Source: Actinobacteria bacterium Ga0077560
GTDB taxonomy: Bacteria; Actinomycetota; Thermoleophilia; Miltoncostaeales; Miltoncostaeaceae
Assembly (NCBI GenBank): GCA_001464275.1
Contig: LNFL01000123.1
Span: 1-64,000 of the forward strand
DNA: 64,000 bases
Direction: 5' to 3'
A model generated the notes under the pieces. That model was not told the DNA's origin and made no database searches. It saw nothing but the letters and a program-made list of their open reading frames with translations. The position numbers were made by a program, and so were the translations under genes. Shown piece after piece: positions 1 through 64,000 of this stretch; within the stretch, counting starts at the first letter, position 1; every line of letters starts with the position of its first letter.

Positions 1-108
1 GATGACCGGCAGAGCGGAGGTGACCACCAGGTTGTCGAGGACGACCATGAACAGGGCGAGTCCGGTGATGACCAGGGCCCAGATCTGGCGTCGGCGCTGC
101 GCGGGCAT
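1..108 (-). CDS. DHA2-family MFS drug efflux transporter, N-terminal fragment
   Basis: Only the first 36 codons lie in the window; the gene runs off the left edge. After a basic N-terminus (PAQRRRQ) comes a hydrophobic first membrane helix containing LALFMVVLDNLVVTSALP, the signature of helix 1 in 14-helix DHA2/EmrB-QacA proton antiporters, where the Asp in helix 1 is conserved. The start ATG at 108 has a GGGAGG ribosome-binding site about 6 bases upstream. It is divergent from a TetR regulator across a 69-bp gap with two operator-like repeats, the usual layout of a substrate-inducible efflux pump and its repressor. Substrate unknown. Confidence 0.8.
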   Translation of the reverse strand, partial: MPAQRRRQIWALVITGLALFMVVLDNLVVTSALPVI

Positions 109-126
109 GCGCGGCCTCCCGTGGTT

Positions 127-177
127 GTAATCGACTGATAACTACGAACGGCGGCAGCGTAGTAATCTGCTGATAAC
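127..177. promoter_or_regulatory. Twin TetR-type operators between efflux gene and tetR
   Basis: The sequence GTAATCNNCTGATAAC occurs twice, at 127-142 and 162-177, 35 bp apart. Each copy is itself an imperfect palindrome (GTAATC-N4-GATAAC, 5 of 6 matching). The block between them also holds an inverted pair GATAACTAC (137-145) and GTAGTAATC (159-167). The A+T content is far above the surroundings. The right copy ends at the base before the tetR start codon, so binding would block both divergent promoters. Confidence 0.7.
163..168 (+). promoter_or_regulatory. Leaderless -10 element (TAATCT) for tetR
   Basis: TAATCT lies 9 bases before the ATG at 178, and there is no Shine-Dalgarno sequence, so the transcript probably begins at or near the start codon. 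It lies inside the right-hand operator copy, which fits autorepression. Confidence 0.45.
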
Positions 178-729
178 ATGTCAACCATGACCACCGCACC
201 GCGCCTGTCCGCCGCCGAGCGCCGCACCGCCATCGTGGACGCGGCCGTCCGGGAGTTCGGGGCCCACGGGCTCGACGGGGCCACCACCGACGCCATCGCG
301 CGCCGGGCGGGGATCTCGCAGCCCTACGTGATCCGTCTGTTCGGCTCCAAGCGGGCGCTCTTCGAGGCGGCCATCGACCGCGCCTTCGGGATGGTCGAGA
401 CGGCGTTCGCGGACGCGGCGGCCACCACCACTGACGGGGAGCCCCTGCGCGCCATGGGACGCGTCTACGGGGAGCTGCTGGCGGACCGGTCGCTGCTGAT
501 GATGCACCTGCAGACGTTCGCGGCCTCCGGCGACCCCGCCATCCAAGCGATCGTGCGCGGGCGCATGGTGGCCCTGCACGCCAGGGTGGGCGAACTGACC
601 GGTGCCGGGCCGGAGCGGTTGCGCGAGTTCTTCGCGATGGGCATGCTGCTGAACGTGGTGGCGGCGCTCGAGCTGCCCGAATTGCTCGGCGGTCCGGATT
701 GGCCGGAGCGCATGTGCGACGCCCTGTAG
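178..729 (+). CDS. TetR/AcrR family transcriptional repressor
   Basis: A 183-residue protein with an N-terminal helix-turn-helix of TetR type at about residues 12-60 (RRTAIVDAAVREFGAHGLDG, then TDAIARRAGISQPYVIRLFGSK with FEAAID following) and a helical ligand-binding C-terminus. Its probable target is the divergent efflux gene, through the two palindromes at 127-177. The start at 178 has no ribosome-binding site but sits directly downstream of a -10-like hexamer; an alternative ATG is at 187. Ligand unknown. The family assignment is clear; the regulatory link is inference from arrangement. Confidence 0.88.
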   Translation: MSTMTTAPRLSAAERRTAIVDAAVREFGAHGLDGATTDAIARRAGISQPYVIRLFGSKRALFEAAIDRAFGMVETAFADAAATTTDGEPLRAMGRVYGELLADRSLLMMHLQTFAASGDPAIQAIVRGRMVALHARVGELTGAGPERLREFFAMGMLLNVVAALELPELLGGPDWPERMCDAL

Positions 730-760
730 CGGGGCGGCGGACGCGCGCGTGAGCCCGTGC

Positions 761-766
761 TATCCT
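761..766 (+). promoter_or_regulatory. Extended -10 promoter element for rplU-rpmA-obg
   Basis: TGCTATCCT gives an extended -10 (TG-n-TATCCT) about 36 bases upstream of the rplU start. No good -35 is visible. It would give a short leader containing the rplU ribosome-binding site. Confidence 0.4.
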
Positions 767-801
767 CCGCCGTCGTTCCGACCCGTGTCGTGGGAGAAGT
801 G

Positions 802-1068
802 GTGCCGGACTACGCCGTGATCGCCCTGTCGGGCAAGCAGTACAAGGTGCGCGCTGGTGAGCACCTGCTCGTGGACCGCCCGACCGTGCTGGCCACCGGC
901 GTCGCCGGCGGCACGCTGTCGGACGGTGGCTCCGTGAGCGCCAAGGTGGAGGAGCACGTGCTGGGCCCCAAGCTCATCGCGTTCACCTACCGCGCCAAGA
1001 AGGACAGCAAGCGCAAGCGCGGGCACCGTTCCCGCCTTTCGCGCATCCGCATCGAGTCGATCGGCTGA
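802..1068 (+). CDS. rplU: 50S ribosomal protein L21
   Basis: An 88-residue bL21: AVIALSGKQYKVRAGEHLLV at the N-terminus is the family hallmark, and the basic C-terminus (KRKRGHRSRLSRIRI) binds 23S rRNA. GTG at 802 is chosen because GGGAGAAG precedes it by a few bases and the PDYAVI start matches the family; upstream in-frame starts give non-homologous residues. The protein is roughly 15 residues shorter than typical L21, missing part of the central loop. First gene of the usual L21-L27-Obg operon. Confidence 0.93.
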   Translation: MPDYAVIALSGKQYKVRAGEHLLVDRPTVLATGVAGGTLSDGGSVSAKVEEHVLGPKLIAFTYRAKKDSKRKRGHRSRLSRIRIESIG

Positions 1069-1076
1069 GGTAAGAG

Positions 1077-1343
1077 ATGGCGCACAAAAAGGGTGGCGGC
1101 TCCTCCAGGAACGGACGCGACTCCGCCGCACAGCGGCTCGGGGTGAAGGTGTTCGCCGGGCAGGTGGTTCCCGCCGGATCGATCATCGTCCGCCAGCGTG
1201 GCAGCGAGTTCCATCCGGGCCTCGGCGCCGGCATGGGCCGCGACTACACCATCTTCGCAACGGTCTCGGGCCGCGTTGAGTTCACCAACGGCCGCAAGGG
1301 CCGGCGTGTGTTCGTGCACCCGGAGGCCCCGGCCGGCGAGTAA
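1077..1343 (+). CDS. rpmA: 50S ribosomal protein L27
   Basis: The 88-residue sequence begins [16 protein letters not shown] and continues with [12 protein letters not shown] and [13 protein letters not shown], diagnostic of bL27, whose N-terminus reaches the peptidyl transferase centre. There is no N-terminal extension of the processed type seen in Firmicutes. It starts 8 bases after rplU with AGGTAAGAG just upstream, so the two are co-transcribed. Confidence 0.97.
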
Positions 1344-1351
1344 GCGCGGCC

Positions 1352-2266
1352 GTGCCCTTCACCGACAGGGCGCGCATCCACGTCGAGGGTGGCCACGGCG
1401 GTGGCGGCTGTCTGTCGTTCCGCCGTGAGAAGTACGGCGGACGGGGCGGCCGCGTGTTCGTGGTCGCCGACGAGCAGGAGAAGGACCTCACCAGGTTCCG
1501 GCACGCCGTGCACCACAAGGCGCAGGCCGGGGGCAACGGCGAGGGCCGCGTGAAGCGCGGCCGTGCCGGGGACGACCTGGAGATCGCCGTGCCGCCCGGC
1601 ACCCGGGTGCTGCGCGACGGCGAGGTCATCGCGCGGCTCGACCACCACGGCGACCGCGTGCAGGTCGCGCGCGGCGGCGACGGCGGCGTGGGAAACCGGG
1701 CGTTCCGGTCCTCCACCCACCAGGCGCCCCGGGAGACCGTGCCGGGCACGCCCGGCGAGGAGGCCTGGGTGAGCCTGGAACTGCGCATGGACGTGGACGC
1801 GGCCCTGGTGGGCCTGCCGAACACGGGCAAGAGCGCCCTGCTGGTGGCCCTCACCGGCGCCGGCGCGGTGGTGGCGCCCTACGCGTACTCCACGCGGGAG
1901 CCCGCGCTGGGGCCCCTGGAGGACGACGAGGGGCACCTGTTCACGATCATCGACCTGCCGGGCCTGTCCGAGGACGGCACCCCGCGCGACCACTCGTACC
2001 TGGAGCAGTGCGAGCGGGCGCGGATCATCCTGCACTGCGTGGACGTGGACGATCCCGAGCCGGCGGAGGACCGCATCGCGCGCGTCCGGGTGGGCTTGGC
2101 GCCGTACCTGGGCGAGGACGCCGAGGAATGGGTCATCGCGACCCACGCCGACCCGGCGGACCCGCCGGCATGGGCGCGCTTCGCGGTGGAGATCGAGCTG
2201 GGCGAGGGGATCGACGCGCTGCGCGAGGCGCTGGCGCAGGCGCTGGGCGGCACGGCGGCGCGGTGA
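1352..2266 (+). CDS. obg: Obg-family GTPase with divergent G4/G5 motifs
   Basis: A 304-residue Obg homologue in its usual place after L27. The N-terminal glycine-rich Obg fold is recognisable (GGGGCLSFRREKY near 17-28; GGVGNRAF near 111-118; PGTPGEE near 131) but lacks the usual glycine-rich insert after EKY. The GTPase domain has G1 GLPNTGKS (154-161), a G2-like Thr (YSTREP) and G3 DLPG (201-204). The guanine-specificity motif G4, normally NKxD, reads THAD (264-267), and the G5 Ser-Ala is absent. No C-terminal OCT domain. GTG start at 1352. Obg proteins act in ribosome assembly and stress control; nucleotide specificity here is uncertain. Confidence 0.85.
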   Translation: MPFTDRARIHVEGGHGGGGCLSFRREKYGGRGGRVFVVADEQEKDLTRFRHAVHHKAQAGGNGEGRVKRGRAGDDLEIAVPPGTRVLRDGEVIARLDHHGDRVQVARGGDGGVGNRAFRSSTHQAPRETVPGTPGEEAWVSLELRMDVDAALVGLPNTGKSALLVALTGAGAVVAPYAYSTREPALGPLEDDEGHLFTIIDLPGLSEDGTPRDHSYLEQCERARIILHCVDVDDPEPAEDRIARVRVGLAPYLGEDAEEWVIATHADPADPPAWARFAVEIELGEGIDALREALAQALGGTAAR

Positions 2267-3363
2267 GCATCCTGGTGGCGAAGCTGGGCTCGTCCACGCT
2301 CGTGGACGGCGACGGCAACGTCCGCGCGGACGTGATGGAGGCCCGGGTGCGCGACCTGGTCCGCGTGCTGCGGCTGGGGCACCGGCCGGTGCTGGTGAGC
2401 AGCGGCGCCATCGCCTGCGGCCTGGGCCGCCTGGGGATCCGCGAACGGCCGACGGCGCTGCCGGACCTGCAGGCGGCGTCCGCGGTGGGGCAGGGCGTGC
2501 TGTTCCAGCGGTACCTGGAGTGCTTCGCCGCCCACGGGGTGACCCCGGCGCAGGTGCTGCTGACCTCCGCGGACCTGGACCGCCGCACCAGCTACGTCAA
2601 CGCCCGCAACACCCTGCAGCGACTGCTGGAGCTCGGCACGATTCCGGTGATCAACGAGAACGACACCACCGCCACCGACGAGCTCACCTTCGGGGACAAC
2701 GACGTGCTGGCGGCCCAGGTGGCGATCCTGCTGGACGCGACCTGGCTTGTGCTGCTCACCGACCGCGACGGCCTCTACGTGGACGGCGAGGACGGCGAGC
2801 CCGTGCTGCTGGGCGACGTCCCGGCCGGCACCCGTCCCGGCGACGTGCGCCTGGCCGACATGGCGGGCTCGGGGATCGGCAGGGGCGGGATCAGCTCCAA
2901 GATCGCCTCGGCCAGCATGGCCACGGCGGCCGGCGTGACCTGCGTGATCGCCGGCGGCCGCACGGACGGCCTGATCCCCGCGGTGGCCTCCGGCCAGCAC
3001 GTGGGCACGCGGTTCCGCCCGCAGCCCCGGCGGGACTCCGCGTTCAAGCTCTGGCTGCGGTACGCCAAGCCGGCTCTGGGACGGGTGCGCATCGACGCGG
3101 GCGCGGCCCGGGCGCTGCGGGCGCGCGGCACGTCGCTGCTGGCGGTGGGCGTGCGGGGCGCCGACGGGCACTTCGGGGGCGGCGACGCCGTGGAGGTGGT
3201 GGACGACCGCGGTGTCCTGGTCGGCAAGGGCATCAGCGCCCTGTCCGCCGACGAGGTGCGGATGGTGGCGGGGATGAAGTCCGAGGAGGTCGCGCGGCGG
3301 CTGCCGGACGCGGCGCCCGAGGTCATCCACCGCGACCAGTTCGTCCTGGCCGACGAGGACTGA
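2263..3363 (+). CDS. proB: Glutamate 5-kinase
   Basis: ProB phosphorylates glutamate in the first step of proline synthesis. The 366-residue protein has the amino-acid kinase fold (VAKLGSSTL at the N-terminus, LVSSGAIACG near 45, INENDTT in the glutamate-binding region, FGDNDVLAAQVA, GRGGISSKI) and a C-terminal PUA domain (about residues 270-360). Its GTG start overlaps the obg stop by four bases (GTGA), and its stop overlaps the next start, giving a translationally coupled operon obg-proB-proA. Confidence 0.95.
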   Translation: MSILVAKLGSSTLVDGDGNVRADVMEARVRDLVRVLRLGHRPVLVSSGAIACGLGRLGIRERPTALPDLQAASAVGQGVLFQRYLECFAAHGVTPAQVLLTSADLDRRTSYVNARNTLQRLLELGTIPVINENDTTATDELTFGDNDVLAAQVAILLDATWLVLLTDRDGLYVDGEDGEPVLLGDVPAGTRPGDVRLADMAGSGIGRGGISSKIASASMATAAGVTCVIAGGRTDGLIPAVASGQHVGTRFRPQPRRDSAFKLWLRYAKPALGRVRIDAGAARALRARGTSLLAVGVRGADGHFGGGDAVEVVDDRGVLVGKGISALSADEVRMVAGMKSEEVARRLPDAAPEVIHRDQFVLADED

Positions 3364-4514
3364 TGGCCCGCCGCGCCAAGCTCGAGCGGGTCGTGGCCGA
3401 GGGCGCCGGCGCGGCCCGGCAGATGGCGGCCACGACCGGCGCCGAGCGCGCCCGGGCGCTGCACGAGATGGCCGATGCCCTCGAACGCCGGGCCGCCGAG
3501 ATCGTGCGCGAGAACCACGAGGACATGACCGAGGCCAAACGGGCTGGCCTGGACGGCCGGGCGCTGGACGTGCTGCTGCTCGACACCGACCGCATCGCCG
3601 TCATGGCCGGGCGGATGCGGCGGATCGCCGCCCTGCCCGATCCCGTGGGCGGCGTCGCCGCCGGCCGCCGGCTCCCGGACGGGGTGGCGGTGGCCCGCGA
3701 GCGCGTTCCCCACGGGCTGGTGGCGGTGGTCTACGAGGCCGCCCCGCACGTCACCACCGACGCGGCCGCCATGTGCCTGCGCGCCGGGAACGCGGTGGTG
3801 CTGCGCGGGGGCGAGGCCGCCCGCCGGACCAACCGGGCGATCAACGAGGTGCTGGAGGGCGGGCTGGTGGAGGCCGGCATCCCCGGGGCGGCGCTCAGCA
3901 CGATCGGACCGGATCCGGGCGAGCTGGAGCGCCTGCTGCTGCTGGACGCCGACATCGACCTGCTGCTGGTGCGCGGCGATGCCGCCGAGGTGGAGCGGCT
4001 GGCGGCCGGGGCCTCCATGCCGGTCCTGCGGGCGCCGCACGGGGTGGCGCACCTCTACGTCGACGCCGCCGCCGACCCGGATGTGGCCGCGGGCGTGGTG
4101 ATGGGCCTGGCCGCGCCGCCGCCGCGGGAGCACACGCTCACCGAGGCCGTCCTGGTGCACGAGGCGGTGGCGGCCGCCTTCGGCTCGGCGGTGGACGCGC
4201 TGGCCGCGCAGGGGGTGTCCTGGCGGGTCGTCGCCTCGGCCGAGGCGGCCATCGAGGTGATCGAGGCCGAGGGATCGGGTCAGCTGGCCGCGGTGGTCAC
4301 GGCCGCATCACCCGTGGCGGAGCGCTTCCGGCGCGAGGTGTCGGCCGGCTGCGTGCTGGTGAACGCCTCGCCGCGCGCGGTGGAGGGCGAGGGGCTCGGC
4401 GAGGGCGCGGCGCTGGGCGTCGCGGCGCCGCCCGGCGCTCCGGGCGGGCCGGTGACCATCACCGCGCTCACCACGACGCGGCTGGTGGGTGAGGGCCCGG
4501 GGCGGGACGCGTGA
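3363..4514 (+). CDS. proA: ProA-like gamma-glutamyl phosphate reductase lacking the catalytic cysteine
   Basis: A 383-residue aldehyde-dehydrogenase-fold protein placed directly after proB. ProA features are visible: RERVPHGLVAVVYEAAPHVT (112-131), AGNAVVLRGG (141-150), LYVDAAADPD near 231 and a C-terminal ALTTTRLV. In the catalytic segment, where ProA has QRPxxCNAxETLLVH, this protein has PPPREHTLTEAVLVH, so the nucleophilic Cys is replaced by His (about residue 257) and the preceding Asn-Ala-Lys is gone. DLVIPRGG is also altered to DLLLVRGD. It is about 35 residues shorter than usual. Either activity is lost or the chemistry has changed; another proA may exist elsewhere. The family call is sound, the activity is not. 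Confidence 0.8.
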   Translation: MARRAKLERVVAEGAGAARQMAATTGAERARALHEMADALERRAAEIVRENHEDMTEAKRAGLDGRALDVLLLDTDRIAVMAGRMRRIAALPDPVGGVAAGRRLPDGVAVARERVPHGLVAVVYEAAPHVTTDAAAMCLRAGNAVVLRGGEAARRTNRAINEVLEGGLVEAGIPGAALSTIGPDPGELERLLLLDADIDLLLVRGDAAEVERLAAGASMPVLRAPHGVAHLYVDAAADPDVAAGVVMGLAAPPPREHTLTEAVLVHEAVAAAFGSAVDALAAQGVSWRVVASAEAAIEVIEAEGSGQLAAVVTAASPVAERFRREVSAGCVLVNASPRAVEGEGLGEGAALGVAAPPGAPGGPVTITALTTTRLVGEGPGRDA

Positions 4515-5095
4515 GCGGCCCGGGGCGCGTGGGCGTGCTGGGCGGCGCCTTCGACCCGCCGCACATCGGGCACCTCATCCTGGCCCAGGAGGCCTGGTGG
4601 CGCCTCGGCCTGGACCGGATGCTGCTGGTCCCCGTGGGCACGCCGGTGGACCGGCCGGCGCCGCGCTTCGACGCCGAGTTGCGGGTGCGCATGGTGGAGG
4701 CGGCGGTCGCCGGGCATCCGGGCCTGGCCTGCTCGCGCGCGGAGGTCGACCGGGAGGGCCCCAGCTACACCGCCGACACCCTGGAGCTGATCGCCGCCGA
4801 GCACCCCGGCGCCGAGCTGTGGTTCATGGTGGGGGCGGACCGCCTGGAGGGGCTCACGGGATGGCACGATGCCGACCGGCTGCTGCGACTGGCGCGCGTG
4901 GCCGTGGTGCCGCGCGCCGGCTTCCCGGTGGAGCGCCTGCGGGAGATCGGCGCGCGCGTGGCGCCCGGCCGCGTGGACGTGCTGGAGGCGCCCGAGATCG
5001 CCGTGTCGTCCACGATGGTGCGCCGCCGGCTGGAGGAGGGCGCGCCGGTGCGGTACCTGGTGCCGCCGGGTGTCGAGGAGCTCCTGGGCGGCTGA
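4511..5095 (+). CDS. nadD: Nicotinate-nucleotide adenylyltransferase
   Basis: NadD joins nicotinate mononucleotide to ATP in NAD synthesis. The 194-residue protein carries the nucleotidyltransferase motifs GGAFDPPHIGH (residues 11-21) and SSTMVRRR near 164, plus SYTADTLEL typical of NadD. GTG start at 4511 overlaps the end of proA by four bases. Followed by rsfS, as in many bacteria. Confidence 0.95.
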   Translation: MSGPGRVGVLGGAFDPPHIGHLILAQEAWWRLGLDRMLLVPVGTPVDRPAPRFDAELRVRMVEAAVAGHPGLACSRAEVDREGPSYTADTLELIAAEHPGAELWFMVGADRLEGLTGWHDADRLLRLARVAVVPRAGFPVERLREIGARVAPGRVDVLEAPEIAVSSTMVRRRLEEGAPVRYLVPPGVEELLGG

Positions 5096-5152
5096 CCCCG
5101 CACCGCGCGGGTTGCGGAGCGGGCGCGGGGGACGTACCGTGACCCGGACAGC

Positions 5153-5506
5153 ATCACGGAACAGGAGTTCGCACGGGCGGCCGCGGAAGCCGCCGCAGAA
5201 AAGAAGGCCCGCGACATCGTCCTCATCGACATGCGCGAGCTGGTCGCCTACACCGACTACATGATCGTCTGCACCGGCTCCACGCCGCGCCAGACGAAGG
5301 CCATCTCCGACGAGATCCGCAAGCAGCTGAAGGAACAGGGCATCACGCCCCGCCGCGTCGAGGGCGAGCGCGAGGCCGAGTGGATCCTCATGGACTACCT
5401 GGACATCGTGGTCCACGTCTTCACACCGCAGGCGCGGGAGTTCTACCGCCTGGACCGGCTGTGGGGCGAGGCGCCGCAGGAGACCCTGGAGCTCGCCACC
5501 TCCTGA
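5153..5506 (+). CDS. rsfS: Ribosomal silencing factor RsfS, start codon unclear
   Basis: RsfS binds L14 and prevents subunit joining when nutrients are short. VAYTDYMIVCTGSTPRQTKAI and WILMDYLDIVVHVFTPQAREFY are characteristic. Family homology begins upstream of the first in-frame ATG (5231): codons from about 5153 read TEQEFARAAAEAAAEKKARD, a normal RsfS N-terminal helix. No ATG, GTG or TTG occurs in this frame between the stop at 5093 and 5231. A GTG at 5139 is one base out of frame, just before a CCC run, so a one-base deletion is a simple explanation. A start at 5231 would drop the first helix. A -10-like TACCGT is at 5135-5140. Confidence 0.85.
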   Translation: MTEQEFARAAAEAAAEKKARDIVLIDMRELVAYTDYMIVCTGSTPRQTKAISDEIRKQLKEQGITPRRVEGEREAEWILMDYLDIVVHVFTPQAREFYRLDRLWGEAPQETLELATS

Positions 5507-5530
5507 GCGGCGGCGGGCCGTCCGCACGCC

Positions 5531-5559
5531 TTGGAGCGTGCGGGCCGGTCACCTATACT
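5531..5559 (+). promoter_or_regulatory. Promoter of tRNA-Ala
   Basis: TTGGAG (5531-5536), 17 bases, TATACT (5554-5559); the mature tRNA begins 15 bases after the -10. This is the best sigma-70-like promoter in the window. Confidence 0.75.
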
Positions 5560-5573
5560 GCTGCCCGCACCCC

Positions 5574-5646
5574 GGGGGATTAGCTCAGCTGGGAGAGCGT
5601 CGCGCTGGCAGCGCGAAGGTCACCGGTTCGATCCCGGTATCCTCCA
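5574..5646 (+). tRNA. tRNA-Ala (anticodon GGC)
   Basis: A full cloverleaf of 73 bases: acceptor GGGGGAT pairs with ATCCTCC (one G-U), D stem GCTC/GAGC, anticodon stem TCGCG/CGCGA with loop CTGGCAG (anticodon GGC), variable loop AGGTC, T stem ACCGG/CCGGT with TTCGATC. Discriminator base A. CCA is not encoded (ACCT follows). Confidence 0.97.
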
Positions 5647-5651
5647 CCTCA

Positions 5652-5675
5652 CGAACCCCGCCCGCGCGGGGTTCG
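5652..5675. terminator. Terminator hairpin after tRNA-Ala
   Basis: CGAACCCCG (5652-5660) pairs perfectly with CGGGGTTCG (5667-5675); the stem can extend by one pair over a four-base loop. It lies between the tRNA and the convergent gene ending at 5690, so it could serve both strands. No strong T run follows. Confidence 0.65.
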
Positions 5676-5689
5676 CGTCGTTGATGGGC

Positions 5690-6421
5690 TCATTCGGCGT
5701 GGCCGCCGTCCAGTTCCACCGGCGGGCCGTGCTCGTCCAGCAGGGCCGCGGGCAGGCGCAGGCCCTCGCCGTCCTCGGCGCGTCCGTCGAGCGCCCGCCT
5801 GGGGACCCGGACGGCGAACACCACGGCATCCTCACCGTCGGGCGGCATCTCGGTGTCCACGAGGACCAGTCCGCCGGGACGCTCGGCCTCCCGGAACCCC
5901 CGCCGCCGGATGCGCAGCGCCTCCTCGTACCGGGCGGAGTGGTAGACGGGGACCACCTCCTCCGGGCTGCCCGACGCGCGCGGGTCGGGGTCGAGCACCA
6001 TGGTGTCGGCCGCCAGGTCCACCGTGAGGTGCGTCACCGGGAACGCGTAGCGGGCTCGCGCCTCACGCACGATCCTGCGCTCCAGCCACTGTGACCGTCC
6101 CGGGGGGTGGGTGGAGATGATCACCTCGTCGGGCCGGAACTCGCGCACCGCGTCGTCGAGGGCCATCAGCGGATCCGGGTCGCCCAGGCGGCCCTGCACC
6201 GACAGCCCGGTGAGGGCGGCCACCGTCGCGTCCAGCCGGGCCGTCGCCGCGGCCCTGGTGCGCTCCTCCCCGGAGGACAGCCAGTGGTCGAGCCGCCCGC
6301 GCTGCAGGCGCGGCGCGACCACCAGGACCCGGGCGTCCGGGGCCGCCCTGCGGCGGACCTCCTCGACGACGTGCGGACTCGCGATGGTCTCGTTCGCGAT
6401 CACGAGCAGACGCTGCGACAT
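5690..6421 (-). CDS. Universal-stress-like protein of unknown function
   Basis: A 243-residue soluble protein. The N-terminal half resembles a USP/nucleotide-binding alpha-beta fold: a first strand LLVIANET, then GRLGDPDPLMALDDAVREF, and EVIISTHPPGRSQWLERRIV, a segment common in actinobacterial USP-like proteins. The C-terminal half (from about 150) is less conserved. ATG at 6421 follows GGAGG by 6 bases. Divergent from the FapA-like gene. No biochemical role can be assigned. Confidence 0.7.
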   Translation of the reverse strand: MSQRLLVIANETIASPHVVEEVRRRAAPDARVLVVAPRLQRGRLDHWLSSGEERTRAAATARLDATVAALTGLSVQGRLGDPDPLMALDDAVREFRPDEVIISTHPPGRSQWLERRIVREARARYAFPVTHLTVDLAADTMVLDPDPRASGSPEEVVPVYHSARYEEALRIRRRGFREAERPGGLVLVDTEMPPDGEDAVVFAVRVPRRALDGRAEDGEGLRLPAALLDEHGPPVELDGGHAE

Positions 6422-6531
6422 GGTTCGCCTCCGGTCCGGTGGTGCGGTTCGTACCCGCTGGAACGCCGGACGGAACGCGCGGATCCTCTACGCCCGCTCA
6501 TCAGCGGCCGCCGGGGGTCGATACCTGAGAC

Positions 6532-8283
6532 ATGAGCAGCGATGTGGCCACCAGGCGGACCGGGATGGTGAGTGTCGTGGGCGGACGGCTCGTCCTCGAC
6601 GCCGACCCCGACGGCGCGCCCGCGGTGGTCATCCCCGGTGACGGCGTCACGATCCGCCGGAACGGCCAGGATGTGGGCGGCCGCATCGAGCTGCACAGCC
6701 TCGAGGGGATCGAGGTGGACCCGGGAACCGTCCCCCCGGCCACCAGCGTGGTGGTGGACCTGTCCGCCGACGGCCTGTCGGCCCGGATGACCGTCGCCCG
6801 CGTCCCCGGCCTGCGCTACGCGCTGGAGGACCGCGCGCCCGCGCAGGAGCTCATCCTCACCCGCACGCTCATCGAGCGCCTGGAGGCCCCGGCGCCCACG
6901 GAGGCCGACGCGCAGGCCGCCCTCGCCGAGGCGGGGGTGGTGGTGGGCGTGATGCCCGGCGAGGTGGCCGCGGCCCTGCATTCGTCCGACGGCTCGGGCC
7001 GGCTCGTGGCGCGCGGCGATCCGCCGCAGCCGCCGGTGGACGCCGAGGTGACGCTGCACTTCGCGGACGAACTGGCCCGCAACCCGCTGCACACCGTCCC
7101 CCGCGGAACCCGGCTGGCGAGCAAGTCGCCGTGCCGCGCGGGCGTGGACGGCCGCGGCGTCACGGGGGAGCCGATCCCCGCCCGGGAGGCGAAGGACGCA
7201 CCGCTCGCGGCGGGCATGGGCACCACCCGCGAGATGAGCGACGACGGCACGCTGCACCTGCTGGCCGGTGTGGACGGCAGGCCCGCCGCGGCCGGCGCGA
7301 TGGTGCTGGTGGAGGAGCGCATCACGCTCGCCGGGGACGTGGACGTGTCCACCGGCGACGTCGAGGTTCTCGCGTCGCTGGTGGTGACCGGCTCGATCGA
7401 GGAGGGGCGGGCCGTCCGCGCCAAGCACGATCTGGAGATCGTGGGCGGCGTCGACCGTGCCCAGGTCGAGGCCGGGGGGTCGCTCAGCATCACCGGCTCC
7501 TGCGTGCACTCGCACCTGCGGGCCGGCGGCCGGCAGGCGGTCCTCATCAAGCTGCTCACCGCCCTCGGTGACGCCCCGGACCAGCTCGAGGTGATGGCGG
7601 CCATCGTCGACCAGCTCACCGCGACCGCCGGCGCGCGCGGCCAGGAGATGCGCCCGGGGGCGGCGCTGCTGGCGCTCCTGGAGGGCAAGTTCGCGCACGT
7701 CCGGACGCGCATGGAGGATGCCATGGGCGTGGTGCGGCGCCACTCGGCCGACACCTTCGAGGCGCCGGTGGTGGAGGCGCTCTCCGCGGTGCACCACATC
7801 GTCGAGGGCCTTGGCGCCCACGACCTGCGCTCGACCACCCAGCTTCGTGGCACGGTGAGCAAGCTCATGCTCCACGTCGCCGCGATGCGCCGGCAGGTCG
7901 CCGAACCCGCGGAGGTGCGGGTGGCCTACCTGCAGGCCTGCGAGCTGGAGGCCAGCGGCTCGCTCATCCTCACCGGGCAGGGCGTCTTCAACTCCGACAT
8001 CTTCGTGGGCGGCGACCTCACATGCGACGCGCCCACCTCGACCCTCCGGGGCGGGCAGGCGCGGGTGGGCGGCAACGTCCACGTCCACGAGCTCGGCGGC
8101 GCCGGCGGCAGCCGCATCGAGGTGATCCTGGAGGGGCCCACCACCACGGCGGAGCGTCTGCGCGCCGAGGTGGTGCACCACGGCGCGCACGTCCGCGCCG
8201 GCACCGTGGAGATCGAGTTCGAGGAGCCCAGCCGGAACGTGCGGATCGGCATCGACGACGAGGGCCGCGTCCGCCGGTTCTGA
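6532..8283 (+). CDS. FapA/DUF342-family protein
   Basis: A 583-residue protein with the DUF342 (flagellar assembly protein A) pattern: a poorly conserved N-terminal region, the segment GVDGRGVTGEPIPAREAKD near 215, then a right-handed beta-helix-like series (GDVDVSTGDVEV, VVTGSIEEG, VGGVDRAQVEAGGSLSI), a helical coiled region of about 180 residues and a final beta-helix part (LILTGQGVFNSDIFVGGDL). No flagellar gene is nearby, so a role in flagella is not supported; DUF342 proteins also occur in non-flagellated bacteria. No signal peptide. Confidence 0.75.
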   Translation: MSSDVATRRTGMVSVVGGRLVLDADPDGAPAVVIPGDGVTIRRNGQDVGGRIELHSLEGIEVDPGTVPPATSVVVDLSADGLSARMTVARVPGLRYALEDRAPAQELILTRTLIERLEAPAPTEADAQAALAEAGVVVGVMPGEVAAALHSSDGSGRLVARGDPPQPPVDAEVTLHFADELARNPLHTVPRGTRLASKSPCRAGVDGRGVTGEPIPAREAKDAPLAAGMGTTREMSDDGTLHLLAGVDGRPAAAGAMVLVEERITLAGDVDVSTGDVEVLASLVVTGSIEEGRAVRAKHDLEIVGGVDRAQVEAGGSLSITGSCVHSHLRAGGRQAVLIKLLTALGDAPDQLEVMAAIVDQLTATAGARGQEMRPGAALLALLEGKFAHVRTRMEDAMGVVRRHSADTFEAPVVEALSAVHHIVEGLGAHDLRSTTQLRGTVSKLMLHVAAMRRQVAEPAEVRVAYLQACELEASGSLILTGQGVFNSDIFVGGDLTCDAPTSTLRGGQARVGGNVHVHELGGAGGSRIEVILEGPTTTAERLRAEVVHHGAHVRAGTVEIEFEEPSRNVRIGIDDEGRVRRF

Positions 8284-8297
8284 CGCCCCGGCGTCAG
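8280..8297. terminator. Bidirectional terminator palindrome between convergent genes
   Basis: CTGACGCC (8280-8287) and GGCGTCAG (8290-8297) form a perfect 8-bp stem. The palindrome contains the stop codon of the plus-strand gene (8281-8283) and that of the minus-strand gene (8294-8296). A two-base loop is tight, so one or two inner pairs would open. Confidence 0.5.
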
Positions 8298-9898
8298 TTG
8301 ATGCGGCGGTCCGCCGCGCCCCACTCGCGCTCGCGCAGCACGTACTTCTGCACCTTGCCGGTGGACGTGCGGGGCAGCGCGTCCACGAAGGCGATGCGCT
8401 CCGGTTCCGGGCACTTGTAGCCGGCGATCCGCTCACGCAGGTGGGCCACCAGCGCGGCGGCCTCCAGCGTCTCGCCGTCGCGCAGGACCACGAAGGCCTT
8501 CGGCCGCTCGCCCCAGCGGTCGTCCGGCACCCCGATGACCGCCGCCTCGAGCACCGCGGGGTGGCTCACCACGGCCTGCTCCACCTCGATGGTCGAGATG
8601 TTCTCCCCGCCGGAGATCACCACGTCCTTGGCCCGGTCGCGCAGCTCGATGTAGCCGTCGGGGTGCCACACGCCCAGGTCGCCGGAGTGGAACCAGCCGC
8701 CGCGGAATGCCTCCGCGGTGAGCTCCGGGGCGGCGTGGTAGCCCTTCATCACGTTGTTGCCGCGCATGACGACCTCGCCGATGGTGGCGCCGTCGCGCGG
8801 CACGTCGCACATCGACTCGTCCACCACGCGGATGGGATCGGCCATCACCATCGCCACGCCCTGGCGGGCGAGCATGCGCGAGCGCACCTCCACGTCCGCG
8901 GCGTCCCAGTCCACCTGCAGCTGGCAGACGGTGTGCGGGCCGTAGGTCTCGGTGAGGCCGTAGACGTGGATGATCCGGGCCCCGAGGGCCTCGGTCTGGG
9001 CGAGGATCGTGGGGCTGGGCGGGGCGGCCGCCACCATCACGGTCAGCGGATGCCCCACAGGGCCCGCCTCCGGTGCGTTCACCAGGGTGCTCAGCACCAC
9101 CGGCGCGCCGCACATGTGGGTCACCCGCTCCTCGCGGATCGCGCGCCACATCGCGTCGCCGCGCACCGCGCGCAGGCACACCTGCACGCCGCCCGTGGCG
9201 ACGATCGCCCAGGGATGGCACCAGCCGTTGCAGTGGAACATCGGCAGGGTCCACAGGTACACGGTGGTGTGGTCGTGGCCGGCGGTGAGCCCCTCACCGA
9301 GCGCGTTCAGGTAGGCGCCGCGGTGGGTGTACATCACGCCCTTGGGCTGGCCCGTGGTGCCCGAGGTGTAGTTGATGGAGATGGTGGCGTCCTCGTCGGC
9401 GACCGCCCAGGGCAGGGGGTCGCCCGAGCCCCGGGCCAGCAGCTGCTCCATCGTGGTGCCGCCGTCCGGGACGCCGGCGCCGGTGTCGTCCACCCAGACC
9501 ACCTCGCGCACCGTGGCCATGCGGTCGCGCACCGGCAGCACGGTCTGGGCGAACTCGGTGTCGGCCACCACCACCGAGGCCGCCGAGTGGTCGCAGATGG
9601 TGAGGATCTCCTGGGGCGCCAGGCGCGTGTTCATGGCCACCAGCACGGCGCCCGCCAGCGGCACGCCGAAGTGGGCGATCAGCAGCGAGGGGGCGTTCGG
9701 GCACAGGTAGGCGACGCGGTCGCCGGGCGCCACGCCCGATGCGCGCAGGGCGTTGGCCAGCCGCGTCGCCGCCTCGGCCAGCTCCGCGTAGGTGAGCGAA
9801 CCGCCGTCGTGCACCACCGCGGTGCGGTCGCGGAACACGTCGGCCGACCGCTCCAGGAACGCCAGCGGGGTGAGCGGGGTGAGGTGCACCGTGGACAT
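8294..9898 (-). CDS. Acyl-CoA synthetase, medium/long-chain AMP-binding type
   Basis: A 534-residue ANL-superfamily ligase that would activate a fatty acid to acyl-CoA with ATP. Seen: TSGTTGQPKGVMYTHRG (A3 loop), VYGLTETYGPHT (A5), GWFHSGDLGVWHPDGYIELRDR (A7/A8 hinge) and LPRTSTGKVQK with the catalytic Lys (A10). The pattern CNGW in the PMFHCNGW segment is typical of AlkK/FadD-like medium-chain ligases. ATG at 9898 starts MSTVHLTPLTPLAFLERSA, a normal N-terminus; the reading frame stays open upstream but with non-homologous residues. Stand-alone; probable fatty-acid degradation. Confidence 0.9.
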   Translation of the reverse strand: MSTVHLTPLTPLAFLERSADVFRDRTAVVHDGGSLTYAELAEAATRLANALRASGVAPGDRVAYLCPNAPSLLIAHFGVPLAGAVLVAMNTRLAPQEILTICDHSAASVVVADTEFAQTVLPVRDRMATVREVVWVDDTGAGVPDGGTTMEQLLARGSGDPLPWAVADEDATISINYTSGTTGQPKGVMYTHRGAYLNALGEGLTAGHDHTTVYLWTLPMFHCNGWCHPWAIVATGGVQVCLRAVRGDAMWRAIREERVTHMCGAPVVLSTLVNAPEAGPVGHPLTVMVAAAPPSPTILAQTEALGARIIHVYGLTETYGPHTVCQLQVDWDAADVEVRSRMLARQGVAMVMADPIRVVDESMCDVPRDGATIGEVVMRGNNVMKGYHAAPELTAEAFRGGWFHSGDLGVWHPDGYIELRDRAKDVVISGGENISTIEVEQAVVSHPAVLEAAVIGVPDDRWGERPKAFVVLRDGETLEAAALVAHLRERIAGYKCPEPERIAFVDALPRTSTGKVQKYVLREREWGAADRRIN

Positions 9899-9980
9899 GC
9901 CGTGCGAGCCTATCCCCGCGGGGCGCCGGAGCCCAGGCCCTGCTTTCATGCGCGGGCCGACCCCGTCCGCCGGAGGCCCC

Positions 9981-10952
9981 TTGCCCGACGCCCCATCGTC
10001 CAGCGCAGCGCCCTTCCCGAAGGAGCTCGGTGCCGACGGCGCCTTCCGCCGCCAGGAGTCGGTGTTCCGTGACCGCGTGACGGCCGACGGGTCGTCCGGG
10101 TTCCCCGCGCAGGCCGGGCGATACCACCTGTACGTGTCGCTGGCGTGCCCCTGGGCGCACCGCACGATCATCTACCGCCGCCTGCGGGGCCTCGAGGACG
10201 CCATCTCGATGACGATCGTCGACCCGGAGCGCGACGAGCGCGGCTGGGCCATCCGGGAGGGGGAGGGCAACACCCCCGACCCGGTCAACGGGTTCGCGTT
10301 CCTCAGCGAGGCCTACCTGCGGTCGGACCCGTCGTTCGAGGGGCGGGTGACCGTTCCGGCCCTGTGGGACACCGTGACCGGCCGCGTGGTGAACAACGAG
10401 AGCTCCGAGGTCATCCGCATGCTCGACCGCGAGTTCGCGGCGTTCGCGCGGCGCCCGGAGCCGCTGTTCTGCCCGCCGGAGCTGGAGGCGGAGATCGACG
10501 AGGTCAACGCGTTCGTCTACGACAACGTCAACAACGGCGTCTACAAGTGCGGGTTCGCGGTCACCCAGGCGGCGTACGAGGCGGCGTTCCACGCCCTGTT
10601 CGACGCCCTGGACGTGCTGGAGCGCCGGCTGGCGACCCGCCGCTATCTGGTGGGCGCCCGCATCACCGAGGCCGACTGGCGGCTGTTCACCACCCTGGTC
10701 CGGTTCGACCCCGTCTACGTGGGCCACTTCAAGTGCAACCTGCGCCGCATCTCCGACCACCCCAACCTCAGCGGCTATCTGCGCGACCTGTACCAGCAGC
10801 CGGGCGTGGCGGGCACGGTGAACCTCGACCACATCAAGCGGCACTACTACCGCACCCACCTCACCATCAACCCCACGCGCGTCGTCCCCGCGGGCCCCGC
10901 CCTGGACTGGGACGCCCCCCACGGCCGCGAGGCCCTGGGGGACGCCGCCTGA
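9981..10952 (+). CDS. Glutathionyl-hydroquinone reductase (Xi-class GST, ECM4 family)
   Basis: A 323-residue thioredoxin-fold GST that would reduce S-glutathionyl (or S-mycothiyl) hydroquinones. The catalytic motif CPWAHRT is at LACPWAHRTIIYRRL; other family marks are FAFLSEAY, VPALWDTVTGRVVNNESSEVIRML, NNGVYKCGF, ARITEADWRLFTTLVRFDPVYVGHFK and the C-terminal IKRHYYRTH. TTG at 9981 is preferred because GGAGG lies 4 bases before it; an in-frame ATG at 9948 lacks one. Many actinobacteria make mycothiol rather than glutathione, so the physiological thiol is uncertain. Confidence 0.9.
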   Translation: MPDAPSSSAAPFPKELGADGAFRRQESVFRDRVTADGSSGFPAQAGRYHLYVSLACPWAHRTIIYRRLRGLEDAISMTIVDPERDERGWAIREGEGNTPDPVNGFAFLSEAYLRSDPSFEGRVTVPALWDTVTGRVVNNESSEVIRMLDREFAAFARRPEPLFCPPELEAEIDEVNAFVYDNVNNGVYKCGFAVTQAAYEAAFHALFDALDVLERRLATRRYLVGARITEADWRLFTTLVRFDPVYVGHFKCNLRRISDHPNLSGYLRDLYQQPGVAGTVNLDHIKRHYYRTHLTINPTRVVPAGPALDWDAPHGREALGDAA

Positions 10953-10959
10953 TCCGCGT

Positions 10960-11844
10960 CTAGGGGTTCAGGCAGTCCGGGATTGAGTCGCCGGGACCGG
11001 TGGGGTTCCCGGTCTGCCCGGACGGGCTCAGGATCTTCACCGCGTCGATGTTCGGGAACGCCACCAGTGTCGGGTCGATGAGGTTGGCGATGGTGAACGT
11101 CGAGCCGCCGCTGTCGCAGTCGCCGGTGAGTCGCACGCGCGCCACGCCGCCGCTCACCGACAGGTTCCGGAACCCGGTGGCCTTCGAGGTGACCAGCCGC
11201 AGGCCCGCCCGCCGCTCCGCGAGCGTCGGGCCGGCGAACAGCCGGTCCAGCACCCCGGCCGCCGGGGCGGACGCCGGAACCCGGCGCACCACCGGCGTCA
11301 CGTCCGGCAGGGTGCCGGCGACGTACCGCGGGAGGTTCTGGAAGTAGACGCGCCGCCGCACGGTCCGGAAGTCGGTGGGGATGTCCACCACGAAGCGGCT
11401 GGGGGAGGCGAGCACCCGGGTCCGCACCGGTCGCCGCTGCGCCAGGCCGATGCCATAGGTCACCACGGCCTCGAAGTCCCCGGCGTTCCGGATGGCGATG
11501 ACGTTCTTGAACGGGTACACGGCGCGAAGCGGCGCCGTGGGGTTGCCGGCCGCGTCGTGGGCGTCCACGAACGACAGCGTCACCTGCAGGATCGCCCGGC
11601 CCGCGATGGGCAACCGGAACCCGGAGGCGTCCTGGATGAGCTGTGGGACGTACCGCACCTGCCGGCGCTCGGGCAGCCCGCCGCTGAACTGGAAGACAAC
11701 CCGGTCGAACCCGGGGTGCTCGGCGGCCCGGACCGCCACCAGGCGCGGATGCGGCTGGCCCGCCGCGGTGCCCGCCAGGGCGCCGGCGGCGATGAGGACC
11801 CCCGCCGCGGTCGCGATCCGGAGTGGACGACGTGGTGTGCGCAT
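10960..11844 (-). CDS. Secreted AMIN-like/GerMN domain protein
   Basis: A 294-residue protein with a signal peptide (basic start, hydrophobic TAAGVLIAAGALAGTAAG). The middle (about 30-170) resembles the AMIN-like domain, with GFDRVVFQFSGGLPERRQVRYV. The C-terminal part (about 180-285) matches GerMN: TLAERRAGLRLVTS, LSVSGGVARVRLTGDCDSGGSTFTIANLIDPTL and VKILSPSGQT. AMIN domains bind cell-wall material and GerMN occurs in envelope proteins, so an extracellular envelope role is likely. ATG at 11844 follows GGGGAG by 6 bases. Function unproven. Confidence 0.75.
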   Translation of the reverse strand: MRTPRRPLRIATAAGVLIAAGALAGTAAGQPHPRLVAVRAAEHPGFDRVVFQFSGGLPERRQVRYVPQLIQDASGFRLPIAGRAILQVTLSFVDAHDAAGNPTAPLRAVYPFKNVIAIRNAGDFEAVVTYGIGLAQRRPVRTRVLASPSRFVVDIPTDFRTVRRRVYFQNLPRYVAGTLPDVTPVVRRVPASAPAAGVLDRLFAGPTLAERRAGLRLVTSKATGFRNLSVSGGVARVRLTGDCDSGGSTFTIANLIDPTLVAFPNIDAVKILSPSGQTGNPTGPGDSIPDCLNP

Positions 11845-11962
11845 GTTCCGCTCCCCGTTGTTGGGCGGTGTGGGTGGGACACCCTGAGTCTCGCTCGGCC
11901 GCGCCTGCGTTCCGTCGGTAAGCTGCCCGCCCTGCCCGTCAGTGATTCCCCGGAGTGACCGC

Positions 11963-12187
11963 GTGACCCAGCCCAGCTTCCCCCCCGCAGACGGCTGGTG
12001 CGTGGAGGTGACCGACCGCTCGAGCGGGCTCGTGGTGGAGCAGCGGGTGTTCGTGCTTGCCGAGGACGCCCGGGAGTTCGCCAAGAGCCACGTGTGGCGC
12101 TCCAAGGGGCACCGCGCGCGGGTGTTCAACCGCGAGGCGGGCGAGACGGTGTTCACGACGACGATCGAGTACCAGCGCGGCGACTGA
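11963..12187 (+). CDS. Small hypothetical protein
   Basis: A 74-residue protein of unknown family, rich in Glu, Arg and Val (CVEVTDRSSGLVVEQRVFVLAEDAREFAKS at its N-terminal half). GTG at 11963 is chosen because CGGAG lies 7 bases before it; an in-frame GTG at 11942 has none. No signal peptide or membrane segment. It stands between a secreted protein gene and a GNAT gene, both on the other strand. Confidence 0.55.
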   Translation: MTQPSFPPADGWCVEVTDRSSGLVVEQRVFVLAEDAREFAKSHVWRSKGHRARVFNREAGETVFTTTIEYQRGD

Positions 12188-12208
12188 GCCGTCGCATGGC
12201 CGCGGCGC

Positions 12209-12634
12209 TCAGGTCGAGCGGGTGCGGATGAACGCCGTGAGGCCGTAGACGTTGACCGGCGACATCCCCAGCCGGCGGTAGAAGCCCTCCGCGCCGCGTT
12301 CGGCGATGAGCACCTGGTGGTGGAAGCGGTCGAGGGGGTAGTGGTCCAGGATCGCCCGGGCCAGCGAACGGCCGATGCCCTCCCGCTGCCGTTCGGGGGC
12401 CACCAGGATGTCGGCGATGTAGACGGCGAACGCCTCGTCGGACATCGCCCGGGCGAAGCCCACGATCGTCCCGTCGTCCTCGGCCACGACGCTGAACGAC
12501 GACGACTCGATCGCCAGCCGCAGCCGGGTGGGGTCGTTGGCATGCGTCCAGTTGTGGGCGCGGTAGAGACCCAGGATCGCCGTGAAGTCACGGTCCAGGT
12601 CGGCCTCGCGGATCGCCGGCCGCAGCGTGGTCAC
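12209..12634 (-). CDS. GNAT family N-acetyltransferase
   Basis: A 141-residue single GNAT domain. The acetyl-CoA loop is DILVAPERQREGIGRSLARAIL (Q/R-x-x-G-x-G/A form), followed by the C-terminal GAEGFYRRLGMSPV. Substrate unknown. GTG at 12634 follows GGAGGGG by about 6 bases. Divergent from leuS; the 39-bp gap contains the leuS -10 element. Confidence 0.85.
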   Translation of the reverse strand: MTTLRPAIREADLDRDFTAILGLYRAHNWTHANDPTRLRLAIESSSFSVVAEDDGTIVGFARAMSDEAFAVYIADILVAPERQREGIGRSLARAILDHYPLDRFHHQVLIAERGAEGFYRRLGMSPVNVYGLTAFIRTRST

Positions 12635-12658
12635 GCCGGTCCCCTCCGAAGCCGCCGA

Positions 12659-12664
12659 TATACT
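12659..12664 (+). promoter_or_regulatory. Leaderless -10 element (TATACT) for leuS
   Basis: TATACT ends 9 bases before the leuS ATG at 12674, and no Shine-Dalgarno sequence is present in the gap, so the mRNA probably starts at or next to the start codon. Confidence 0.6.
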
Positions 12665-12673
12665 CGCCCGTCG

Positions 12674-15179
12674 ATGTCCAGCGCAGAGCCCACACGCCCG
12701 GATCGATACGACGCCGCAGCCGTCGAGGCGCGCTGGCAACGCATCTGGGCGGACGAGGATGCGTTCACGTGCGAGGTCATCTCCCGTGACGGTGCCGTTC
12801 CGGTGCTTCCGGACCGGCCCAAAGCCTACGTGCTCGAGATGCTGCCCTACCCGTCGGGCGAGATCCACATGGGGCACGTCAAGAACTACACCATGGGTGA
12901 CGTGGTCGCCCACTTCCGTCGCCGCAACGGCGCGGCGGTGTTCCACCCCATGGGCTACGACGCCTTCGGCCTGCCCGCCGAGAACGCCGCCATCAGGACC
13001 GGCGAGCCGCCGGCGCTGGTCACCTCGCGCAACATCGCGCGCATCAAGGTGCAGCTGCAGCGGCTGGGCTTCGCCATCGACTGGTCCACCGAGATCTCGA
13101 CGGCCGACCCCGAGTACTACCGCTGGACGCAGTGGATCTTCCTGCGCATGTTCGAGAAGGGGCTCGCGGAGCGCCGATCCGCCGCGGTGAACTGGTGCCC
13201 GAAGGATCAGACCGTGCTCGCCAACGAGCAGGTCCAGGACGGCCACTGCGAGCGGTGCGGCACGCAGGTCGAGCTGCGCCAGCTCACCCAGTGGTTCCTG
13301 CGGATCACCGACTACGCGGACGCCCTGCTGGACGACATGGCGCTGCTGGAGGACTGGCCCGAGCGCGTGCTGTCGATGCAGCGCAACTGGATCGGCCGCT
13401 CCGAGGGCGCGCGCGTGGTGTTCCGCACCGACGACGGCGCGCACGAGATCCCCGTCTTCACCACCCGCCCCGACACGCTGTTCGGCGCGACCTTCTTCCT
13501 GCTGGCGCCCGAGCACCCCCTGCTGTCGGAGCTGGTCGCCGGCCGCCCGGAGGAGTCCGCCGTCATGGACTACGCCCGGGCCGCCGCCCGCGCGTCCCTG
13601 GCCGACCGCGGCGCCACCGACAAGCCGAAGACCGGCGTGTTCACGGGCCTGCACGTGGTGAACCCCGTCAACGGCGAGGCCATCCCGGTGTGGGTCGCCG
13701 ACTACGTGCTGATGGACTACGGCACCGGCGCCGTGATGGGCGTGCCGGGCCACGACGAGCGGGACTTCGCCTTCGCCACGCAGTTCGGCCTGCCCGTGCG
13801 CCGGGTCGTGGCCCAGGACGACGTGGACCCCGCCGCGCCGGTCACCGAGCCCGAGCCCGGCGACGGCCGGCTGGTGAACTCCGGGTTCCTGGACGGCAAG
13901 CCCGTGGCGGAGGCGAAGACCGCGATCGCGGCGTGGCTGTCGGAACAGGGGCTGGGGGAGGCCACGGTGGGCTATCGCCTGCGCGACTGGCTCATCTCCC
14001 GCCAGCGCTACTGGGGCGTGCCGATCCCGATCGTGCACTGCGACGCCTGCGGCCCGGTCGCCGTCCCGGACGACCAGCTGCCGGTGCTGCTGCCCGACGT
14101 CGACGACTACGCGCCGAAGGGGCAGAGCCCGCTGGCCACGAGCGCCGAGTTCCTCGAGGCGTCGTGCCCGTCCTGCGGCGGTCCGGCGCGGCGCGAGACG
14201 GACACGATGGACACCTTCGTCGACTCGTCCTGGTACTTCCTGCGCTACACCGCGCCGCACCTGTCCTCGGCGCCGTTCGAGCGCGAGGTCGCGGACTACT
14301 GGCTGCCGGTGGACCAGTACATCGGCGGCATCGAGCACGCCGTGCTGCACCTGCTCTACGCCCGGTTCTTCACCAAGGTCCTGAACGACCTGGGCCTGGT
14401 GTCCATGCGCGAGCCGTTCGCCCGGCTGTTCACCCAGGGGATGATCTACCGCGACGGCGCGAAGATGTCGAAGAGCAAGGGCAACGTGGTCGCCCCGGAC
14501 GAGATCGTCGACCGCTTCGGCGCGGACACCCTGCGGCTGTACGTGCTGTTCATGGGCCCGGCCGCGGACGACATCGAGTGGAGCGACCGCGGCGTCGTCG
14601 GCGCCCGGCGCTTCCTGGACCGCCTGTGGACGCTGGTGCAGACGCTGCCCGGTGAGGCCGGGATCGTCGGCCGCCCGGCCGCCGACGGGCTCGACCCGGC
14701 GGCGCTCGAGGTGCTGCGCCGTGCCGAGGCGACCATCGCCAAGGTCACCGCGGACGTCGACGAGCGCTTCTCGTTCCACACCGCGATCTCGGCGATCCAG
14801 GAGCTCACCAACGCCGCCGGACGCCGGGCCGGGGGCCGTGCAGGCGCTCCGCCACGCCGCGCAGACGGCCGTCTCGCTGCTGTTCCCGTTCGCCCCGCAC
14901 GTGAGCTGCGAGCTGTGGGAGGCCCTGGGCGGAACCCGCCTGTGGGCCACGGACTGGCCGCAGGCCGAGCCGTCGCTGCTGGTGAAGGACGTCGTGACCG
15001 TGGTGCTGCAGGTCAACGGCAAGCTCCGCGACCGCGTGGAGGTGCCGGCCGGCAGCTCGCAGGACGAACTGCTCGCCGTCGCCCGCGCCTCCGCCAAGAT
15101 CGCCACGGCGATCGAGGGCAAGGAGCTGCTGCGCGAGATCGTCGTGCCCGACCGCCTGGTGAACCTGGTCGTCCGGTGA
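12674..15179 (+). CDS. leuS: Leucyl-tRNA synthetase, reading frame broken near 14815
   Basis: LeuRS charges tRNA-Leu. The class I HIGH-type motif is in LPYPSGEIHMGHVKNY, the editing domain contains TTRPDTLFGATF and GTGAVMGVPGHDERDFAFA, and KMSKSKGNVV supplies the KMSKS loop. The first frame runs 12674 to about 14815 (ending SAIQELTNA); homology continues in another frame from about 14817 (DAGPGAVQALRHAAQTAVSLLFPFAPH) to the stop at 15179. The junction lacks the few residues usually found after ELxN. As leuS is essential, the break is probably a sequence error of 2 (or 2 plus a multiple of 3) missing bases rather than a true pseudogene. Confidence 0.93.
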
Positions 15180-15185
15180 CGCCGC

Positions 15186-15201
15186 GGGCCGCGCGCGGCC
15201 C
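15186..15201. terminator. GC palindrome between convergent leuS and comEA
   Basis: GGGCCGCGCGCGGCCC is a perfect 16-base palindrome in the 26-bp gap between two convergent stop codons, suited to ending transcription from both sides. No T run. Confidence 0.45.
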
Positions 15202-15205
15202 GGCC

Positions 15206-15892
15206 TCACGGCGTCACCTGATCCCGCAGGGCTTCCAGCTTGGCCTCGCCGATGCCGGGCACCTCGAGCAGGTCCTCCACGCTCGAGAAGCCGCCGTGCT
15301 CCTGCCGCCAGTCCACGATGCGCTGCGCCAGGGCCGGCCCGATGCCGTCCAGCGCCTCCAGCTCGGCCGGGGCGGCCGTGGAGAGCCGCACCGGTGACCC
15401 CGGCGCCCCCGCGGCGACGGCGGGGGCCGGGGCCGCACCGCGCACCGGGACGACCAGCTGCTGCCCGTCCACGACCTCCGCGGCGAGGTTGAGGCCGGAC
15501 AGGTCGGCGGTGGGCGTGGGCCCGCCCGCGCGCCGCACCGCGGCCAGCGCCCGGGCGCCCTCGCGCACCCGGTAGACACCCGGCCTGCGCACGGCGCCCA
15601 CCACGTGCACCAGCGGCCCGGGCGCCGCAGGCGGGGCCGCCATGGTGACCAAGGGGCTCACCGGCGCCTGCCGTGGGGCGGGCTCCGGCCGGGCTCCCGC
15701 GGCCAGCCACCATCCGCCGCCGGCGAGCGCGAGGGCGGCGCCGAGGTAGGCGATCCGGGTGCGCGAGATCCATGGATGGAGGCGATGCACGGGGCGGATG
15801 CTGGACGCCGCCGGCGCGCGTGGGTGCCACCGGATGCGCCGCCGGGCGCGCGTCTTCGCCGCGGCACGTGCCCGCGACGACCACGGCACCAT
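15206..15892 (-). CDS. comEA: ComEA-type DNA receptor protein
   Basis: A membrane-anchored DNA receptor for natural transformation. One N-terminal membrane helix (IAYLGAALALAGGGWWLAAGA), a SLBB-type domain (LVHVVGAVRRPGVYRV ... LNLAAEVVDGQQLVVP) and a C-terminal double helix-hairpin-helix (LSTAAPAELEALDGIGPALAQRIVDWRQE, DLLEVPGIGEAKLEALRDQV) that binds DNA. The start is uncertain: ATG at 15892 gives 228 residues with an Arg-rich leader, GTG at 15790 gives 194 residues beginning nearer the membrane helix. Divergent from comEC. Confidence 0.9.
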   Translation of the reverse strand: MVPWSSRARAAAKTRARRRIRWHPRAPAASSIRPVHRLHPWISRTRIAYLGAALALAGGGWWLAAGARPEPAPRQAPVSPLVTMAAPPAAPGPLVHVVGAVRRPGVYRVREGARALAAVRRAGGPTPTADLSGLNLAAEVVDGQQLVVPVRGAAPAPAVAAGAPGSPVRLSTAAPAELEALDGIGPALAQRIVDWRQEHGGFSSVEDLLEVPGIGEAKLEALRDQVTP

Positions 15893-15943
15893 TCCGCGCG
15901 CAGACGGGCACAAAGCGTTCTCATGACGTGATGACAGCCGGCC

Positions 15944-15949
15944 TAGGTT
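15944..15949 (+). promoter_or_regulatory. Leaderless -10 element (TAGGTT) for comEC
   Basis: TAGGTT lies 6 bases before the comEC GTG at 15956; the gap GGACCG is not a ribosome-binding site. Confidence 0.5.
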
Positions 15950-15955
15950 GGACCG

Positions 15956-17461
15956 GTGCCCGTCCTCCCGCCCGCCCCCGGCCCCACGACCCCGTTGCTG
16001 CGCGGGATGCCCCATTTCATGCTGGTCTGCCTGTGTGCGGGGCTTGCGCTGGGCGTCATCGTGCCGGCGCCCTGGTGGGCCGTTGCGCTGATCCCGGTGT
16101 GCGGGGCCGTGGCGATGGGGCGCCCGGGCGCCGCCGTGCTGGTGGGCCTGGCCGGGGTCCTGTGCGCGGGCGGCTGGGTGTGGGCGACCGGCCGCGCCGC
16201 GCAGACGGCGCCGGCGGCCATCACCGCCGCCGGCGACCTCCGCGCCCTCGCGGTGGTGGATGCCTCGCCGCGCCGCCGTCCCACCGGCGGCTGGCGGGTG
16301 ACGGTGCGCGTCGCGGAGGTGCGCTCATCCGGGGACCCCCGCGTGCGCGGCGCCCGGTTGCTGGTGTGGCTGCGGGGCACGCCGCCGCGGGTGGGGGAGG
16401 TGGTGCTGCTGCGCGGCGCCCTGCGGCCGGCGGCACGGGATGACGCGCCGGGCTGGTGGCGGCGCTACCTGGAGCGGCAGCGCATCTCGGGTGCCGTCGC
16501 CACCGGCCGTCTCCCGGTGCTGGGGCGGCGCGGAGGTCCGGCGGGGACCCGCGACCGGGCGTCCGAGGCGCTCCGGGGCCGGATCGGCGAGCACCTCGAC
16601 GGTCCCCGCGGCGCGCTGGTGCAGGGCATGGCCCTGGGTGGCAGCGACGGCCTGGACCCTCAGACCGAGGCCCAGGTGCGTGACGCGGGCCTCGCCCACC
16701 TGCTCGCGGTCTCGGGTCAGAACGTGGCGGTGGTGGGGCTGGTGATCGCGGCGATCCTGCGCGCGGCGGGAGCGCCCCGGCCCGCGGCCCTCGCGGTGGT
16801 GGCGCCCATGGTGGTCCTCTACTGCCTGCTGTGCGAGCCGGGGGCGTCGGTGGCACGCGCCGGTGTCGTGGCGGTCGCCGCCATCCTCGCCGAGGGGCTC
16901 GCCCGGGCGCGTGACCGCTGGTACCTGCTCCTGCTCGCTCTCGCGGGCCTGCTGGCGTGGCAGCCGCGGTCGATCTGGGATCCGGGGCTGCAGCTGTCGT
17001 TCGCGGCGGTCGTGGGCATCCTGGCGATCGGGCCGGCGCTGCGCCGCGCGCTGGGATCGGTCATGCCCGGATGGATTGCGGAGCTGGCGGCGGTCGCCGG
17101 GGCGGCGGGCCTCGCCACGGCCCCGGTCCTGGTGGCCGACTTCGGGCGGATGTCCATCGCCGGGTTCGCGACCAACCTGGTGGCGGTGCCGCTGGCCTCG
17201 GTGGTCCTGGTGACCGGCCTGGCGGGCGCGGTGAGCGCGCCGCTGCTGGGCCCCGTGGCCGCCGTCCCGATCCACGTGGCCGGGCTGGGGGCGGACGCCA
17301 TACTGGTGATCGCCCGGACCGCCTCGGGTGTTCCCGGCGCCTCGGTCGGCCTGCCCGCGTGGTGCGCCCCGCTTGCGGCGGCGCCGGCCCTGGCGGTGTG
17401 GCTGATCGACGGAGGCCGGTACCGGCGGCTCGGCCGCCGGATCGGCACCACGCGGGCATGA
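15956..17461 (+). CDS. comEC: ComEC/Rec2 competence channel, without metallo-beta-lactamase domain
   Basis: An inner-membrane channel for single-stranded DNA uptake. The 501-residue protein has an N-terminal DUF4131 region (two or three membrane helices, then a beta-rich soluble part) and the Competence domain from about 215, with GLAHLLAVSGQNVAVV, the family signature, and LLCEPGASVARAGVVA followed by many helices. It ends after the membrane domain; the C-terminal metallo-beta-lactamase-like nuclease domain of many ComEC proteins is absent. Divergent comEA supports a competence function. Confidence 0.9.
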   Translation: MPVLPPAPGPTTPLLRGMPHFMLVCLCAGLALGVIVPAPWWAVALIPVCGAVAMGRPGAAVLVGLAGVLCAGGWVWATGRAAQTAPAAITAAGDLRALAVVDASPRRRPTGGWRVTVRVAEVRSSGDPRVRGARLLVWLRGTPPRVGEVVLLRGALRPAARDDAPGWWRRYLERQRISGAVATGRLPVLGRRGGPAGTRDRASEALRGRIGEHLDGPRGALVQGMALGGSDGLDPQTEAQVRDAGLAHLLAVSGQNVAVVGLVIAAILRAAGAPRPAALAVVAPMVVLYCLLCEPGASVARAGVVAVAAILAEGLARARDRWYLLLLALAGLLAWQPRSIWDPGLQLSFAAVVGILAIGPALRRALGSVMPGWIAELAAVAGAAGLATAPVLVADFGRMSIAGFATNLVAVPLASVVLVTGLAGAVSAPLLGPVAAVPIHVAGLGADAILVIARTASGVPGASVGLPAWCAPLAAAPALAVWLIDGGRYRRLGRRIGTTRA

Positions 17462-17482
17462 CGCGCAATCCGCCCGGACGCG

Positions 17483-17488
17483 TACGAT
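17483..17488 (+). promoter_or_regulatory. Leaderless -10 element (TACGAT) for holA
   Basis: TACGAT lies 6 bases before the holA ATG at 17495; a weak -35-like TGACGC is 18 bases upstream at 17459-17464. No ribosome-binding site. Confidence 0.55.
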
Positions 17489-17494
17489 CGGACC

Positions 17495-18553
17495 ATGTCC
17501 CAGGCCCGAGAACCACTGCTGCCCGTCTACGCCATCTTCGGGGAGGACCGCCCGAAGGTGGAGCGCACCGTGGCCCGGCTGGTGCGGCGCGTGGCCGACG
17601 AGGGCGGCATGGAGTCCGAGCGGCTCAGCGGCCTGGAGACGCCCCCCGCGCAGGTGGCCGAGAGCTGCCAGGCGCTCTCGTTCGGCGGTGTCCGCCTGGT
17701 GGTGGTCGACGACGCCGATGCCTGGCGCGCGGGCGACGTGGACCCGCTGGTGGACTACCTGGCCGACCCGAACCCGCAGACCGTGCTGGCGCTGGTGTCG
17801 GCCGGGACGGTGCCGCAGCGGCTGCTGCAGGCCGTCGAGCGGGCGGGCCGGGCGCTGCGCTGGGGCCCGGACGCCAAGGCCAGCGTCCGCGAGCGGCGCA
17901 AGTGGCTGGAGGGGCACTTCGCCGCGGAGGTCGCCCGGGCCGGCGGCTCGGTGAACTCCTCCGTCGCCCGGCTGGTGGTGGAGCGGGTCTGCACCGAGCC
18001 CACCGACGCCCAGAAGACCTCGCTGAACGCGATGATGCTCACCAGCGAGGCCGAGAAGCTGGTCGCGCTGTCGGCGGGACGCCCGGTGGACCGCGAGATG
18101 GTCCTGTCGCTGGTGGCCCCCAACCCCGAGGCGCGGGTCTACGAGCTGGCCGACGCGCTGGTGTCGGGCTCGGCCCGCGCGACCTACGACCGCCTGAACG
18201 ACCTGGCCGGCGGCGACGACCGGTCGGCCCCGCAGGTCATCCTGATGGGCCTCATGCGCCACTACCGGGCGCTGGCGGCCGCCCAGGCGCTGGGTCCCCG
18301 GGCGTCGCAGGACGCCCTGGCCGAGGCCACGGGCCTGCGCGGGTTCCCCGCCAAGAAGGCGGCGGAGCAGGCGGCGGCCCTCCCCGCGGGCGCGGGGGAA
18401 CGAGGGCTCGTCCGGCTTGCCCGGCTGGAGCTGGAGCTCCGGGTGTCATCCGTGGCCGACCTGGGCACCTCGCCCGATGACGGCCGGCGGTTCGCGATCG
18501 AGCGTGCCGCGCGCGATCTTCTCGCGATCGCGCGCGGCGGCGCGCCGGACTAG
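17495..18553 (+). CDS. holA: DNA polymerase III delta subunit
   Basis: The clamp-loader subunit that opens the beta ring. The 352-residue protein shows the HolA pattern: LPVYAIFGEDRPKVERTVARL at the N-terminus, LSFGGVRLVVVDDADAWR, a central VERCTEP region with LTSEAEKLVALS, and C-terminal AQVILMGLMRHYRAL-type helices. It sits in the usual place after comEC. Its stop codon overlaps by two bases the stop of the convergent rpsT. Confidence 0.92.
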   Translation: MSQAREPLLPVYAIFGEDRPKVERTVARLVRRVADEGGMESERLSGLETPPAQVAESCQALSFGGVRLVVVDDADAWRAGDVDPLVDYLADPNPQTVLALVSAGTVPQRLLQAVERAGRALRWGPDAKASVRERRKWLEGHFAAEVARAGGSVNSSVARLVVERVCTEPTDAQKTSLNAMMLTSEAEKLVALSAGRPVDREMVLSLVAPNPEARVYELADALVSGSARATYDRLNDLAGGDDRSAPQVILMGLMRHYRALAAAQALGPRASQDALAEATGLRGFPAKKAAEQAAALPAGAGERGLVRLARLELELRVSSVADLGTSPDDGRRFAIERAARDLLAIARGGAPD

Positions 18554-18822
18554 GAGCCGGCGGCGCCCGCCCCGGCGGTGATGCGCGCCACGCGGCTCTT
18601 CTTCCGCGCGGCGTTGTTGCGGTGGATGACCCCCTCGGCCGCGGCGCGGTCGATGAGGTGCTCCAGCGACCGGGCGCGATCGGCCAGGTCGTCCGCACCC
18701 TGCTCAGCGGCCTCCAGGAGGCTGCGGGTCAGGGTCTTGATGGTGGACCGGTATCGCAGATTCCGCGCCCGCTGGCGCTCTGCGACGAGGATCCGCTTCT
18801 TCTGCTGCTTGATGTTCGCCAC
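18550..18822 (-). CDS. rpsT: 30S ribosomal protein S20
   Basis: A 90-residue basic helical bS20: ANIKQQKKRI, RNLRYRSTIKTLTR and the C-terminal IHRNNAARKKSRV are diagnostic. GTG start at 18822 with GGAGGG about 8 bases upstream. Transcribed alone, convergent to holA and divergent from murJ, as in many genomes. Confidence 0.97.
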   Translation of the reverse strand: MANIKQQKKRILVAERQRARNLRYRSTIKTLTRSLLEAAEQGADDLADRARSLEHLIDRAAAEGVIHRNNAARKKSRVARITAGAGAAGS

Positions 18823-18855
18823 GTTGAGGCGCCCTCCGCTCGTCGAACGGCCGCG

Positions 18856-18862
18856 TATGGTA
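18856..18862. promoter_or_regulatory. Overlapping divergent -10 elements for murJ and rpsT
   Basis: The base stretch TATGGTA reads TATGGT on the plus strand (towards murJ, start 18892) and TACCAT on the minus strand (towards rpsT, start 18822). Both fit TANNNT at plausible distances. Position only; no -35 of quality. Confidence 0.3.
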
Positions 18863-18891
18863 CCAGCGATGCCGCTCCCCGACAGGCGGTC

Positions 18892-20451
18892 GTGACGACC
18901 GGTCCGCGCGCCCCCCGCGCAAAGGGGTCCGGGAAGTCCGGTTTGGGCCGTTCCACCGCCATCTTCGCGGTCTGGACGGGGCTCTCCCGGGTCGTCGGGC
19001 TGGTGCGCGAGGTGCTCGCCGCCGCCATCTTCGGCACCAGCGGCGCCATGGCCGCGTTCAACATCGCGTTCAACATCCCGAACGTGGTGCGGAGCCTGGT
19101 GGCCGACTCGGCCCTGTCGGCCGCCCTGATCCCCACCTACACCCAGCTGGTGGAGGACGGCCGGGAACGCGAGGCCAAGCGCCTGGTGGGGGCCATGATC
19201 GGCCTGGTGAGCATGGTGCTGGGCGCGGTGACGCTGCTGGCGATCATCGCGGCGCCGTGGTTCATGCCGCTCTTCGCGCCGGGCTTCTCGCAGGAGCTGG
19301 TTGACCAGACGGTCTGGCTGTCGCAGCTCATGTTCCCGATCGTGCTGCTGCTGGCCATCACCGGCATCGTGGCCGCGGTGCTGCAGGCCAACGGCGAGTT
19401 CAGCGCGACGGGGTTCGTCCCCGTGCTCTGGAACGTCGTGATCTGCCTCTGCATGGGCATCGGGTGGTTCGTGCTGCCCGAGGAGAGCCGCATCGACGCC
19501 TACGCGATCGGCATCGTGCTGGGCACCGCCGCGCAGCTGCTCTACCTGCTGCCGCACCTGCGGGGCAAGGGCCCCTTCGGTATCGGGATCGCCTCGCCGC
19601 ACCTGCGGCGCGTGCTCGTGCTGATGCTGCCGGTGACCCTCGGGCTGGGGCTCATCAACATCAACGCGGCGATCGACAACGTGTTCGCCTCGCTGATCAG
19701 CGAGGAGGCGGTGAGCGCGGTGAGCTACGCGTTCCGCCTGTACATCCTCCCGCAGGGCATCTTCAGCGTCGGCATCGCCCGCATGGTCGCCCGGGGCGAC
19801 CACGAGGGCGTGGGGGAGATGGTGAGCGCCGGCATCCGGCAGATCTTCTTCATGCTCCTGCCGGCCACGGCGTTCCTGATGGTCCTGGCCGCGCCGGTGA
19901 CCCGCCTGGTCTACGAGCGCGGCGCGTTCGACGAGGCCGCCACGCTGCTGACGCGCGAGGCCCTGTTCACGTTCACCCTGGGGCTGGTGTTCAACGGGGC
20001 GAGCCTGCTGCTCATCCGCGCCTTCTTCTCGCTGCAGGAGCCCTGGCTGCCCACCAAGATCGCGGCGGTGGGCCTGGTGCTGAACATCATCCTGGACCTG
20101 GTGCTCTACAAACCGCTCGGCGTGGCCGGCATCCCGCTCGCCACCTCGGTGGTGAGCCTCATCACGTTCCTGATGCTCCTGGACGCGCTGCGCCGCCGCG
20201 TGGGCCGCATCGACACCGCATGGCTCACCGACGGCTTCATCCGCTGCGCGGCGGCCTCGGGCGTGCTCGCGGTGCTCTCCTGGGCCACCTGGCACATCCT
20301 GGACGGCGTCCTCGGGCGGAGCCTCCCCGCCCAGGCGGTGAGCGTCGGGATGGCCCTCGCGATGGGCGTGATCGCGTACGTGGCGGCGGCCCAGGCGTTC
20401 GCCGTCCCGGAGCTGTCCCAGCTGGCGAGGCTCAGAAGGCCGCTACGATGA
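18892..20451 (+). CDS. murJ: Lipid II flippase MurJ
   Basis: A 519-residue polytopic protein of the MviN/MurJ family that moves lipid II across the membrane for peptidoglycan synthesis. Seen: [33 protein letters not shown] at helix 1 (split here as [15 protein letters not shown] and [15 protein letters not shown]), [17 protein letters not shown] and about 14 membrane helices. GTG at 18892 gives a short basic N-terminus. The end overlaps the region of the lepA start. Confidence 0.93.
20444..20449 (+). promoter_or_regulatory. Leaderless -10 element (TACGAT) for lepA
   Basis: TACGAT lies 7 bases before the GTG at 20457 and inside the last codons of murJ. This spacing selects GTG 20457 over ATG 20448 as the lepA start. 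Confidence 0.5.
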
Positions 20452-20456
20452 CAGGC

Positions 20457-22249
20457 GTGGAACAGTCGCTCATCAGGAACTTCTCGATCATCGCCCACAT
20501 CGACCATGGCAAGTCGACGCTGGCGGACCGCATCCTGCAGCTCACCGGCGCGATCAGCGACCGGGAGATGCGGGACCAGGTCCTGGACTCCATGGACCTC
20601 GAACGTGAGCGGGGCATCACCATCAAGGCGCAGGCCGTGCGGGTCTTCTACACGGCCTCCGACGGCAAGACCTACCAGCTCAACCTCATCGACACGCCCG
20701 GGCACGTGGACTTCAGCTACGAGGTCTCGCGCAGCCTGGCCGCGTGCGAGGGCGCGCTGCTGGTGGTGGACGCCAGCCAGGGCATCGAGGCGCAGACGCT
20801 CGCCAACGTCTACCTGGCGATCGAGGGCGACCTGGAGCTGATCCCGGTCCTCAACAAGATCGACCTGCCCGCCGCCGACCCGGAGCTGCACGGCCGCGCC
20901 GTCGCGGAGCTCATCGGCGACGACCCGGACCACGTCCTGCGGATCTCGGCCAAGACCGGCCAGGGCGTCGCAGAGGTGCTCGAGGCGATCGTGGCCCGCA
21001 TCCCGCCGCCCGACGGCGACCCCGAGGCACCGCCGCGCGCCCTGATCTTCGACGCGTGGTGGCGTTCGTGCGGGTCATGGACGGGCGCTTCAAGAAGGGC
21101 GACCGCCTGCTGGCCATGCAGACCGGCCTGGAGGTGGACGCCGAGGAGGTGGGCGTCATGGGCCCGGCGATGACCCCCACCGGGGTGCTCAACGCCGGCG
21201 AGAGCGGCTACATGGTGACCGGTCTCAAGTCGGTGGGCGACCTGAAGGTGGGCGACACCCTCACCCTGGCCAAGCGCCGGGCGGAGCAGGCGCTCGCGGG
21301 GTACCGCGAGGTGAAGCCCATGGTGTTCTGCGGGCTGTTCCCCGTGGACTCCGACGACTACCCCGACCTGCGGGACGCCCTCGAGAAGCTCTCGCTCAAC
21401 GACGCCTCGCTGCAGTGGGAGCCCGAGACCTCCCAGGCCCTCGGGTTCGGCTTCCGCTGCGGGTTCCTCGGGCTGCTGCACATGGACATCGTGCGCGAGC
21501 GGCTGGAGCGCGAGTACGACCTGGAGCTGCTGGCCACCACGCCGAACGTGGAGTACGAGGTCACCACGACGGCCGGTGACGAGCTGGAGGTGCGCTCGCC
21601 CGCCGAGCTGCCGCCGGCCACCAACATCGAGTCGATCCGCGAGCCGTACGTGCGGTGCACCGTGCTGGTGCCCTCGGACGGCGTGGGCGCCGTGATGGGC
21701 CTGTGCCAGGAGCGGCGCGGCAAGTACGTGACCATGACGCCGATCGAGCAGCGCCAGCAGCTCATCTACGACCTGCCGCTGGCGGAGATCGTCACCGACT
21801 TCTACGACCAGCTCAAGAGCCGCACCAAGGGCTACGCGTCGCTGGACTACGAGCTGGTGGGGTATCGCGAGAGCCCGCTGGTGAAGCTGGACGTGCTGCT
21901 CGCCGGCGACCCGGTGGACGCCCTGTCGATGATCGTGCACAAGGACATGGCCTACGGCCGCGGCAAGGTGCTGGTGGAGCGGCTGCAGAAGACGATCCCC
22001 CGGCAGCTCTTCGACGTGCCCATCCAGGCGGCCATCGGCGGCCGCGTGGTGGCCCGCGAGACCGTGAAGGCCCGCCGGAAGGACGTGCTGGCCAAGTGCT
22101 ACGGCGGTGACATCAGCCGCAAGCGCAAGCTGCTGGAGAAGCAGAAGGAGGGCAAGAAGCGCATGAAGCAGGTGGGCAGCGTCGAGGTGCCGCAGGAGGC
22201 CTTCCTGTCGGTGCTCACGCTGGGCAACGACGACGGCAAGGGCAAGTGA
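20457..22249 (+). CDS. lepA: Elongation factor 4 (LepA), frame broken at about 21054-21059
   Basis: A ribosome-associated GTPase that back-translocates stalled ribosomes. The first frame covers the GTPase domain: [20 protein letters not shown] (G1), ERGITIKAQ (G2), DTPGHVDF (G3), NKIDLP (G4), ISAKTG (G5), ending at RALIFDAW. Homology resumes in another frame with [18 protein letters not shown] and continues through domains II to the C-terminal domain ending at 22249. The residues normally between (Tyr-Asp-x-Tyr-Arg-Gly) are missing, i.e. about 22 bases. GTG at 20457 gives the family start MEQSLIRNF. Confidence 0.93.
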
Positions 22250-23328
22250 GCGGCCCGGCCGCCCACCTCTACCTCCACCTGCCCTTCTGCGCCGCACGCT
22301 GCGGCTACTGCGCCTTCGTCGTGGAGGTCGGCTATGCCGCCGCGCTGCGCGCCGAGCTCGCCATGGAGGCCGGCCGGCTGGGGCCGCTGTCGACCGTGTA
22401 CCTGGGCGGTGGCACCCCCACCCTCATGCGCCCGCGCCGCCTGCGCGGCATCCTCGACGACCTGCGCCCGCGGCTCGCCGATGGCGCGGAGGTGTCGATC
22501 GAGGCGAACCCCGAGACCGTCGACCGTGAGCAGCTGCGCGAGCTGCGGGCCATCGGGATCACGCGCATCTCCCTGGGCGCGCAGTCGTTCCGGCCGCACC
22601 TGCTGGCGGGGCTCGACCGGGGCGCGACCCCAGACCAGGTGCGGTCGGCCGTGGCCTGCGCGCAGGACGCCGGGTTCGCGTCGGTGAGCGTGGACCTCAT
22701 GTTCGGGGTGCCCGGCCAGTCGCCGGAGGACCTCGAGGCCGACCTGGCCGAGGTCGTCGCCCTGGGGGTGGACCACATCTCCTGGTACGAGCTGGAGATC
22801 AAGGAGGGCACCGCCCTGGAGCGCATGGGCGCCGAGCTGCCGGACGAGGACCGCGCGGCCGACGCGTACGAGCGGGTGGTGGAGGGCCTGGAGGCCGCCG
22901 GGTACCGCTGGTACGAGACCGCGAACTTCGCGCGGCCCGGGCACGAGTGCCGGCATTCGCTGGCCTACTGGTCGGCCGCCGACTACCTGGGCGTGGGCGT
23001 GGGCGCGGTGAGCACCGTGGCGGGGCGCCGGTGGCGCAACGCCCCGGGCGTGGACCGGTACATCGCCGCGCTGGAGGCCGGGTCGGCGCCGCGGCGCGAC
23101 GTGGAGGAGCTGGACACCGACACCCTGCGCCGTGAGCGCTGGATGCTGGGCCTGCGCGTGGACCGCGACCTGGACACCGGCTGGGCCGGGCCGCCCGACC
23201 ACCCCGAGGCCCTGGAGCGGCTGGAGCGCGGCGGCCTGCTCCGCCGCGCCGGCACCCGCGTGGCGCTCACCCGGCGCGGCCGGTTCGTGCAGAACGCCGT
23301 CCTGCAGGAGCTCATGGAGTACGTGTGA
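22246..23328 (+). CDS. hemW: Heme chaperone HemW (radical SAM)
   Basis: A 360-residue radical SAM protein of the HemN/HemW group. The iron-sulfur motif CAARCGYC is in [14 protein letters not shown]; other marks are [28 protein letters not shown] and [12 protein letters not shown]. Lack of the HemN-specific extra N-terminal region favours HemW, a heme carrier, over coproporphyrinogen dehydrogenase. GTG start overlaps the lepA stop (GTGA). The segment after CGYC is a few residues shorter than normal. Confidence 0.9.
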
Positions 23329-24377
23329 GCAGCCTGGAGCCCACCGACCTGAGCGACCGCCAGCGGCAGATCCTGCGCGCGGTGGTCGACCGCTTCATCG
23401 CCTCCGGCGCGCCGGTGGGCAGCAAGCACCTGGCCGGCAGCGAGGGCATCGACTTCGCCCCGTCCACGGTGCGGTACGAGCTGGCCCGGCTGGAGGAGAT
23501 GGGATACCTCACCCACCCCCACACCTCGGCGGGCCGGGTGCCCACCGACCTGGGCTACCGCTACTACGTGGACCGGCTGCTCCCGCGGGATCCCTCCCGC
23601 CTGCCCGCGCCACCCCCGGCCATCCAGCAGGCCCTGGAGCTGGGGGAGATGCGCCGCGAGGTCGACGCCGCGCTGCAGAGCCTGGCCGAGGTGGTGAGCC
23701 AGGTGACCAGCCTGCTGGGCGTGGTCACCGCGCCGGCCCCGCAGGCCGCCACCGTGCGCCACGTCGAGGTCCTGCTGCTGCAGCCGCAGCTGGTGATGGT
23801 GGTGGTGATCACCTCCACCGGCGCGGTGAACAAGCGCATCGTCGCGTTCGACAGCCCGGTTGACACGGGCATGGTGGAGTGGGCGAAGGCCGTGTTCAAC
23901 GAGCGCATCACCGGCATGGCGCTGGGGTCGCGCAGCGCGGAGGGGCGGCTCATCGACCCGTCGATGTCCCCGCGTGAGCAGGGGTTCCTGCGGATGCTCG
24001 CCCCGGCGGTCACCGACGTGGACGGCCCCACCACCGAGGCGCTGTACGTGGGCGGCCGGGCGCGGTTCGTCGCCGACGCCCGCACCGACCTCGCCGCGAT
24101 CGACCAGCTGATGGCCCAGCTGGAGGAGCGCTACACCCTGCTGGCCATGCTGCGCGGGGCCCTGTCGCGGCACGAGGTGTACCTGCACATCGGCCAGGAG
24201 CTGAACCCCGGGCTGCAGGGCGTGTCGATGGTGGCCGCGAACTACGGCGTCGCCCGGCGTAACCTGGGGACCGTCTCGCTGTTCGGGCCGACGCGCATGG
24301 ACTACGCACTCGCGATCGCGACCGTGCGGGAGGCCGCAGGTGCGCTCTCCCGATACCTGGAAGGGGTCTACGAATAG
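23325..24377 (+). CDS. hrcA: Heat-inducible transcription repressor HrcA
   Basis: A 350-residue HrcA: N-terminal winged helix (LSDRQRQILRAVVDRFIASG, GIDFAPSTVRYELARLEEMGYL, HTSAGRVPTDLGYRYYVD) and C-terminal GAF-like dimerisation part (LHIGQELNPGLQGVSMVAANYG, GTVSLFGPTRMDYALAI). HrcA normally binds CIRCE elements before groE and dnaK operons; no CIRCE (TTAGCACTC-N9-GAGTGCTAA) is visible in this window, so its targets lie elsewhere. Coupled to hemW by a GTGA overlap. Confidence 0.95.
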   Translation: MSSLEPTDLSDRQRQILRAVVDRFIASGAPVGSKHLAGSEGIDFAPSTVRYELARLEEMGYLTHPHTSAGRVPTDLGYRYYVDRLLPRDPSRLPAPPPAIQQALELGEMRREVDAALQSLAEVVSQVTSLLGVVTAPAPQAATVRHVEVLLLQPQLVMVVVITSTGAVNKRIVAFDSPVDTGMVEWAKAVFNERITGMALGSRSAEGRLIDPSMSPREQGFLRMLAPAVTDVDGPTTEALYVGGRARFVADARTDLAAIDQLMAQLEERYTLLAMLRGALSRHEVYLHIGQELNPGLQGVSMVAANYGVARRNLGTVSLFGPTRMDYALAIATVREAAGALSRYLEGVYE

Positions 24378-25051
24378 ACGATCGCTACGAGATCCTCGAG
24401 GTCTGGCGCCGCCCGCTGCGCTCCGAGCCGAACGCGGCCGTCCGCGTGCTGGCCAAGACCGAGGCCGGCGCGGTGGGACCCGAGGAGTACGCCGTCGGGA
24501 TCAGCACCCTGCCGGAGGCCCAGCTCGCACCGTTGCTGGACGAGGCCGACCTGTTCACCGGGCTGTCGTTCGCGGAGGCCCACTGGGTGGCCGCGGTCAT
24601 CGCCAGCGCCGCCGACCGCGTGCGCGAGGCGGAGGACCTGCTGTTCGACCTGCGCGTGCCGGTGGACCTGAGCTGGCGGGACATCGAGCTGGCCGCGGAG
24701 GTCATCGAGCCGGGCGGCATGCGATCCGGCCCGCTGGTGCCGTGGCGGCCCGAGGGTGATTCGGTGCCCGCGGGCACCCAGTACGCCATCGCGACCTACA
24801 CGCTGGAGTGCGGGCACCAGGCGGTGGAGCTGCTGCGGCAGGACCCCGACGCGGCGCCGTTCTGGATCGAGGAGGGCGCGGTGGACCATCTGATGGCCCG
24901 CGACGCCCGCAGCCTCGCGCGCCTGCTGCTGAGCGCCACGACGCTCGACGAGGCGCACGCGCTGGTGGACCAGGCGCAGGCCAACCTGGCCAGGCATGCC
25001 GACGACGACCTCGACGATGACGACGACGAGGACGACGACGACGACATGTGA
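24374..25051 (+). CDS. Hypothetical protein with poly-acidic tail, start codon unclear
   Basis: No recognised family. The first in-frame standard start is GTG at 24446, but the frame is open and coding-like upstream to the hrcA stop (DDRYEILEVWRRPLRSEPNA), with no ATG, GTG or TTG. An ATA at 24374, overlapping the hrcA TAG, has AAGGGG 7 bases before it and would be a non-standard start. The body is helical (LVDQAQANLARHA near the end; FWIEEGAVDHLMARDARSLARLLLS). The last 16 residues are almost all Asp/Glu. Conserved position between hrcA and dnaJ hints at a link to protein folding, but this is only context. Confidence 0.6.
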   Translation: MDDRYEILEVWRRPLRSEPNAAVRVLAKTEAGAVGPEEYAVGISTLPEAQLAPLLDEADLFTGLSFAEAHWVAAVIASAADRVREAEDLLFDLRVPVDLSWRDIELAAEVIEPGGMRSGPLVPWRPEGDSVPAGTQYAIATYTLECGHQAVELLRQDPDAAPFWIEEGAVDHLMARDARSLARLLLSATTLDEAHALVDQAQANLARHADDDLDDDDDEDDDDDM

Positions 25052-25141
25052 GCGCGCCGCGTCCGGGGGTGCCGGGCGCGGACGGGCTTCCCGCGCGGGG
25101 TGGGTGACGGTGCGGTCTCCTGCTAACCTCGGACGCCGCTG

Positions 25142-26269
25142 ATGGCCGCCGCAAAGCCCGACTACTACGAGCTCCTCGGTGTCGAACGCGGCGCCGGCGA
25201 GGACGAGATCAAGAAGGCGTTCCGTCGCCGCGCCCGGGAGCTGCACCCCGACTTGAACCCGGACGACCCGGAGGCCGAGGCGCGGTTCAAGCAGGTCGCC
25301 GAGGCGTACGAGGTGCTCAGCAACGCCGAGTCCCGCGACCTCTACGACCGCTACGGCCACGAGGGTCTGGGCGCCCGGGGCGGCGGGGCGAGCGACTTCG
25401 CGGACTTCGGGTCGTTCCAGGACCTGTTCGACGCCTTCTTCGGCGGCGACATGTTCGGGCGTGGCGGCGGGGCCCGCGGGCCGGCCGCCGGCCAGGACCT
25501 GGCGGTGCAGGTGGGCGTCACCTTCGTGGAGTCCGCCCTCGGCACCGAGCGGGACATCGAGTACGAGGCCATCGACCTGTGCGGCACGTGCGACGGCGCC
25601 GGCCACGCGCCGGGCGCCACGCTGGAGCGCTGCTCCACCTGTGCGGGGCAGGGCCAGGTGCGCCAGGTCTCCCGCGGGCCGTTCGGCCAGTTCCTGCGCA
25701 CCCAGGTGTGCCCGTCCTGCCGTGGCAAGGGCGAGATCCCCAGCGCGGCCTGCGAGACCTGCAACGGCGCGGGACGCGTGGCCGGCCGGCGGCGCATCAA
25801 CGTCACCATCCCCGGCGGCATCGCCTCCGGCCAGCAGATCCGCGTGGCGGGCCGCGGCCACGCCGGTGAGCGGGGCGCGCCCCCCGGCGACCTGTTCGTG
25901 GCGGTGGGCGTGGAGCCCGACGAGCGGTTCCGCCGCGACGGCCTGGACGTGGTGACCCGCGTGGTGGTCCCGGTCACCGACGCCATGCTCGGCGCGAACA
26001 TCACCGTCCCCACCGTGGACGGCGAGGCGCACGTGGAGCTGCGCAGCGGCATCCAGAGCGGCGACCAGGTGGTGCTGCGCGGCAAGGGCTTCCCGGCGCT
26101 GCAGGGCCGCGGCCGCGGCGACCAGCGGGTGGTGGTGGAGGTCCGCATCCCCAAGGTGCAGTCCGATGAGGGGCGCAAGGCCGTGGAGAAGCTCGCCGAG
26201 ACCCTCGACGAGCGCGCCTACCGCGAGGACGAAGGGTTCTTCGACCGTCTCAAGCACGCCTTCCGCTGA
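25142..26269 (+). CDS. dnaJ: Chaperone DnaJ
   Basis: A 375-residue Hsp40 co-chaperone of DnaK. J domain ([23 protein letters not shown] in ELHPDLNPD, residues about 36-38), Gly/Phe-rich linker (90-115), zinc domain with four CxxC pairs (CGTC, CSTC, CPSC, CETC) and two beta-barrel client-binding domains. ATG at 25142; a -10-like TAACCT is at 25124-25129, 12 bases upstream, giving a very short leader. Directly follows the hrcA unit. Confidence 0.96.
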
Positions 26270-26279
26270 CTTCGCGCGC

Positions 26280-27068
26280 CTGACGCTGCACGTCCCCGCC
26301 GACCGGGCGGAGGAGGTGATGGCGGAGGCGTGCGCGGTGCTCGGCACCGGATGCCGGGAGCACCCTCCGCGTGACGGCGAGGTGGCGCTGGAGTTCTGGG
26401 TGCCGCCGCGTGACGCGGCCATGGCGCACGCCGCGCTGGCGGCGCTGGGGCGCGTGGACGACCCGCAGCGGGAGGACCCCGCCTGGCAGCGGGCGATGCG
26501 CGACTTCCACCAACCGGTGCGCGTGGGCGACACGCTGCTGGTGCGGCCGCCGTGGACGCCGGCCGACCCGGCGCTGCTGGACGTGGTCATCGACCCCGGC
26601 ATGGCGTTCGGCACGGGCCAGCACGACACCACGCGGGGGTGCCTGGAGCTGATGCTCACGCTGCCGCGCAGGCCCCTGGTGGACGTGGGCTGCGGCTCCG
26701 GCGTGCTGGCCATCGCCGCCCGGCGGCTGGGCTTCGACCCGGTGTGGGCGTTCGACCACGACCCCTTCGCCGTGGAGGCGACCATCCACAACGCCCGCGC
26801 CAACGGCGTGGGGATGACGGTGGCCTGCCGGGACCTCACCCGGGACCGCCTGCCGGACGCGCCCGTGATGATCGCCAACCTCACCTGCGAGGTCCTGCTG
26901 CTGCTCGCGCGCGCCGTGGCCGCCGCCCCGCCCCGGCACGCGGTGCTGTCGGGCCTGCGGCCGTTCGAGGTGCCGCGCGTGCTGGAGGCGTTCGGGGCCC
27001 TGGGGCTGGCCGAGCGCGACCGCCGCGAGGGCGCCGAATGGGCATCGGTGCTGGTGGCGCGCGCGTGA
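26280..27068 (+). CDS. prmA: Ribosomal protein L11 methyltransferase, start codon unclear
   Basis: A SAM-dependent methyltransferase. Family marks: DPGMAFGTGQHDTTRGCLELM, the SAM loop VDVGCGSGVLAIAARRLG, FDHDPFAVEATIHNA and MIANLTCEVLLLL. PrmA-like homology starts at about FARLTLHVPADRAEE, right after the dnaJ stop, yet the frame there has no ATG, GTG or TTG between a far upstream ATG (26166, inside dnaJ) and GTG 26317. CTG at 26280 is given as the best fit. A small deletion at the dnaJ-prmA junction is also possible. Usual neighbour of dnaJ and rsmE. Confidence 0.85.
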   Translation: MTLHVPADRAEEVMAEACAVLGTGCREHPPRDGEVALEFWVPPRDAAMAHAALAALGRVDDPQREDPAWQRAMRDFHQPVRVGDTLLVRPPWTPADPALLDVVIDPGMAFGTGQHDTTRGCLELMLTLPRRPLVDVGCGSGVLAIAARRLGFDPVWAFDHDPFAVEATIHNARANGVGMTVACRDLTRDRLPDAPVMIANLTCEVLLLLARAVAAAPPRHAVLSGLRPFEVPRVLEAFGALGLAERDRREGAEWASVLVARA

Positions 27069-27838
27069 GGCACACCTTCCGCTACCTCGCCCAGGGCGAG
27101 GTGATGCCGGGAGCGCACGTCGCGATCTCCGCGCGGGACGCCCACCACATGACCCGCGTGGTGCGCCGCCGTCCCGGCGACCAGGTGGAGCTCATCGACG
27201 CCGAGGGGCGCATCTGGCCGGCCACGGTGGTGGACGACGGCGGTGAGCCGATGCTGCGCGTGGGCTCCGCGCCGCGGGACACGCCGCCCGCCGCCGCGGT
27301 GACGCTCTACCAGGGGCTCGGCGACTGGAACCGGATCGATCTGGTGGTCGAGAAGGCCGCCGAGCTGGGCGTGGAGCGGGTGGTGCTGATGGTGACCGAG
27401 CGGGTTCGGCGCCGCCCGGAGCCCGATGCCTGGCGGCGGCGCCGGGAGCGACTGGAGCGCGTGGCCGAGGCCGCGGCCCGCCAGTCAGGCCGCGGGCACC
27501 TGCCCCGGATCGGCGGCCTGGTGGACCTGGCGGAGGCGCTCCAGGACGCGGGTGAGGGGGCGCTGCTGCTCGACCCGCGCGGTGAGCGGCCGCTGGGCGA
27601 CGAGCTGGAGCGGGCCGCCGCCGAGGGCCCAGTGCGGCTCTTCATCGGTCCCGACACCGGGTTCTCGGAGGCCGAGCTGGCCGCCGCCCGCGAACGGGGG
27701 GCCTGCATCTGCACCCTCGGCGCTGCCACACTCCGTACGGAGACGGCGGCGCTGGTGGCGCTGAGCCTGGCGCTGGACGCCACGGGCCACCTGCGGATGC
27801 CGCCGCGCCACGACGACGAGGGAGTCATCGCACCGTGA
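27065..27838 (+). CDS. rsmE: 16S rRNA m3U1498 methyltransferase
   Basis: A 257-residue SPOUT-class enzyme that methylates U1498 of 16S rRNA. N-terminal PUA-like part (HHMTRVVRRRPGDQVELID) and C-terminal knot with LFIGPDTGFSEAEL and the SAM-binding LGAATLRTETA. The dimer-knot helix EKAAELGVERVVL is also present. GTG start overlaps the prmA stop (GTGA). Confidence 0.93.
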   Translation: MRHTFRYLAQGEVMPGAHVAISARDAHHMTRVVRRRPGDQVELIDAEGRIWPATVVDDGGEPMLRVGSAPRDTPPAAAVTLYQGLGDWNRIDLVVEKAAELGVERVVLMVTERVRRRPEPDAWRRRRERLERVAEAAARQSGRGHLPRIGGLVDLAEALQDAGEGALLLDPRGERPLGDELERAAAEGPVRLFIGPDTGFSEAELAAARERGACICTLGAATLRTETAALVALSLALDATGHLRMPPRHDDEGVIAP

Positions 27839-28176
27839 GCCAGTGCATCTTCTGCGCCATCGCCGCCGGCGATCTGCCGGCCGAGGTCGTCCACCGCTCC
27901 GAGCGGTTCGTGGCGTTCCGGGACATCGCGCCGAAGGCACCCGTGCACCTGCTGGTGATCCCCGTCCAGCACGTGGCGTCGATCGCCGGCGCCGACGGCC
28001 TGGATGCGGCCGACCGCGCCGAGATGCCCGTGTTCATCGCCGAGACGGCCCGGCGTGCCGGGCTGGAGGACGCCGGGTACCGCGTGGCGACCAACCACGG
28101 CGAGCACGCCCGGCAGGCGGTCTTCCACCTGCACTGGCACGTGATGGGCGGCGCCCTGCTCTCGGAAACGATGTAG
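27835..28176 (+). CDS. HIT family nucleotide hydrolase
   Basis: A 113-residue histidine-triad protein. It begins CIFCAIAAGDLPAEVVH, typical of HinT/PKCI-type proteins that cleave nucleoside phosphoramidates, and ends with the active-site triad HLHWHVMGG. GTG start overlaps the rsmE stop by four bases. It is commonly found between rsmE and phoH. Confidence 0.95.
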   Translation: MSQCIFCAIAAGDLPAEVVHRSERFVAFRDIAPKAPVHLLVIPVQHVASIAGADGLDAADRAEMPVFIAETARRAGLEDAGYRVATNHGEHARQAVFHLHWHVMGGALLSETM

Positions 28177-28186
28177 GCGGCCGGCG

Positions 28187-29115
28187 ATGACCGAACGACG
28201 CATCGAGGTGGCCGACGCCGTCGCCGTGGAGCTGGCCGGCGAGCACGACAGCGTGCTGCGGGCGCTCGAGGACCGGCTGGGCCTGTCGATCTCCCTGCGC
28301 GGCAACCGCGTGATCCTGGAGGGCGAGGACGCGCGCGTGGACGCCGCCGCCGGGGTCATCGAGGAGCTCACCGGCATGGTCCGCACAGGGCGGGAGCTGG
28401 GCCCCGGGGCCGTGGAGGCGCTGGCGAGCGCGGTGGAGTCCAACCAGTCGGTGTCGGCGATGCTCGACGACGTCATCTGGCGGCACCGCCAGCGGGTGGT
28501 GACACCCCGTACCGCCGGCCAGAAGCACTACGTCGACGCCATCCGGAACAACACCATCACCTTCGGCATCGGCCCGGCCGGCACCGGCAAGACCTACCTG
28601 GCCGTCGCCCTGGCGACCGCCGCGCTCACCCGGCGCGAGGTGGGACGCATCATCCTCACCCGGCCGGCGGTGGAGGCGGGCGAGCGCCTGGGCTTCCTGC
28701 CGGGCGACCTGGCGGCGAAGGTGGACCCCTACCTGCGGCCCCTGTTCGACGCGCTCCACGACATGCTGGACGCCGACCGGGTGGAGACCCTGGTGGCCCG
28801 CGGCCAGATCGAGATCGCCCCGCTGGCGTTCATGCGCGGCCGCACCCTGAACGACAGCTTCATCATCCTCGACGAGGCGCAGAACACCACGGCCGAGCAG
28901 ATGGATCGCGGATGGTCGTGACCGGCGACGTGACCCAGGTGGACCTGCCGCGCGACCGCCGGTCGGGGCTCATCGCGGTGCGCGACATCCTCGACGGGGT
29001 GCCGGACATCGCCTTCTGCCCGTTCGACCGGCACGACGTGGTGCGCCACCGGCTGGTGCAGAGCATCGTGGACGCCTACGCGAACGCGGATCTGATCGAG
29101 GAGAACGGCGGGTGA
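28187..29115 (+). CDS. phoH: PhoH-family ATPase (PhoL type), frame broken at about 28904
   Basis: A PhoH/YbeZ-type ATPase thought to act in RNA metabolism with YbeY. N-terminal KH-like region, Walker [16 protein letters not shown], then [16 protein letters not shown] and Walker [16 protein letters not shown]. At this point the frame shifts: the original frame ends at a TGA (28919-28921), while the rest ([20 protein letters not shown] onward) continues in another frame to 29115. The usual Lys-Met-Phe-Leu-Thr-Arg-x-Gly-Phe-Gly segment is missing, about 28 bases. ATG at 28187. Confidence 0.92.
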
Positions 29116-29516
29116 TCGAGATCGAGGCGCAGGCCGAGCCCGCGGTGGCGGAGGCCCTGGAGGAGGTCGTGCGGTTCACGTGCGGCCGGCTGGGGGTCGA
29201 ACGGGCGACGATGGGCCTCATGGTGGTGGGACCGGAGGAGATGGCCCGGATCAACTGGGAGCACCGTCAGAAGCCCGAGCCCACCGACGTGCTGGCCTTC
29301 CCGGTGGACGGTCCCGAGGTGCTGGAGGGGTGGCCCGAGGACGGCCCGCCGCCCGAGCTGGGCGACGTGGTCATCTGCCCGGAGGCCGCGCAGGAGCCCC
29401 TCGCGACCCTGGCCGTGCACGGGCTGCTGCACCTGCTGGGGTACGACCACGAGACCGACGCGGGCGAGATGCTGGCGCTGCAGGACCGGCTCGTGGACGA
29501 GCTCGGCGTCGCATGA
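29112..29516 (+). CDS. ybeY: Endoribonuclease YbeY
   Basis: A 134-residue zinc RNase for 16S rRNA 3-prime maturation and ribosome quality control. The metal motif [12 protein letters not shown] (three His) is intact, and [13 protein letters not shown] and [11 protein letters not shown] are typical. GTG start overlaps the phoH stop; its own stop overlaps the next ATG. The phoH-ybeY pairing is conserved. Confidence 0.95.
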
Positions 29517-30319
29517 CGACGATCCGTCCCAAGGAGCCCCGCCGCAGCGGGCTGCGCGAGCGCGCCGCCCGGCTGCGCATGTTCCGCCGCCGCCGCGCCC
29601 CCGCGCTGCCCACCCAGGGCTCGCTGCGGTGGTCGTTCACGTGGGCCTTCGAGGGCATCGTGTACGTGCTGCGCACCCAGCGGAACATGCAGCTGCACGT
29701 CGCCGCCGGCGCCCTGGCGCTGGTGATGGGCCTCACGCTCAACCTCACGCGCCTCGAGCTGCTGGCCATCGTCGTGGCCGTGAGCCTGGTGTTCGTCGCC
29801 GAGATGTTCAACACGGCGCTGGAGGCGGCCATCGATGCCGTCATCACCGACTACCACCCGCTGGTGAAGGTCGCGAAGGACGTCGCGGCCGGGGCCGTGC
29901 TGGTGGCGGCGGTGAACGCCACCGCCGTCGCGTACCTGGTGTTCTACGACCACATCGCGGGCCCCAAGAAGGACATCGTGGACGGCGTCCGCGACAGCCC
30001 GACCCTGCTGGTGGTGGTGGCCATGATCCTGGTCATCCTCGCCACCATCGTCATCAAGGCGGCCACCGGGCGCGGCACCCCGCTGCGCGGCGGCTGGCCG
30101 TCGGGCCACGCCGCGGCGGCGTTCGCGGCCTGGGCGGCGATCACGATCATCGCCGAGCCCCTGCGCCACGCCACGCTCATCTCGATGCTGGCGTTCCTGA
30201 TGGCCGTCCTGGTGGCCCAGTCCCGCGTGGAGGCGGGCATCCACTCCGCGGTGGAGGTGGCCGCGGGCGCCGTGCTGGGCACCGGCCTCACGATCGTGCT
30301 CTTCCAGGTGTGGACATGA
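29513..30319 (+). CDS. dgkA: DgkA-PAP2 fusion: undecaprenol/diacylglycerol kinase with phosphatase domain
   Basis: A 268-residue membrane protein. Residues about 35-155 are a DgkA-type small kinase: SFTWAFEGIVYVLRTQRNMQLH, then AEMFNTALEAAIDAV with the catalytic Glu, and VKVAKDVAAGAVLVAA. Residues about 160-268 are a PAP2-type phosphatase: GGWPSGHAAAAFA and SRVEAGIHSAVEVAAGAVLG supply the two His motifs. A kinase and a phosphatase acting on the same class of lipid in one chain suggests undecaprenol/undecaprenyl-phosphate (-diphosphate) recycling. Between ybeY and era, the usual dgkA place. Confidence 0.88.
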   Translation: MTTIRPKEPRRSGLRERAARLRMFRRRRAPALPTQGSLRWSFTWAFEGIVYVLRTQRNMQLHVAAGALALVMGLTLNLTRLELLAIVVAVSLVFVAEMFNTALEAAIDAVITDYHPLVKVAKDVAAGAVLVAAVNATAVAYLVFYDHIAGPKKDIVDGVRDSPTLLVVVAMILVILATIVIKAATGRGTPLRGGWPSGHAAAAFAAWAAITIIAEPLRHATLISMLAFLMAVLVAQSRVEAGIHSAVEVAAGAVLGTGLTIVLFQVWT

Positions 30320-31200
30320 GCGCCCACCGTTCCGGGATGGTCGCGCTCGCCGGCCGTCCCAACGTCGGCAAGTCGACGCTCGCCAACGCCCTGTCGGGCA
30401 CCCACGTGGCCGCGGTGTCCCCGCGTCCGCAGACCACCCGCCGGCGTCTGGCGGTGGCCGTGCACGGCGACGGCTGGCAGGCGGTGCTGCTCGACATCCC
30501 GGGGTTCCAGACCCCGCGCGACGCGCTCACCCGCCGCATGCAGCAGACCGTCGACTCCACGCTGTCGGACTGCGACGCGGCGATCTTCATGGTGAACGCC
30601 GCCGAGCCGGTGGGCGGCGGCGACCGCTTCATCGCCGAGCGCCTGGTCGCCGCGAAGCTGCCGGTGATCGTGGTGGTGAACAAGGTCGACGAGGTCGACC
30701 CGCAGCGGATCGCCGAGACCATCGCCATCGTGTCGCAGCTGGTGCCCGACATGGTGGCGCTGCACCCGGTCAGCGCCCTCAGCGGCGACGGCCTGGACGC
30801 GCTCATGACCGAGCTGCCCGACCTGCTCCCAGAGGGGCCGCCGTACTTCCCGCCCGGCATGACCACCGACCAGACGATGGAGGAGCTGGCGGCGGAGCTC
30901 ATCCGCGAGGCCGCCCTGGTGCGCCTGCGCGAGGAGGTGCCGCACGCGATGGCCGTCCAGATCGAGGAGATCACGCCCACGCGCGACGGCATCCGCATCG
31001 ACGCCGTGATCTACGTGGAGAACAACTCCCAGAAGGGCATCGTGGTGGGCAAGGCCGGCTCCATGATCCGCGACATCGGCAGCGCCGCCCGCCGTGCGCT
31101 GGGGGTCGCCTGGGGCGCCGAGGTCCATCTGTCGCTCATGGTGAAGGTGCGACGCAAGTGGCGCGAGGACGAGTCCATGCTCACCCGTTTGGGGCTGTAG
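30316..31200 (+). CDS. era: GTPase Era
   Basis: A 294-residue Era, a GTPase of 30S assembly. G1 GRPNVGKSTL, G2 region SPRPQTTRRR, G3 DIPG (Ile in place of Thr), G4 NKVD, then a C-terminal KH domain (EITPTRDGIRIDAVIYVENNSQ, GIVVGKAGSMIRDIGSAAR). ATG overlaps the preceding stop (ATGA). Last gene of the long coupled unit. Confidence 0.96.
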   Translation: MSAHRSGMVALAGRPNVGKSTLANALSGTHVAAVSPRPQTTRRRLAVAVHGDGWQAVLLDIPGFQTPRDALTRRMQQTVDSTLSDCDAAIFMVNAAEPVGGGDRFIAERLVAAKLPVIVVVNKVDEVDPQRIAETIAIVSQLVPDMVALHPVSALSGDGLDALMTELPDLLPEGPPYFPPGMTTDQTMEELAAELIREAALVRLREEVPHAMAVQIEEITPTRDGIRIDAVIYVENNSQKGIVVGKAGSMIRDIGSAARRALGVAWGAEVHLSLMVKVRRKWREDESMLTRLGL

Positions 31201-31225
31201 CCGGCGCGGGTGCGCGGCGGGGGCG

Positions 31226-31549
31226 TCAGATCCCCGCGACCACCAGCAGCACCAGCCCGGCGGTCACGAACGGCACCATCGCGCAGGCGAGCGTGCAGCC
31301 GGCGCCGTCGCGCCCCTCGCCGGTGAGAGCGGCGTACGCGCTCAGGCTGGCCAGCCCGGCCAGGACGAAGGCGACAGCGATGACCACCGGCGAGGCGACG
31401 ACCCGGTGGGCGAGCAGGGCGAGGGCGAGGGCCTGGATGAACGGGGCCGCGAGCATGGCCGCGCCGACCCCCGACAGCAGGGTCACCGCCGCCGCTCCGA
31501 GGTTGCGGGACGGCGGGCGCCGGGACGGCGTGGACGGCACGCGTTCCAT
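31226..31549 (-). CDS. Small membrane protein of unknown function
   Basis: A 107-residue protein with a basic, Pro/Ser-rich N-terminus (residues 1-16) and three or four hydrophobic segments (AAAVTLLSGVGAAMLAAPF, IQALALALLA, VVIAVAFVLAGLASLSAYA, MVPFVTAGLVLLVVAGI). No family recognised. Lies between convergent era and the protease-mutM unit on the same strand. Confidence 0.5.
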   Translation of the reverse strand: MERVPSTPSRRPPSRNLGAAAVTLLSGVGAAMLAAPFIQALALALLAHRVVASPVVIAVAFVLAGLASLSAYAALTGEGRDGAGCTLACAMVPFVTAGLVLLVVAGI

Positions 31550-31622
31550 GCGCGGGTGATCGGCACATCCGCAAGTCCCTGAACTGGACGTGGGGCTAGG
31601 AAACGGCCGCCATGCGGGGGGT

Positions 31623-31642
31623 CCGCACCGTGCTCGGTGCGG
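31623..31642 (-). terminator. Hairpin terminator after the serine protease gene
   Basis: CCGCACCG and CGGTGCGG form a perfect 8-bp stem with a four-base loop (TGCT), 9 bases downstream of the protease stop codon on the minus strand. Confidence 0.6.
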
Positions 31643-31651
31643 GAGGCGGGC

Positions 31652-32464
31652 TCAGGCCGGTGGCGGCGGAGGCGGCGCGGAGGTGACGGTGCGGCCCATC
31701 CGGGACAGGATCCAGGTGCGCAGGGCCGCGACGCGGGTGAACACGCCCACCACGCTGCGGCACTCGATCTCCTCGATGGCCAGGCTGGTGATGCCCACCA
31801 GGCGGCGGCCGCCGTCCACCGCGTCCACCACCAGCGGGCCGCCGCTGTCGCCGGCGCAGATGCCGGCGCTGCCCGACGCCGCGCACACCTGGCTCTTCTG
31901 GAAGGCCTCCACCAGGCCGGGCGTGACGCAGTTGAACGGGGACAGCATCTCCAGCCGGGCGGTGCGGGCCCGGCGCTCGGTCACCGGCTGGCCCACCCGG
32001 TTGATCCCGAAGCCGATCGCCAGCGCCTTCGCGGGCGGCGCGGCCAGGTCGCGCTCCTCCTCGGGCGTCGCGAGCGCCACCCCGGGGCCCAGGGGCCGCG
32101 CGAGGGTGAGGACCGCCAGGTCGTAGCCGCCGCGGGTGTCGGTGGTGCGGTACCGCGGATGGACCGACACGCGGATGATGCGGGCGCGGCGCGCGTTGGG
32201 GCCGGGGTTGCCCACGCGCACGGCGCGCCCCACGGTGATCACCCGGCCACCGGGCCGCTCGGCCCGGACGCAATGGGCGGCGGTCACCACGTACCGGCGG
32301 CCCACCAGGGCGCCGCTGCACTCGCTGATGCTGTTGCCCTCCAGCACCGTGAAGTACGCGGTGAAGGCGGTCTCGGTGGCGGTCGCCGCCCGTCCGCCGT
32401 ACGTGGCCGATGCCGGGGCGGCCATGCACAGCACGCCCAGCACGGCGATGAGCAGGGCCCTCAT
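31652..32464 (-). CDS. Secreted trypsin-like serine protease (S1 family)
   Basis: A 270-residue protein with a signal peptide (LLIAVLGVLCMAAPASA). The chymotrypsin triad is visible: His in YVVTAAHC, Asp in YDLAVLTLARPL and Ser in CAGDSGGPLVV. Cysteines are paired as in S1 proteases (CSGALVGRRYVVTAAHC; CVTPGLVEAFQKSQVC; GICAGDSGGP ... C). The C-terminus ends in a run of prolines. ATG overlaps the mutM stop by four bases, so it is co-translated with a DNA repair gene, an unusual pairing. Extracellular; substrate unknown. Confidence 0.9.
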   Translation of the reverse strand: MRALLIAVLGVLCMAAPASATYGGRAATATETAFTAYFTVLEGNSISECSGALVGRRYVVTAAHCVRAERPGGRVITVGRAVRVGNPGPNARRARIIRVSVHPRYRTTDTRGGYDLAVLTLARPLGPGVALATPEEERDLAAPPAKALAIGFGINRVGQPVTERRARTARLEMLSPFNCVTPGLVEAFQKSQVCAASGSAGICAGDSGGPLVVDAVDGGRRLVGITSLAIEEIECRSVVGVFTRVAALRTWILSRMGRTVTSAPPPPPPA

Positions 32465-33309
32465 CGCAGCAGCCGGCTCATGCGGCGGTCGGCGTAGATG
32501 CGTCCACCGGTCTGGCACGCCGGGCAGTACACCAGCTCGTACTCCGAGAACCCAATCCGGGCGAGAGACGTGCCACATCGCAGGCACGGCTCGCCGAAGT
32601 GCCCGTGCACGTAGGTCACCCGCTGCTCCCGGTCGGGCAGGTTGGTGGTGATGCGCTGCCGCGCCCGCTCGAGCGCGGACGACAGCACCTGGTCGGCCGC
32701 CGCGGCCAGGCGCGCCCAGGCCTCATCGGGCAGCCGGTCGGTGCGGGTGAGCGGGGCCAGCCGGGCGGCCCACATGATCTCCGACCCGTAGCAGCGGCCC
32801 ACGCCCGCGACGCGGCGGCCCTCGCGGATCGCCGAGTAGAGCATCCCGCTGGGCCGTGTGAGCCGGTCACGCCATTCCTCGGGGGACAGCCCCATGGGCT
32901 CGGGGCCCAGGTGGGCCAGCTGTCCGTGCCCCGCCAGCCCGGACGTGGGCAGCAGGTACGCGCTCGCCCGGCGCTTGGTGGAGAGCTCGCGCAGGCGCAG
33001 CTCCCGGCCGTCGTCGAGCACCAGTCCGATCCCGGCGGTGCGCGGCGGCCGCGCCGCCGGCGGGGTGGTGAGGCCGAGCCTGCCGGACGACATGAGGTGC
33101 ATCACCAGCGTCAGCGCGCCGGCCTCCACCAGCATGAGCTTCCCGCGGCGTCGGACGCCGGCGATCTCGGTGCCGCGCAGCGCCTCTAGGGGCGGCTCGG
33201 CCGTGCGCAGGGTCGCGGGCGACCACGCCACCGCGCGTTCGATCCGGCGGCCGGCGATCTCGGCGGTGAGCCCCTCGGCGAGGGCCTCCAGCTCGGGCAG
33301 CTCAGGCAT
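32461..33309 (-). CDS. mutM: Formamidopyrimidine-DNA glycosylase family protein
   Basis: A 282-residue base-excision repair glycosylase/AP lyase. The catalytic N-terminus MPELPELE is intact (Pro2, Glu3), RRRGKLML holds the beta-hairpin Lys, and the C-terminal zinc finger has CLRCG ... YCPAC. The helix-two-turn-helix region reads VAGVGRCYGSEIMWAARLAP. Fpg versus Nei-like specificity cannot be settled from sequence alone. First gene of a two-gene unit with the protease. Confidence 0.9.
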   Translation of the reverse strand: MPELPELEALAEGLTAEIAGRRIERAVAWSPATLRTAEPPLEALRGTEIAGVRRRGKLMLVEAGALTLVMHLMSSGRLGLTTPPAARPPRTAGIGLVLDDGRELRLRELSTKRRASAYLLPTSGLAGHGQLAHLGPEPMGLSPEEWRDRLTRPSGMLYSAIREGRRVAGVGRCYGSEIMWAARLAPLTRTDRLPDEAWARLAAAADQVLSSALERARQRITTNLPDREQRVTYVHGHFGEPCLRCGTSLARIGFSEYELVYCPACQTGGRIYADRRMSRLLR

Positions 33310-33346
33310 GGGGCATCGGTGCCGGACGGTCCGTGGACGGGTTCCT

Positions 33347-33352
33347 TATACT
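33347..33352 (+). promoter_or_regulatory. -10 element (TATACT) for the deoC-his-trp operon
   Basis: TATACT ends 7 bases before an ATG at 33360 that opens a six-codon reading frame; the transcript would start at or within a base of that ATG. No -35 of quality is visible. Confidence 0.6.
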
Positions 33353-33359
33353 GGCCCGC

Positions 33360-33380
33360 ATGTCTGCCAAGCGCCTGTGA
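33360..33380 (+). CDS. Leaderless six-codon ORF (MSAKRL) ahead of deoC
   Basis: ATG-TCT-GCC-AAG-CGC-CTG-TGA, immediately downstream of the -10 at 33347-33352. Its TGA overlaps the deoC ATG (TGATG), so ribosomes that finish it could restart at deoC, which has no good Shine-Dalgarno of its own. No Trp or His codons, so it is not a classical trp or his attenuator peptide. It may be a coupling device only. Confidence 0.4.
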   Translation: MSAKRL

Positions 33381-34084
33381 TGCGCGCCGAGGACCTGTCG
33401 AAAACCCTGGACCACACGGTCCTGGCGCCCGACGCGGATGTGGCGGAGATCGAGGCGGCCGCCGAGCTTGCCGTCTCCTACCACTTCGCAGCCCTCTGCT
33501 CGCTCCCCGAGTTCGTGCCCCTCATCGCCGACCGCCTTCGCGGTTCCGACGTGAAGACCTGCGCCGTCATCGGATATCCCGATGGCTCCGGAGGGCTCGC
33601 GAACGTCCGCGCGGCCGAGCAGGCGGTGATGGACGGCGCGAACGAGCTGGACGTCGTGATGAACACGCGGGCGATGCTCGCCGGCGAGTTCACCCTGGTC
33701 CGTGACGAGCTGCTGCGCATCGTGCGTGCCGTCCGCTCCCGTGCCGCCAACAACGCCCGCGGCGATGTGATCGTGAAGGTCATCATCGAGTCCCCGATCC
33801 TCGACGACAAGCTCGTGCGGCTGGCGTGCAAGATCGTGGACGACGCCGGCGCCGACTTCGCGATCACCTCCACCGGGTACGACGGCCGGCTGGCCACCAC
33901 GCACCACGTCGAGGTCATGCGCGACGCGCTGCCCGAGCGGGTTGGCGTGCAGGCGGCCGGTGGCGTGCGCACTCTGGAGGACGTGCAGGCGATGATCTCC
34001 GCCGGCGCGGCCCGCGTGGGGTCCGACTCCGCGGCGGCGGTGCTGGAGGAGCTGCTGGCGGCCGATGGCGGGTCGACACGGTGA
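33380..34084 (+). CDS. deoC: DeoC/LacD-fold protein lacking both catalytic lysines
   Basis: A 234-residue homologue of deoxyribose-phosphate aldolase (TIM barrel): [11 protein letters not shown] at the start, [30 protein letters not shown] (Asp91 kept), VIVKVIIES and [12 protein letters not shown]. The Schiff-base Lys of DeoC (in DFxKTSTG) is Ile162 here (DFAITSTG), and the second catalytic Lys (GFKPAGG in E. coli) is Gln191 (GVQAAGG). Class I aldolase chemistry should therefore be impossible. It heads a coupled unit with hisIE and trp genes, so a regulatory or altered catalytic role in aromatic/histidine synthesis is conceivable. A GTG at 33377 is an alternative start. Confidence 0.85.
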
Positions 34085-34740
34085 CCGACGGGCCGGCGGC
34101 CGCGGGTGACGCCGCCGACCGCGTGAGATTCGACCGGGACGGCCTGGTGCCGGCGGTCGTGCAGGACGCCTCCAGCGGCCGGGTGCTGACCCTGGCCTAC
34201 ATGAACCGCGAGTCGCTCCAGAAGACGCTCGAGACCGGCGAGACCTGGTTCTGGAGCCGGTCCCGTCAGGAGCTGTGGCACAAGGGCGCCACCAGCGGCA
34301 ACACGCAGGCCGTGCGGGCCGTGCTGCTCGACTGCGACCAGGACGCCGTGGTGGTGCGGGTGGACCCGGCCGGCCCGGCCTGCCACACCGGCGCCCGCGA
34401 CTGCTTCGGTGACGCCCTGCTGGGCGACGACGCCGCGACCTTCGCGGCGATCGGCGACCTGGTTGCGGTGATCGCCGACCGCGCGGCCGCCGCCGACCCG
34501 GAGTCCTCGTACACCGCGCGGCTGCTCGCGAAGGGCATCGACACGGTGTGCAAGAAGGTGGGCGAGGAGGCGACCGAGGTGGTGCTGGCCGCCAAGGGCG
34601 CCGAGCACGACCAGGCGGTCTACGAGAGCGCCGACCTGCTGTACCACCTCGCCGTGCTGTGGCAGGCGGTGGGGGTGCGGCCCGACGAGGTCGCCGCGGA
34701 GCTCGCGCGCCGTCACACCCCGGCTCCCGCGGACACGTGA
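34081..34740 (+). CDS. hisIE: Bifunctional phosphoribosyl-AMP cyclohydrolase / phosphoribosyl-ATP pyrophosphatase
   Basis: Steps two and three of histidine synthesis in one 219-residue protein. HisI part (about 15-115): [41 protein letters not shown], metal sites in [12 protein letters not shown] and [10 protein letters not shown]. HisE part (about 125-215): [29 protein letters not shown] and [16 protein letters not shown] overlaps the preceding stop (GTGA), and its end overlaps trpE. Confidence 0.96.
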
Positions 34741-36278
34741 CCGACCTGCGGCTGGAGCTGCCGGTGCGCGCATCGGCGCTCGAGGTGTACCCCGGGCTCG
34801 ACGAGCTGCGCACGCTGCAGGGCCGGCGCGGCCAGGTGGTGCTGTCCCACACCTGGATCGCCGACTGCGACACCCCGGTGGGCGTGTTCCTGAAGCTGCG
34901 CGACGGGGGGCCGGCGTTCCTGCTGGAGTCCGCCGAGCACGGCCGCCTGGGCCGCTACTCGATGCTGGGCGTGCGCCCGCAGGCGGTCATCCGCGGCACC
35001 GCCGGGCGCCTGGTGCTCACCGACGCCGCCGGGGTGGAGCACGAGCTGGACGCCTCGGACCCCTTCGGGGCCGTCCAGGACGTGGTGGACGGCGTGGGGA
35101 TGCTCACCGTCCCCGGGAGCGCCCCGCCGCCGTTCCCGGGCGGCGCGGTGGGGTACTTCGGGTACGACCTGGTGCGCCGCGTGGAGCGCCTGCCCGACGT
35201 GCCGCCGGACGACCTGGAGCTGCCCGAGCTGCTCATGATCCTCACCGGCCCGGTCGTGGCGTTCGACCACGTGGCCCGCACGCTCACCGTCTCGGTGCCA
35301 TGCCGGCTGGACCCGGAGGAGGACGTCGAGTCCGCCTACTGGCGCACCGTCGCCACCGTCGCCGAGCTGAAGGCCACCCTCACCGGCCCGGTGCCGCGCG
35401 CCGGCCGCCACGCCGACGGCGCCGGCCGGCCCTCCCTGGGCGAGGTCACCAGCAGCATCAGCCGGGAGCGGTTCGAGGAGATCGTGGAGCGGTGCCGGGA
35501 GTACATCTTCGCCGGCGACGCGTTCCAGGTGGTCCCCTCGCAGCGGTTCAGCGCCGACGTGGACCTTGACCCGTTCGCGATCTACCGCGGGCTGCGGGCC
35601 GTGAACCCCTCGCCGTACATGTTCTTCCTGGAGTTCCCCGAGGTGGCGCTGGCGGGCTCCTCGCCGGAGATCCTGGTGAAGGTGGAGGGCCGCACCGTGC
35701 ACACCCGGCCCATCGCCGGCACCAGGCCGCGGGGCCGGGACGACGAGGAGGACCGGGCGCTGGCGGAGGAGCTGCTGGCCGACCCCAAGGAGCGGGCCGA
35801 GCACGTGATGCTCGTGGACCTGGGGCGCAACGACCTGGGCCGCGTGTGCACCGTGGGCAGCGTGCACGTCGAGGAGCTCATGGTGGTGGAGAAGTACAGC
35901 CACGTGATGCACATCGAGAGCTCCGTGGTGGGCGAGCTGGCCGAGGGCCGCCGGGCCTGCGACGCGCTGCGGGCGACCTTCCCCGCGGGCACCCTGTCGG
36001 GCGCGCCGAAGGTGCGGGCGATGGAGATCATCGACGAGATGGAGCCCACCAAGCGCGGCACCTACGGCGGCGCGGTGGGCTTCCTGGGCTTCGACGGCGA
36101 CCTGGACACCTGCATCACCATCCGCACCATCGCGTGCAAGGACGGGCGCATCCACGTGCAGGCCGGCGCCGGCATCGTGGCCGACTCGGTGCCCGCCACC
36201 GAGTACGAGGAGACCCAGAACAAGGCCCGGGCGATGTTCCGGGCCATCGAGGTGGCCGCCGGACAGGGGGACTGGTGA
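34737..36278 (+). CDS. trpE: Anthranilate synthase component I
   Basis: Makes anthranilate from chorismate with TrpG. The 513-residue protein has the tryptophan feedback site [15 protein letters not shown] near 60, and the chorismate-binding core with [55 protein letters not shown] and ITIRT. GTG start at 34737 overlaps hisIE by four bases. The feedback motif suggests allosteric control by Trp. Confidence 0.97.
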
Positions 36279-36853
36279 GCGCGTCCCGCGTGGTCCTGAT
36301 CGACAACTACGACAGCTTCACCTACAACCTGGTCCAGTACCTGGGTGAGCTGGGCGCCGAGGTGCTGGTGCACCGCAACGACGCCATCGACCTGGACGGG
36401 ATCGCCGCCCTGAACCCCACGCACCTGGTCATCAGCCCGGGCCCGAAGACCCCGCGGGAGGCCGGCATCTCGGTGAGCGCCATCACCCGGTTCGCCGGCG
36501 TGGTGCCGATCCTGGGCGTCTGCCTGGGCCACCAGTCCATCGGTGAGGCCTTCGGGGCCAAGGTGGTGCGCGGCCGGGAGCCGGTGCACGGCAAGACCAG
36601 CCGCATCAGCCACGACGGCCGCGGCGTCTTCGCCGGCGTGGAGGACCCCATGACCGCCACGCGGTACCACTCGCTGGTGATCGATCCGGACCTGGCCCCC
36701 GGGCTGGAGCGCACCGCGTGGTGCGACGACGACGTGGTGATGGGTGTGCGGCACCGGGACTTCCCGGTCGAGGGCGTGCAGTTCCACCCGGAGTCGATCC
36801 TCACCGACCTGGGCAAGTCCCTGCTCGGCAACTTCCTGGAGATGACCGCCTGA
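36275..36853 (+). CDS. trpG: Anthranilate synthase component II (glutamine amidotransferase)
   Basis: Supplies ammonia from glutamine to TrpE. The 192-residue class I amidotransferase has the start VVLIDNYDSFTYNLVQYL, Cys in ILGVCLGHQSIGEAFG, and His-Glu in VEGVQFHPESIL. It may also serve aminodeoxychorismate synthase (PabA) as in other bacteria. GTG overlaps the trpE stop; its stop overlaps the trpD ATG. Confidence 0.96.
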   Translation: MSASRVVLIDNYDSFTYNLVQYLGELGAEVLVHRNDAIDLDGIAALNPTHLVISPGPKTPREAGISVSAITRFAGVVPILGVCLGHQSIGEAFGAKVVRGREPVHGKTSRISHDGRGVFAGVEDPMTATRYHSLVIDPDLAPGLERTAWCDDDVVMGVRHRDFPVEGVQFHPESILTDLGKSLLGNFLEMTA

Positions 36854-37887
36854 TGTCCCAGCCCGTGCTCGCGGAGGCCATCGACCGCCTGCTGGCCGGT
36901 GAGGACCTGGGCCGGGAGGGCGCGGCCGTGGCGCTGGACGTGGTGATGAGCGGGCAGGCCGACCACGCCCAGACCGCCGGATTCCTCATCGCGCTGCGCG
37001 CCAAGGGCGAGAGCGCCGCCGAGCTGGCCGGCCTGGCCTCGGTCATCCGGGAGCGCGCGATCCGCGTGACCCCGCCGGACGGCCCCTTCGTGGACACCTG
37101 CGGCACCGGCGGCGGCATCTCCACGTTCAACGTGTCCACCGCGGCGGCGTTCGTGGCGGCCGGGGCGGGCGTGGCGGTGGCCAAGCACGGCGCGCGCAGC
37201 AACACCTCGCTCAGCGGCAGCGCGGACGTGCTGGAGGCCCTCGGCGCCCGGATCGACCTCTCGGCCGAGGCCGTGGGGGAGTGCCTGTCGGAGGTGGGCT
37301 TCGGGTTCATGTTCGCCCCCAACCACCATCCGGCGTTCGCGCACGTGGTGCCCGTGCGCCGGGCGCTGGGCGTGCGGACCGTGTTCAACCTCATCGGGCC
37401 GCTGGCGAACCCCGCCGGCGCGAGCCGCCAGGTGATCGGCGTGGCCCAGGAGTCCGACCTGCGGCGCATCGGTGACGCCCTGGCCGAGCTGGGGGCCGAG
37501 CGCGCCCTGGTGGTGCGCGGCCGCGACGGGATGGACGAGCTGTCCACCGCGGCGATCAGCGACGCCGTGCAGGTCCATGACGGGGCCGTGCGGCACATCG
37601 AGGTGGACCCGGCGGAGTTCGGCATCCACGCGCCGCCGGAGTGGGCGCTGGCCGGCGCCGGGCCCGACGACAACGCGGGCGTCATCCGCGCCGTGCTGGA
37701 CGGGGCCCTGGGGCCCGCCGGGGACGTGGTGGCCCTGAACGCCGGCGCCGCGGTGTGGGTGTCCGGGCGGGCCGACACACTCTCGGAGGGCGTCGAGGCG
37801 GCCCGTGAGAGCATCCGCTCGGGCGCGGCGAAGGACCGCCTGGAGCGGTTCGTGGCCATCACCAATCGTCTGGCGCCGAAGGCCTGA
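36853..37887 (+). CDS. trpD: Anthranilate phosphoribosyltransferase
   Basis: Transfers phosphoribose to anthranilate. A 344-residue protein with the PRPP loop DTCGTGGGISTFNVSTA, VAVAKHGARS, SLSGSADVLEALG, FGFMFAPNHHPAF and RTVFNLIGPLANPA. The Asn of the usual KHGNR motif is Ala here (KHGAR), a change at the anthranilate site worth noting, while the Arg of VRRALG is kept. ATG start overlaps trpG. Confidence 0.94.
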   Translation: MSQPVLAEAIDRLLAGEDLGREGAAVALDVVMSGQADHAQTAGFLIALRAKGESAAELAGLASVIRERAIRVTPPDGPFVDTCGTGGGISTFNVSTAAAFVAAGAGVAVAKHGARSNTSLSGSADVLEALGARIDLSAEAVGECLSEVGFGFMFAPNHHPAFAHVVPVRRALGVRTVFNLIGPLANPAGASRQVIGVAQESDLRRIGDALAELGAERALVVRGRDGMDELSTAAISDAVQVHDGAVRHIEVDPAEFGIHAPPEWALAGAGPDDNAGVIRAVLDGALGPAGDVVALNAGAAVWVSGRADTLSEGVEAARESIRSGAAKDRLERFVAITNRLAPKA

Positions 37888-37900
37888 GCGTGGGGGACGC

Positions 37901-38677
37901 GTGAGCACCTTCCTCGAGACCGTCGTCGAGCACACCGTCAAGAAGCTCGAGAAGCGCAAGAAGAAGCGCTCGGAGGCCGAGCTGCTGGCGCTGCTGGGCC
38001 CCGTGCCGCGCGGCCGGCCGTTCTCTGAGGCCCTGGTGGCGGAGGGGATCAGCCTGATCGCCGAGATGAAGCGCGCGAGCCCGTCGAAGGGCCCCATCCG
38101 GCCGGATGCCGGTGTCACCGAGATCGTGACCGCCTACCAGGACGCGGGCGCGTCGGCGGTGTCGGTGCTCACCGAGCCAAAGTGGTTCGGCGGCAGCCTG
38201 GACGACCTGGTCGAGGCCCGGGCGGCGCTGCACATCCCGATCCTGCGCAAGGACTTCATCGTCGACCCGTACCAGCTCATGGAGGCGCGGCTGGTGGGGG
38301 CGGACGCCGCCCTGCTCATCGTCGCCGCCCTCGGCCGCGAGCGGCTGGAGGAGCTGATGGCGGCCGCCGCCGAGCTGGGGCTGGACACCCTGGTGGAGGT
38401 CCACGACGAGGACGAGGTCCAGACGGCGGTCGAGGCGGGCGCGGAGATCATCGGGATCAACAACCGCGACCTGCACAGCCTGGAGGTGGACCTGCGCACC
38501 AGCTTCCGCCTGCTGGCCGACGTCCCGGCGGGCACCGTGGTGGTGGCCGAGTCGGGCATCACCTCCCGCGAGGACGTGCTGGAGCTGGAGGAGGCCGGGG
38601 TGGACGCCATCCTGGTGGGTGAGACGCTCATGCGGCATCCCGACCCGCGCGACGGCGTGCGGGCCATCCTCGGCTGA
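37901..38677 (+). CDS. trpC: Indole-3-glycerol phosphate synthase
   Basis: Closes the indole ring in tryptophan synthesis. The 258-residue TIM barrel keeps the key residues: Lys in EMKRASPSKG, Lys in ILRKDFIVDPYQ, Glu in LVEVHD, Asn in IGINNRDL and Glu-Ser in VVAESGITS. GTG at 37901 lies 13 bases after trpD with GGGGGAC just upstream. No trpF, trpA or classical trpB follows. Confidence 0.96.
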   Translation: MSTFLETVVEHTVKKLEKRKKKRSEAELLALLGPVPRGRPFSEALVAEGISLIAEMKRASPSKGPIRPDAGVTEIVTAYQDAGASAVSVLTEPKWFGGSLDDLVEARAALHIPILRKDFIVDPYQLMEARLVGADAALLIVAALGRERLEELMAAAAELGLDTLVEVHDEDEVQTAVEAGAEIIGINNRDLHSLEVDLRTSFRLLADVPAGTVVVAESGITSREDVLELEEAGVDAILVGETLMRHPDPRDGVRAILG

Positions 38678-38684
38678 GCCCGGC

Positions 38685-38690
38685 TAGTCT
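38685..38690 (+). promoter_or_regulatory. Leaderless -10 element (TAGTCT) for the TlpA-ccmH unit
   Basis: TAGTCT lies 7 bases before the GTG at 38698; no ribosome-binding site in the gap. This would give the redox genes a promoter of their own downstream of trpC. Confidence 0.45.
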
Positions 38691-38697
38691 TCGGGAC

Positions 38698-39354
38698 GTG
38701 GACGAACCCGACGACGGCATCCAGGACCCCGCCACGGCCCGCGCGTGGGACCGCCGCCGCACGGTGTGGGCGGTGGTGACCGGGCTGGTCGTGGTGGGGA
38801 TCGCATCGCTGCTGGTGGTGGGGCTTCTCAACCGAGGCGTCGACAACCGCATCGACAAGGCGATCGAGCGGGGTGAGCGCGCCGAGGCGCCGGAGTTCAC
38901 GCTGCCGGTGCTGTTCTCCTCGCCGGGCCTGCCGGCGGTGGGCCAGGAGCTCACGCTGTCCACCCTGCGCGGGAAGGTGGTGGTGCTCAACATCTGGGCG
39001 TCGTGGTGCATCCCGTGCGAGAACGAGGCGCCGATCCTCCAGTCGGTGTGGAGCCGCTACAAGGACCGTGAGGTGGTGGTGCTGGGCGCCAACGTCCGCG
39101 ACCTGGAGAACGAGGCCCAGGAGTTCCACGAGGCCTACGGGATGACGTTCCCGTCGGTCCGCGACGGCGAGGGCGACATCATGGGCCGCTACGGGGCCAC
39201 CGGCGTGCCGGAGACCTTCATCATCGACCGCGACGGCCGCGTGGCCGCCGCGCTGCGGGGCGAGCTGATCTCCGGCAGCGATCGCGGGAACCTCGACAGC
39301 TTCCAGCGCGCGCTCGACCAGGTGATCGCCGAGACACCGGGGGCGGCGCCGTGA
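38698..39354 (+). CDS. Membrane-anchored TlpA/ResA-like thiol-disulfide oxidoreductase
   Basis: A 218-residue protein with an N-terminal membrane helix (VWAVVTGLVVVGIASLLVVG, about 22-42) and an outward thioredoxin fold with the active site ASWCIPCENEAP and the cis-Pro loop TGVPETFIIDRDG. Acts in reducing apocytochrome c or similar thiols outside the membrane, a role supported by the following ccmH. Similar to ResA/CcmG. GTG start. Confidence 0.9.
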   Translation: MDEPDDGIQDPATARAWDRRRTVWAVVTGLVVVGIASLLVVGLLNRGVDNRIDKAIERGERAEAPEFTLPVLFSSPGLPAVGQELTLSTLRGKVVVLNIWASWCIPCENEAPILQSVWSRYKDREVVVLGANVRDLENEAQEFHEAYGMTFPSVRDGEGDIMGRYGATGVPETFIIDRDGRVAAALRGELISGSDRGNLDSFQRALDQVIAETPGAAP

Positions 39355-39806
39355 CGCGACGGATCCTCGCCGCGATCTGCGCCGTGATGGTGGCGCTCAT
39401 CGCCGTGTCGCCCGCGATCGCGGCCGTGGACACCAAGGCGCTGGAGCGCGAGCTGCGCTGCATCACCTGCAACACGCCGCTGGACATCTCCAACGCCCCC
39501 AGCGCGCTGGACATGAAGGAGTACATCCGCGAGAAGGCCGAGGCCGGCTGGACCGCCGAGCAGATCAAGGACTCCCTGGTGGCCCAGTTCGGCCGCGAGG
39601 TGCTGGCCACCCCGCCGAAGGAGGGCTTCGACCTGGTGGCGTGGCTGGTCCCCAGCATCGCGGTGGCGCTCGGACTGGCGGCGATTCCGGTGCTCACTCG
39701 CGTGTGGGCCCGTCGCGGCGGGAACCGCCCGGCGCCGGCGGGGGCGGATGCCACCGCGGATGAGCGGGCACGGCTCCAGCGGGAGCTCGACGACCTGGAG
39801 TACTGA
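39351..39806 (+). CDS. ccmH: Cytochrome c biogenesis protein CcmH
   Basis: A 151-residue protein with a signal segment (ILAAICAVMVALIAVSPAIAA), the redox motif LRCITCN (residues about 36-42, CxxC), the conserved helical part MKEYIREKAEAGWTAEQIKDSLVAQFG and a C-terminal membrane helix (VAWLVPSIAVALGLAAIPVL). CcmH reduces the CXXCH motif of apocytochrome c before heme attachment. GTG start overlaps the thioredoxin gene stop, so they form a unit. Other ccm genes are not in the window. Confidence 0.93.
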   Translation: MTRRILAAICAVMVALIAVSPAIAAVDTKALERELRCITCNTPLDISNAPSALDMKEYIREKAEAGWTAEQIKDSLVAQFGREVLATPPKEGFDLVAWLVPSIAVALGLAAIPVLTRVWARRGGNRPAPAGADATADERARLQRELDDLEY

Positions 39807-39882
39807 GCGCCGTGCGGGAACCGCATGGCCTTCGGTGTCTCAGCGGGCGGACGTTCTCGTCATGCGATAACGGGCGTCCGCG

Positions 39883-40398
39883 GTGACCGGCCCGGTCCTC
39901 CACGGCGAGCGGGTGCGGCTGCGGCCCGCTGGCCCGGACGACCGGGACGGGCTGCGCGACATCCTGGCCCAGCCCTCGGTGGCGCGCTGGTGGGGGCCCG
40001 GGAGCCCCGAGGAGCACGCCGACGCGTGGCTCGAGGAGGACCCCGAGTGCACGGTGCTGGCGATCGAGGTGGACGGCGCGGTGGCGGGCAGCATCCAGTT
40101 CCGGGAGGAGCCCGACGAGGACTACCGGCATGCGTCGATCGACGTGTTCCTGTCCGCCGCCCACCAGGGGCGGGGGCTCGGCACGGATGCGATCCGCACG
40201 GTCGCTCGGCACCTGTTCGCGGCGCGGGGCCACCACCGGATCACCATCGACCCGTCCGCCGCCAACGCGGCGGCCATCCGGGCCTACCGCTCGGTGGGGT
40301 TCCGCGAGGTGGGGGTCATGCGCCGGTACGAACGCGGGCCGGACGGGACCTTCCACGACGGCCTGCTGCTCGACCTGCTGGAGGGCGAGCTCACCTGA
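39883..40398 (+). CDS. GNAT acetyltransferase, AAC(6')/RimJ-like
   Basis: A 171-residue GNAT domain with the acetyl-CoA motif IDVFLSAAHQGRGLGTDAIRTVARHLF, DPSAANAAAIRAYRSVGFREVG and a C-terminal DGLLLDLL. The N-terminal VRLRPAGPDDRDGL and WWGPG resemble aminoglycoside 6-prime acetyltransferases and RimJ-type proteins. The substrate cannot be told from sequence. GTG start. Convergent with the GGDEF gene. Confidence 0.88.
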   Translation: MTGPVLHGERVRLRPAGPDDRDGLRDILAQPSVARWWGPGSPEEHADAWLEEDPECTVLAIEVDGAVAGSIQFREEPDEDYRHASIDVFLSAAHQGRGLGTDAIRTVARHLFAARGHHRITIDPSAANAAAIRAYRSVGFREVGVMRRYERGPDGTFHDGLLLDLLEGELT

Positions 40399-40404
40399 AC
40401 CGGG

Positions 40405-41187
40405 TCAGGCGGCCTGGCGCTCGTCGGCGGACTCGCGGTCGGTGCTGCGCCGGCGCAGGCGGCCCTTGTTGAGGTAGAGGCCCACGTCGGCGCGGGACAG
40501 CGCCCCGTCGATGTCGGTGCGGTCCTCGACCGTGCTGAACCCGGCGCTGGCGCTGAGCCGCAGTTCGTCGCCGAAGCGGATGTCGGAGCACGCGGCCGTG
40601 ATGCGGCCCTGCGCCGCCTCCACGTCGGTCGCGGGCACGCGGATCACGCACGCGAACTCGTCGCCGCCCATGCGCGCCGCCAGCCCGACGCCGCTCACCG
40701 CCCGCGACAGGAGGTTCGCGATCTGCTGGAGCGCGGCGTCGCCCATGGCGTGGCCGTGGGTGTCGTTGATCGTCTTGAAGCCGTCCATGTCGGTGACGGC
40801 GACCATCACGACCTCGTCGGGCCCCCGGTCGGCGGTCATCTGCTCGGCGACGGCGAAGAACCGGCGGCGGTTGGCCAGGCCCGTGAGGGCGTCGGTGGAG
40901 GCCAGCAGGTCCAGGTGGTCGTGCGCCACCACGATGGTGCCCAGCAGCCGCACCGTGAGGCCGCTGGCGATGGGCGCCACGATGAGGGGGATCACCGTGG
41001 CCATGGTCATGGAGATGATCCAGTCCACCAACGGCGGGCGCTGGACGGCCATGGCGCCGCCGGTGGCCACCACCGACAGCAGCAGCGACACGGCGGTGAT
41101 CACCACGATCATCGCCGCGGGACCCCACCGGCGGTACATGTCGAGCAGCCGCCGCTGCCCGGGGGAGAGCTGGAGTTCGAAACCCAC
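40405..41187 (-). CDS. Membrane-bound diguanylate cyclase (GGDEF)
   Basis: A 260-residue protein. Two N-terminal membrane helices (AAMIVVITAVSLLLSVVA; WIISMTMATVIPLIVAPIA) are followed by a GGDEF domain with STDALTGLANRRRFF, MDGFKTINDTHGHAMGD and an intact RMGGDEFACVI, so it should make cyclic di-GMP. No RxxD inhibitory site precedes GGDEF. GTG at 41187 follows AGGGGAC. It lies near an HD-GYP phosphodiesterase gene, so synthesis and breakdown of the messenger are encoded within 4 kb. Confidence 0.9.
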   Translation of the reverse strand: MGFELQLSPGQRRLLDMYRRWGPAAMIVVITAVSLLLSVVATGGAMAVQRPPLVDWIISMTMATVIPLIVAPIASGLTVRLLGTIVVAHDHLDLLASTDALTGLANRRRFFAVAEQMTADRGPDEVVMVAVTDMDGFKTINDTHGHAMGDAALQQIANLLSRAVSGVGLAARMGGDEFACVIRVPATDVEAAQGRITAACSDIRFGDELRLSASAGFSTVEDRTDIDGALSRADVGLYLNKGRLRRRSTDRESADERQAA

Positions 41188-41306
41188 GTCCCCTGTATCG
41201 GGTGCGCGGCCCGATTCGTTGAGGCGGCCCGGGGAGGGCCGGCACGGCCACCGCGCCGCGGCGCAGGCGTAGGCTCCGGCAGGTTCGCTCAGAAGGGGGA
41301 CACCCA

Positions 41307-42649
41307 ATGTCGCAGCACCGCTACCTGCTCACCGAGGACCGGATCCCGGAGCGCTGGTACAACATCGCCGCCGACCTGCCGACCCCGATGCCGCCGCCGC
41401 TGGCGCCGGACGGCAGCCCGCTGACCCCGGACATGATGACCCCCATCTTCCCGATGGAGCTCATCCTCCAGGAGGTCAGCCAGGAGCGGTTCATCACCAT
41501 CCCCGACCCGGTGCGCGAGATGTATGCGCTGTGGCGGCCCACGCCGCTGTACCGCGCGGTGAACTGGGAGAAGGCCCTCGGGACCGACTGCAAGATCTTC
41601 TACAAGTACGAGGGCGTGAGCCCCGCGGGCAGCCACAAGCCCAACACCTCGGTGCCGCAGGCGTACTACAACGCCCAGGCCGGCGTGAAGCGGCTGTCCA
41701 CCGAGACCGGCGCCGGCCAGTGGGGCAGTTCGCTGTCGATGGCCTGCCAGCTCTACGGCCTGGAGTGCAAGGTCTACATGGTGCGGGTGAGCTACGACTC
41801 CAAGCCCTACCGGCGACTGATGATGGAGACCTGGGGCGGCACCTGCGTGGCCAGCCCCTCCAACGAGACCAACGCCGGCCGGGCGATCCTGGCCGAGCAC
41901 CCGGACTCCACCGGCAGCCTGGGCATCGCCATCTCGGAGGCCGTGGAGGACGCCGCGACCCGTGAGGACACCAACTACGCGCTGGGCAGCGTGCTGAATC
42001 ACGTGCTGCTGCACCAGACGGTGGTGGGGCAGGAGGCCGTGGAGCAGATGAAGATGGCCGGCGCGGAGCCGGACGTGGTGATCGGCTCTTCGCCGGCATC
42101 GCCTTCCCGTTCCTGGCCGAGAAGTTCGCCGGCAAGGACATCCAGGTGATCGCCGCCGAGCCGGCGGCGTGCCCCACGCTCACCCGCGGCCACTACGGCT
42201 ACGACTTCGGTGACACGGCGGGCATGACGCCGCTGCTGCCCATGCACACGCTGGGGCACTCCTTCGTGCCGCCGGCCATCCACTCCGGTGGCCTGCGCTA
42301 CCACGGCATGGCGCCGTTGGTCTCGCACCTGGTGCACACCGGGCTGGTGGAGGCCCGGGCCTACCAGCAGCGCGAGTGCTTCGAGCAGGCCGTCGCGTTC
42401 GCGCGGTCGGAGGGCATCATCCCGGCGCCCGAGCCGTCGCACGCCCTGCGCGCGGTGGTGGAGGCCGTGGAGCAGGCCCGCCAGGAGGGCAAGGCCAAGA
42501 CGATCCTGTTCAACCTGTGCGGCCACGGGAACTTCGACATGGCCGCCTACGAGTCGTACCTCACCGGCCAGATGGTGGACTCCGAGCTGCCGCAGGACGA
42601 GCTGGACCGTGCCGCGGCCGAGCTGAGCTCCATGCCCGCCCTGGGCTGA
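41307..42649 (+). CDS. trpB: Tryptophan synthase beta chain, TrpB2 type, frame broken at about 42087
   Basis: A TrpB2-clade PLP enzyme joining indole and serine. The TrpB2 N-terminus ([27 protein letters not shown]) and the PLP lysine in [11 protein letters not shown] are present, then [15 protein letters not shown]. The first frame ends around PDVVIGS; homology continues in another frame from [15 protein letters not shown] to the C-terminus ([13 protein letters not shown]). The phosphate-binding Gly-Gly-Gly-Ser-Asn loop that should join these is missing, about 19 or 22 bases. ATG at 41307 follows AAGGGGG. Stand-alone, without trpA. Confidence 0.93.
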
Positions 42650-42667
42650 TCCGAGGGGGTTTCCGGA

Positions 42668-42697
42668 GCGCCGGACGGGACGGATCCCGCCCGGCGC
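42668..42697 (+). terminator. Terminator hairpin after trpB
   Basis: GCGCCGGACGGGA (42668-42680) pairs with TCCCGCCCGGCGC (42685-42697) over 13 positions with one mismatch and a four-base loop, 19 bases after the trpB stop. No T run, as is common in high-GC actinobacteria. Confidence 0.65.
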
Positions 42698-42798
42698 CCG
42701 GGCCGTCCGGAGGGTGAGCTTCTGGAAGGTTGCTGTTGAGCGTTGCGCCGGTCCTGCCGATGACCTGAACCGGAGTCACGACGCGGCAGGGAGGCCGG

Positions 42799-44766
42799 GT
42801 GACCAGCAGCACGCGACAGGACGGGAACGACACACGCGCGGAGCGCCTCGCGGAGGCGGTCCAGACGTTGGCGGGCGAGCGCGACATCGACCGGATGTGC
42901 GACGTGGCCATGGATGCCGCGATCGACCTGACGGGCGCGCCGGCCGGGCACCTGGAGGTCCAGGACGGCCACGGCGGCTTCGAGGTGCGGTCGGCCAAGG
43001 GCGCTCCCGGTGAGACCCAGCCCACGGACGAGCCGCTGATGGTGGCGGGGGTCCGCGTGGGGCGCATTGTGCTGTGGGGGGCCGACGAGGCCGCCCGGCC
43101 GGCGCTGCGCGTCCTCGCGACGCAGCTCTCGCAGGGCCTCGCGAACGTCGAGATGGAGCGCCGGGCCGCCCAGCAGCGTGGGCGTGCACGGCGGTTCGCC
43201 GAGGCGGTCCGGGCGCTGCGCGGCGTGCAGCCCACCGAGCAGGCGGTCATCTGCCTGGTCGACGAGGCGCGCAAGCTGGTGGCCGGCGCCGCATCGGCGC
43301 TGGTGACCGGGCTGCCGGGCGACCCCGGCCCGGCGGTGAGCCTGGGCCTGGACACCGAGTCCGAGCGGCTGCTGGCCGGCATCGTCGCGGGCGAGCTGAG
43401 CTCGCTGGTGGCGCACGGCCGCCCGTGGGCCGGCCCGGTGCCCAGCGACGTGGCGCTGCGTGAGCAGGGCCTGGTGGGTCTGGCGCTGGTCCCGGTGGGG
43501 GAGGAGAACGACCGCATCGGCACGCTGGTCGTCCTCACCCGCGACGAGATCGGCGTGAGCCTGGACGAGCTGGAGGCCCTCTGGAGCCTCGCGGACCACG
43601 CGACGGCCGCCCTGGGCGCCGCCGCCCTGCGCGAGCGCCTGGACGAGCTGGGCACCGTGGACCCGGCGACGCGGTTCTTCAACGCGCGCTACTTCACGAC
43701 CCGCCTGGAGCAGGAGACCCACCGGGCCCTGCGGTCGCGAGAGGGCCTGTCCCTGGCGATCTTCGGGATCGACGGGCTCACCCAACTGCGCGCCGCCGCC
43801 GGCGACCGCGCGGCCGAGGACGCCGTGTCGGCCCTGGCCGAGCACATGGTTCCGCGCCTTCGCGCCACCGACGTCGGCTGCCGCACCGGCACCGACGAGC
43901 TGGCGGTGATCCTGCCCGGCTCCGACGGCCTGGACGCGTACCGCATCTCCGAGCGGATCCGCTCCGGCTTCGCGGCGGAGGCCGCGCTGGGCCACGGCGT
44001 GTCGCTGTCGGTGGGCGTCGCGAGCTTCCCGCAGCAGGCCGGCACCGCCGACCAGCTGTCCGGGTTCGCGCGCACCGCCCTCACCCTCGCCCGCCGTCAC
44101 GGCGGGGAGCGCACCTTCCTGTACGACCGTGAGGTCGCCGCGATGCTCGACGAGGAGGATCGCCGCGGCCGGGTCGTGGAGGAGTCGCTGGTCACCACGA
44201 TCTCCACCCTCGCGGTGGCCGTGGACGAGCGGCACCACACCACCCGGGACCATTCCCAGAATGTCGCCCGTGTGGCCGCCATGCTGGCGGCCGAGGTGGG
44301 ACTCTCGCCGGAGGGCGTGGAGGAGGTCCGCCTGGCGGGCCTTCTGCACGACGTCGGCAAGATCGGGGTGGACGAGGAACTGCTCACCCGCTGCGGGCCG
44401 CTCGAGCCGCACGAGTGGGACGAGATCCGCCAGCACCCCGAGATCGGGTACCGGATGCTGTCCGGGACCCGGTTGCGCGATGTCCGCACGTTCGTCCGCC
44501 ATCACCACGAACGGTGGGACGGCGGGGGCTACCCAATGGGTCTCTCGGGGGAGGAGATCCCGTTGGAGAGCCGCATCATCGCCGTGGCGAACGCGCTGGA
44601 CAGCATGGTCAACGACCGCCCGTATCGGATGGCGATGCCGTTCGATGAGGCACTCGAGCTGATCCGCTCGAAGGCCGGGTCGCAGTTCTGCCCGAAGACC
44701 GTCGAGGCACTCCAGCGTCTGGTCGAACGTGACCCGGCGTGGCTGCGTCCCGAGCCGAACGCGTAG
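42799..44766 (+). CDS. GAF-GAF-degenerate GGDEF-HD-GYP cyclic di-GMP phosphodiesterase
   Basis: A 655-residue soluble signalling protein. Two GAF-like sensor regions (about 10-125 and 135-285), then a GGDEF-like domain in which the signature is RTGTDELAVILPG, so cyclase activity is probably lost, and a C-terminal HD-GYP domain (about 465-650) with HHTTRDHSQNVA, LLHDVGKIGVDE and RHHHERWDGGGYPMGLSGEEIP, all metal ligands and GYP intact. It should hydrolyse cyclic di-GMP under control of the GAF domains. GTG at 42799 follows AGGGAGG. Next to the HDOD-LuxR gene. Confidence 0.92.
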   Translation: MTSSTRQDGNDTRAERLAEAVQTLAGERDIDRMCDVAMDAAIDLTGAPAGHLEVQDGHGGFEVRSAKGAPGETQPTDEPLMVAGVRVGRIVLWGADEAARPALRVLATQLSQGLANVEMERRAAQQRGRARRFAEAVRALRGVQPTEQAVICLVDEARKLVAGAASALVTGLPGDPGPAVSLGLDTESERLLAGIVAGELSSLVAHGRPWAGPVPSDVALREQGLVGLALVPVGEENDRIGTLVVLTRDEIGVSLDELEALWSLADHATAALGAAALRERLDELGTVDPATRFFNARYFTTRLEQETHRALRSREGLSLAIFGIDGLTQLRAAAGDRAAEDAVSALAEHMVPRLRATDVGCRTGTDELAVILPGSDGLDAYRISERIRSGFAAEAALGHGVSLSVGVASFPQQAGTADQLSGFARTALTLARRHGGERTFLYDREVAAMLDEEDRRGRVVEESLVTTISTLAVAVDERHHTTRDHSQNVARVAAMLAAEVGLSPEGVEEVRLAGLLHDVGKIGVDEELLTRCGPLEPHEWDEIRQHPEIGYRMLSGTRLRDVRTFVRHHHERWDGGGYPMGLSGEEIPLESRIIAVANALDSMVNDRPYRMAMPFDEALELIRSKAGSQFCPKTVEALQRLVERDPAWLRPEPNA

Positions 44767-44783
44767 GAAAGGAATCCACGCCG

Positions 44784-45825
44784 ATGGGCACCAACATCGC
44801 CGCCGCGCACCTGAGCGTCGTGGCATCCCCACCCAAGGTCACGGCCCCCGCGGAGCGGCCCGGGCGCGACCTGCTGACCCAGAAGGCCGTCGCCGAGGCG
44901 GCGGAGCGGCTCGCCGCGCCGTCGGCCGTCGTGAGCAGCGTGCTGGAGCTCATCGACGGTGGTTCGGCACCCGTCCGCGCGATCGCGCAGCGGGTGGCGC
45001 AGAGCCCCGAGATCGCGGCGCAGCTGCTGCGCCTCGCGAACTCCGCGCTCTTCGGCGAACCCGTGGATTCCCTCGACCGCGCCATCGTGCGCATCGGTGA
45101 GCGGAGCCTTCGGGGGCTGCTGCTCGCCGCGTCGACCTACCGGCTGCTGGAGGGCGAGCTGCGCATCTACGGCGTACCGCGCCTGGCGCTGTTCACGCAC
45201 TCCAACGAGGTCGCCACGATGGCGCAGGCCATCGCGACGCGCCTGTCGGCGCCGGTGGCCCCGCAGGCGTTCCTGGCCGGCCTGGTGCACGACCTCGGCA
45301 AGCCGATCCTGGCGGAGGTCGGTGCGCAACGTGAGCGAGGAGCGGGCCGTGTTCGGCACCGACCACGCCCGCGTGGGCACCTGGATCGCGAAGCGCTGGT
45401 CGCTGCCGGAGGACCTGTGCCAGGCGATGGAGCACCATCACGACCAGGAGCCGCCGGAGAGCGCGGTGGCCCGCGCGGTGTGGCTGGCCGACCTGGTGGT
45501 GCGCGCCCAGCAGGGCGAGGCGGACGCCATCTCCCGGCTGCCCGCCGGCGCGGAGGCCTGCGGCCTGCCGTCGGAGGGCCTGGAGTCGCTGCTCACCGCG
45601 TCCAGCGTGGAGAGCGAGGAGCCGCAGCGGCCGTCCGGTCTGACCGACCGGGAGCTGCAGGTGCTGCGGATGCTCGCCACGGGCGCCGCCGCCAAGCAGG
45701 TGGCGCTGCAGCTGGGGTGCTCGGTCTCGACCGTGCACAACCACCTGCACCACGTGTACCGCAAGCTCAACGTGACCGGCCAGGCGCAGGCGCTGCTGCT
45801 GGCACGTGAGATGGGCTGGGTCTAA
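44784..45825 (+). CDS. HDOD domain-LuxR HTH fusion, frame broken at about 45318
   Basis: The N-terminal 180 residues form an HDOD domain (LAAPSAVVSSVLELIDGGSAP, SPEIAAQLLRLANSALFG, LVHDLGKPILAEV), a signalling relative of HD hydrolases. The C-terminal 65 residues are a LuxR/FixJ helix-turn-helix: LTDRELQVLRMLATGAAAKQVALQL and VSTVHNHLHHVYRKLNV. The first frame leaves homology after LAEVG; it resumes in another frame at RNVSEERAVFGTDHARVG, with some 20 or more expected residues missing. ATG at 44784 follows AGGAAAGGAA. The fusion suggests a DNA-binding output controlled by an HDOD sensor. Confidence 0.85.
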
Positions 45826-46097
45826 CCCCGCTCTGAGTTCTCGGACTCGCGGCCGGGCGTCACGCTCGGCCGCCGCCCAGACGGACGCGCGGGTCGCGTC
45901 CGTCGCCAGATGGCGCTCACCTGGGTCGCCGTGAGGCCCAGGTGCGCGCCGAGCCTGCGGGTGGGCATCCCCTGCTCCAGCAGCTGGATGACCGCGCGGT
46001 CGCGCAGGCGCCGCAGCGCCACGACCTTCTCCTCGGCCTCACGCACGGCGGCGGCGAGGTCGACCGCCTGCTTCAGCGTGTCCGGTGTGTCGGCCAT
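45822..46097 (-). CDS. Small helix-turn-helix protein
   Basis: A 91-residue protein: an N-terminal helix/coiled coil (TLKQAVDLAAAVREAEEKVVAL), then RRLRDRAVIQLLEQGMPTRRLGAHLGLTATQVSAIWRR, a simple HTH of the kind seen in small actinobacterial regulators, and a basic Pro/Arg-rich tail. No partner is known. Its stop overlaps the convergent HDOD-LuxR stop. Start ATG at 46097 lacks a clear ribosome-binding site. Confidence 0.6.
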   Translation of the reverse strand: MADTPDTLKQAVDLAAAVREAEEKVVALRRLRDRAVIQLLEQGMPTRRLGAHLGLTATQVSAIWRRTRPARPSGRRPSVTPGRESENSERG

Positions 46098-46143
46098 CGG
46101 CCCGGAAGGCTGGCAGACCTCGGGCGGTCCGCCAACACCGCGG

Positions 46144-46341
46144 TCAGCCGGCCAGGTCGAGGACGATCCACGCCGCCCAGACCGCCGCGAATACCAGGAC
46201 CACGGTCGCGCCGGCCGCGGTGAGCGCCGCGCCCCTCCGGCGTCCCGCCGTCCCGGGGCCGGCCTCGCGCATGAGGCCGACGCCCAGGAGCATCGCCACG
46301 ACGGCGACGGCCGCCGCCGCACCCGCCCCGATGATCACCAC
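46144..46341 (-). CDS. Small two-helix membrane protein
   Basis: A 65-residue protein with two membrane helices (VIIGAGAAAAVAVVAMLLGVGLM and AAGATVVLVFAAVWAAWIVL) joined by a short basic loop. No family recognised. GTG start at 46341 with GAGGGGAC about 7 bases upstream, which supports real translation. Confidence 0.45.
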   Translation of the reverse strand: MVIIGAGAAAAVAVVAMLLGVGLMREAGPGTAGRRRGAALTAAGATVVLVFAAVWAAWIVLDLAG

Positions 46342-46405
46342 TGGTCGCGTCCCCTCGTCCTGCAGCGTGGTCTACTTGCGGCGGGACGGTAGCCATCGAG
46401 GTTGG

Positions 46406-47308
46406 GTGACGCAATTGACGGTGCTGATCGGCACGGCGTCGTGGACGGACCCCGAGTTCATCAAGGCCGGCTGGTATCCGGACGAGGTGAAGAACGACGC
46501 CGAGGGGCGGCTTCGGTACTACGCCGAGCACTTCCCGATGGTGGAGGTGAACGCGAGCTTCTACGCGCTGCCCACCGTGGAGACGGTGGGCGCGTGGACC
46601 CGCCGCACGCCCGATGACTTCCGGTTCTTCGTGAAGGCCCACCAGGTCATCTCCGGCCACCCGTCCGAGCCCGGCCGCCTGCCGGTGCCGCTGCGGGAGC
46701 TGCCGTTCACCCCCGACAAGCGCGGGCGCATCCGCAAGCCCAGCCAGGAGCTGCGCGACGCGGTGATCGACAGCCTCCTGGAGGCGCTCGGCCCGATGGG
46801 CGGCAAGCTTGGCGGCGTCCTGCTGCAGCTGCCGCCGTTCGTGACGGCCGGCGAGGCCCAGCGCGCCGAGGTGGAGCGCATCATCGCCCGGTTCGCCCCG
46901 GTGCGCGTGGCGGTGGAGTTCCGGCACCGCTCCTGGGTGGCGCCGGGGGAGCGGGAGCGCACCATGGACATGCTGGGCGCCCGTGACGCGGCGTACGTGT
47001 GCGTGGACGCGCCCCGCATCGACGCCGCCTCGGCGATGCCGCCGATCGTCGAGGTGACCGCCCCCGAGCTCGCGTACCTGCGGCTGCACGGCCGCAACGC
47101 CGACACCTGGCACACCGGCAAGACCGTCGCCGAGCGCTACGACCACGTCTACACGCGGGACGAGATGGCCGAGTGGTTGGACCCGGTCATCGCGATGGCC
47201 GAGCGCGCCCAGGAGGTGGCCGTGGTGTTCAACAACAACGCGAGGGACTACGCCCTCAGGAACGCCGCCGACTTCCGTGGCATGCTCGCAGAGCGGGCCG
47301 GCCGCTGA
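46406..47308 (+). CDS. DUF72 (YecE-like) protein
   Basis: A 300-residue TIM-barrel protein of the DUF72 family: VLIGTASWTDPEF, GWYPDEVKNDAEGRLRYYAEHFPMVEVN (in parts), FVKAHQVISGH, LGGVLLQLPP, VAVEFRHRSWV, AYLRLHGRN and VVFNNNARDYA. Its function is not established. GTG start at 46406. The final Asn-rich strand is intact. Confidence 0.9.
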   Translation: MTQLTVLIGTASWTDPEFIKAGWYPDEVKNDAEGRLRYYAEHFPMVEVNASFYALPTVETVGAWTRRTPDDFRFFVKAHQVISGHPSEPGRLPVPLRELPFTPDKRGRIRKPSQELRDAVIDSLLEALGPMGGKLGGVLLQLPPFVTAGEAQRAEVERIIARFAPVRVAVEFRHRSWVAPGERERTMDMLGARDAAYVCVDAPRIDAASAMPPIVEVTAPELAYLRLHGRNADTWHTGKTVAERYDHVYTRDEMAEWLDPVIAMAERAQEVAVVFNNNARDYALRNAADFRGMLAERAGR

Positions 47309-47322
47309 GTCGGGGATTGGTG

Positions 47323-47727
47323 ATGCGGCAGGTCTGGATCGACGCCTGGCAGATGCAGTGCTGCGGAGACGCGTTCCACGTCGGGCAACGGGTCGAGTTC
47401 TCGACAATTCCCCCAGGCGACCGCGCGTTCCTCGGCCGTGTCCTTGGGGAGGAACGCGCCGCATGCCTCACGGACCGCGAAGACCACCACGACGTGGGTG
47501 GCGGCGTATCGACCCGCATCGTGGGCTCGGTTGAGAGGATCGAGGCGGTCTGGTGCCGCTTCGACGTCAGGGGACACCCGGTCGCCGGGACGACCCAGTT
47601 CGCGCTGCGCGAGCAGGCGGACGGGTGGGAACCGGAGGACGACCTGGATCCGACGCGTGGGGAGCCCACTCTCGGCTTCGTCGGCTACGTGGTGACGATG
47701 GAGACCGACAACGGTCCGTCGGCCTGA
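47323..47727 (+). CDS. DUF6578-like hypothetical protein
   Basis: A 134-residue protein starting MRQVWIDAWQMQCCGDAFHVGQ, resembling the actinobacterial DUF6578 group whose N-terminus carries a Trp-x-x-Gln-Cys-Cys-Gly pattern. Acidic, soluble, no catalytic motif recognised. ATG at 47323 (GTG at 47320 in frame) follows GGGGAT. Family call is from memory of the N-terminal pattern, moderate certainty. Confidence 0.6.
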   Translation: MRQVWIDAWQMQCCGDAFHVGQRVEFSTIPPGDRAFLGRVLGEERAACLTDREDHHDVGGGVSTRIVGSVERIEAVWCRFDVRGHPVAGTTQFALREQADGWEPEDDLDPTRGEPTLGFVGYVVTMETDNGPSA

Positions 47728-47863
47728 ACCCGTGCATGTGACGGGCGGCCGTCGCCAAGCGGACGAAGCGACATCCGCCGGGGGCATGGATCTCCGGCGA
47801 AAGCCGCCGCCGCCCTTCCGCCACGGGTCACCGCGCCCTGGCACGTCCGGAGATCGCGGGGTT

Positions 47864-48451
47864 CTACGCGCGGTTCGGGCTCCCCGAGAACGTCGGGGGA
47901 TCCCGGCTGATGCGCAGGTCCTCGGACCCGCGGCTCGTTCCAGGAATCTGGATCCGATAGCGCACCGAAGGGAGGCCGAGCCCGTCCTCCGAGGCGCGCT
48001 CTGCGCCGTCGGGCCTCCACCCGCCCCTTTCGTAGAACCGCCGCGCTCGCATGTTGCCGCGCAGCACCCACAGCACCGCCGTCCGGTGACCGTCCTCCCA
48101 CATGCCGGCCAGGGCCGCTCGCATGAGGCTGCGCCCGAGCCCCACATAGAGGGCGAACACCTCCACGGTCGCATCCGCCGCTTCGCCGCGCTCGATCCTC
48201 ACCGGGCCGCGGCAGACGAAACCACACACCCCGTCATCGTCCACCGCCACCAGATTCGTCGATCCCGGGACCCCGGCCTCACCCCGCAGGATCGACGCCC
48301 AGGTGACGGTGAGCTCCGGGAGCGACAGGTCGGCAAGCACTCGGCCGGGAAGCAGGCCCCGGTACGCGCGTCTCCAGCCGTCGATCTGGACCCTGGCGAT
48401 GCCGGCTGCGTCGTCGGGGGTGGCCCGCCGGATGGGTGGCGCCACGTTCAT
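47864..48451 (-). CDS. GNAT acetyltransferase with shortened acetyl-CoA loop
   Basis: A 195-residue GNAT-like protein: RRATPDDAAGIARVQIDGWRRAYRGLLP is a typical N-terminus, and GNMRARRFYERGGWRPDG a typical C-terminal motif. The middle reads FALYVGLGRSLMRAALAGM where the family normally has ALYV, about five more residues, then G-x-G-x-G; the pyrophosphate-binding loop is shortened in frame. The last 25 residues are not GNAT-like. Base composition is slightly less G+C-rich than its neighbours. Confidence 0.7.
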   Translation of the reverse strand: MNVAPPIRRATPDDAAGIARVQIDGWRRAYRGLLPGRVLADLSLPELTVTWASILRGEAGVPGSTNLVAVDDDGVCGFVCRGPVRIERGEAADATVEVFALYVGLGRSLMRAALAGMWEDGHRTAVLWVLRGNMRARRFYERGGWRPDGAERASEDGLGLPSVRYRIQIPGTSRGSEDLRISRDPPTFSGSPNRA

Positions 48452-48575
48452 CCCAAGCCGGTGAGTGCGGCGAGGCGAGTCCGCGCTCCTTTGGGACGAG
48501 TAAACACGGCCGCCGTGCTCCGAGGGTGTCCGCGGGTCCGGGTCGGCGCGCGGGATGCGCGCAGGCCGGCCGACA

Positions 48576-51305
48576 TCAGTCCGCCGCGTCCCGCATCCAT
48601 ACGGCCAGGGCCGTGCGGCTCCTGAGACCCGCCTTCGCGTAGATCCGTGTGAGGTGGTGCTCCACGGTCTTGCGGCTGATCAGCAGCTCCGCGGCGATCT
48701 CGGGGTTCGTCGCGCCACGAGCGACGGCAAGCGCGATCCGGGTCTCCTGCGGCGTCAGCGGAACGTCCCGGCCCGGGGCGGTGCCGAGCCGCTCGCCGGT
48801 CGCCTCGAGTTCCCGGGCGGCTCGCTCCGCCCAGGGACGCGCGCCCAGGCGAAGGAACGCGTCGCGGGCCTCGTGCAGCGGGATCCGGGCGTCGCCGGGC
48901 CGGCGCAGGCGGCGCAGGTGTTCCCCCAGCAGGAGCGCGGTGCGGGCGCGGCCGAACGGAACGGCGGCGCCGTGGAGGGCCAGCGCGCGGCGGTACGCCG
49001 CCTCGGCATCCTCACCGTCGCGGAGCATCGCGTCGCAGCGCGCGGCGGCGGCGCGCGTCCACGCGCACCCGGTGCGGGATGCGGCCTCCTCGAGTGACCT
49101 GAGCGCCTCCCGGGCCTCCTGAACGCGCCCCGCCCGCACCAGCGCCTCCACCAGGTCCCCGCCGGACCGGAGCACGGTCGGGTGCGCCACCTCGCGGTCC
49201 CGTGCCATGGCGTCCGCACGGAGCAGGTGGCCCGCGGCAGCGTCCGGCCAGCCGGCGCTCAGCTGCAGCAGGCCGCGCAGCGCCGCGCAGTACAGCAACA
49301 GCGAGTCCACGCCGGTCGCGGCCGCGATCGCCTCGGCCGCATCCAGATGCCGTTCCGCATCGACCAGGATGCCCCGTCCGGCCTCCACGTGCGCACATGC
49401 CACGAGGGCCAGCGCAGCGTTGGCGGGCTGTTCGGTCGCCTCGGCCAGGTCCACGGCCTCCGCCGCGGCCGCGAGGGCGGCGGTCCAGTGGCCGTCGCGG
49501 AACTCCACGATGGCGAGCACCGCCAGCGGATAGGGGAGCGCACCCACGGCGGAGGCCGCGCGGGCCTCGGCGACCAGGTCCACCAGCAGGGAACGGAGCT
49601 CGGTGTGGTCCCCCAGCCACAGCAGCCCCATCGCCGCGGCGGGAATGAGCACCGGGTGACGGTCGCCGCGTCGCGCGGCCCGCACCGCGGCGCTGAGCAT
49701 GCGGCGCCCGTCGGCCGTGCGGCCCTGCATCAGCAGCCCCTGGGCGGCCACCGCCTCGGCGGTCAGCCGCTCCGGCGCCGGCGTACGGGCTCGGTCCAGC
49801 AGCTCGAGCGCGCGGCCCGAGAGATCGAGGACCGCCCGGGTATCGCCGCTCGGCAGCGCGCTCATGGCCGCGGCCGTCAGCAGCGAGGCCGCCTCCGGCG
49901 GATCGGACGCCGCCAGCGACTCCGCCCTGGGCACCAGGACCGCTCGCGCCTCCCGCACCATGCCCGCGCCGGCCAGGATCGCCGCCCGGGCCCGCAGCGC
50001 GGGGATCGTCTCGCCCTCGGCGCCCAGCTCGTCCAGCACGGCGAGCCCCTCGCGGTGACGACCCGATCGGGCCATCACGGAGGCGGCCTCCACCGAGCGC
50101 CGGGCGTGGGCGTCACGGGCGGGACTGAGCCGTGCGGCCTGCAGCATCGCCGTGGCGGCGGCGTCCGCGGCGCCACGATGCAGATGCCGCCCGGCCGTCT
50201 CCTCCAGCGCCGCCGCCGCCCGCTCGTCCGGCCCGTCGGCCGCCGCCGCCAGGTGCCATGCCCGGGCGTCGCCGTCCTCGCAGGCCGCGAGCGCCGCGTG
50301 GATCGTCCGCCGTTCCGACGGGGCGGCGCGCTGGGCCACGACCGAGCGCATCAGCGGATGACGCCACGCCACCGTCCGGCCTTCGATCGCGACGATTCCC
50401 GCGGTCTCGGCATCCCGCAGACGACCCGGATCGACGTTGCACGCGGCGCACGCGCGCCGCACCACCTCGGTGCGTGAGGAGATCGCGAATGCCGCGATCA
50501 GCAGGGCGCGAATGGTCTGCTGAGGCAGGGGCGCGAGGCGCGCGCCGAACGCCCGCTCGATCCGTTCACCCACCGGCAGCGCCGGAACGACGGATGGCAG
50601 TGGGCCGGCGCCGTCGGCGGCGGTCCTGCCCATCTCAATGAGGGCCAGGGGGTTTCCGCCGGTGGCGGCCATCAACGCTTCGGCCACGGGCCCGGCGACC
50701 CTCCCACCGGCGGCCCGGTTCAGCAGTTCGCCGGCTGCCCGTCGGTCGAGCCCGGTCAGTGCGATCGGCCGCGCGGTATCCGGAAGCGCCGCCGGGAGCC
50801 GGGCCTCCGCCCGGGCGGCCAGCAGGAGCATCACCGGCTCGTCGGTGAGCCGGCGGCCGGCGAAGAGGAGGGCCTCGGCGGTCGCCCGGTCGACCCAGTG
50901 CAGGTCGTCCACCGTCACGAGCAACGGGGCCGCCTCGGCCGCGGCACCGATCAGCGCCAGCAGGGCCGCCCCGACCGCGTGCCGGTCCACAGGCGCGCCC
51001 GGGGCGACGGCGGTCGCGTCGCGCAGCACGCGTGCCTGCCACCCGGGGAGCGCGCCGAGGTGCGGCGCAAGGGAGGGCAGCAGGGCGCCCAGCGTCGCGT
51101 ATGGCATCGCGGATTCCGGTTCGATGCCGCTCACGCCGGCGACGGTCATCCTCGTGGCCTCGGCGTTCCGCGCGGCGTGCGCGACGAGCGTGGACTTCCC
51201 CACGCCGGCCTCACCCAGCAGAACCGCCACCACCGCGCGCCCCGCGCGGGCGACGACGAGCATTTCGTCGAGCTCGACTCGCTCGGCATGGCGTCCGAAG
51301 AGCAC
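48576..51305 (-). CDS. Large LuxR-family ATPase regulator (LAL type)
   Basis: A 909-residue transcription regulator. N-terminal AAA/STAND ATPase with Walker A LLGEAGVGKSTLVAHA (about 30-45) and Walker B-like LLVTVDDLHWVD, a long helical TPR-like middle (about 330-830) and a C-terminal LuxR HTH (LTPQETRIALAVARGATNPEIAAELLIS, KTVEHHLTRIYAKAGLRSR). Such regulators respond to small metabolites and activate catabolic or secondary-metabolism genes. GTG start at 51305, directly after a -10 hexamer. Divergent from the RTX protein gene, a possible target. Confidence 0.92.
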   Translation of the reverse strand: MLFGRHAERVELDEMLVVARAGRAVVAVLLGEAGVGKSTLVAHAARNAEATRMTVAGVSGIEPESAMPYATLGALLPSLAPHLGALPGWQARVLRDATAVAPGAPVDRHAVGAALLALIGAAAEAAPLLVTVDDLHWVDRATAEALLFAGRRLTDEPVMLLLAARAEARLPAALPDTARPIALTGLDRRAAGELLNRAAGGRVAGPVAEALMAATGGNPLALIEMGRTAADGAGPLPSVVPALPVGERIERAFGARLAPLPQQTIRALLIAAFAISSRTEVVRRACAACNVDPGRLRDAETAGIVAIEGRTVAWRHPLMRSVVAQRAAPSERRTIHAALAACEDGDARAWHLAAAADGPDERAAAALEETAGRHLHRGAADAAATAMLQAARLSPARDAHARRSVEAASVMARSGRHREGLAVLDELGAEGETIPALRARAAILAGAGMVREARAVLVPRAESLAASDPPEAASLLTAAAMSALPSGDTRAVLDLSGRALELLDRARTPAPERLTAEAVAAQGLLMQGRTADGRRMLSAAVRAARRGDRHPVLIPAAAMGLLWLGDHTELRSLLVDLVAEARAASAVGALPYPLAVLAIVEFRDGHWTAALAAAAEAVDLAEATEQPANAALALVACAHVEAGRGILVDAERHLDAAEAIAAATGVDSLLLYCAALRGLLQLSAGWPDAAAGHLLRADAMARDREVAHPTVLRSGGDLVEALVRAGRVQEAREALRSLEEAASRTGCAWTRAAAARCDAMLRDGEDAEAAYRRALALHGAAVPFGRARTALLLGEHLRRLRRPGDARIPLHEARDAFLRLGARPWAERAARELEATGERLGTAPGRDVPLTPQETRIALAVARGATNPEIAAELLISRKTVEHHLTRIYAKAGLRSRTALAVWMRDAAD

Positions 51306-51311
51306 GCGCCG

Positions 51312-51317
51312 ATCCTA
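51312..51317 (-). promoter_or_regulatory. Leaderless -10 element (TAGGAT) for the LuxR ATPase gene
   Basis: Read on the minus strand, TAGGAT lies 6 bases before the GTG at 51305 with no ribosome-binding site. Confidence 0.5.
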
Positions 51318-51384
51318 CGGGTGACCCCCCGCCGGCCGGCCGGGTTCGGGAGATCCCCGATACCGGGCATCGTCGCGGCCGGAC

Positions 51385-51390
51385 TAGCGT
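51385..51390 (+). promoter_or_regulatory. Leaderless -10 element (TAGCGT) for the RTX protein gene
   Basis: TAGCGT lies 7 bases before the GTG at 51398; the gap CGCGGGC is not a convincing ribosome-binding site. Confidence 0.45.
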
Positions 51391-51397
51391 CGCGGGC

Positions 51398-53029
51398 GTG
51401 ACGAGCCCACCGTCCCCACACCACGGGCGCTCGGCGCGCCGCGGCCGAGCGGCGTGGGGCGGCGCGGTTGCGGCCGTGCTCGCGGCGACGGCCTGCGCGG
51501 CGTCGCCGGCCGCCGGCGCGCTGACCTTCACCTCGCAGGGGGCCGAACTGCTCGTGCGCTCCGACGCGGGCGCCGACACGCTGACCCTCACGATCGGCAC
51601 GCGCAGCGAGCTGGGCCCGGATCTGGTGACCCGCATCGACGTCGGCGTGCTGCAGTTCACCCTGGCGAATCCGTTCACCTTCGTGACCATCGTGGGGCGT
51701 CCCGACTGCCGGTCGTTCGGCGGGGTGGTGACGTGCCTGCGCGATCCCGGCGAACGTGTGAGCATCGAGCTGGGAGGCGGCGGCGACCGGTTCACGGCCA
51801 CCGGCTTCCCCGATCCGCTCTCGCTGGGCGGGGACTCCGGGGAGGACGTCATCCGTGGTGGTGACGGTGACGACGACATCGACGGCGGACCGGGCGACGA
51901 CGTCATCCGGGGCGGCGATGGTGACGACGACATCGACGGCGGGTCCGGTGACGACTTCGTGCTCGGCGGCGACGGCGATGACGCGCTGCAGGGCGGATTC
52001 GACGACGACGACGTCCAGGGTGGCGACGGCGTGGACACGGTGCGCGGCGGGCCCGGCGATGATCATGTGGTGGGGCAACTCGCGGGAGCACCCACGGGCA
52101 CCGCCCCGGAACTGGTGGAGGTCGCCACCGGCCTCGAGCGGCGGACGTCCGGGAAACGCTCGCTGAGCCTCATCCTGACCTCCCCGGACACCGGTGCGCC
52201 GCCGCTGCGCTTCCCGCGCTTCCCCGGGCAGCCGCTGCGAGACCAGGCCGACCTGGTGGACGGGGGCACGGGGACCGACGCGACGTCCTACGCGGGGTCG
52301 ACGCGCCCCGTGGAGATCACGCTCGACGGCCTGCCCAACGATGGCGCCGCCGGCGAGAACGACGACGTCCGGGGCGTCGAGATCATCGGGACCGGCTTCG
52401 GCAATGACCGGGTCATCGCGCAGGACGGCTCGCCCGACCTGGTGGTGTTCACACACGAGGGACGCGACCGGGTGAGCCTCGGCGACGGCGACGACATCAT
52501 CGACCCGGGGCCGGGGATTGACACGGTCACCGCTGGGGGTGGGCGTGACGGCATCCTCGCCCGGGACGGTGAGCAGGACCTGCGTCTGAACTGTGGCGCC
52601 GGGGACGACCTCATCGAAGCCGACCTGCAGGACGCGCTGGTGCCGTCGCCGTTCGGCATCGTCGGCTGTGAGGTCGCCGCCCAGGCGCCGGCACGCGAGC
52701 CGATGCCGGCGGTGCTGGGCCGGCCGCGGAGGGCGCCACAGGCCACCGCGGCGGGAACGGTTCCGGTGGAGCTGTTCTGCGGACCCCGGGCGCGGCCGCG
52801 CTGCGTGGGTCGCGTCTCGGTGACCCTCCCCGGGGCGCGGGCCGAGGTGGCGGTGGGCTACGCGATCCCACGTCGGCGCCGGGCCGTGATCCAGGTGCCG
52901 TTGCCGGCCGACGTGCGGTCGGCGCTGCGCACCCGCCGCGCGCCGGTCGCCGTCGTCGCGACGGCCGTGGAAGCCGGCCGGCTCGGACCTCGGACCAGCC
53001 GGGTGACGTTCCCCATCAGGTCCCGCTGA
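51398..53029 (+). CDS. Secreted calcium-binding RTX-repeat protein
   Basis: A 543-residue protein with a basic N-terminus and signal segment (GGAVAAVLAATACAASPAAGA). After a beta-rich region come RTX nonapeptides (GGDGDDDID, GGPGDDVIR, GGDGDDALQ) at about residues 148-222, an insert, then further Ca-binding turns (GDGDDIIDPGPGIDTV, CGAGDDLIEAD). The C-terminal 120 residues look like an Ig-type or beta-sandwich part with CGPRARPRC. RTX repeats bind calcium and fold outside the cell. No protease or lipase domain is evident. The next gene overlaps its stop (TGATG). Confidence 0.85.
   Translation: MTSPPSPHHGRSARRGRAAWGGAVAAVLAATACAASPAAGALTFTSQGAELLVRSDAGADTLTLTIGTRSELGPDLVTRIDVGVLQFTLANPFTFVTIVGRPDCRSFGGVVTCLRDPGERVSIELGGGGDRFTATGFPDPLSLGGDSGEDVIRGGDGDDDIDGGPGDDVIRGGDGDDDIDGGSGDDFVLGGDGDDALQGGFDDDDVQGGDGVDTVRGGPGDDHVVGQLAGAPTGTAPELVEVATGLERRTSGKRSLSLILTSPDTGAPPLRFPRFPGQPLRDQADLVDGGTGTDATSYAGSTRPVEITLDGLPNDGAAGENDDVRGVEIIGTGFGNDRVIAQDGSPDLVVFTHEGRDRVSLGDGDDIIDPGPGIDTVTAGGGRDGILARDGEQDLRLNCGAGDDLIEADLQDALVPSPFGIVGCEVAAQAPAREPMPAVLGRPRRAPQATAAGTVPVELFCGPRARPRCVGRVSVTLPGARAEVAVGYAIPRRRRAVIQVPLPADVRSALRTRRAPVAVVATAVEAGRLGPRTSRVTFPIRSR
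51845..52060 (+). repeat. Four tandem 54-bp units encoding RTX repeats
   Basis: Four 18-residue units start DVIRGGDGD, DVIRGGDGD, DFVLGGDGD and DDVQGGDGV. The first two are nearly identical at DNA level (GACGTCATCCG then a GACGGTGAC/GATGGTGAC core), indicating a recent duplication; the last two have drifted. Confidence 0.85.
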
Positions 53030-55191
53030 TGCTCGTCCGAGCCGCGCTGCTCGGAGCCGCGCTGCTGCTCACATCGGTGAGCGGGGCGGCGGCCGTGGTG
53101 TCACAGGTCGTGGCGACCGCGCCGCTGGCCAATCCCGCCACGGTGGCGACCGCCGGAGGGGACGGGCGCGTGTACGTCGGGACCGCTGCGGGCGGGGTCG
53201 TGGCGCGCATCGATGCGGCCGGTGGCGGGGTCCTGCAGCGTGCGCGTCCCGGCGGCGGGCGGGTGAGCGGACTGGCCGTCGATCCGGCCCGGGATCGTCT
53301 CTACGACATCGGGCCGGAGCGCGTGCTGATGGCCCGGGACGCGACCACGCTGGATGTCCGTGACCGCCTCGACCTCGCCGCAGGAGGGCCCCCCGGAGGC
53401 GTGCCCGTGGCCCTCGGCGTGGAGCCCGGCTCCGGCCGCATCGTGGTCCTGTCGGACGGGGTGGGGGGACGCGGCGAGCTGCTGGTCGTCGAGCCGGACC
53501 TCCGGATCCGTTCACGTGTCGAGCTCCCCGGGGCGCCGAGCGGGCTGGCGGTCGACCCGGGAGGCGGCCGGGCGTACGTCACGTTGCGCGGCCGCAGCGC
53601 CCTGGCGATGGTGGACCTGGCCCGGCCCGGCACGATCGCCGAGGTGCAGGTCGGCGCCGAGCCGATCGGGGTGGTCGTGCTGGTGCGCGGGACCGGGGTG
53701 CGCCTGGTGGTCACGGCGAACCGCCGCGGGCGCGACATCACCTCCGTCGAGGTCCGCGGCGACGCGCTGCGGCGGCTGGGCCGGCGCGAGGTGGGTGCGG
53801 TCCCCACGGCGATCGCGGCCGATGGCGCCCTGCCCACCGGTTCGGAGATCGCGCCGCGCGTGCACGTGAGCGCCGCCGACGGGGGTCTGACGGTGTTCCA
53901 GCGCAGCGATGCGACGGCGTCCGGGCTCACCACACTCGAACGGGTGGCGCTCGAGGGGCCCCTGGGCGCCGTGGCGGTCGACACACGCTCCCACCGGGTC
54001 GTGGCCGCCTCCTCGCAGGCGGGCCGCGCGACGCTGGTGTCGCGCTTCGAGCCGATGCTGCACGGGTTCTCCTTCCCCCAGACGTTCCAGGCCCCCGAGG
54101 TGGACCTGGCGATCGGGAGCTTCCGGCCGCCCGGCGTCTACGGCATGTGCGGCGGGGTGGCCTTCACCGCCATCGACACGTTCCGCGCGGGGGCGGTGCG
54201 CCCCAACGAGGACGAGGAGCCGCCCACAGCGGGCGTCGTGTTCGACTACGTCTTCCTACGACTGGTCGACAGCATCACCGGGGGATCACCCCCCATGTTC
54301 GCCCGCTACATCGACCACGACCGGCGCGGCCTCGACGATGTCCTGGTGCCCTTCACCTCGGTGGTGCTGCAGGAGGGGCTTCGCACGGTGACCGCCCGCA
54401 CCGCCCAGGGCGCGCTCCCCGACCTGGACCGGGGACGGCCGGTGCCGCTGGGGGTGATCCTGGCGGAGGGTGTGTTCGCCGACCCCTTCCGCGACCACGT
54501 GGTCACCGCGGTGGGCCACTTCCTCACGCCCGGTGGTGAACGGGTGATCGAGGTCTACGACCCGAACTTCCCCAACCGCCTGAGCTTCTACTTCACCCAG
54601 CGGCGCATCGTGGCGACCGACCGGCAGGGGACGCCGCAGCGCGTGATCGACGCGGCCACGGGCGAGGAGCGGGACCTCACGTTCCGCGGGCTCATCTCCG
54701 CCGCCGACGCGTATGCGGCGCGTCGCCCCCCGTGGGCCGACGGGCCGGTCGGCACGCCCAGGCTCCTGCCGGGAACGACGGTTCGGGCGTCCAGATCCGG
54801 CCGCGCCACGGTGACATTGCGCTGGACCAGTCCCACCTCGTGGCGCAGCCTGCGGCACGTCGATCTGCGGCTCTCCGACGGGAGCGGGGTCATCGGCACC
54901 GTGCGCCTCGACCGCGGGCGGACGCTCGGGGTCGTCGGTCCCTCGGGCGGCGGGCCGTCGGGCGCTCCGGGATCCGCCCGCATCCTGCGACGGGGACCCG
55001 TGAGCGTGGACCTGCGGGGGAGCCGGGTCGTGCGAACGGGGGCCGGGGGCCGGACCGTCACCATGCGGGTCGTCCTGCGCCTTCGTGGCATCACCGGTCG
55101 CGCCGTGCGGCTGGACGCCGGCGCGACCGGGATCACGGGCAACCGGCAGCCACCGCGCCCCGTGGGACGGATCACGCTGCCGCCACGCTGA
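53029..55191 (+). CDS. Secreted beta-propeller protein with papain-like cysteine peptidase domain
   Basis: A 720-residue exported protein (signal AALLGAALLLTSVSGAAA). Residues about 30-340 are a YVTN/NHL-type propeller (GRVYVGTAAGGVVARID, VSGLAVDPARDRLYDI, PSGLAVDPGGGRAYVTLRG, LGAVAVDTRSHRVVAAS). Residues about 345-560 resemble a bacterial papain-like domain: Cys in YGMCGGVAFTAIDTF, His in FRDHVVTAVGHFLT and Asn in IEVYDPNFPN, in the correct order for a Cys-His-Asn triad. The C-terminus (about 590-720) is beta-rich, perhaps a sandwich domain. ATG overlaps the RTX gene stop, so the two secreted proteins are co-translated. Peptidase activity is inference. Confidence 0.72.
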   Translation: MLVRAALLGAALLLTSVSGAAAVVSQVVATAPLANPATVATAGGDGRVYVGTAAGGVVARIDAAGGGVLQRARPGGGRVSGLAVDPARDRLYDIGPERVLMARDATTLDVRDRLDLAAGGPPGGVPVALGVEPGSGRIVVLSDGVGGRGELLVVEPDLRIRSRVELPGAPSGLAVDPGGGRAYVTLRGRSALAMVDLARPGTIAEVQVGAEPIGVVVLVRGTGVRLVVTANRRGRDITSVEVRGDALRRLGRREVGAVPTAIAADGALPTGSEIAPRVHVSAADGGLTVFQRSDATASGLTTLERVALEGPLGAVAVDTRSHRVVAASSQAGRATLVSRFEPMLHGFSFPQTFQAPEVDLAIGSFRPPGVYGMCGGVAFTAIDTFRAGAVRPNEDEEPPTAGVVFDYVFLRLVDSITGGSPPMFARYIDHDRRGLDDVLVPFTSVVLQEGLRTVTARTAQGALPDLDRGRPVPLGVILAEGVFADPFRDHVVTAVGHFLTPGGERVIEVYDPNFPNRLSFYFTQRRIVATDRQGTPQRVIDAATGEERDLTFRGLISAADAYAARRPPWADGPVGTPRLLPGTTVRASRSGRATVTLRWTSPTSWRSLRHVDLRLSDGSGVIGTVRLDRGRTLGVVGPSGGGPSGAPGSARILRRGPVSVDLRGSRVVRTGAGGRTVTMRVVLRLRGITGRAVRLDAGATGITGNRQPPRPVGRITLPPR

Positions 55192-55207
55192 CCGTGCGGC
55201 CCCTGGC

Positions 55208-55232
55208 CCGACGATCCGACGAGGATCGGCGG
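55208..55232. terminator. Terminator hairpin between convergent genes
   Basis: CCGACGATCC (55208-55217) pairs with GGATCGGCGG (55223-55232) with one mismatch and a five-base loop, in the 44-bp gap between the propeller gene stop and the SIMPL gene stop. Confidence 0.5.
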
Positions 55233-55235
55233 TGT

Positions 55236-55703
55236 CTACGTCGCCGGGACGATGCGGTAGGTCACGCTCACCGACTCGTAGATGAATGGCGGGACCGAAC
55301 ACACCTTCCTGCGGGGCCCGCGCCCCACGACGCGTCGGCGTCCGTCCTCACCGCGGCGCACGATGGGCTTGCGCACCACCCGGCAGTACGGCCCGCTGAA
55401 GAAGCCGTAGTTCTGCTCGGTGACGCTGGTCACCGCTCCCAGGGTCACGCCCGTGAGCGCGGCGATGCGGGTGGCCTGCAGGCGGGCGCGTTCCAGGGCG
55501 GCCGGGAGCGCCGCATCCTGGGCGGCGCGGACCGCGGCGGCGATCGTCTTCTGGGTCTTCACCTTCGGTGCCTTCACGCGCTGCTGCACCGTGCCGCCGG
55601 CGGTGATGGTGTCGAGCGCCGGCGTGGGGGTCTGCGCCCCACCGGTCGCGGAGGCCGAGATGGCCAGCGCGACGGCGGCGAGGGTGACGGGGAGTCGCTT
55701 CAT
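55236..55703 (-). CDS. SIMPL-domain (DUF541) exported protein
   Basis: A 155-residue protein with a signal peptide (LPVTLAAVALAISASATGGA). The C-terminal half of a SIMPL domain is recognisable: AAQDAALPAALERARLQATRIAALTGVTLGAVTSVTEQN (in parts AALERARLQATRIAALTGV and LGAVTSVTEQN) and a final VSVTYRI strand. The N-terminal half is shorter than in typical SIMPL proteins. Two Cys (GPYCRVV, KVCSVPP) may form a disulfide. ATG at 55703 follows AGAGGT. Role unknown; likely periplasmic/envelope. Confidence 0.7.
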   Translation of the reverse strand: MKRLPVTLAAVALAISASATGGAQTPTPALDTITAGGTVQQRVKAPKVKTQKTIAAAVRAAQDAALPAALERARLQATRIAALTGVTLGAVTSVTEQNYGFFSGPYCRVVRKPIVRRGEDGRRRVVGRGPRRKVCSVPPFIYESVSVTYRIVPAT

Positions 55704-55878
55704 CGTGCACCTCTGGTCGGGATGCCGTTCCCACCCCCATGTCCGGCAGTCGACCATGCGTTACATGTGACCACGACAACGCAACCATGGTGCGCGACCG
55801 CCGCGCGGGCGGCCCCGTCCGTACGCGTCCTTCGGGGAACCCGATCATCGGCGGGAAGGTGATGCGGACACGGCTCTC

Positions 55879-55884
55879 TAGGAT
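55879..55884 (+). promoter_or_regulatory. Leaderless -10 element (TAGGAT) for the GntR regulator
   Basis: TAGGAT lies 6 bases before the GTG at 55891; the gap GAGGCG could act as a weak ribosome-binding site, but it is too close to the start. Confidence 0.5.
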
Positions 55885-55890
55885 GAGGCG

Positions 55891-56721
55891 GTGACCAGCA
55901 TCTCGCCAGACCCCGCGGCGTCCGCGGCGGATCCGGGCCGGCCCGAGGACGGCCGGTTGCTGTCGCAGATCCGCCCGGTGGGCGGAGGGGACGTGTTCGA
56001 GGAGGTGCTGCAGCGCCTCATGCACCTGGTGAAGCTCGGCCTCGTGCCCATCGGTTCGCGGCTGCCCCCGGAGCGCGAGCTGGCCGCGAGCCTCGGGGTG
56101 AGCCGCCAGACGCTGCGGGAGGTCCTCCGGTCGCTCGTGCAGACCGGGCACCTTGAGACCCGCCGTGGTCGCGGCGGCGGCACGTTCGTGCGCGACTGGC
56201 ACGCCGTGCGGTCGGAGGTGGACGCCCGCCGGGTGGCGCGCGGGATGGGCGCGCAGCTCGGCAACATCCTCGACCTGCGCTGGGTCGTCGAGCCGGGGGC
56301 GGCGGCGCTCACGGCGCGCCGTGGCACCGAGGACACCGATCGCCGGCTCGCGGAGGGCCTGGCCGCGCTGGCCACCGCGCCCAGGACGACCTTCCCGGCC
56401 ACCGAACGGCGACCGCGCGATCCGGCGGGGGCGGCGGCCGCCACCGGGGTGGACTACCGCGCCGCCGATGCCCAGTTCCACATGCTGATCGGCGAGCTCA
56501 CCGGTTCCCGCGCGGTGTTCGAGGTGGTGGTGGAGATCCAGTTCCAGCTCACCGACCTGCTGTCGGTGACCCCGCAGATGGCCGAGGTGCTGCACCACTC
56601 CGACGAGCAGCACCTGGCGATCGTCGATGCGATCGGGCGTCGGGACCCCGAGGGGGCCGCCGCCGCGATGCGCGAGCACCTGGAGAGCACGGCGACGTTT
56701 CTGGAGGCGTTCTTCGACTGA
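55891..56721 (+). CDS. GntR-family (FadR/FCD) transcriptional regulator
   Basis: A 276-residue regulator: winged helix (GLVPIGSRLPPERELAASLGVS, RQTLREVLRSLVQTGHLETRRGRGGGTFV, about 45-105) and a C-terminal FCD ligand domain (DLRWVVEPGAAALTARR, DAQFHMLIGELTGS, DEQHLAIVDAIGRRDPEGAAAAMREHLE) with Asp and three His as a metal/ligand pocket. It is directly upstream of, and probably represses, the ligase-nitrilase-amidotransferase operon through the inverted repeat at 56746-56759. The effector may be an organic acid or amine product. Confidence 0.9.
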   Translation: MTSISPDPAASAADPGRPEDGRLLSQIRPVGGGDVFEEVLQRLMHLVKLGLVPIGSRLPPERELAASLGVSRQTLREVLRSLVQTGHLETRRGRGGGTFVRDWHAVRSEVDARRVARGMGAQLGNILDLRWVVEPGAAALTARRGTEDTDRRLAEGLAALATAPRTTFPATERRPRDPAGAAAATGVDYRAADAQFHMLIGELTGSRAVFEVVVEIQFQLTDLLSVTPQMAEVLHHSDEQHLAIVDAIGRRDPEGAAAAMREHLESTATFLEAFFD

Positions 56722-56735
56722 GCACGCGGTGCATA

Positions 56736-56765
56736 TTGCATAAAGGTCTGTCCTCAGACTATTTT
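56736..56765 (+). promoter_or_regulatory. Promoter with operator in the spacer, upstream of the GS-like operon
   Basis: TTGCAT (56736-56741), 18 bases, TATTTT (56760-56765). The spacer contains a perfect inverted repeat GTCTG-TCCT-CAGAC (56746-56759). A second symmetric element TGCATATTGCA lies at 56730-56740. This 40-bp patch is strikingly A+T-rich for the window. FCD-type regulators commonly bind short inverted repeats with a small spacer, so it is a good site for the adjacent regulator. Confidence 0.65.
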
Positions 56766-56780
56766 CCTTCCCGAAGGCGC

Positions 56781-56798
56781 GACCGGCCCTTGCCGGTC
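56781..56798 (+). promoter_or_regulatory. Hairpin in the 5-prime leader of the GS-like gene
   Basis: GACCGGC and GCCGGTC form a perfect 7-bp stem with loop CCTT, about 10-15 bases after the predicted transcript start, in a leader of some 70 bases. A second, weaker hairpin may follow (TGTCG ... CGACA, about 56799-56820). No known riboswitch is recognised. Confidence 0.4.
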
Positions 56799-56844
56799 TG
56801 TCGGGACGGCGCCCCACGACACCACAGGCGTGGAGGGAAGCGGA

Positions 56845-58314
56845 ATGGCGACCACAGCGGTCAGCAGGCCCAGGCTCGAACCGTTCATCCAGCGTCACGG
56901 GCTCTGGAACGACGAGCAGCGTGAGGCGGCGGACAGGGTCCGGGCGGAGATCCGCGAGCGCGGTCTCAGGTTCATCCGTCTCGGCTGGGGCGACCAGCAC
57001 GGGATCGTCCGGGGGAAGACGCTCTCGGTGCCGGAGTTCATGCGCGTGCTGGAGGACGGGAAGGACTTCCAGCTCGTGACGACGCTGTTCGACACCACGA
57101 ACCATCCCATCGTCGCGCCGTTCGCCGGCGAGGGGCCGTTCGGCGTCGAGGAGATGATGGGGCTGCCCGATGGCGTGCTGGTACCGGACCCCACCACGTT
57201 CCACGTGCTGCCCTGGGTGCCCGACACCGGCTGGCTGCTCGCCGACGCGCACCTCAACAGTGGTGCGCCGTGCCCGTTCTCGACCCGGCAGCTGCTGCGC
57301 CAGCAGATCTCGCGGCTCGCGTCCGAGGGGTTCGAGTACACGACCGGACTCGAGATCGAGTTCTACGTCACGCGCCTGCTGGATCCGCGGCTGTCGCCCG
57401 AGGAGAGCGGCTGGCCGCCGGAGCCGCCCCGCGTGGAGGCGCTGGCCCACGGCTTCCAGTACCTCACCGAGAACCGGAATGACGAGGTCGACGAGATCCT
57501 GAGCGTGATCTGGGGGACGCTCGAGGGCCTGGGCCTGCCGATCGCATCGCTCGAGGACGAGTGGGGACCGGGCCAGTGCGAGGTGACCTTCGGCCCCCAG
57601 CCGGCGATGCGGGCCGCCGACGACGCCCTGCTGGTACGGACCGCCATCAAGCAGGTCTGCCGGCGCCACGGGTACCACGCGACGTTCATGGCGTGTCCGG
57701 CGCTCCCGAACTTCTTCTTCAGCGGCTGGCACCTGCACCAGTCGCTGGTCGACACCGCGACCGGCGCCAACGCCTTCACGGAGCGCCAGGGTGATGAGCT
57801 GCTGTCGGAGGTGGGCCGCGGCTTCCTGGGCGGGCTGCTGGAGCACGCGGGCGCGGCGTCGGTCTTCACGACGCCCACCATCACGGGCTACAAGCGGTTC
57901 CGTCCCGACTCGTTCGCCCCGGAGAACGCGTGCTGGGCGTTCGAGAACCGCGGCGCCATGCTGCGCGTGATCGGCGGGCCGGGAAGCGAGGGCGCGCGGA
58001 TCGAGAACCGGATCGGCGACCCCGCCGCGAACCCCTACCTGTACATGGCCTCGCAGCTCGTGGCCGGGCGCGCCGGCATCGCCGCGGGCACGGACCCCGG
58101 GCCGCCGGTCTCGGCCGCGTACCTCAACGACCGTCCGCGGCTGCCGCACAGCCTGATGGAGGCGCTCGACGCGCTCAGGGCCGACACCCTGTTCCGCGCC
58201 GAGCTCGGCGACACGTTCGTGGACTACATGCTCGGCCTCAAGTCGTTCGAGGTCTCGCGTTTCCTGAGTCACGTCACCGACTGGGAGCAGCGTGAGTACT
58301 TCGAGGTGTTCTAG
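56845..58314 (+). CDS. Glutamine synthetase-like gamma-glutamyl-amine ligase
   Basis: A 489-residue GS-fold ligase. Recognisable GS motifs: GLEIEFYVTRLL (metal-binding Glu), DEWGPGQCEVTFGPQPA, FFFSGWHLHQSL (NGxHxH-like) and FENRGAMLRVIGG followed by ARIENRIGDPAANPYLYMA. It is more like GlnA3/PuuA/TdnQ-type enzymes, which join glutamate to organic amines, than like housekeeping GlnA; the usual adenylylation-site segment is not evident. ATG at 56845 follows GGAGGGAAG. First gene of an operon with a nitrilase and an amidotransferase. Amine substrate unknown. Confidence 0.85.
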   Translation: MATTAVSRPRLEPFIQRHGLWNDEQREAADRVRAEIRERGLRFIRLGWGDQHGIVRGKTLSVPEFMRVLEDGKDFQLVTTLFDTTNHPIVAPFAGEGPFGVEEMMGLPDGVLVPDPTTFHVLPWVPDTGWLLADAHLNSGAPCPFSTRQLLRQQISRLASEGFEYTTGLEIEFYVTRLLDPRLSPEESGWPPEPPRVEALAHGFQYLTENRNDEVDEILSVIWGTLEGLGLPIASLEDEWGPGQCEVTFGPQPAMRAADDALLVRTAIKQVCRRHGYHATFMACPALPNFFFSGWHLHQSLVDTATGANAFTERQGDELLSEVGRGFLGGLLEHAGAASVFTTPTITGYKRFRPDSFAPENACWAFENRGAMLRVIGGPGSEGARIENRIGDPAANPYLYMASQLVAGRAGIAAGTDPGPPVSAAYLNDRPRLPHSLMEALDALRADTLFRAELGDTFVDYMLGLKSFEVSRFLSHVTDWEQREYFEVF

Positions 58315-58324
58315 CGCCCAGCAC

Positions 58325-58350
58325 GGGGGCCGGCGGTGACGCCGGCCCCC
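58325..58350 (+). promoter_or_regulatory. Perfect GC hairpin enclosing the nitrilase start codon
   Basis: GGGGGCCGGC (58325-58334) and GCCGGCCCCC (58341-58350) form a perfect 10-bp all-G/C stem. The six-base loop GGTGAC contains the GTG start of the nitrilase at 58336. It could end part of the transcription after the ligase gene, or control translation of the nitrilase. Confidence 0.55.
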
Positions 58351-59307
58351 ACGGGTGCCAACGGCGTGCTGCGCGTGGCCGCGGCCCAGGCCCGGCCCGT
58401 GTGGCTGGACGCCGGGGCCACCACGGATCGGGTGGAGGCGCTGATCGAGGAGGCGGCGCAGGCGGGGGTGGGCCTGCTGGCCTTCCCCGAGACGTTCCTG
58501 CCCGGGTACCCGGTCTGGGTGTGCCGCACCGACGGGGCCAGGTTCGAGGACCCCCGGCAGAAGCGGGCCTTCGCGCAGTACCTGGCCGCGGCGGTGGAGA
58601 TCGACGGTCCCGAGGTGGCCAGGGTCTGCCGTGCGGCCGCCCGGCACGGGGTGTTCGTCTACCTCGGGATCGCCGAGCGCTGTCCGGCCGCCGGAGGCGG
58701 CACGGTGTATTGCACGCTGCTGGCGATCGACCCGGAACAGGGCGTGGTGGGGGCGCACCGCAAGCTGGTGCCCACCCACGACGAGCGCTTGGTGTGGGGT
58801 CGCGGCGACGGTCACGGCCTGCGGACCCACAGCGTCGGAGGCGTGCGCACCGGTGGCCTGAGCTGCTGGGAGAACTGGATGCCGCAGGCCCGGCACGCGC
58901 TGTACTGCGAGGGCGAGGAGCTCCACATCTCCACGTGGCCCGGGGCGCCGGCCATGACCGCCGACGCGCCCCGGCTGGTCGCGCTCGAGGGTCGCGTGTA
59001 CTCGCTGGCCGCCAGCGGGCTGCTCTCGCACGAGGACATCCCGGAGTGGTTCGAGTTCGCCCGGGAGATGCGCGGCGAGGATGCCGGGTTCCCGTTCCGG
59101 GGCGGATCCGGCATCGTGGGACCCGACGGGCGGTGGGTGGTGGGCCCGGTGGTCGGAACCGAGGGACTGGTGATCGCGGACATCGAGCTGGACCGGGTGC
59201 GGCAGGAACGGCTCTCGTTCGACGTGGCGGGCCACTACGCCCGGCCCGACGTGTTCGAGGTGACCGTGCACCGCCGCAGGCTGTCGGCCGGGACGTTCAC
59301 CGAGTGA
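58336..59307 (+). CDS. Nitrilase (aliphatic/aromatic nitrilase branch)
   Basis: A 323-residue carbon-nitrogen hydrolase. The triad is complete: Glu in LLAFPETFLPGYPVWV, Lys in GAHRKLVPTHDERLVWG and Cys in TGGLSCWENWMPQARHAL. The FPETFLPGYP and CWENWMP patterns are those of true nitrilases (nitrile to acid plus ammonia) rather than amidases. GTG at 58336 lies in a hairpin loop; GTG at 58366 is an in-frame alternative. Lies between a GS-like ligase and an amidotransferase, so nitrile breakdown and gamma-glutamyl chemistry are linked here. Confidence 0.88.
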   Translation: MTPAPTGANGVLRVAAAQARPVWLDAGATTDRVEALIEEAAQAGVGLLAFPETFLPGYPVWVCRTDGARFEDPRQKRAFAQYLAAAVEIDGPEVARVCRAAARHGVFVYLGIAERCPAAGGGTVYCTLLAIDPEQGVVGAHRKLVPTHDERLVWGRGDGHGLRTHSVGGVRTGGLSCWENWMPQARHALYCEGEELHISTWPGAPAMTADAPRLVALEGRVYSLAASGLLSHEDIPEWFEFAREMRGEDAGFPFRGGSGIVGPDGRWVVGPVVGTEGLVIADIELDRVRQERLSFDVAGHYARPDVFEVTVHRRRLSAGTFTE

Positions 59308-59978
59308 GCGCCAGCGCGCTGGTGCTGCAGCACGAGGCGTCGGTTCCGCCCGGCCTGCTCGGTGAGTGGATGGCCATGCGCGGCATGCGCATGGACGTCG
59401 TCATGGTCCCGGAGACGGCCTCGCCGGTGCCGGTCGCCGGGTATGACCTGGTGGCGAGCCTCGGCTCGGTGGCCTCGGTGTGCGGCGACCAACCCTGGAT
59501 CGCCCGCGAGACCGAGATCCTGCAGGAGGCGATCGCCCGGGAGACCCCCGTGCTGGGCCTGTGCTTCGGCGGGCAGTCCCTCGCCCATGCGCTGGGGGCC
59601 GTCGTGCGGCCCGCGAGCCGGGCGGAGATCGGCTGGATGCCCGTCGACTCCCAGGACACCGATCTCGTTGCGCCCGGGCCCTGGTTCAGCTGGCACTCCG
59701 ACCGGTTCGACGTGCCGGCCGGCGGCGCCGAGGTGGCCCGCAGCGACGTGTGCCCGCACGCGTTCACCTTCGGGCCGCACCTGGGACTCCAGTTCCACCC
59801 CGAGGTGGATCCCGGCATCGTCGCCGGCTGGGCGGCCGAGGGCACCCAGGATCTGCTGGGCGCGGGTGTGGATCCCGCCGACCTGATCGCGGAGACCGTG
59901 CGCCGCATGCCGGAGGCACGGCCGCGGGCGCTGGCGCTCTTCGACGCCTTCTGGGAGCGGGCGCGGCGCGGCGCGTGA
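59304..59978 (+). CDS. Class I glutamine amidotransferase-like hydrolase
   Basis: A 224-residue GATase1 protein with the nucleophile in VLGLCFGGQSLAHALG and His-x-Glu in LGLQFHPEVDPG. There is no synthetase domain. Stand-alone GATases next to GS-like ligases (as TdnT with TdnQ in aniline degradation) act on gamma-glutamyl compounds, so it may remove or transfer the glutamyl group made by the ligase at 56845. GTG start overlaps the nitrilase stop (GTGA), i.e. tightly coupled. Confidence 0.82.
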   Translation: MSASALVLQHEASVPPGLLGEWMAMRGMRMDVVMVPETASPVPVAGYDLVASLGSVASVCGDQPWIARETEILQEAIARETPVLGLCFGGQSLAHALGAVVRPASRAEIGWMPVDSQDTDLVAPGPWFSWHSDRFDVPAGGAEVARSDVCPHAFTFGPHLGLQFHPEVDPGIVAGWAAEGTQDLLGAGVDPADLIAETVRRMPEARPRALALFDAFWERARRGA

Positions 59979-59991
59979 GCGCCCGCCCGGA

Positions 59992-60420
59992 TCAGCCGAT
60001 CGGGGTGAGCACCACCACGGGGAATGGCCGGTCGGTGAGACGGCGGTAGTTCGCGAACCCGGGGGAGTGCGCCACCAGGCGGTCCCACAGACCCGCCGCC
60101 TCGTCACCCTCGGTGAACCGCGCTGTGCACGGGAGGTCGGAGCCACCCACCACCACCGTCGCGCGAGGGTCGGCGCGCAGGTTGTGGACCCATCCGGGGT
60201 CGTGGTCGCGACCGGCATTGCTGGCGGTCACCACGTAGGCGTCGCCGTCGACGACGAACACGAGCGGCGTGGGGCGCGGCCGTCCGGACCGGCGTCCGGT
60301 GGTGACCAACACCAGCACGGGGTGTCCGCGGAAGCGCGCCCACATCCGGCCCCGGGACCGGCGGTACACCCATGCCTGCGCGCGGGAGAAGCCGCGAATC
60401 ACCGCGTCGGGAGGAGCCAT
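59992..60420 (-). CDS. Deazaflavin-dependent (F420) nitroreductase-like protein
   Basis: A 142-residue split-barrel protein of the Ddn/DUF385 family: VLVLVTTGRRSGRPRPTPLVFV and GRDHDPGWVHNLRADPRATV are its marks (the Ddn-type GGxxxHPxWxxNL motif). Members use cofactor F420, found in actinobacteria, to reduce quinones or nitro compounds. ATG at 60420 with GAGG about 8 bases upstream; a start at 60456 would add 12 residues. Convergent with the amidotransferase gene. Confidence 0.85.
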   Translation of the reverse strand: MAPPDAVIRGFSRAQAWVYRRSRGRMWARFRGHPVLVLVTTGRRSGRPRPTPLVFVVDGDAYVVTASNAGRDHDPGWVHNLRADPRATVVVGGSDLPCTARFTEGDEAAGLWDRLVAHSPGFANYRRLTDRPFPVVVLTPIG

Positions 60421-60459
60421 GCGCCCAGCCTCACGCCGGGGGCATGGCTCTGACAAGGG

Positions 60460-60495
60460 GGTTCCCCCGGGACCGTGCCCTGGCCCGGGGGAACC
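60460..60495 (-). terminator. Strong hairpin after the csbD-like gene
   Basis: GGTTCCCCCGGG (60460-60471) and CCCGGGGGAACC (60484-60495) form a perfect 12-bp stem over a 12-base loop, 8 bases downstream of the csbD-like stop on the minus strand. It is also upstream of the Ddn-like gene start. Confidence 0.65.
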
Positions 60496-60502
60496 ATCCG
60501 GC

Positions 60503-60682
60503 TCAACGCCGGAAGGCGTCCTTGACCTTGTCGATCGCCTCGCCGGCCTTCTCCTTGGCCTGCTCGAGCTGACCCTCGGTCTGGTCGTGCTGACCTTCGC
60601 GACGCGTCTTCTCGTCGTCGGTCAGCGCGCCCGCGGCTTCCTTCACGCGGCCGCCCATCTCCTTGCCCTTGCCTGACTCCAT
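60503..60682 (-). CDS. CsbD-family stress protein
   Basis: A 59-residue, highly charged protein (MESGKGKEMGGRVKEAAGAL, then ending EKAGEAIDKVKDAFRR). The pattern of G-x-x-K-E-x-x-G and A-K-E-K-A-G repeats is that of CsbD, a small general-stress protein of unknown mechanism. ATG at 60682 follows GGGAGGA by 5 bases. It is flanked by hairpins on both sides, so it is probably transcribed alone. Confidence 0.85.
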   Translation of the reverse strand: MESGKGKEMGGRVKEAAGALTDDEKTRREGQHDQTEGQLEQAKEKAGEAIDKVKDAFRR

Positions 60683-60701
60683 GGGGGTCCTCCCGGTCGT
60701 T

Positions 60702-60728
60702 GTGGGCCGGATGGTTCCCCGGCCCCAC
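60702..60728 (-). terminator. Terminator hairpin after the gene at 60752
   Basis: GTGGGCCGG (60702-60710) pairs with CCGGCCCCAC (60719-60728) with a single bulge, between the stop at 60752 and the csbD-like start. Confidence 0.5.
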
Positions 60729-60751
60729 GATGGGAAACCGCGCCGGTCGCC

Positions 60752-61600
60752 TCAGAACCGTCCGTGGCGCCAGTGCGGGGGCGGCGAGAACTCGTGACGC
60801 ACCCACGGTCCCAGCGGGACGGCCTCCTCGAAGACCCACCGGAGCCACAGCGTCCGCTCCCAGCCAACGTCCCATGGCATGAACACCGTCCACCCGCCGG
60901 GCGCCGGCAGCTCGACGTGGGACACGCGCAGCAGCCCCTCGTAGGTCATCCGCACGCCGTCCCACTCCTCGGCCGCCGACGCCCAGTCGACGGCGATGAG
61001 CGGTGCGGGCAGCGTCATGTCGTAGAGCGGCTCGGGAGCGTCGGTCACCGGCCGGGGATGGGCGGCCACCAGGCCCGCCCAGTCGTCGCAGGTGCGGATC
61101 TCCAGCACCCGCGCCGAGGCGGGAACCGCGAGCCGCCACACCTGCGCGCCCTCCGGCGTGCGGGCCTCGTCCGGGACCGGCCAGAGGTCCCCGTCGTCCA
61201 TCGTCGTGGTGTGCGCGCCCACCATGGCGCAGGCGAACGGCGGGTACTCGAACGGTTCGGGCGGCGGGGGAGTGAAGCTCGCCGCCGCCGGCGGGTGCAT
61301 GTCGTGCCCCACCCAGCCCTGGTCAGCCGGTCGGAAGGGTGCGATCCAGGGGTGGGTGGCCATGCCGGCGAGCCAGCCCTCCGCGGCGGTGCGCAGCGCA
61401 TCGGCCTCGGCCTCCAGCGCGCCGATCTCCCGCGCGCGGTCCCGGCCGATGTACGGCGCGACCAGCTCCGGGGCGGAGGTCATCTCCCAGCGCAGATCGG
61501 CGGGGCGCATGCCGTGCACCAGCTCGGCCTGGAGCACCCGCCGGCCCAGGGTGAGCAGCGCCGGCGGCAGGTCCGGCGTGGAGAAGCCATTCGCGTTCAT
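60752..61600 (-). CDS. Hypothetical protein
   Basis: A 282-residue protein, unrecognised. It is rich in Trp and Pro (DMHPPAAASFTPPPPEPFEYPP; GWTVFMPWDVGWERTLWLRWVFEEA), with an N-terminal helical part and no signal peptide or membrane segment. ATG at 61600 begins MNANGFSTPDLPPALLTLG, which looks natural; the frame is open to 61831 but the extra residues are Arg-rich and non-coding-like. The 276 bp between 61600 and the next gene hold no other gene I can support. Confidence 0.5.
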   Translation of the reverse strand: MNANGFSTPDLPPALLTLGRRVLQAELVHGMRPADLRWEMTSAPELVAPYIGRDRAREIGALEAEADALRTAAEGWLAGMATHPWIAPFRPADQGWVGHDMHPPAAASFTPPPPEPFEYPPFACAMVGAHTTTMDDGDLWPVPDEARTPEGAQVWRLAVPASARVLEIRTCDDWAGLVAAHPRPVTDAPEPLYDMTLPAPLIAVDWASAAEEWDGVRMTYEGLLRVSHVELPAPGGWTVFMPWDVGWERTLWLRWVFEEAVPLGPWVRHEFSPPPHWRHGRF

Positions 61601-61876
61601 CGCGAGGCCGGAGGAAGAGAGCCCCCGCCCCCAGGAGAGGATGGGAGCGGGGACCAGGCGCCGGGCCCGGATGTCCTCGGTGAGGACCAGTCCCCGCGGC
61701 CGCGACCCTCGGAAGGTCCGACGGCGGATGACGGTCCGGCCGCACGGTCCACCGGCGATGCGCCGGGCTTCCGGAAAGACGCGGCCGCGGAAACCGGTGC
61801 GGGGGTCACCCGGGTCCGCGGCTGTTGTCACGATAGGACCGCGGCCACCGCACCCACATCGGTGAGGTCCACACGC

Positions 61877-64000
61877 TCACTCCCCCAGGACGTGCTCGCT
61901 CAACGCGGCGGCCAGCTCGCTCCGGTTGCGGACCGCCAGTTTCCGGTAGACCCGGGTGAGGGTGGCCTCCACGGTGCGGCGGCTCACGAACTGGCGGGCG
62001 GCGATCTCCGGGTTGGTGAGACCCTCGGCCGCCAGGCGCGCGATCCGCAGCTCGCTGGGCGACAGGCGGGCCGTGGACGAGGGATTCCAGGTGCGGTTCA
62101 GCTCATCCTCGGCGCGTCGGCGCCACAGCTCCGCGCCCGTGCGGGCGAACTCGTCGTGGGCGGCCTGCAGGGCGGCCCGCGCGGCCGCCCGTTGCCGACG
62201 ACGCCGCTCCAGCTGGCCGAGCACCAGCAGCGAGCGGCCCAGCTCGATCGGGAAGCCGCGGTCGCGCAGGGCGGCCACCGACGCCTCGGCCTGCGCGCTC
62301 GCCAGGGCCTGGTCGCCCTCCGCCGAGGCGATGAGGGCGCGGCAGCGCAGGCACGCGCCGCGCGACCAGATCCGCTGCAGCTCGACGCACCGGCGTTCGT
62401 AGGGGTCCAGCAGCTCCCGGGCCCGCTCCACCTGGCCGGCCAGCACCAATGCCTCCACGGCGTCGGGCACGTAGAACGCATAGCTGGGGTCCGGGCCGTT
62501 GGGATCCAGCCGTTCCAGTGCCGGCTGCGCCCACCGCAGGCCCGCCTCGTGGTCGCCGGCGGCGAGCTCGAGCCGCACCAGCAGGGCGACCATCCAGGAG
62601 ATCGCGGCGGCGGGGTGCCCGGTTCGGGCCAGTTCCATGGCATCGGCCGCGGCCCTCCTGGCGGCGGCCAGATCGCCGTCGAACATGTGGGCGTTGGCAC
62701 GCAGCATGCCCACCGGCGCCCGGGCGAACGGGCCTCCCGTGTCCTCCGCGACGTCCGCGCACATGTCCGCCGCGCGTTCCACGGCGCCGCGGTCACCGCG
62801 CATCGCGCCGAGGTTCCCCAGGTGCACGGCCAGGTACGGGATGTCGCCGAGGTTCCCGAGGGTCGAGAGCGTGCCGATCTCGTCCTCGATGGCGCGGATG
62901 GCCTCGTCGAGGTGCCCCGCGTAGCCGCGCAGCACGGCCCGCACCATGCCGGGGCGCAGCTGCACCCGGGACCGGCGGCGCGGATCGGCGATCTCCTGGG
63001 CGTGCCGGAGGGCCTCGTCGTCGATGCCGCCAACCAGGCGCCAGCGTGCCGCGGCCCGCATGGCGATGGCCTCGCTGAGCGGCCCGTCCTCGCCGGCCGC
63101 GGACGCACGGGCCACCGACAGGTCCGCGTGACCCAGGATCTCCACGGGATCGGCCCCGGTGTAGTGCAGCGCGTGGACCATCACCAGGTGGGCCCATGCG
63201 GCGCCGGCATCGTGATCGGCCAGTTGCTCCAGGGCGCGCTGCAGCAGGTCGACGGCGTCCTGCATCTGGCCCCGCCAGAACTGCGCCTCACCGGCGAGCA
63301 CCAGCACCTGGCCGCCAAGGGGGCCGTCCAGGCTGGGGAGGTCCTCCATCACCTGCACCATCTCCGCGTGCAGGCCGGCCCGGCCGAACAGCTCACATGC
63401 CTGCAGGCCGCGTCGGGCCAACTCGTCGGCCCGATCGGGAGGGGTGAGGCGCCACGACCGGTCGGCGAGCTCGGCCGCGCCGTGGGGGACGCCGCGTGCG
63501 GCCGCGTCCAGGGCGGCCGCCTCGAGGGTGTCGGCCACCTCTGCGTCGGGGCCCTCCACGCTCAACGCCAGGTGCCGCGCGCGGTGCTGCAGGTCGCCCT
63601 GCTCGGTGGCCAGCCGCGCGTGCATCGCGCGGCGTGCGGCGGGCGGCGTGAGCGCCATGATGGCCGACTCGTAGAGCGGGTGCGTGAAGACCACCGAGCC
63701 ACCGGCGCCCACGGCGACCATCCCCGCCAGCTCGGCGGATGCGAGGGCATCCAGGTCGTCGTCCGGGCAGGGCGCGGATGGATCACACGCGAGCCGCAGC
63801 AGGGCGTCGCGGGTTCGCGCGGGAAGGGTCGCCAGACGTCGCGACACCGCGGCGCTCACGTCGACCGGCACGGGCAGCGGGGCGTCGGGTGATGGCGGCT
63901 CGGCCTCCGTGGCCCGGGCGAGCTCCAGCGCGGCAAGGGGGTTCCCCCGCGCCGCCCGGGTGATGCGGCGGACCACGTCGGGACGCAGATCCCGGCCGCC
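61877..64000 (-). CDS. Large LuxR-family ATPase regulator (LAL type), N-terminus beyond window
   Basis: At least 707 residues are inside the window; the Walker motifs lie past the right edge. The visible start VRRITRAARGNPLAALELARA is the GNPLA sensor segment of the ATPase domain, followed by a helical TPR-like region and a C-terminal LuxR HTH (LSPSELRIARLAAEGLTNPEIAARQFVS, RTVEATLTRVYRKLAVRNR). Same architecture as the protein at 48576-51305 but clearly a different paralogue. Target unknown. Confidence 0.9.
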   Translation of the reverse strand, partial: GGRDLRPDVVRRITRAARGNPLAALELARATEAEPPSPDAPLPVPVDVSAAVSRRLATLPARTRDALLRLACDPSAPCPDDDLDALASAELAGMVAVGAGGSVVFTHPLYESAIMALTPPAARRAMHARLATEQGDLQHRARHLALSVEGPDAEVADTLEAAALDAAARGVPHGAAELADRSWRLTPPDRADELARRGLQACELFGRAGLHAEMVQVMEDLPSLDGPLGGQVLVLAGEAQFWRGQMQDAVDLLQRALEQLADHDAGAAWAHLVMVHALHYTGADPVEILGHADLSVARASAAGEDGPLSEAIAMRAAARWRLVGGIDDEALRHAQEIADPRRRSRVQLRPGMVRAVLRGYAGHLDEAIRAIEDEIGTLSTLGNLGDIPYLAVHLGNLGAMRGDRGAVERAADMCADVAEDTGGPFARAPVGMLRANAHMFDGDLAAARRAAADAMELARTGHPAAAISWMVALLVRLELAAGDHEAGLRWAQPALERLDPNGPDPSYAFYVPDAVEALVLAGQVERARELLDPYERRCVELQRIWSRGACLRCRALIASAEGDQALASAQAEASVAALRDRGFPIELGRSLLVLGQLERRRRQRAAARAALQAAHDEFARTGAELWRRRAEDELNRTWNPSSTARLSPSELRIARLAAEGLTNPEIAARQFVSRRTVEATLTRVYRKLAVRNRSELAAALSEHVLGE

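What the first reader, a model, noticed from the sequence alone, without database searches (positions are those of the whole stretch)
56845..59978. Operon of GS-like ligase, nitrilase and amidotransferase: possible gamma-glutamyl route for amino-nitriles
GS-like ligase plus stand-alone GATase is the pair used in aniline (TdnQ/TdnT) and polyamine routes to attach and remove glutamate. A true nitrilase inserted between them, with overlapping reading frames, is not an arrangement I know. Hypothesis: an amine bearing a nitrile (for example an aminonitrile or a cyano-amino acid) is gamma-glutamylated, the nitrile is hydrolysed, and the GATase frees the product. Alternatively the ligase recaptures ammonia released by the nitrilase.
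Basis: inference. Interest (0 to 1): 0.65.

Follow-up and report, generated by a model that had tools for sequence, protein, structure and literature searches.

The report
Glutamate-tagging enzyme paired with nitrilase
The window holds a small gene cassette, shared by scattered soil and marine bacteria of two phyla, whose enzymes most likely tag a small amine with glutamate, turn its nitrile group into an acid and then remove the tag; it appears undescribed, and its substrate is unknown.

Summary
In detail: FCD/GntR regulator, GS-like ligase (56845-58314), nitrilase (58336-59307) and class-I GATase (59304-59978) lie on one strand. Nitrilase and GATase overlap by 4 bp; GS and nitrilase are 21 bp apart. 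The arrangement is not unique: ligase and nitrilase are adjacent in 22 other loci in Actinomycetota and Pseudomonadota. The linked ligases form one clade (100/99, one exception), and so do the linked nitrilases (96/94). Ligases outside that clade often sit beside Rieske oxygenases or a GATase, as in aniline pathways, so the nitrilase takes the oxygenase's place. The GATase is optional. The ligase lacks both residues that glutamine synthetase needs for ammonia (Asp50 to Gln, flap Glu327 to Phe) but keeps metal, ATP and glutamate residues, so ammonia recapture is disfavoured. Its amine-tunnel loop is invariant in the clade and unlike other organic-amine ligases, which suggests one shared amine. 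Best reading: a gamma-glutamyl route in which the nitrile of a glutamate-capped amine is hydrolysed and the cap removed. Shown: genes, conservation, active-site residues. Inferred: order of steps and nitrile substrate. Unknown: the amine. No description was found in the searched library. Verdict: new variant of a known kind.

The parts
55891..56721 (+). GntR/FCD (FadR-type) transcription regulator, GTG start
   Evidence: Pfam FCD 8.5e-20 and GntR 8.1e-16; FCD regulators flank the ligase in 15 of 19 related loci
56746..56759 (.). weak candidate operator GTCTGtcctCAGAC in the regulator-ligase gap
   Evidence: read from sequence; relatives carry clear palindromes here; this one has only 5-bp arms and may be chance
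56845..58314 (+). GS-like gamma-glutamyl organic-amide ligase (GoaS type), 489 aa
   Evidence: Gln-synt_C 3.2e-82; best solved structure NpaA1 8wwu 1.2e-141; Asp50 to Gln76, Glu327 to Phe357, catalytic Glu/His/Arg kept
58336..59307 (+). nitrilase (CN hydrolase), Glu52-Lys143-Glu150-Cys177, CWEN motif
   Evidence: CN_hydrolase 4.5e-43; best solved structures are nitrilases; catalytic residues in 61 of 61 aligned
59304..59978 (+). stand-alone class-I glutamine amidotransferase-like hydrolase, GTG start
   Evidence: GATase 8.9e-10; Cys (GLCFGGQ) and His-Glu (FHPEV) kept; 32-41% to partners in other triplets, about 28-33% over part of its length to NpaA2/TdnT-type

Best explanation
A self-contained gamma-glutamylation cassette for an amine that also bears a nitrile. 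The ligase uses ATP to join the gamma-carboxyl of glutamate to the primary amine. The nitrilase then hydrolyses the nitrile of the capped molecule to a carboxylate plus ammonia. The GATase-like enzyme (elsewhere a PuuD-type hydrolase, or an unlinked enzyme) cleaves the gamma-glutamyl bond, freeing the amino acid and glutamate. An FCD regulator controls the operon. It works like the putrescine (Puu) and aniline (Tdn/Atd/Npa) routes, with a nitrilase in place of the oxidase/dehydrogenase or Rieske oxygenase. Shown here: gene content, conserved partnership, active-site residues. Inferred: order of steps, nitrile as the nitrilase substrate. Unknown: identity of the amine (candidates only: aminoacetonitrile, beta-aminopropionitrile, aminobenzonitriles).
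For: Ligase-nitrilase pair conserved in 22 other loci, same order in all but one. Linked nitrilases one clade 96/94; linked ligases one clade 100/99, with L123 the sole exception. Ligase-driven sampling of about 990 genomes in three taxa: every clade member has the nitrilase; of 35 family-level hits outside the clade none does, while 16 have a Rieske oxygenase and 12 a GATase. Ammonia residues lost as in GoaS enzymes, none of which was reported to convert ammonium (PMC11335346). Invariant clade-specific amine-tunnel loop K73, Q76, T79, T85, P88 (23/23). Nitrilase Asp149, next to catalytic Glu150, in all linked and 1 of 39 unlinked. In L123 the GATase is replaced by a Peptidase C26 related to PuuD (32%), a gamma-glutamyl-GABA hydrolase. 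A proteobacterial copy carries an HTH-cupin regulator, the same domain make-up as PuuR (general knowledge).
Against: No substrate or activity is known. The nitrilase is only distantly related to characterised ones and scores below the Nit6803 family cut-off, so it could act on another C-N bond. The GATase is missing next to 7 of the linked pairs, and one of five such genomes searched, Acidisoma, has no homologue elsewhere. No amine or nitrile transporter or downstream enzyme marks the substrate.
Confidence: 0.5

Rival explanations
1. Nitrilase acts first on a free aminonitrile, giving an amino acid; the ligase then caps that amino acid, or another amine, as a storage or detoxified form, and the GATase reverses it.
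For: True nitrilases usually take free nitriles (general knowledge); the conserved pair does not fix the order of steps.
Against: In the homologous aniline system the tailoring enzyme acts on the gamma-glutamyl conjugate (PMC11335346), and the ligase precedes the nitrilase in the operon in almost all loci.
Confidence: 0.2
2. The CN-hydrolase is not a nitrilase in function but an amidase-type hydrolase acting on the gamma-glutamyl amide or on another amide of the substrate.
For: The superfamily is catalytically diverse (general knowledge); the GATase is dispensable in 7 loci, so another enzyme may cleave the amide; the protein is below the curated nitrilase cut-off.
Against: The best matches among solved structures are all nitrilases and cyanide-degrading enzymes; the CWEN motif and tetrad are invariant; nitrilase and a gamma-glutamyl hydrolase-type enzyme coexist in 15 loci.
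Confidence: 0.2
3. Ammonia recapture: nitrilase releases ammonia and the GS-like enzyme assimilates it as glutamine.
For: Adjacent genes; nitrilases release ammonia (general knowledge).
Against: Asp50 and Glu327, needed for ammonium, are Gln and Phe in all 23 linked ligases, while the genome's own L004 protein, which groups with E. coli GlnA, keeps both.
Confidence: 0.03
4. Detoxification of a nitrile-free amine or xenobiotic; the nitrilase is a passenger with a separate role under the same regulator.
For: GoaS enzymes can have a broad amine range (PMC11335346).
Against: The nitrilase is never missing from the 23-member ligase clade, and both genes keep clade-specific residues.
Confidence: 0.07

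Closest known systems
Aniline / chloroaniline / 1-naphthylamine clusters (TdnQT, DcaQT, AtdA1A2, NpaA1A2 with Rieske dioxygenase)
   Same: GoaS-type ligase about 47% identical, with GATase neighbour; acidic Glu237 and Glu239 and tunnel Phe82, Phe93, Trp240 kept
   Different: No Rieske oxygenase next to the operon; nitrilase instead; different amine-tunnel loop; GATase only distantly related
E. coli Puu putrescine pathway (PuuA-PuuB-PuuC-PuuD)
   Same: Logic of capping an amine, making a carboxylate, and releasing it; L123 carries a PuuD-like hydrolase
   Different: Ligase only about 26% identical to PuuA; no PuuB/PuuC-type oxidase or dehydrogenase next to the operon
Class-1 nitrilases (Nit6803, NIT4, cyanide dihydratases) and the Nit1C cluster
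   Same: Catalytic tetrad and CWEN motif; best solved-structure matches
   Different: Scores 186 against a cut-off of 503 for the Nit6803 model; partner genes of this operon are ligase and GATase
Glutamine synthetase GlnA
   Same: Fold family and metal, ATP and glutamate residues
   Different: Ammonium-site Asp50 and Glu327 absent

Membership tests
GoaS (glutamyl organic amide synthetases) | GS catalytic domain with metal-ligand Glu/His and the glutamate and phosphate Arg residues | tested here: met
   E129, E131, E212, E220, H269, R321, R339, E357, R359 equivalents all present
GoaS (glutamyl organic amide synthetases) | Loss of ammonium residues Asp50 and flap Glu327, and presence of the extra N-terminal loop (15th motif) | tested here: met
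   Gln76, Phe357, and an inserted loop aligned to NpaA1 68-86 (PMC11335346)
GoaS (glutamyl organic amide synthetases) | Activity on an organic amine, none on ammonium | not testable with these tools
   needs enzyme assay
Aniline-type Tdn/Atd/Npa degradation cluster | Ligase plus GATase plus two-component Rieske oxygenase in one cluster | tested here: not met
   no oxygenase among the genes flanking the operon in the window; nitrilase instead
True (class 1) nitrilase | Catalytic Glu-Lys-Cys with second Glu, and CWE motif | tested here: met
   E52, K143, E150, C177, CWEN; the catalytic residues in 61 of 61 aligned sequences
True (class 1) nitrilase | Hydrolyses a nitrile | not testable with these tools
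   needs enzyme assay
Nit6803 / Nit1C nitrilase family | Score above the NCBIfam TIGR04048 cut-off | tested here: not met
   186 bits against 502.6
Class-I GATase-type gamma-glutamyl hydrolase | Cys-His-Glu catalytic residues | tested here: met
   GLCFGGQ and FHPEV motifs aligned to NpaA2 and PuuD
Class-I GATase-type gamma-glutamyl hydrolase | Hydrolysis of a gamma-glutamyl amide | not testable with these tools
   inferred from partnership and from replacement by a PuuD-like enzyme in L123

The most novel reading that the evidence does not exclude
A previously undescribed gamma-glutamyl-protected nitrile pathway: bacteria of two phyla assimilate or detoxify a specific aminonitrile by capping its amine with glutamate, hydrolysing the nitrile on the capped molecule, and uncapping the amino acid.
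Probability: 0.45. Interest if true: 0.72.

Novelty: new variant of a known kind. Interest (0 to 1): 0.6.

Why it matters
Gamma-glutamyl capping is known for amines processed by oxidases, dehydrogenases and Rieske oxygenases. A nitrilase as the tailoring enzyme would extend the scheme to nitrile chemistry, point to a natural aminonitrile substrate that soil and marine bacteria share, and give a defined in vivo role to a clade of nitrilases, enzymes usually studied for biocatalysis. The conserved ligase loop makes the substrate question directly testable.

Tried and rejected
Ammonia recapture: rejected on active-site residues. Triplet unique to this genome: rejected, although within 42 genomes of the order only this one has the nitrilase. 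Horizontal insertion shown by flanking synteny in the same-genus genome G009: not resolved, because the flanking genes are weakly matched or on different contigs. Glycine-cleavage and serine-dehydratase genes upstream in three Pseudonocardia looked like a clue to a glycine product, but they occur in that one genus only and are probably housekeeping. His148 of the nitrilase was first thought diagnostic; only Asp149 is. The DUF1097 model is too poor (pLDDT 60) for a fold search. Literature searches for nitrilase with GS-like ligase, aminonitrile or gamma-glutamylation found nothing relevant; the library lacks most subscription journals. Phage records: no nitrilase match.

Full report
Observation. 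Nitrilase and GATase overlap by 4 bases; GS and nitrilase are 21 bases apart. No Rfam family lies there.

What the proteins are. The GS-like protein scores well below every curated cut-off for glutamine synthetase, gamma-glutamylputrescine synthetase and type III ligase. Its best solved relative by a wide margin is NpaA1 (8wwu; 1.2e-141), which glutamylates 1-naphthylamine and anilines (PMC11335346). The residues for metal, ATP and glutamate are kept, but Asp50 and flap Glu327 of glutamine synthetase are Gln76 and Phe357. The paper reports the loss of the catalytic Asp50 and of the Glu-flap residue in organic-amine ligases, and that none of them was reported to convert ammonium. The genome's L004 protein, which groups with E. 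coli GlnA, keeps Asp and Glu. The CN hydrolase matches only nitrilases and cyanide-degrading enzymes at the top of the solved structures and has Glu52, Lys143, Glu150 and Cys177 in a CWEN motif; the four catalytic residues are invariant in 61 aligned sequences. The GATase keeps the Cys and His-Glu motifs and is related to GATases beside other such ligases.

Is the arrangement conserved? A nitrilase-driven scan of 84,980 species genomes, followed by tblastn, found the ligase next to the nitrilase in 19 loci: Patulibacter, Solirubrobacteraceae, three Pseudonocardia, Umezawaea, Actinomycetospora, seven mycobacteria, Kineosporia, two Acidisoma, Poseidonocella and Mangrovicoccus. Ligase-driven searches, which are free of that selection, added a Streptomyces tendae plasmid with ligase, nitrilase, GATase and FadR-type regulator in a row, genome G417 and genome G802, for 22 other loci in all. 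An FCD regulator accompanies 15 of the 19. In the four Acidisoma and Rhodobacterales loci an HTH-type regulator of one family takes its place, shown to be HTH plus cupin in the one scanned. A DUF1097 membrane protein is present in 9 loci. The GATase is next to 13 of the 20 pairs in the first set (window included) and also on the Streptomyces plasmid. Genes further out differ between lineages, so the cassette is self-contained.

Co-inheritance. In the nitrilase tree the 22 linked rows form one clade (96/94). In a ligase tree of 65 rows, 23 of the 24 linked ligases form one clade (100/99), with L123 as the only linked row outside it. Ligase-driven sampling of 301 genomes from the family of a Mycolicibacterium locus (Mycobacteriaceae) and 297 from that of Pseudonocardia (Pseudonocardiaceae) gave 40 loci. 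The five inside the clade all have the nitrilase (four are genomes already known from the nitrilase scan, one is new). Of the 35 outside none has it; 16 have a Rieske oxygenase and 12 a GATase within 1.5 kb. In the characterised plasmids the same ligase family sits beside GATase and Rieske dioxygenase. So one branch of the organic-amine ligases pairs with a nitrilase where others pair with an oxygenase.

Specificity marks. Fourteen ligase positions are near-invariant in the nitrilase-linked clade and rare outside it. Most of those between residues 73 and 90 (K73, Q76, T79, T85, P88) lie in the loop that lines the amine tunnel of NpaA1, two flank the pocket position V201 (H202, T208), and one is the former Glu flap (F357). 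This suggests one shared amine, different from aniline. In the nitrilase, Asp149, which precedes catalytic Glu150, is present in all 22 linked rows and in 1 of 39 unlinked ones.

Regulation. Upstream of the ligase, all seven mycobacteria carry near-perfect palindromes of the form CAGGTGATC-n-GATCACCTG; the two Solirubrobacterales carry ATTGGTCGACCAAT; Pseudonocardia, Kineosporia and Actinomycetospora carry TGGTCTGACCA-like sites. These fit FadR-type regulators (general knowledge). In the window only a weak GTCTGtcctCAGAC is seen.

Mechanism. In the aniline systems the oxygenase acts on the gamma-glutamyl conjugate (PMC11335346). By the same layout the nitrilase would act on a gamma-glutamyl-aminonitrile, giving a gamma-glutamyl amino acid. 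Release by a gamma-glutamyl hydrolase follows: the window uses the GATase, and G417 uses a Peptidase C26 32% identical to E. coli PuuD, annotated as gamma-glutamyl-GABA hydrolase. Four of five searched genomes that lack the adjacent GATase have a homologue elsewhere; Acidisoma has none. The order of steps and the nitrile nature of the substrate are inference; the substrate is unknown.

Novelty. The searched library has no paper that joins nitrilase to a GS-like ligase or to gamma-glutamylation of a nitrile; most subscription journals are not held, so this is weak evidence of absence. The parts are of known families; the combination is a new variant of gamma-glutamyl amine pathways.

Noticed in passing
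L144, L145, L149-L151, L160, L164, L165, L170-L174, L176, L180, L181: Many Pseudonocardiaceae and Mycobacteriaceae ligases of this family sit beside Rieske oxygenases: a set of apparently uncharacterised amine-glutamylation and oxygenation pairs.
   Followed up: partly
L123:5100-11820, L124:8160-14236, L125:502-8064: Sister ligases lie in clusters with an amidohydrolase (Amidohydro_2), reminiscent of FluG/NodGS fusions; in L123 the amidohydrolase gene overlaps the nitrilase gene.
   Followed up: partly
L028:5958-6431, L038:9688-10191, L043:5744-6265: A DUF1097 membrane protein recurs beside the cassette in 9 loci and may be an uptake protein; the window genome has one copy on another contig (C152).
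   Followed up: partly
L042:5014-5697 and L043:4997-5680: An isochorismatase-family hydrolase accompanies the cassette, divergently, in two Rhodobacterales.
   Followed up: no
L027, L028, L049 (first 5 kb): gcvT, gcvH, glyA-like genes and a serine dehydratase lie just upstream of the cassette in three Pseudonocardia.
   Followed up: partly
window 48576-51305 and 61877-63976 (- strand): Two large paralogous proteins with the look of LuxR-type ATP-binding regulators flank this region.
   Followed up: no
window 51032-53029 and 53029-55191: Asp/Gly-rich calcium-binding-like repeat protein, then a beta-propeller-like secreted protein.
   Followed up: no
window 59992-60420 (- strand): F420H2-dependent quinone reductase family protein directly downstream, convergent.
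   Followed up: no
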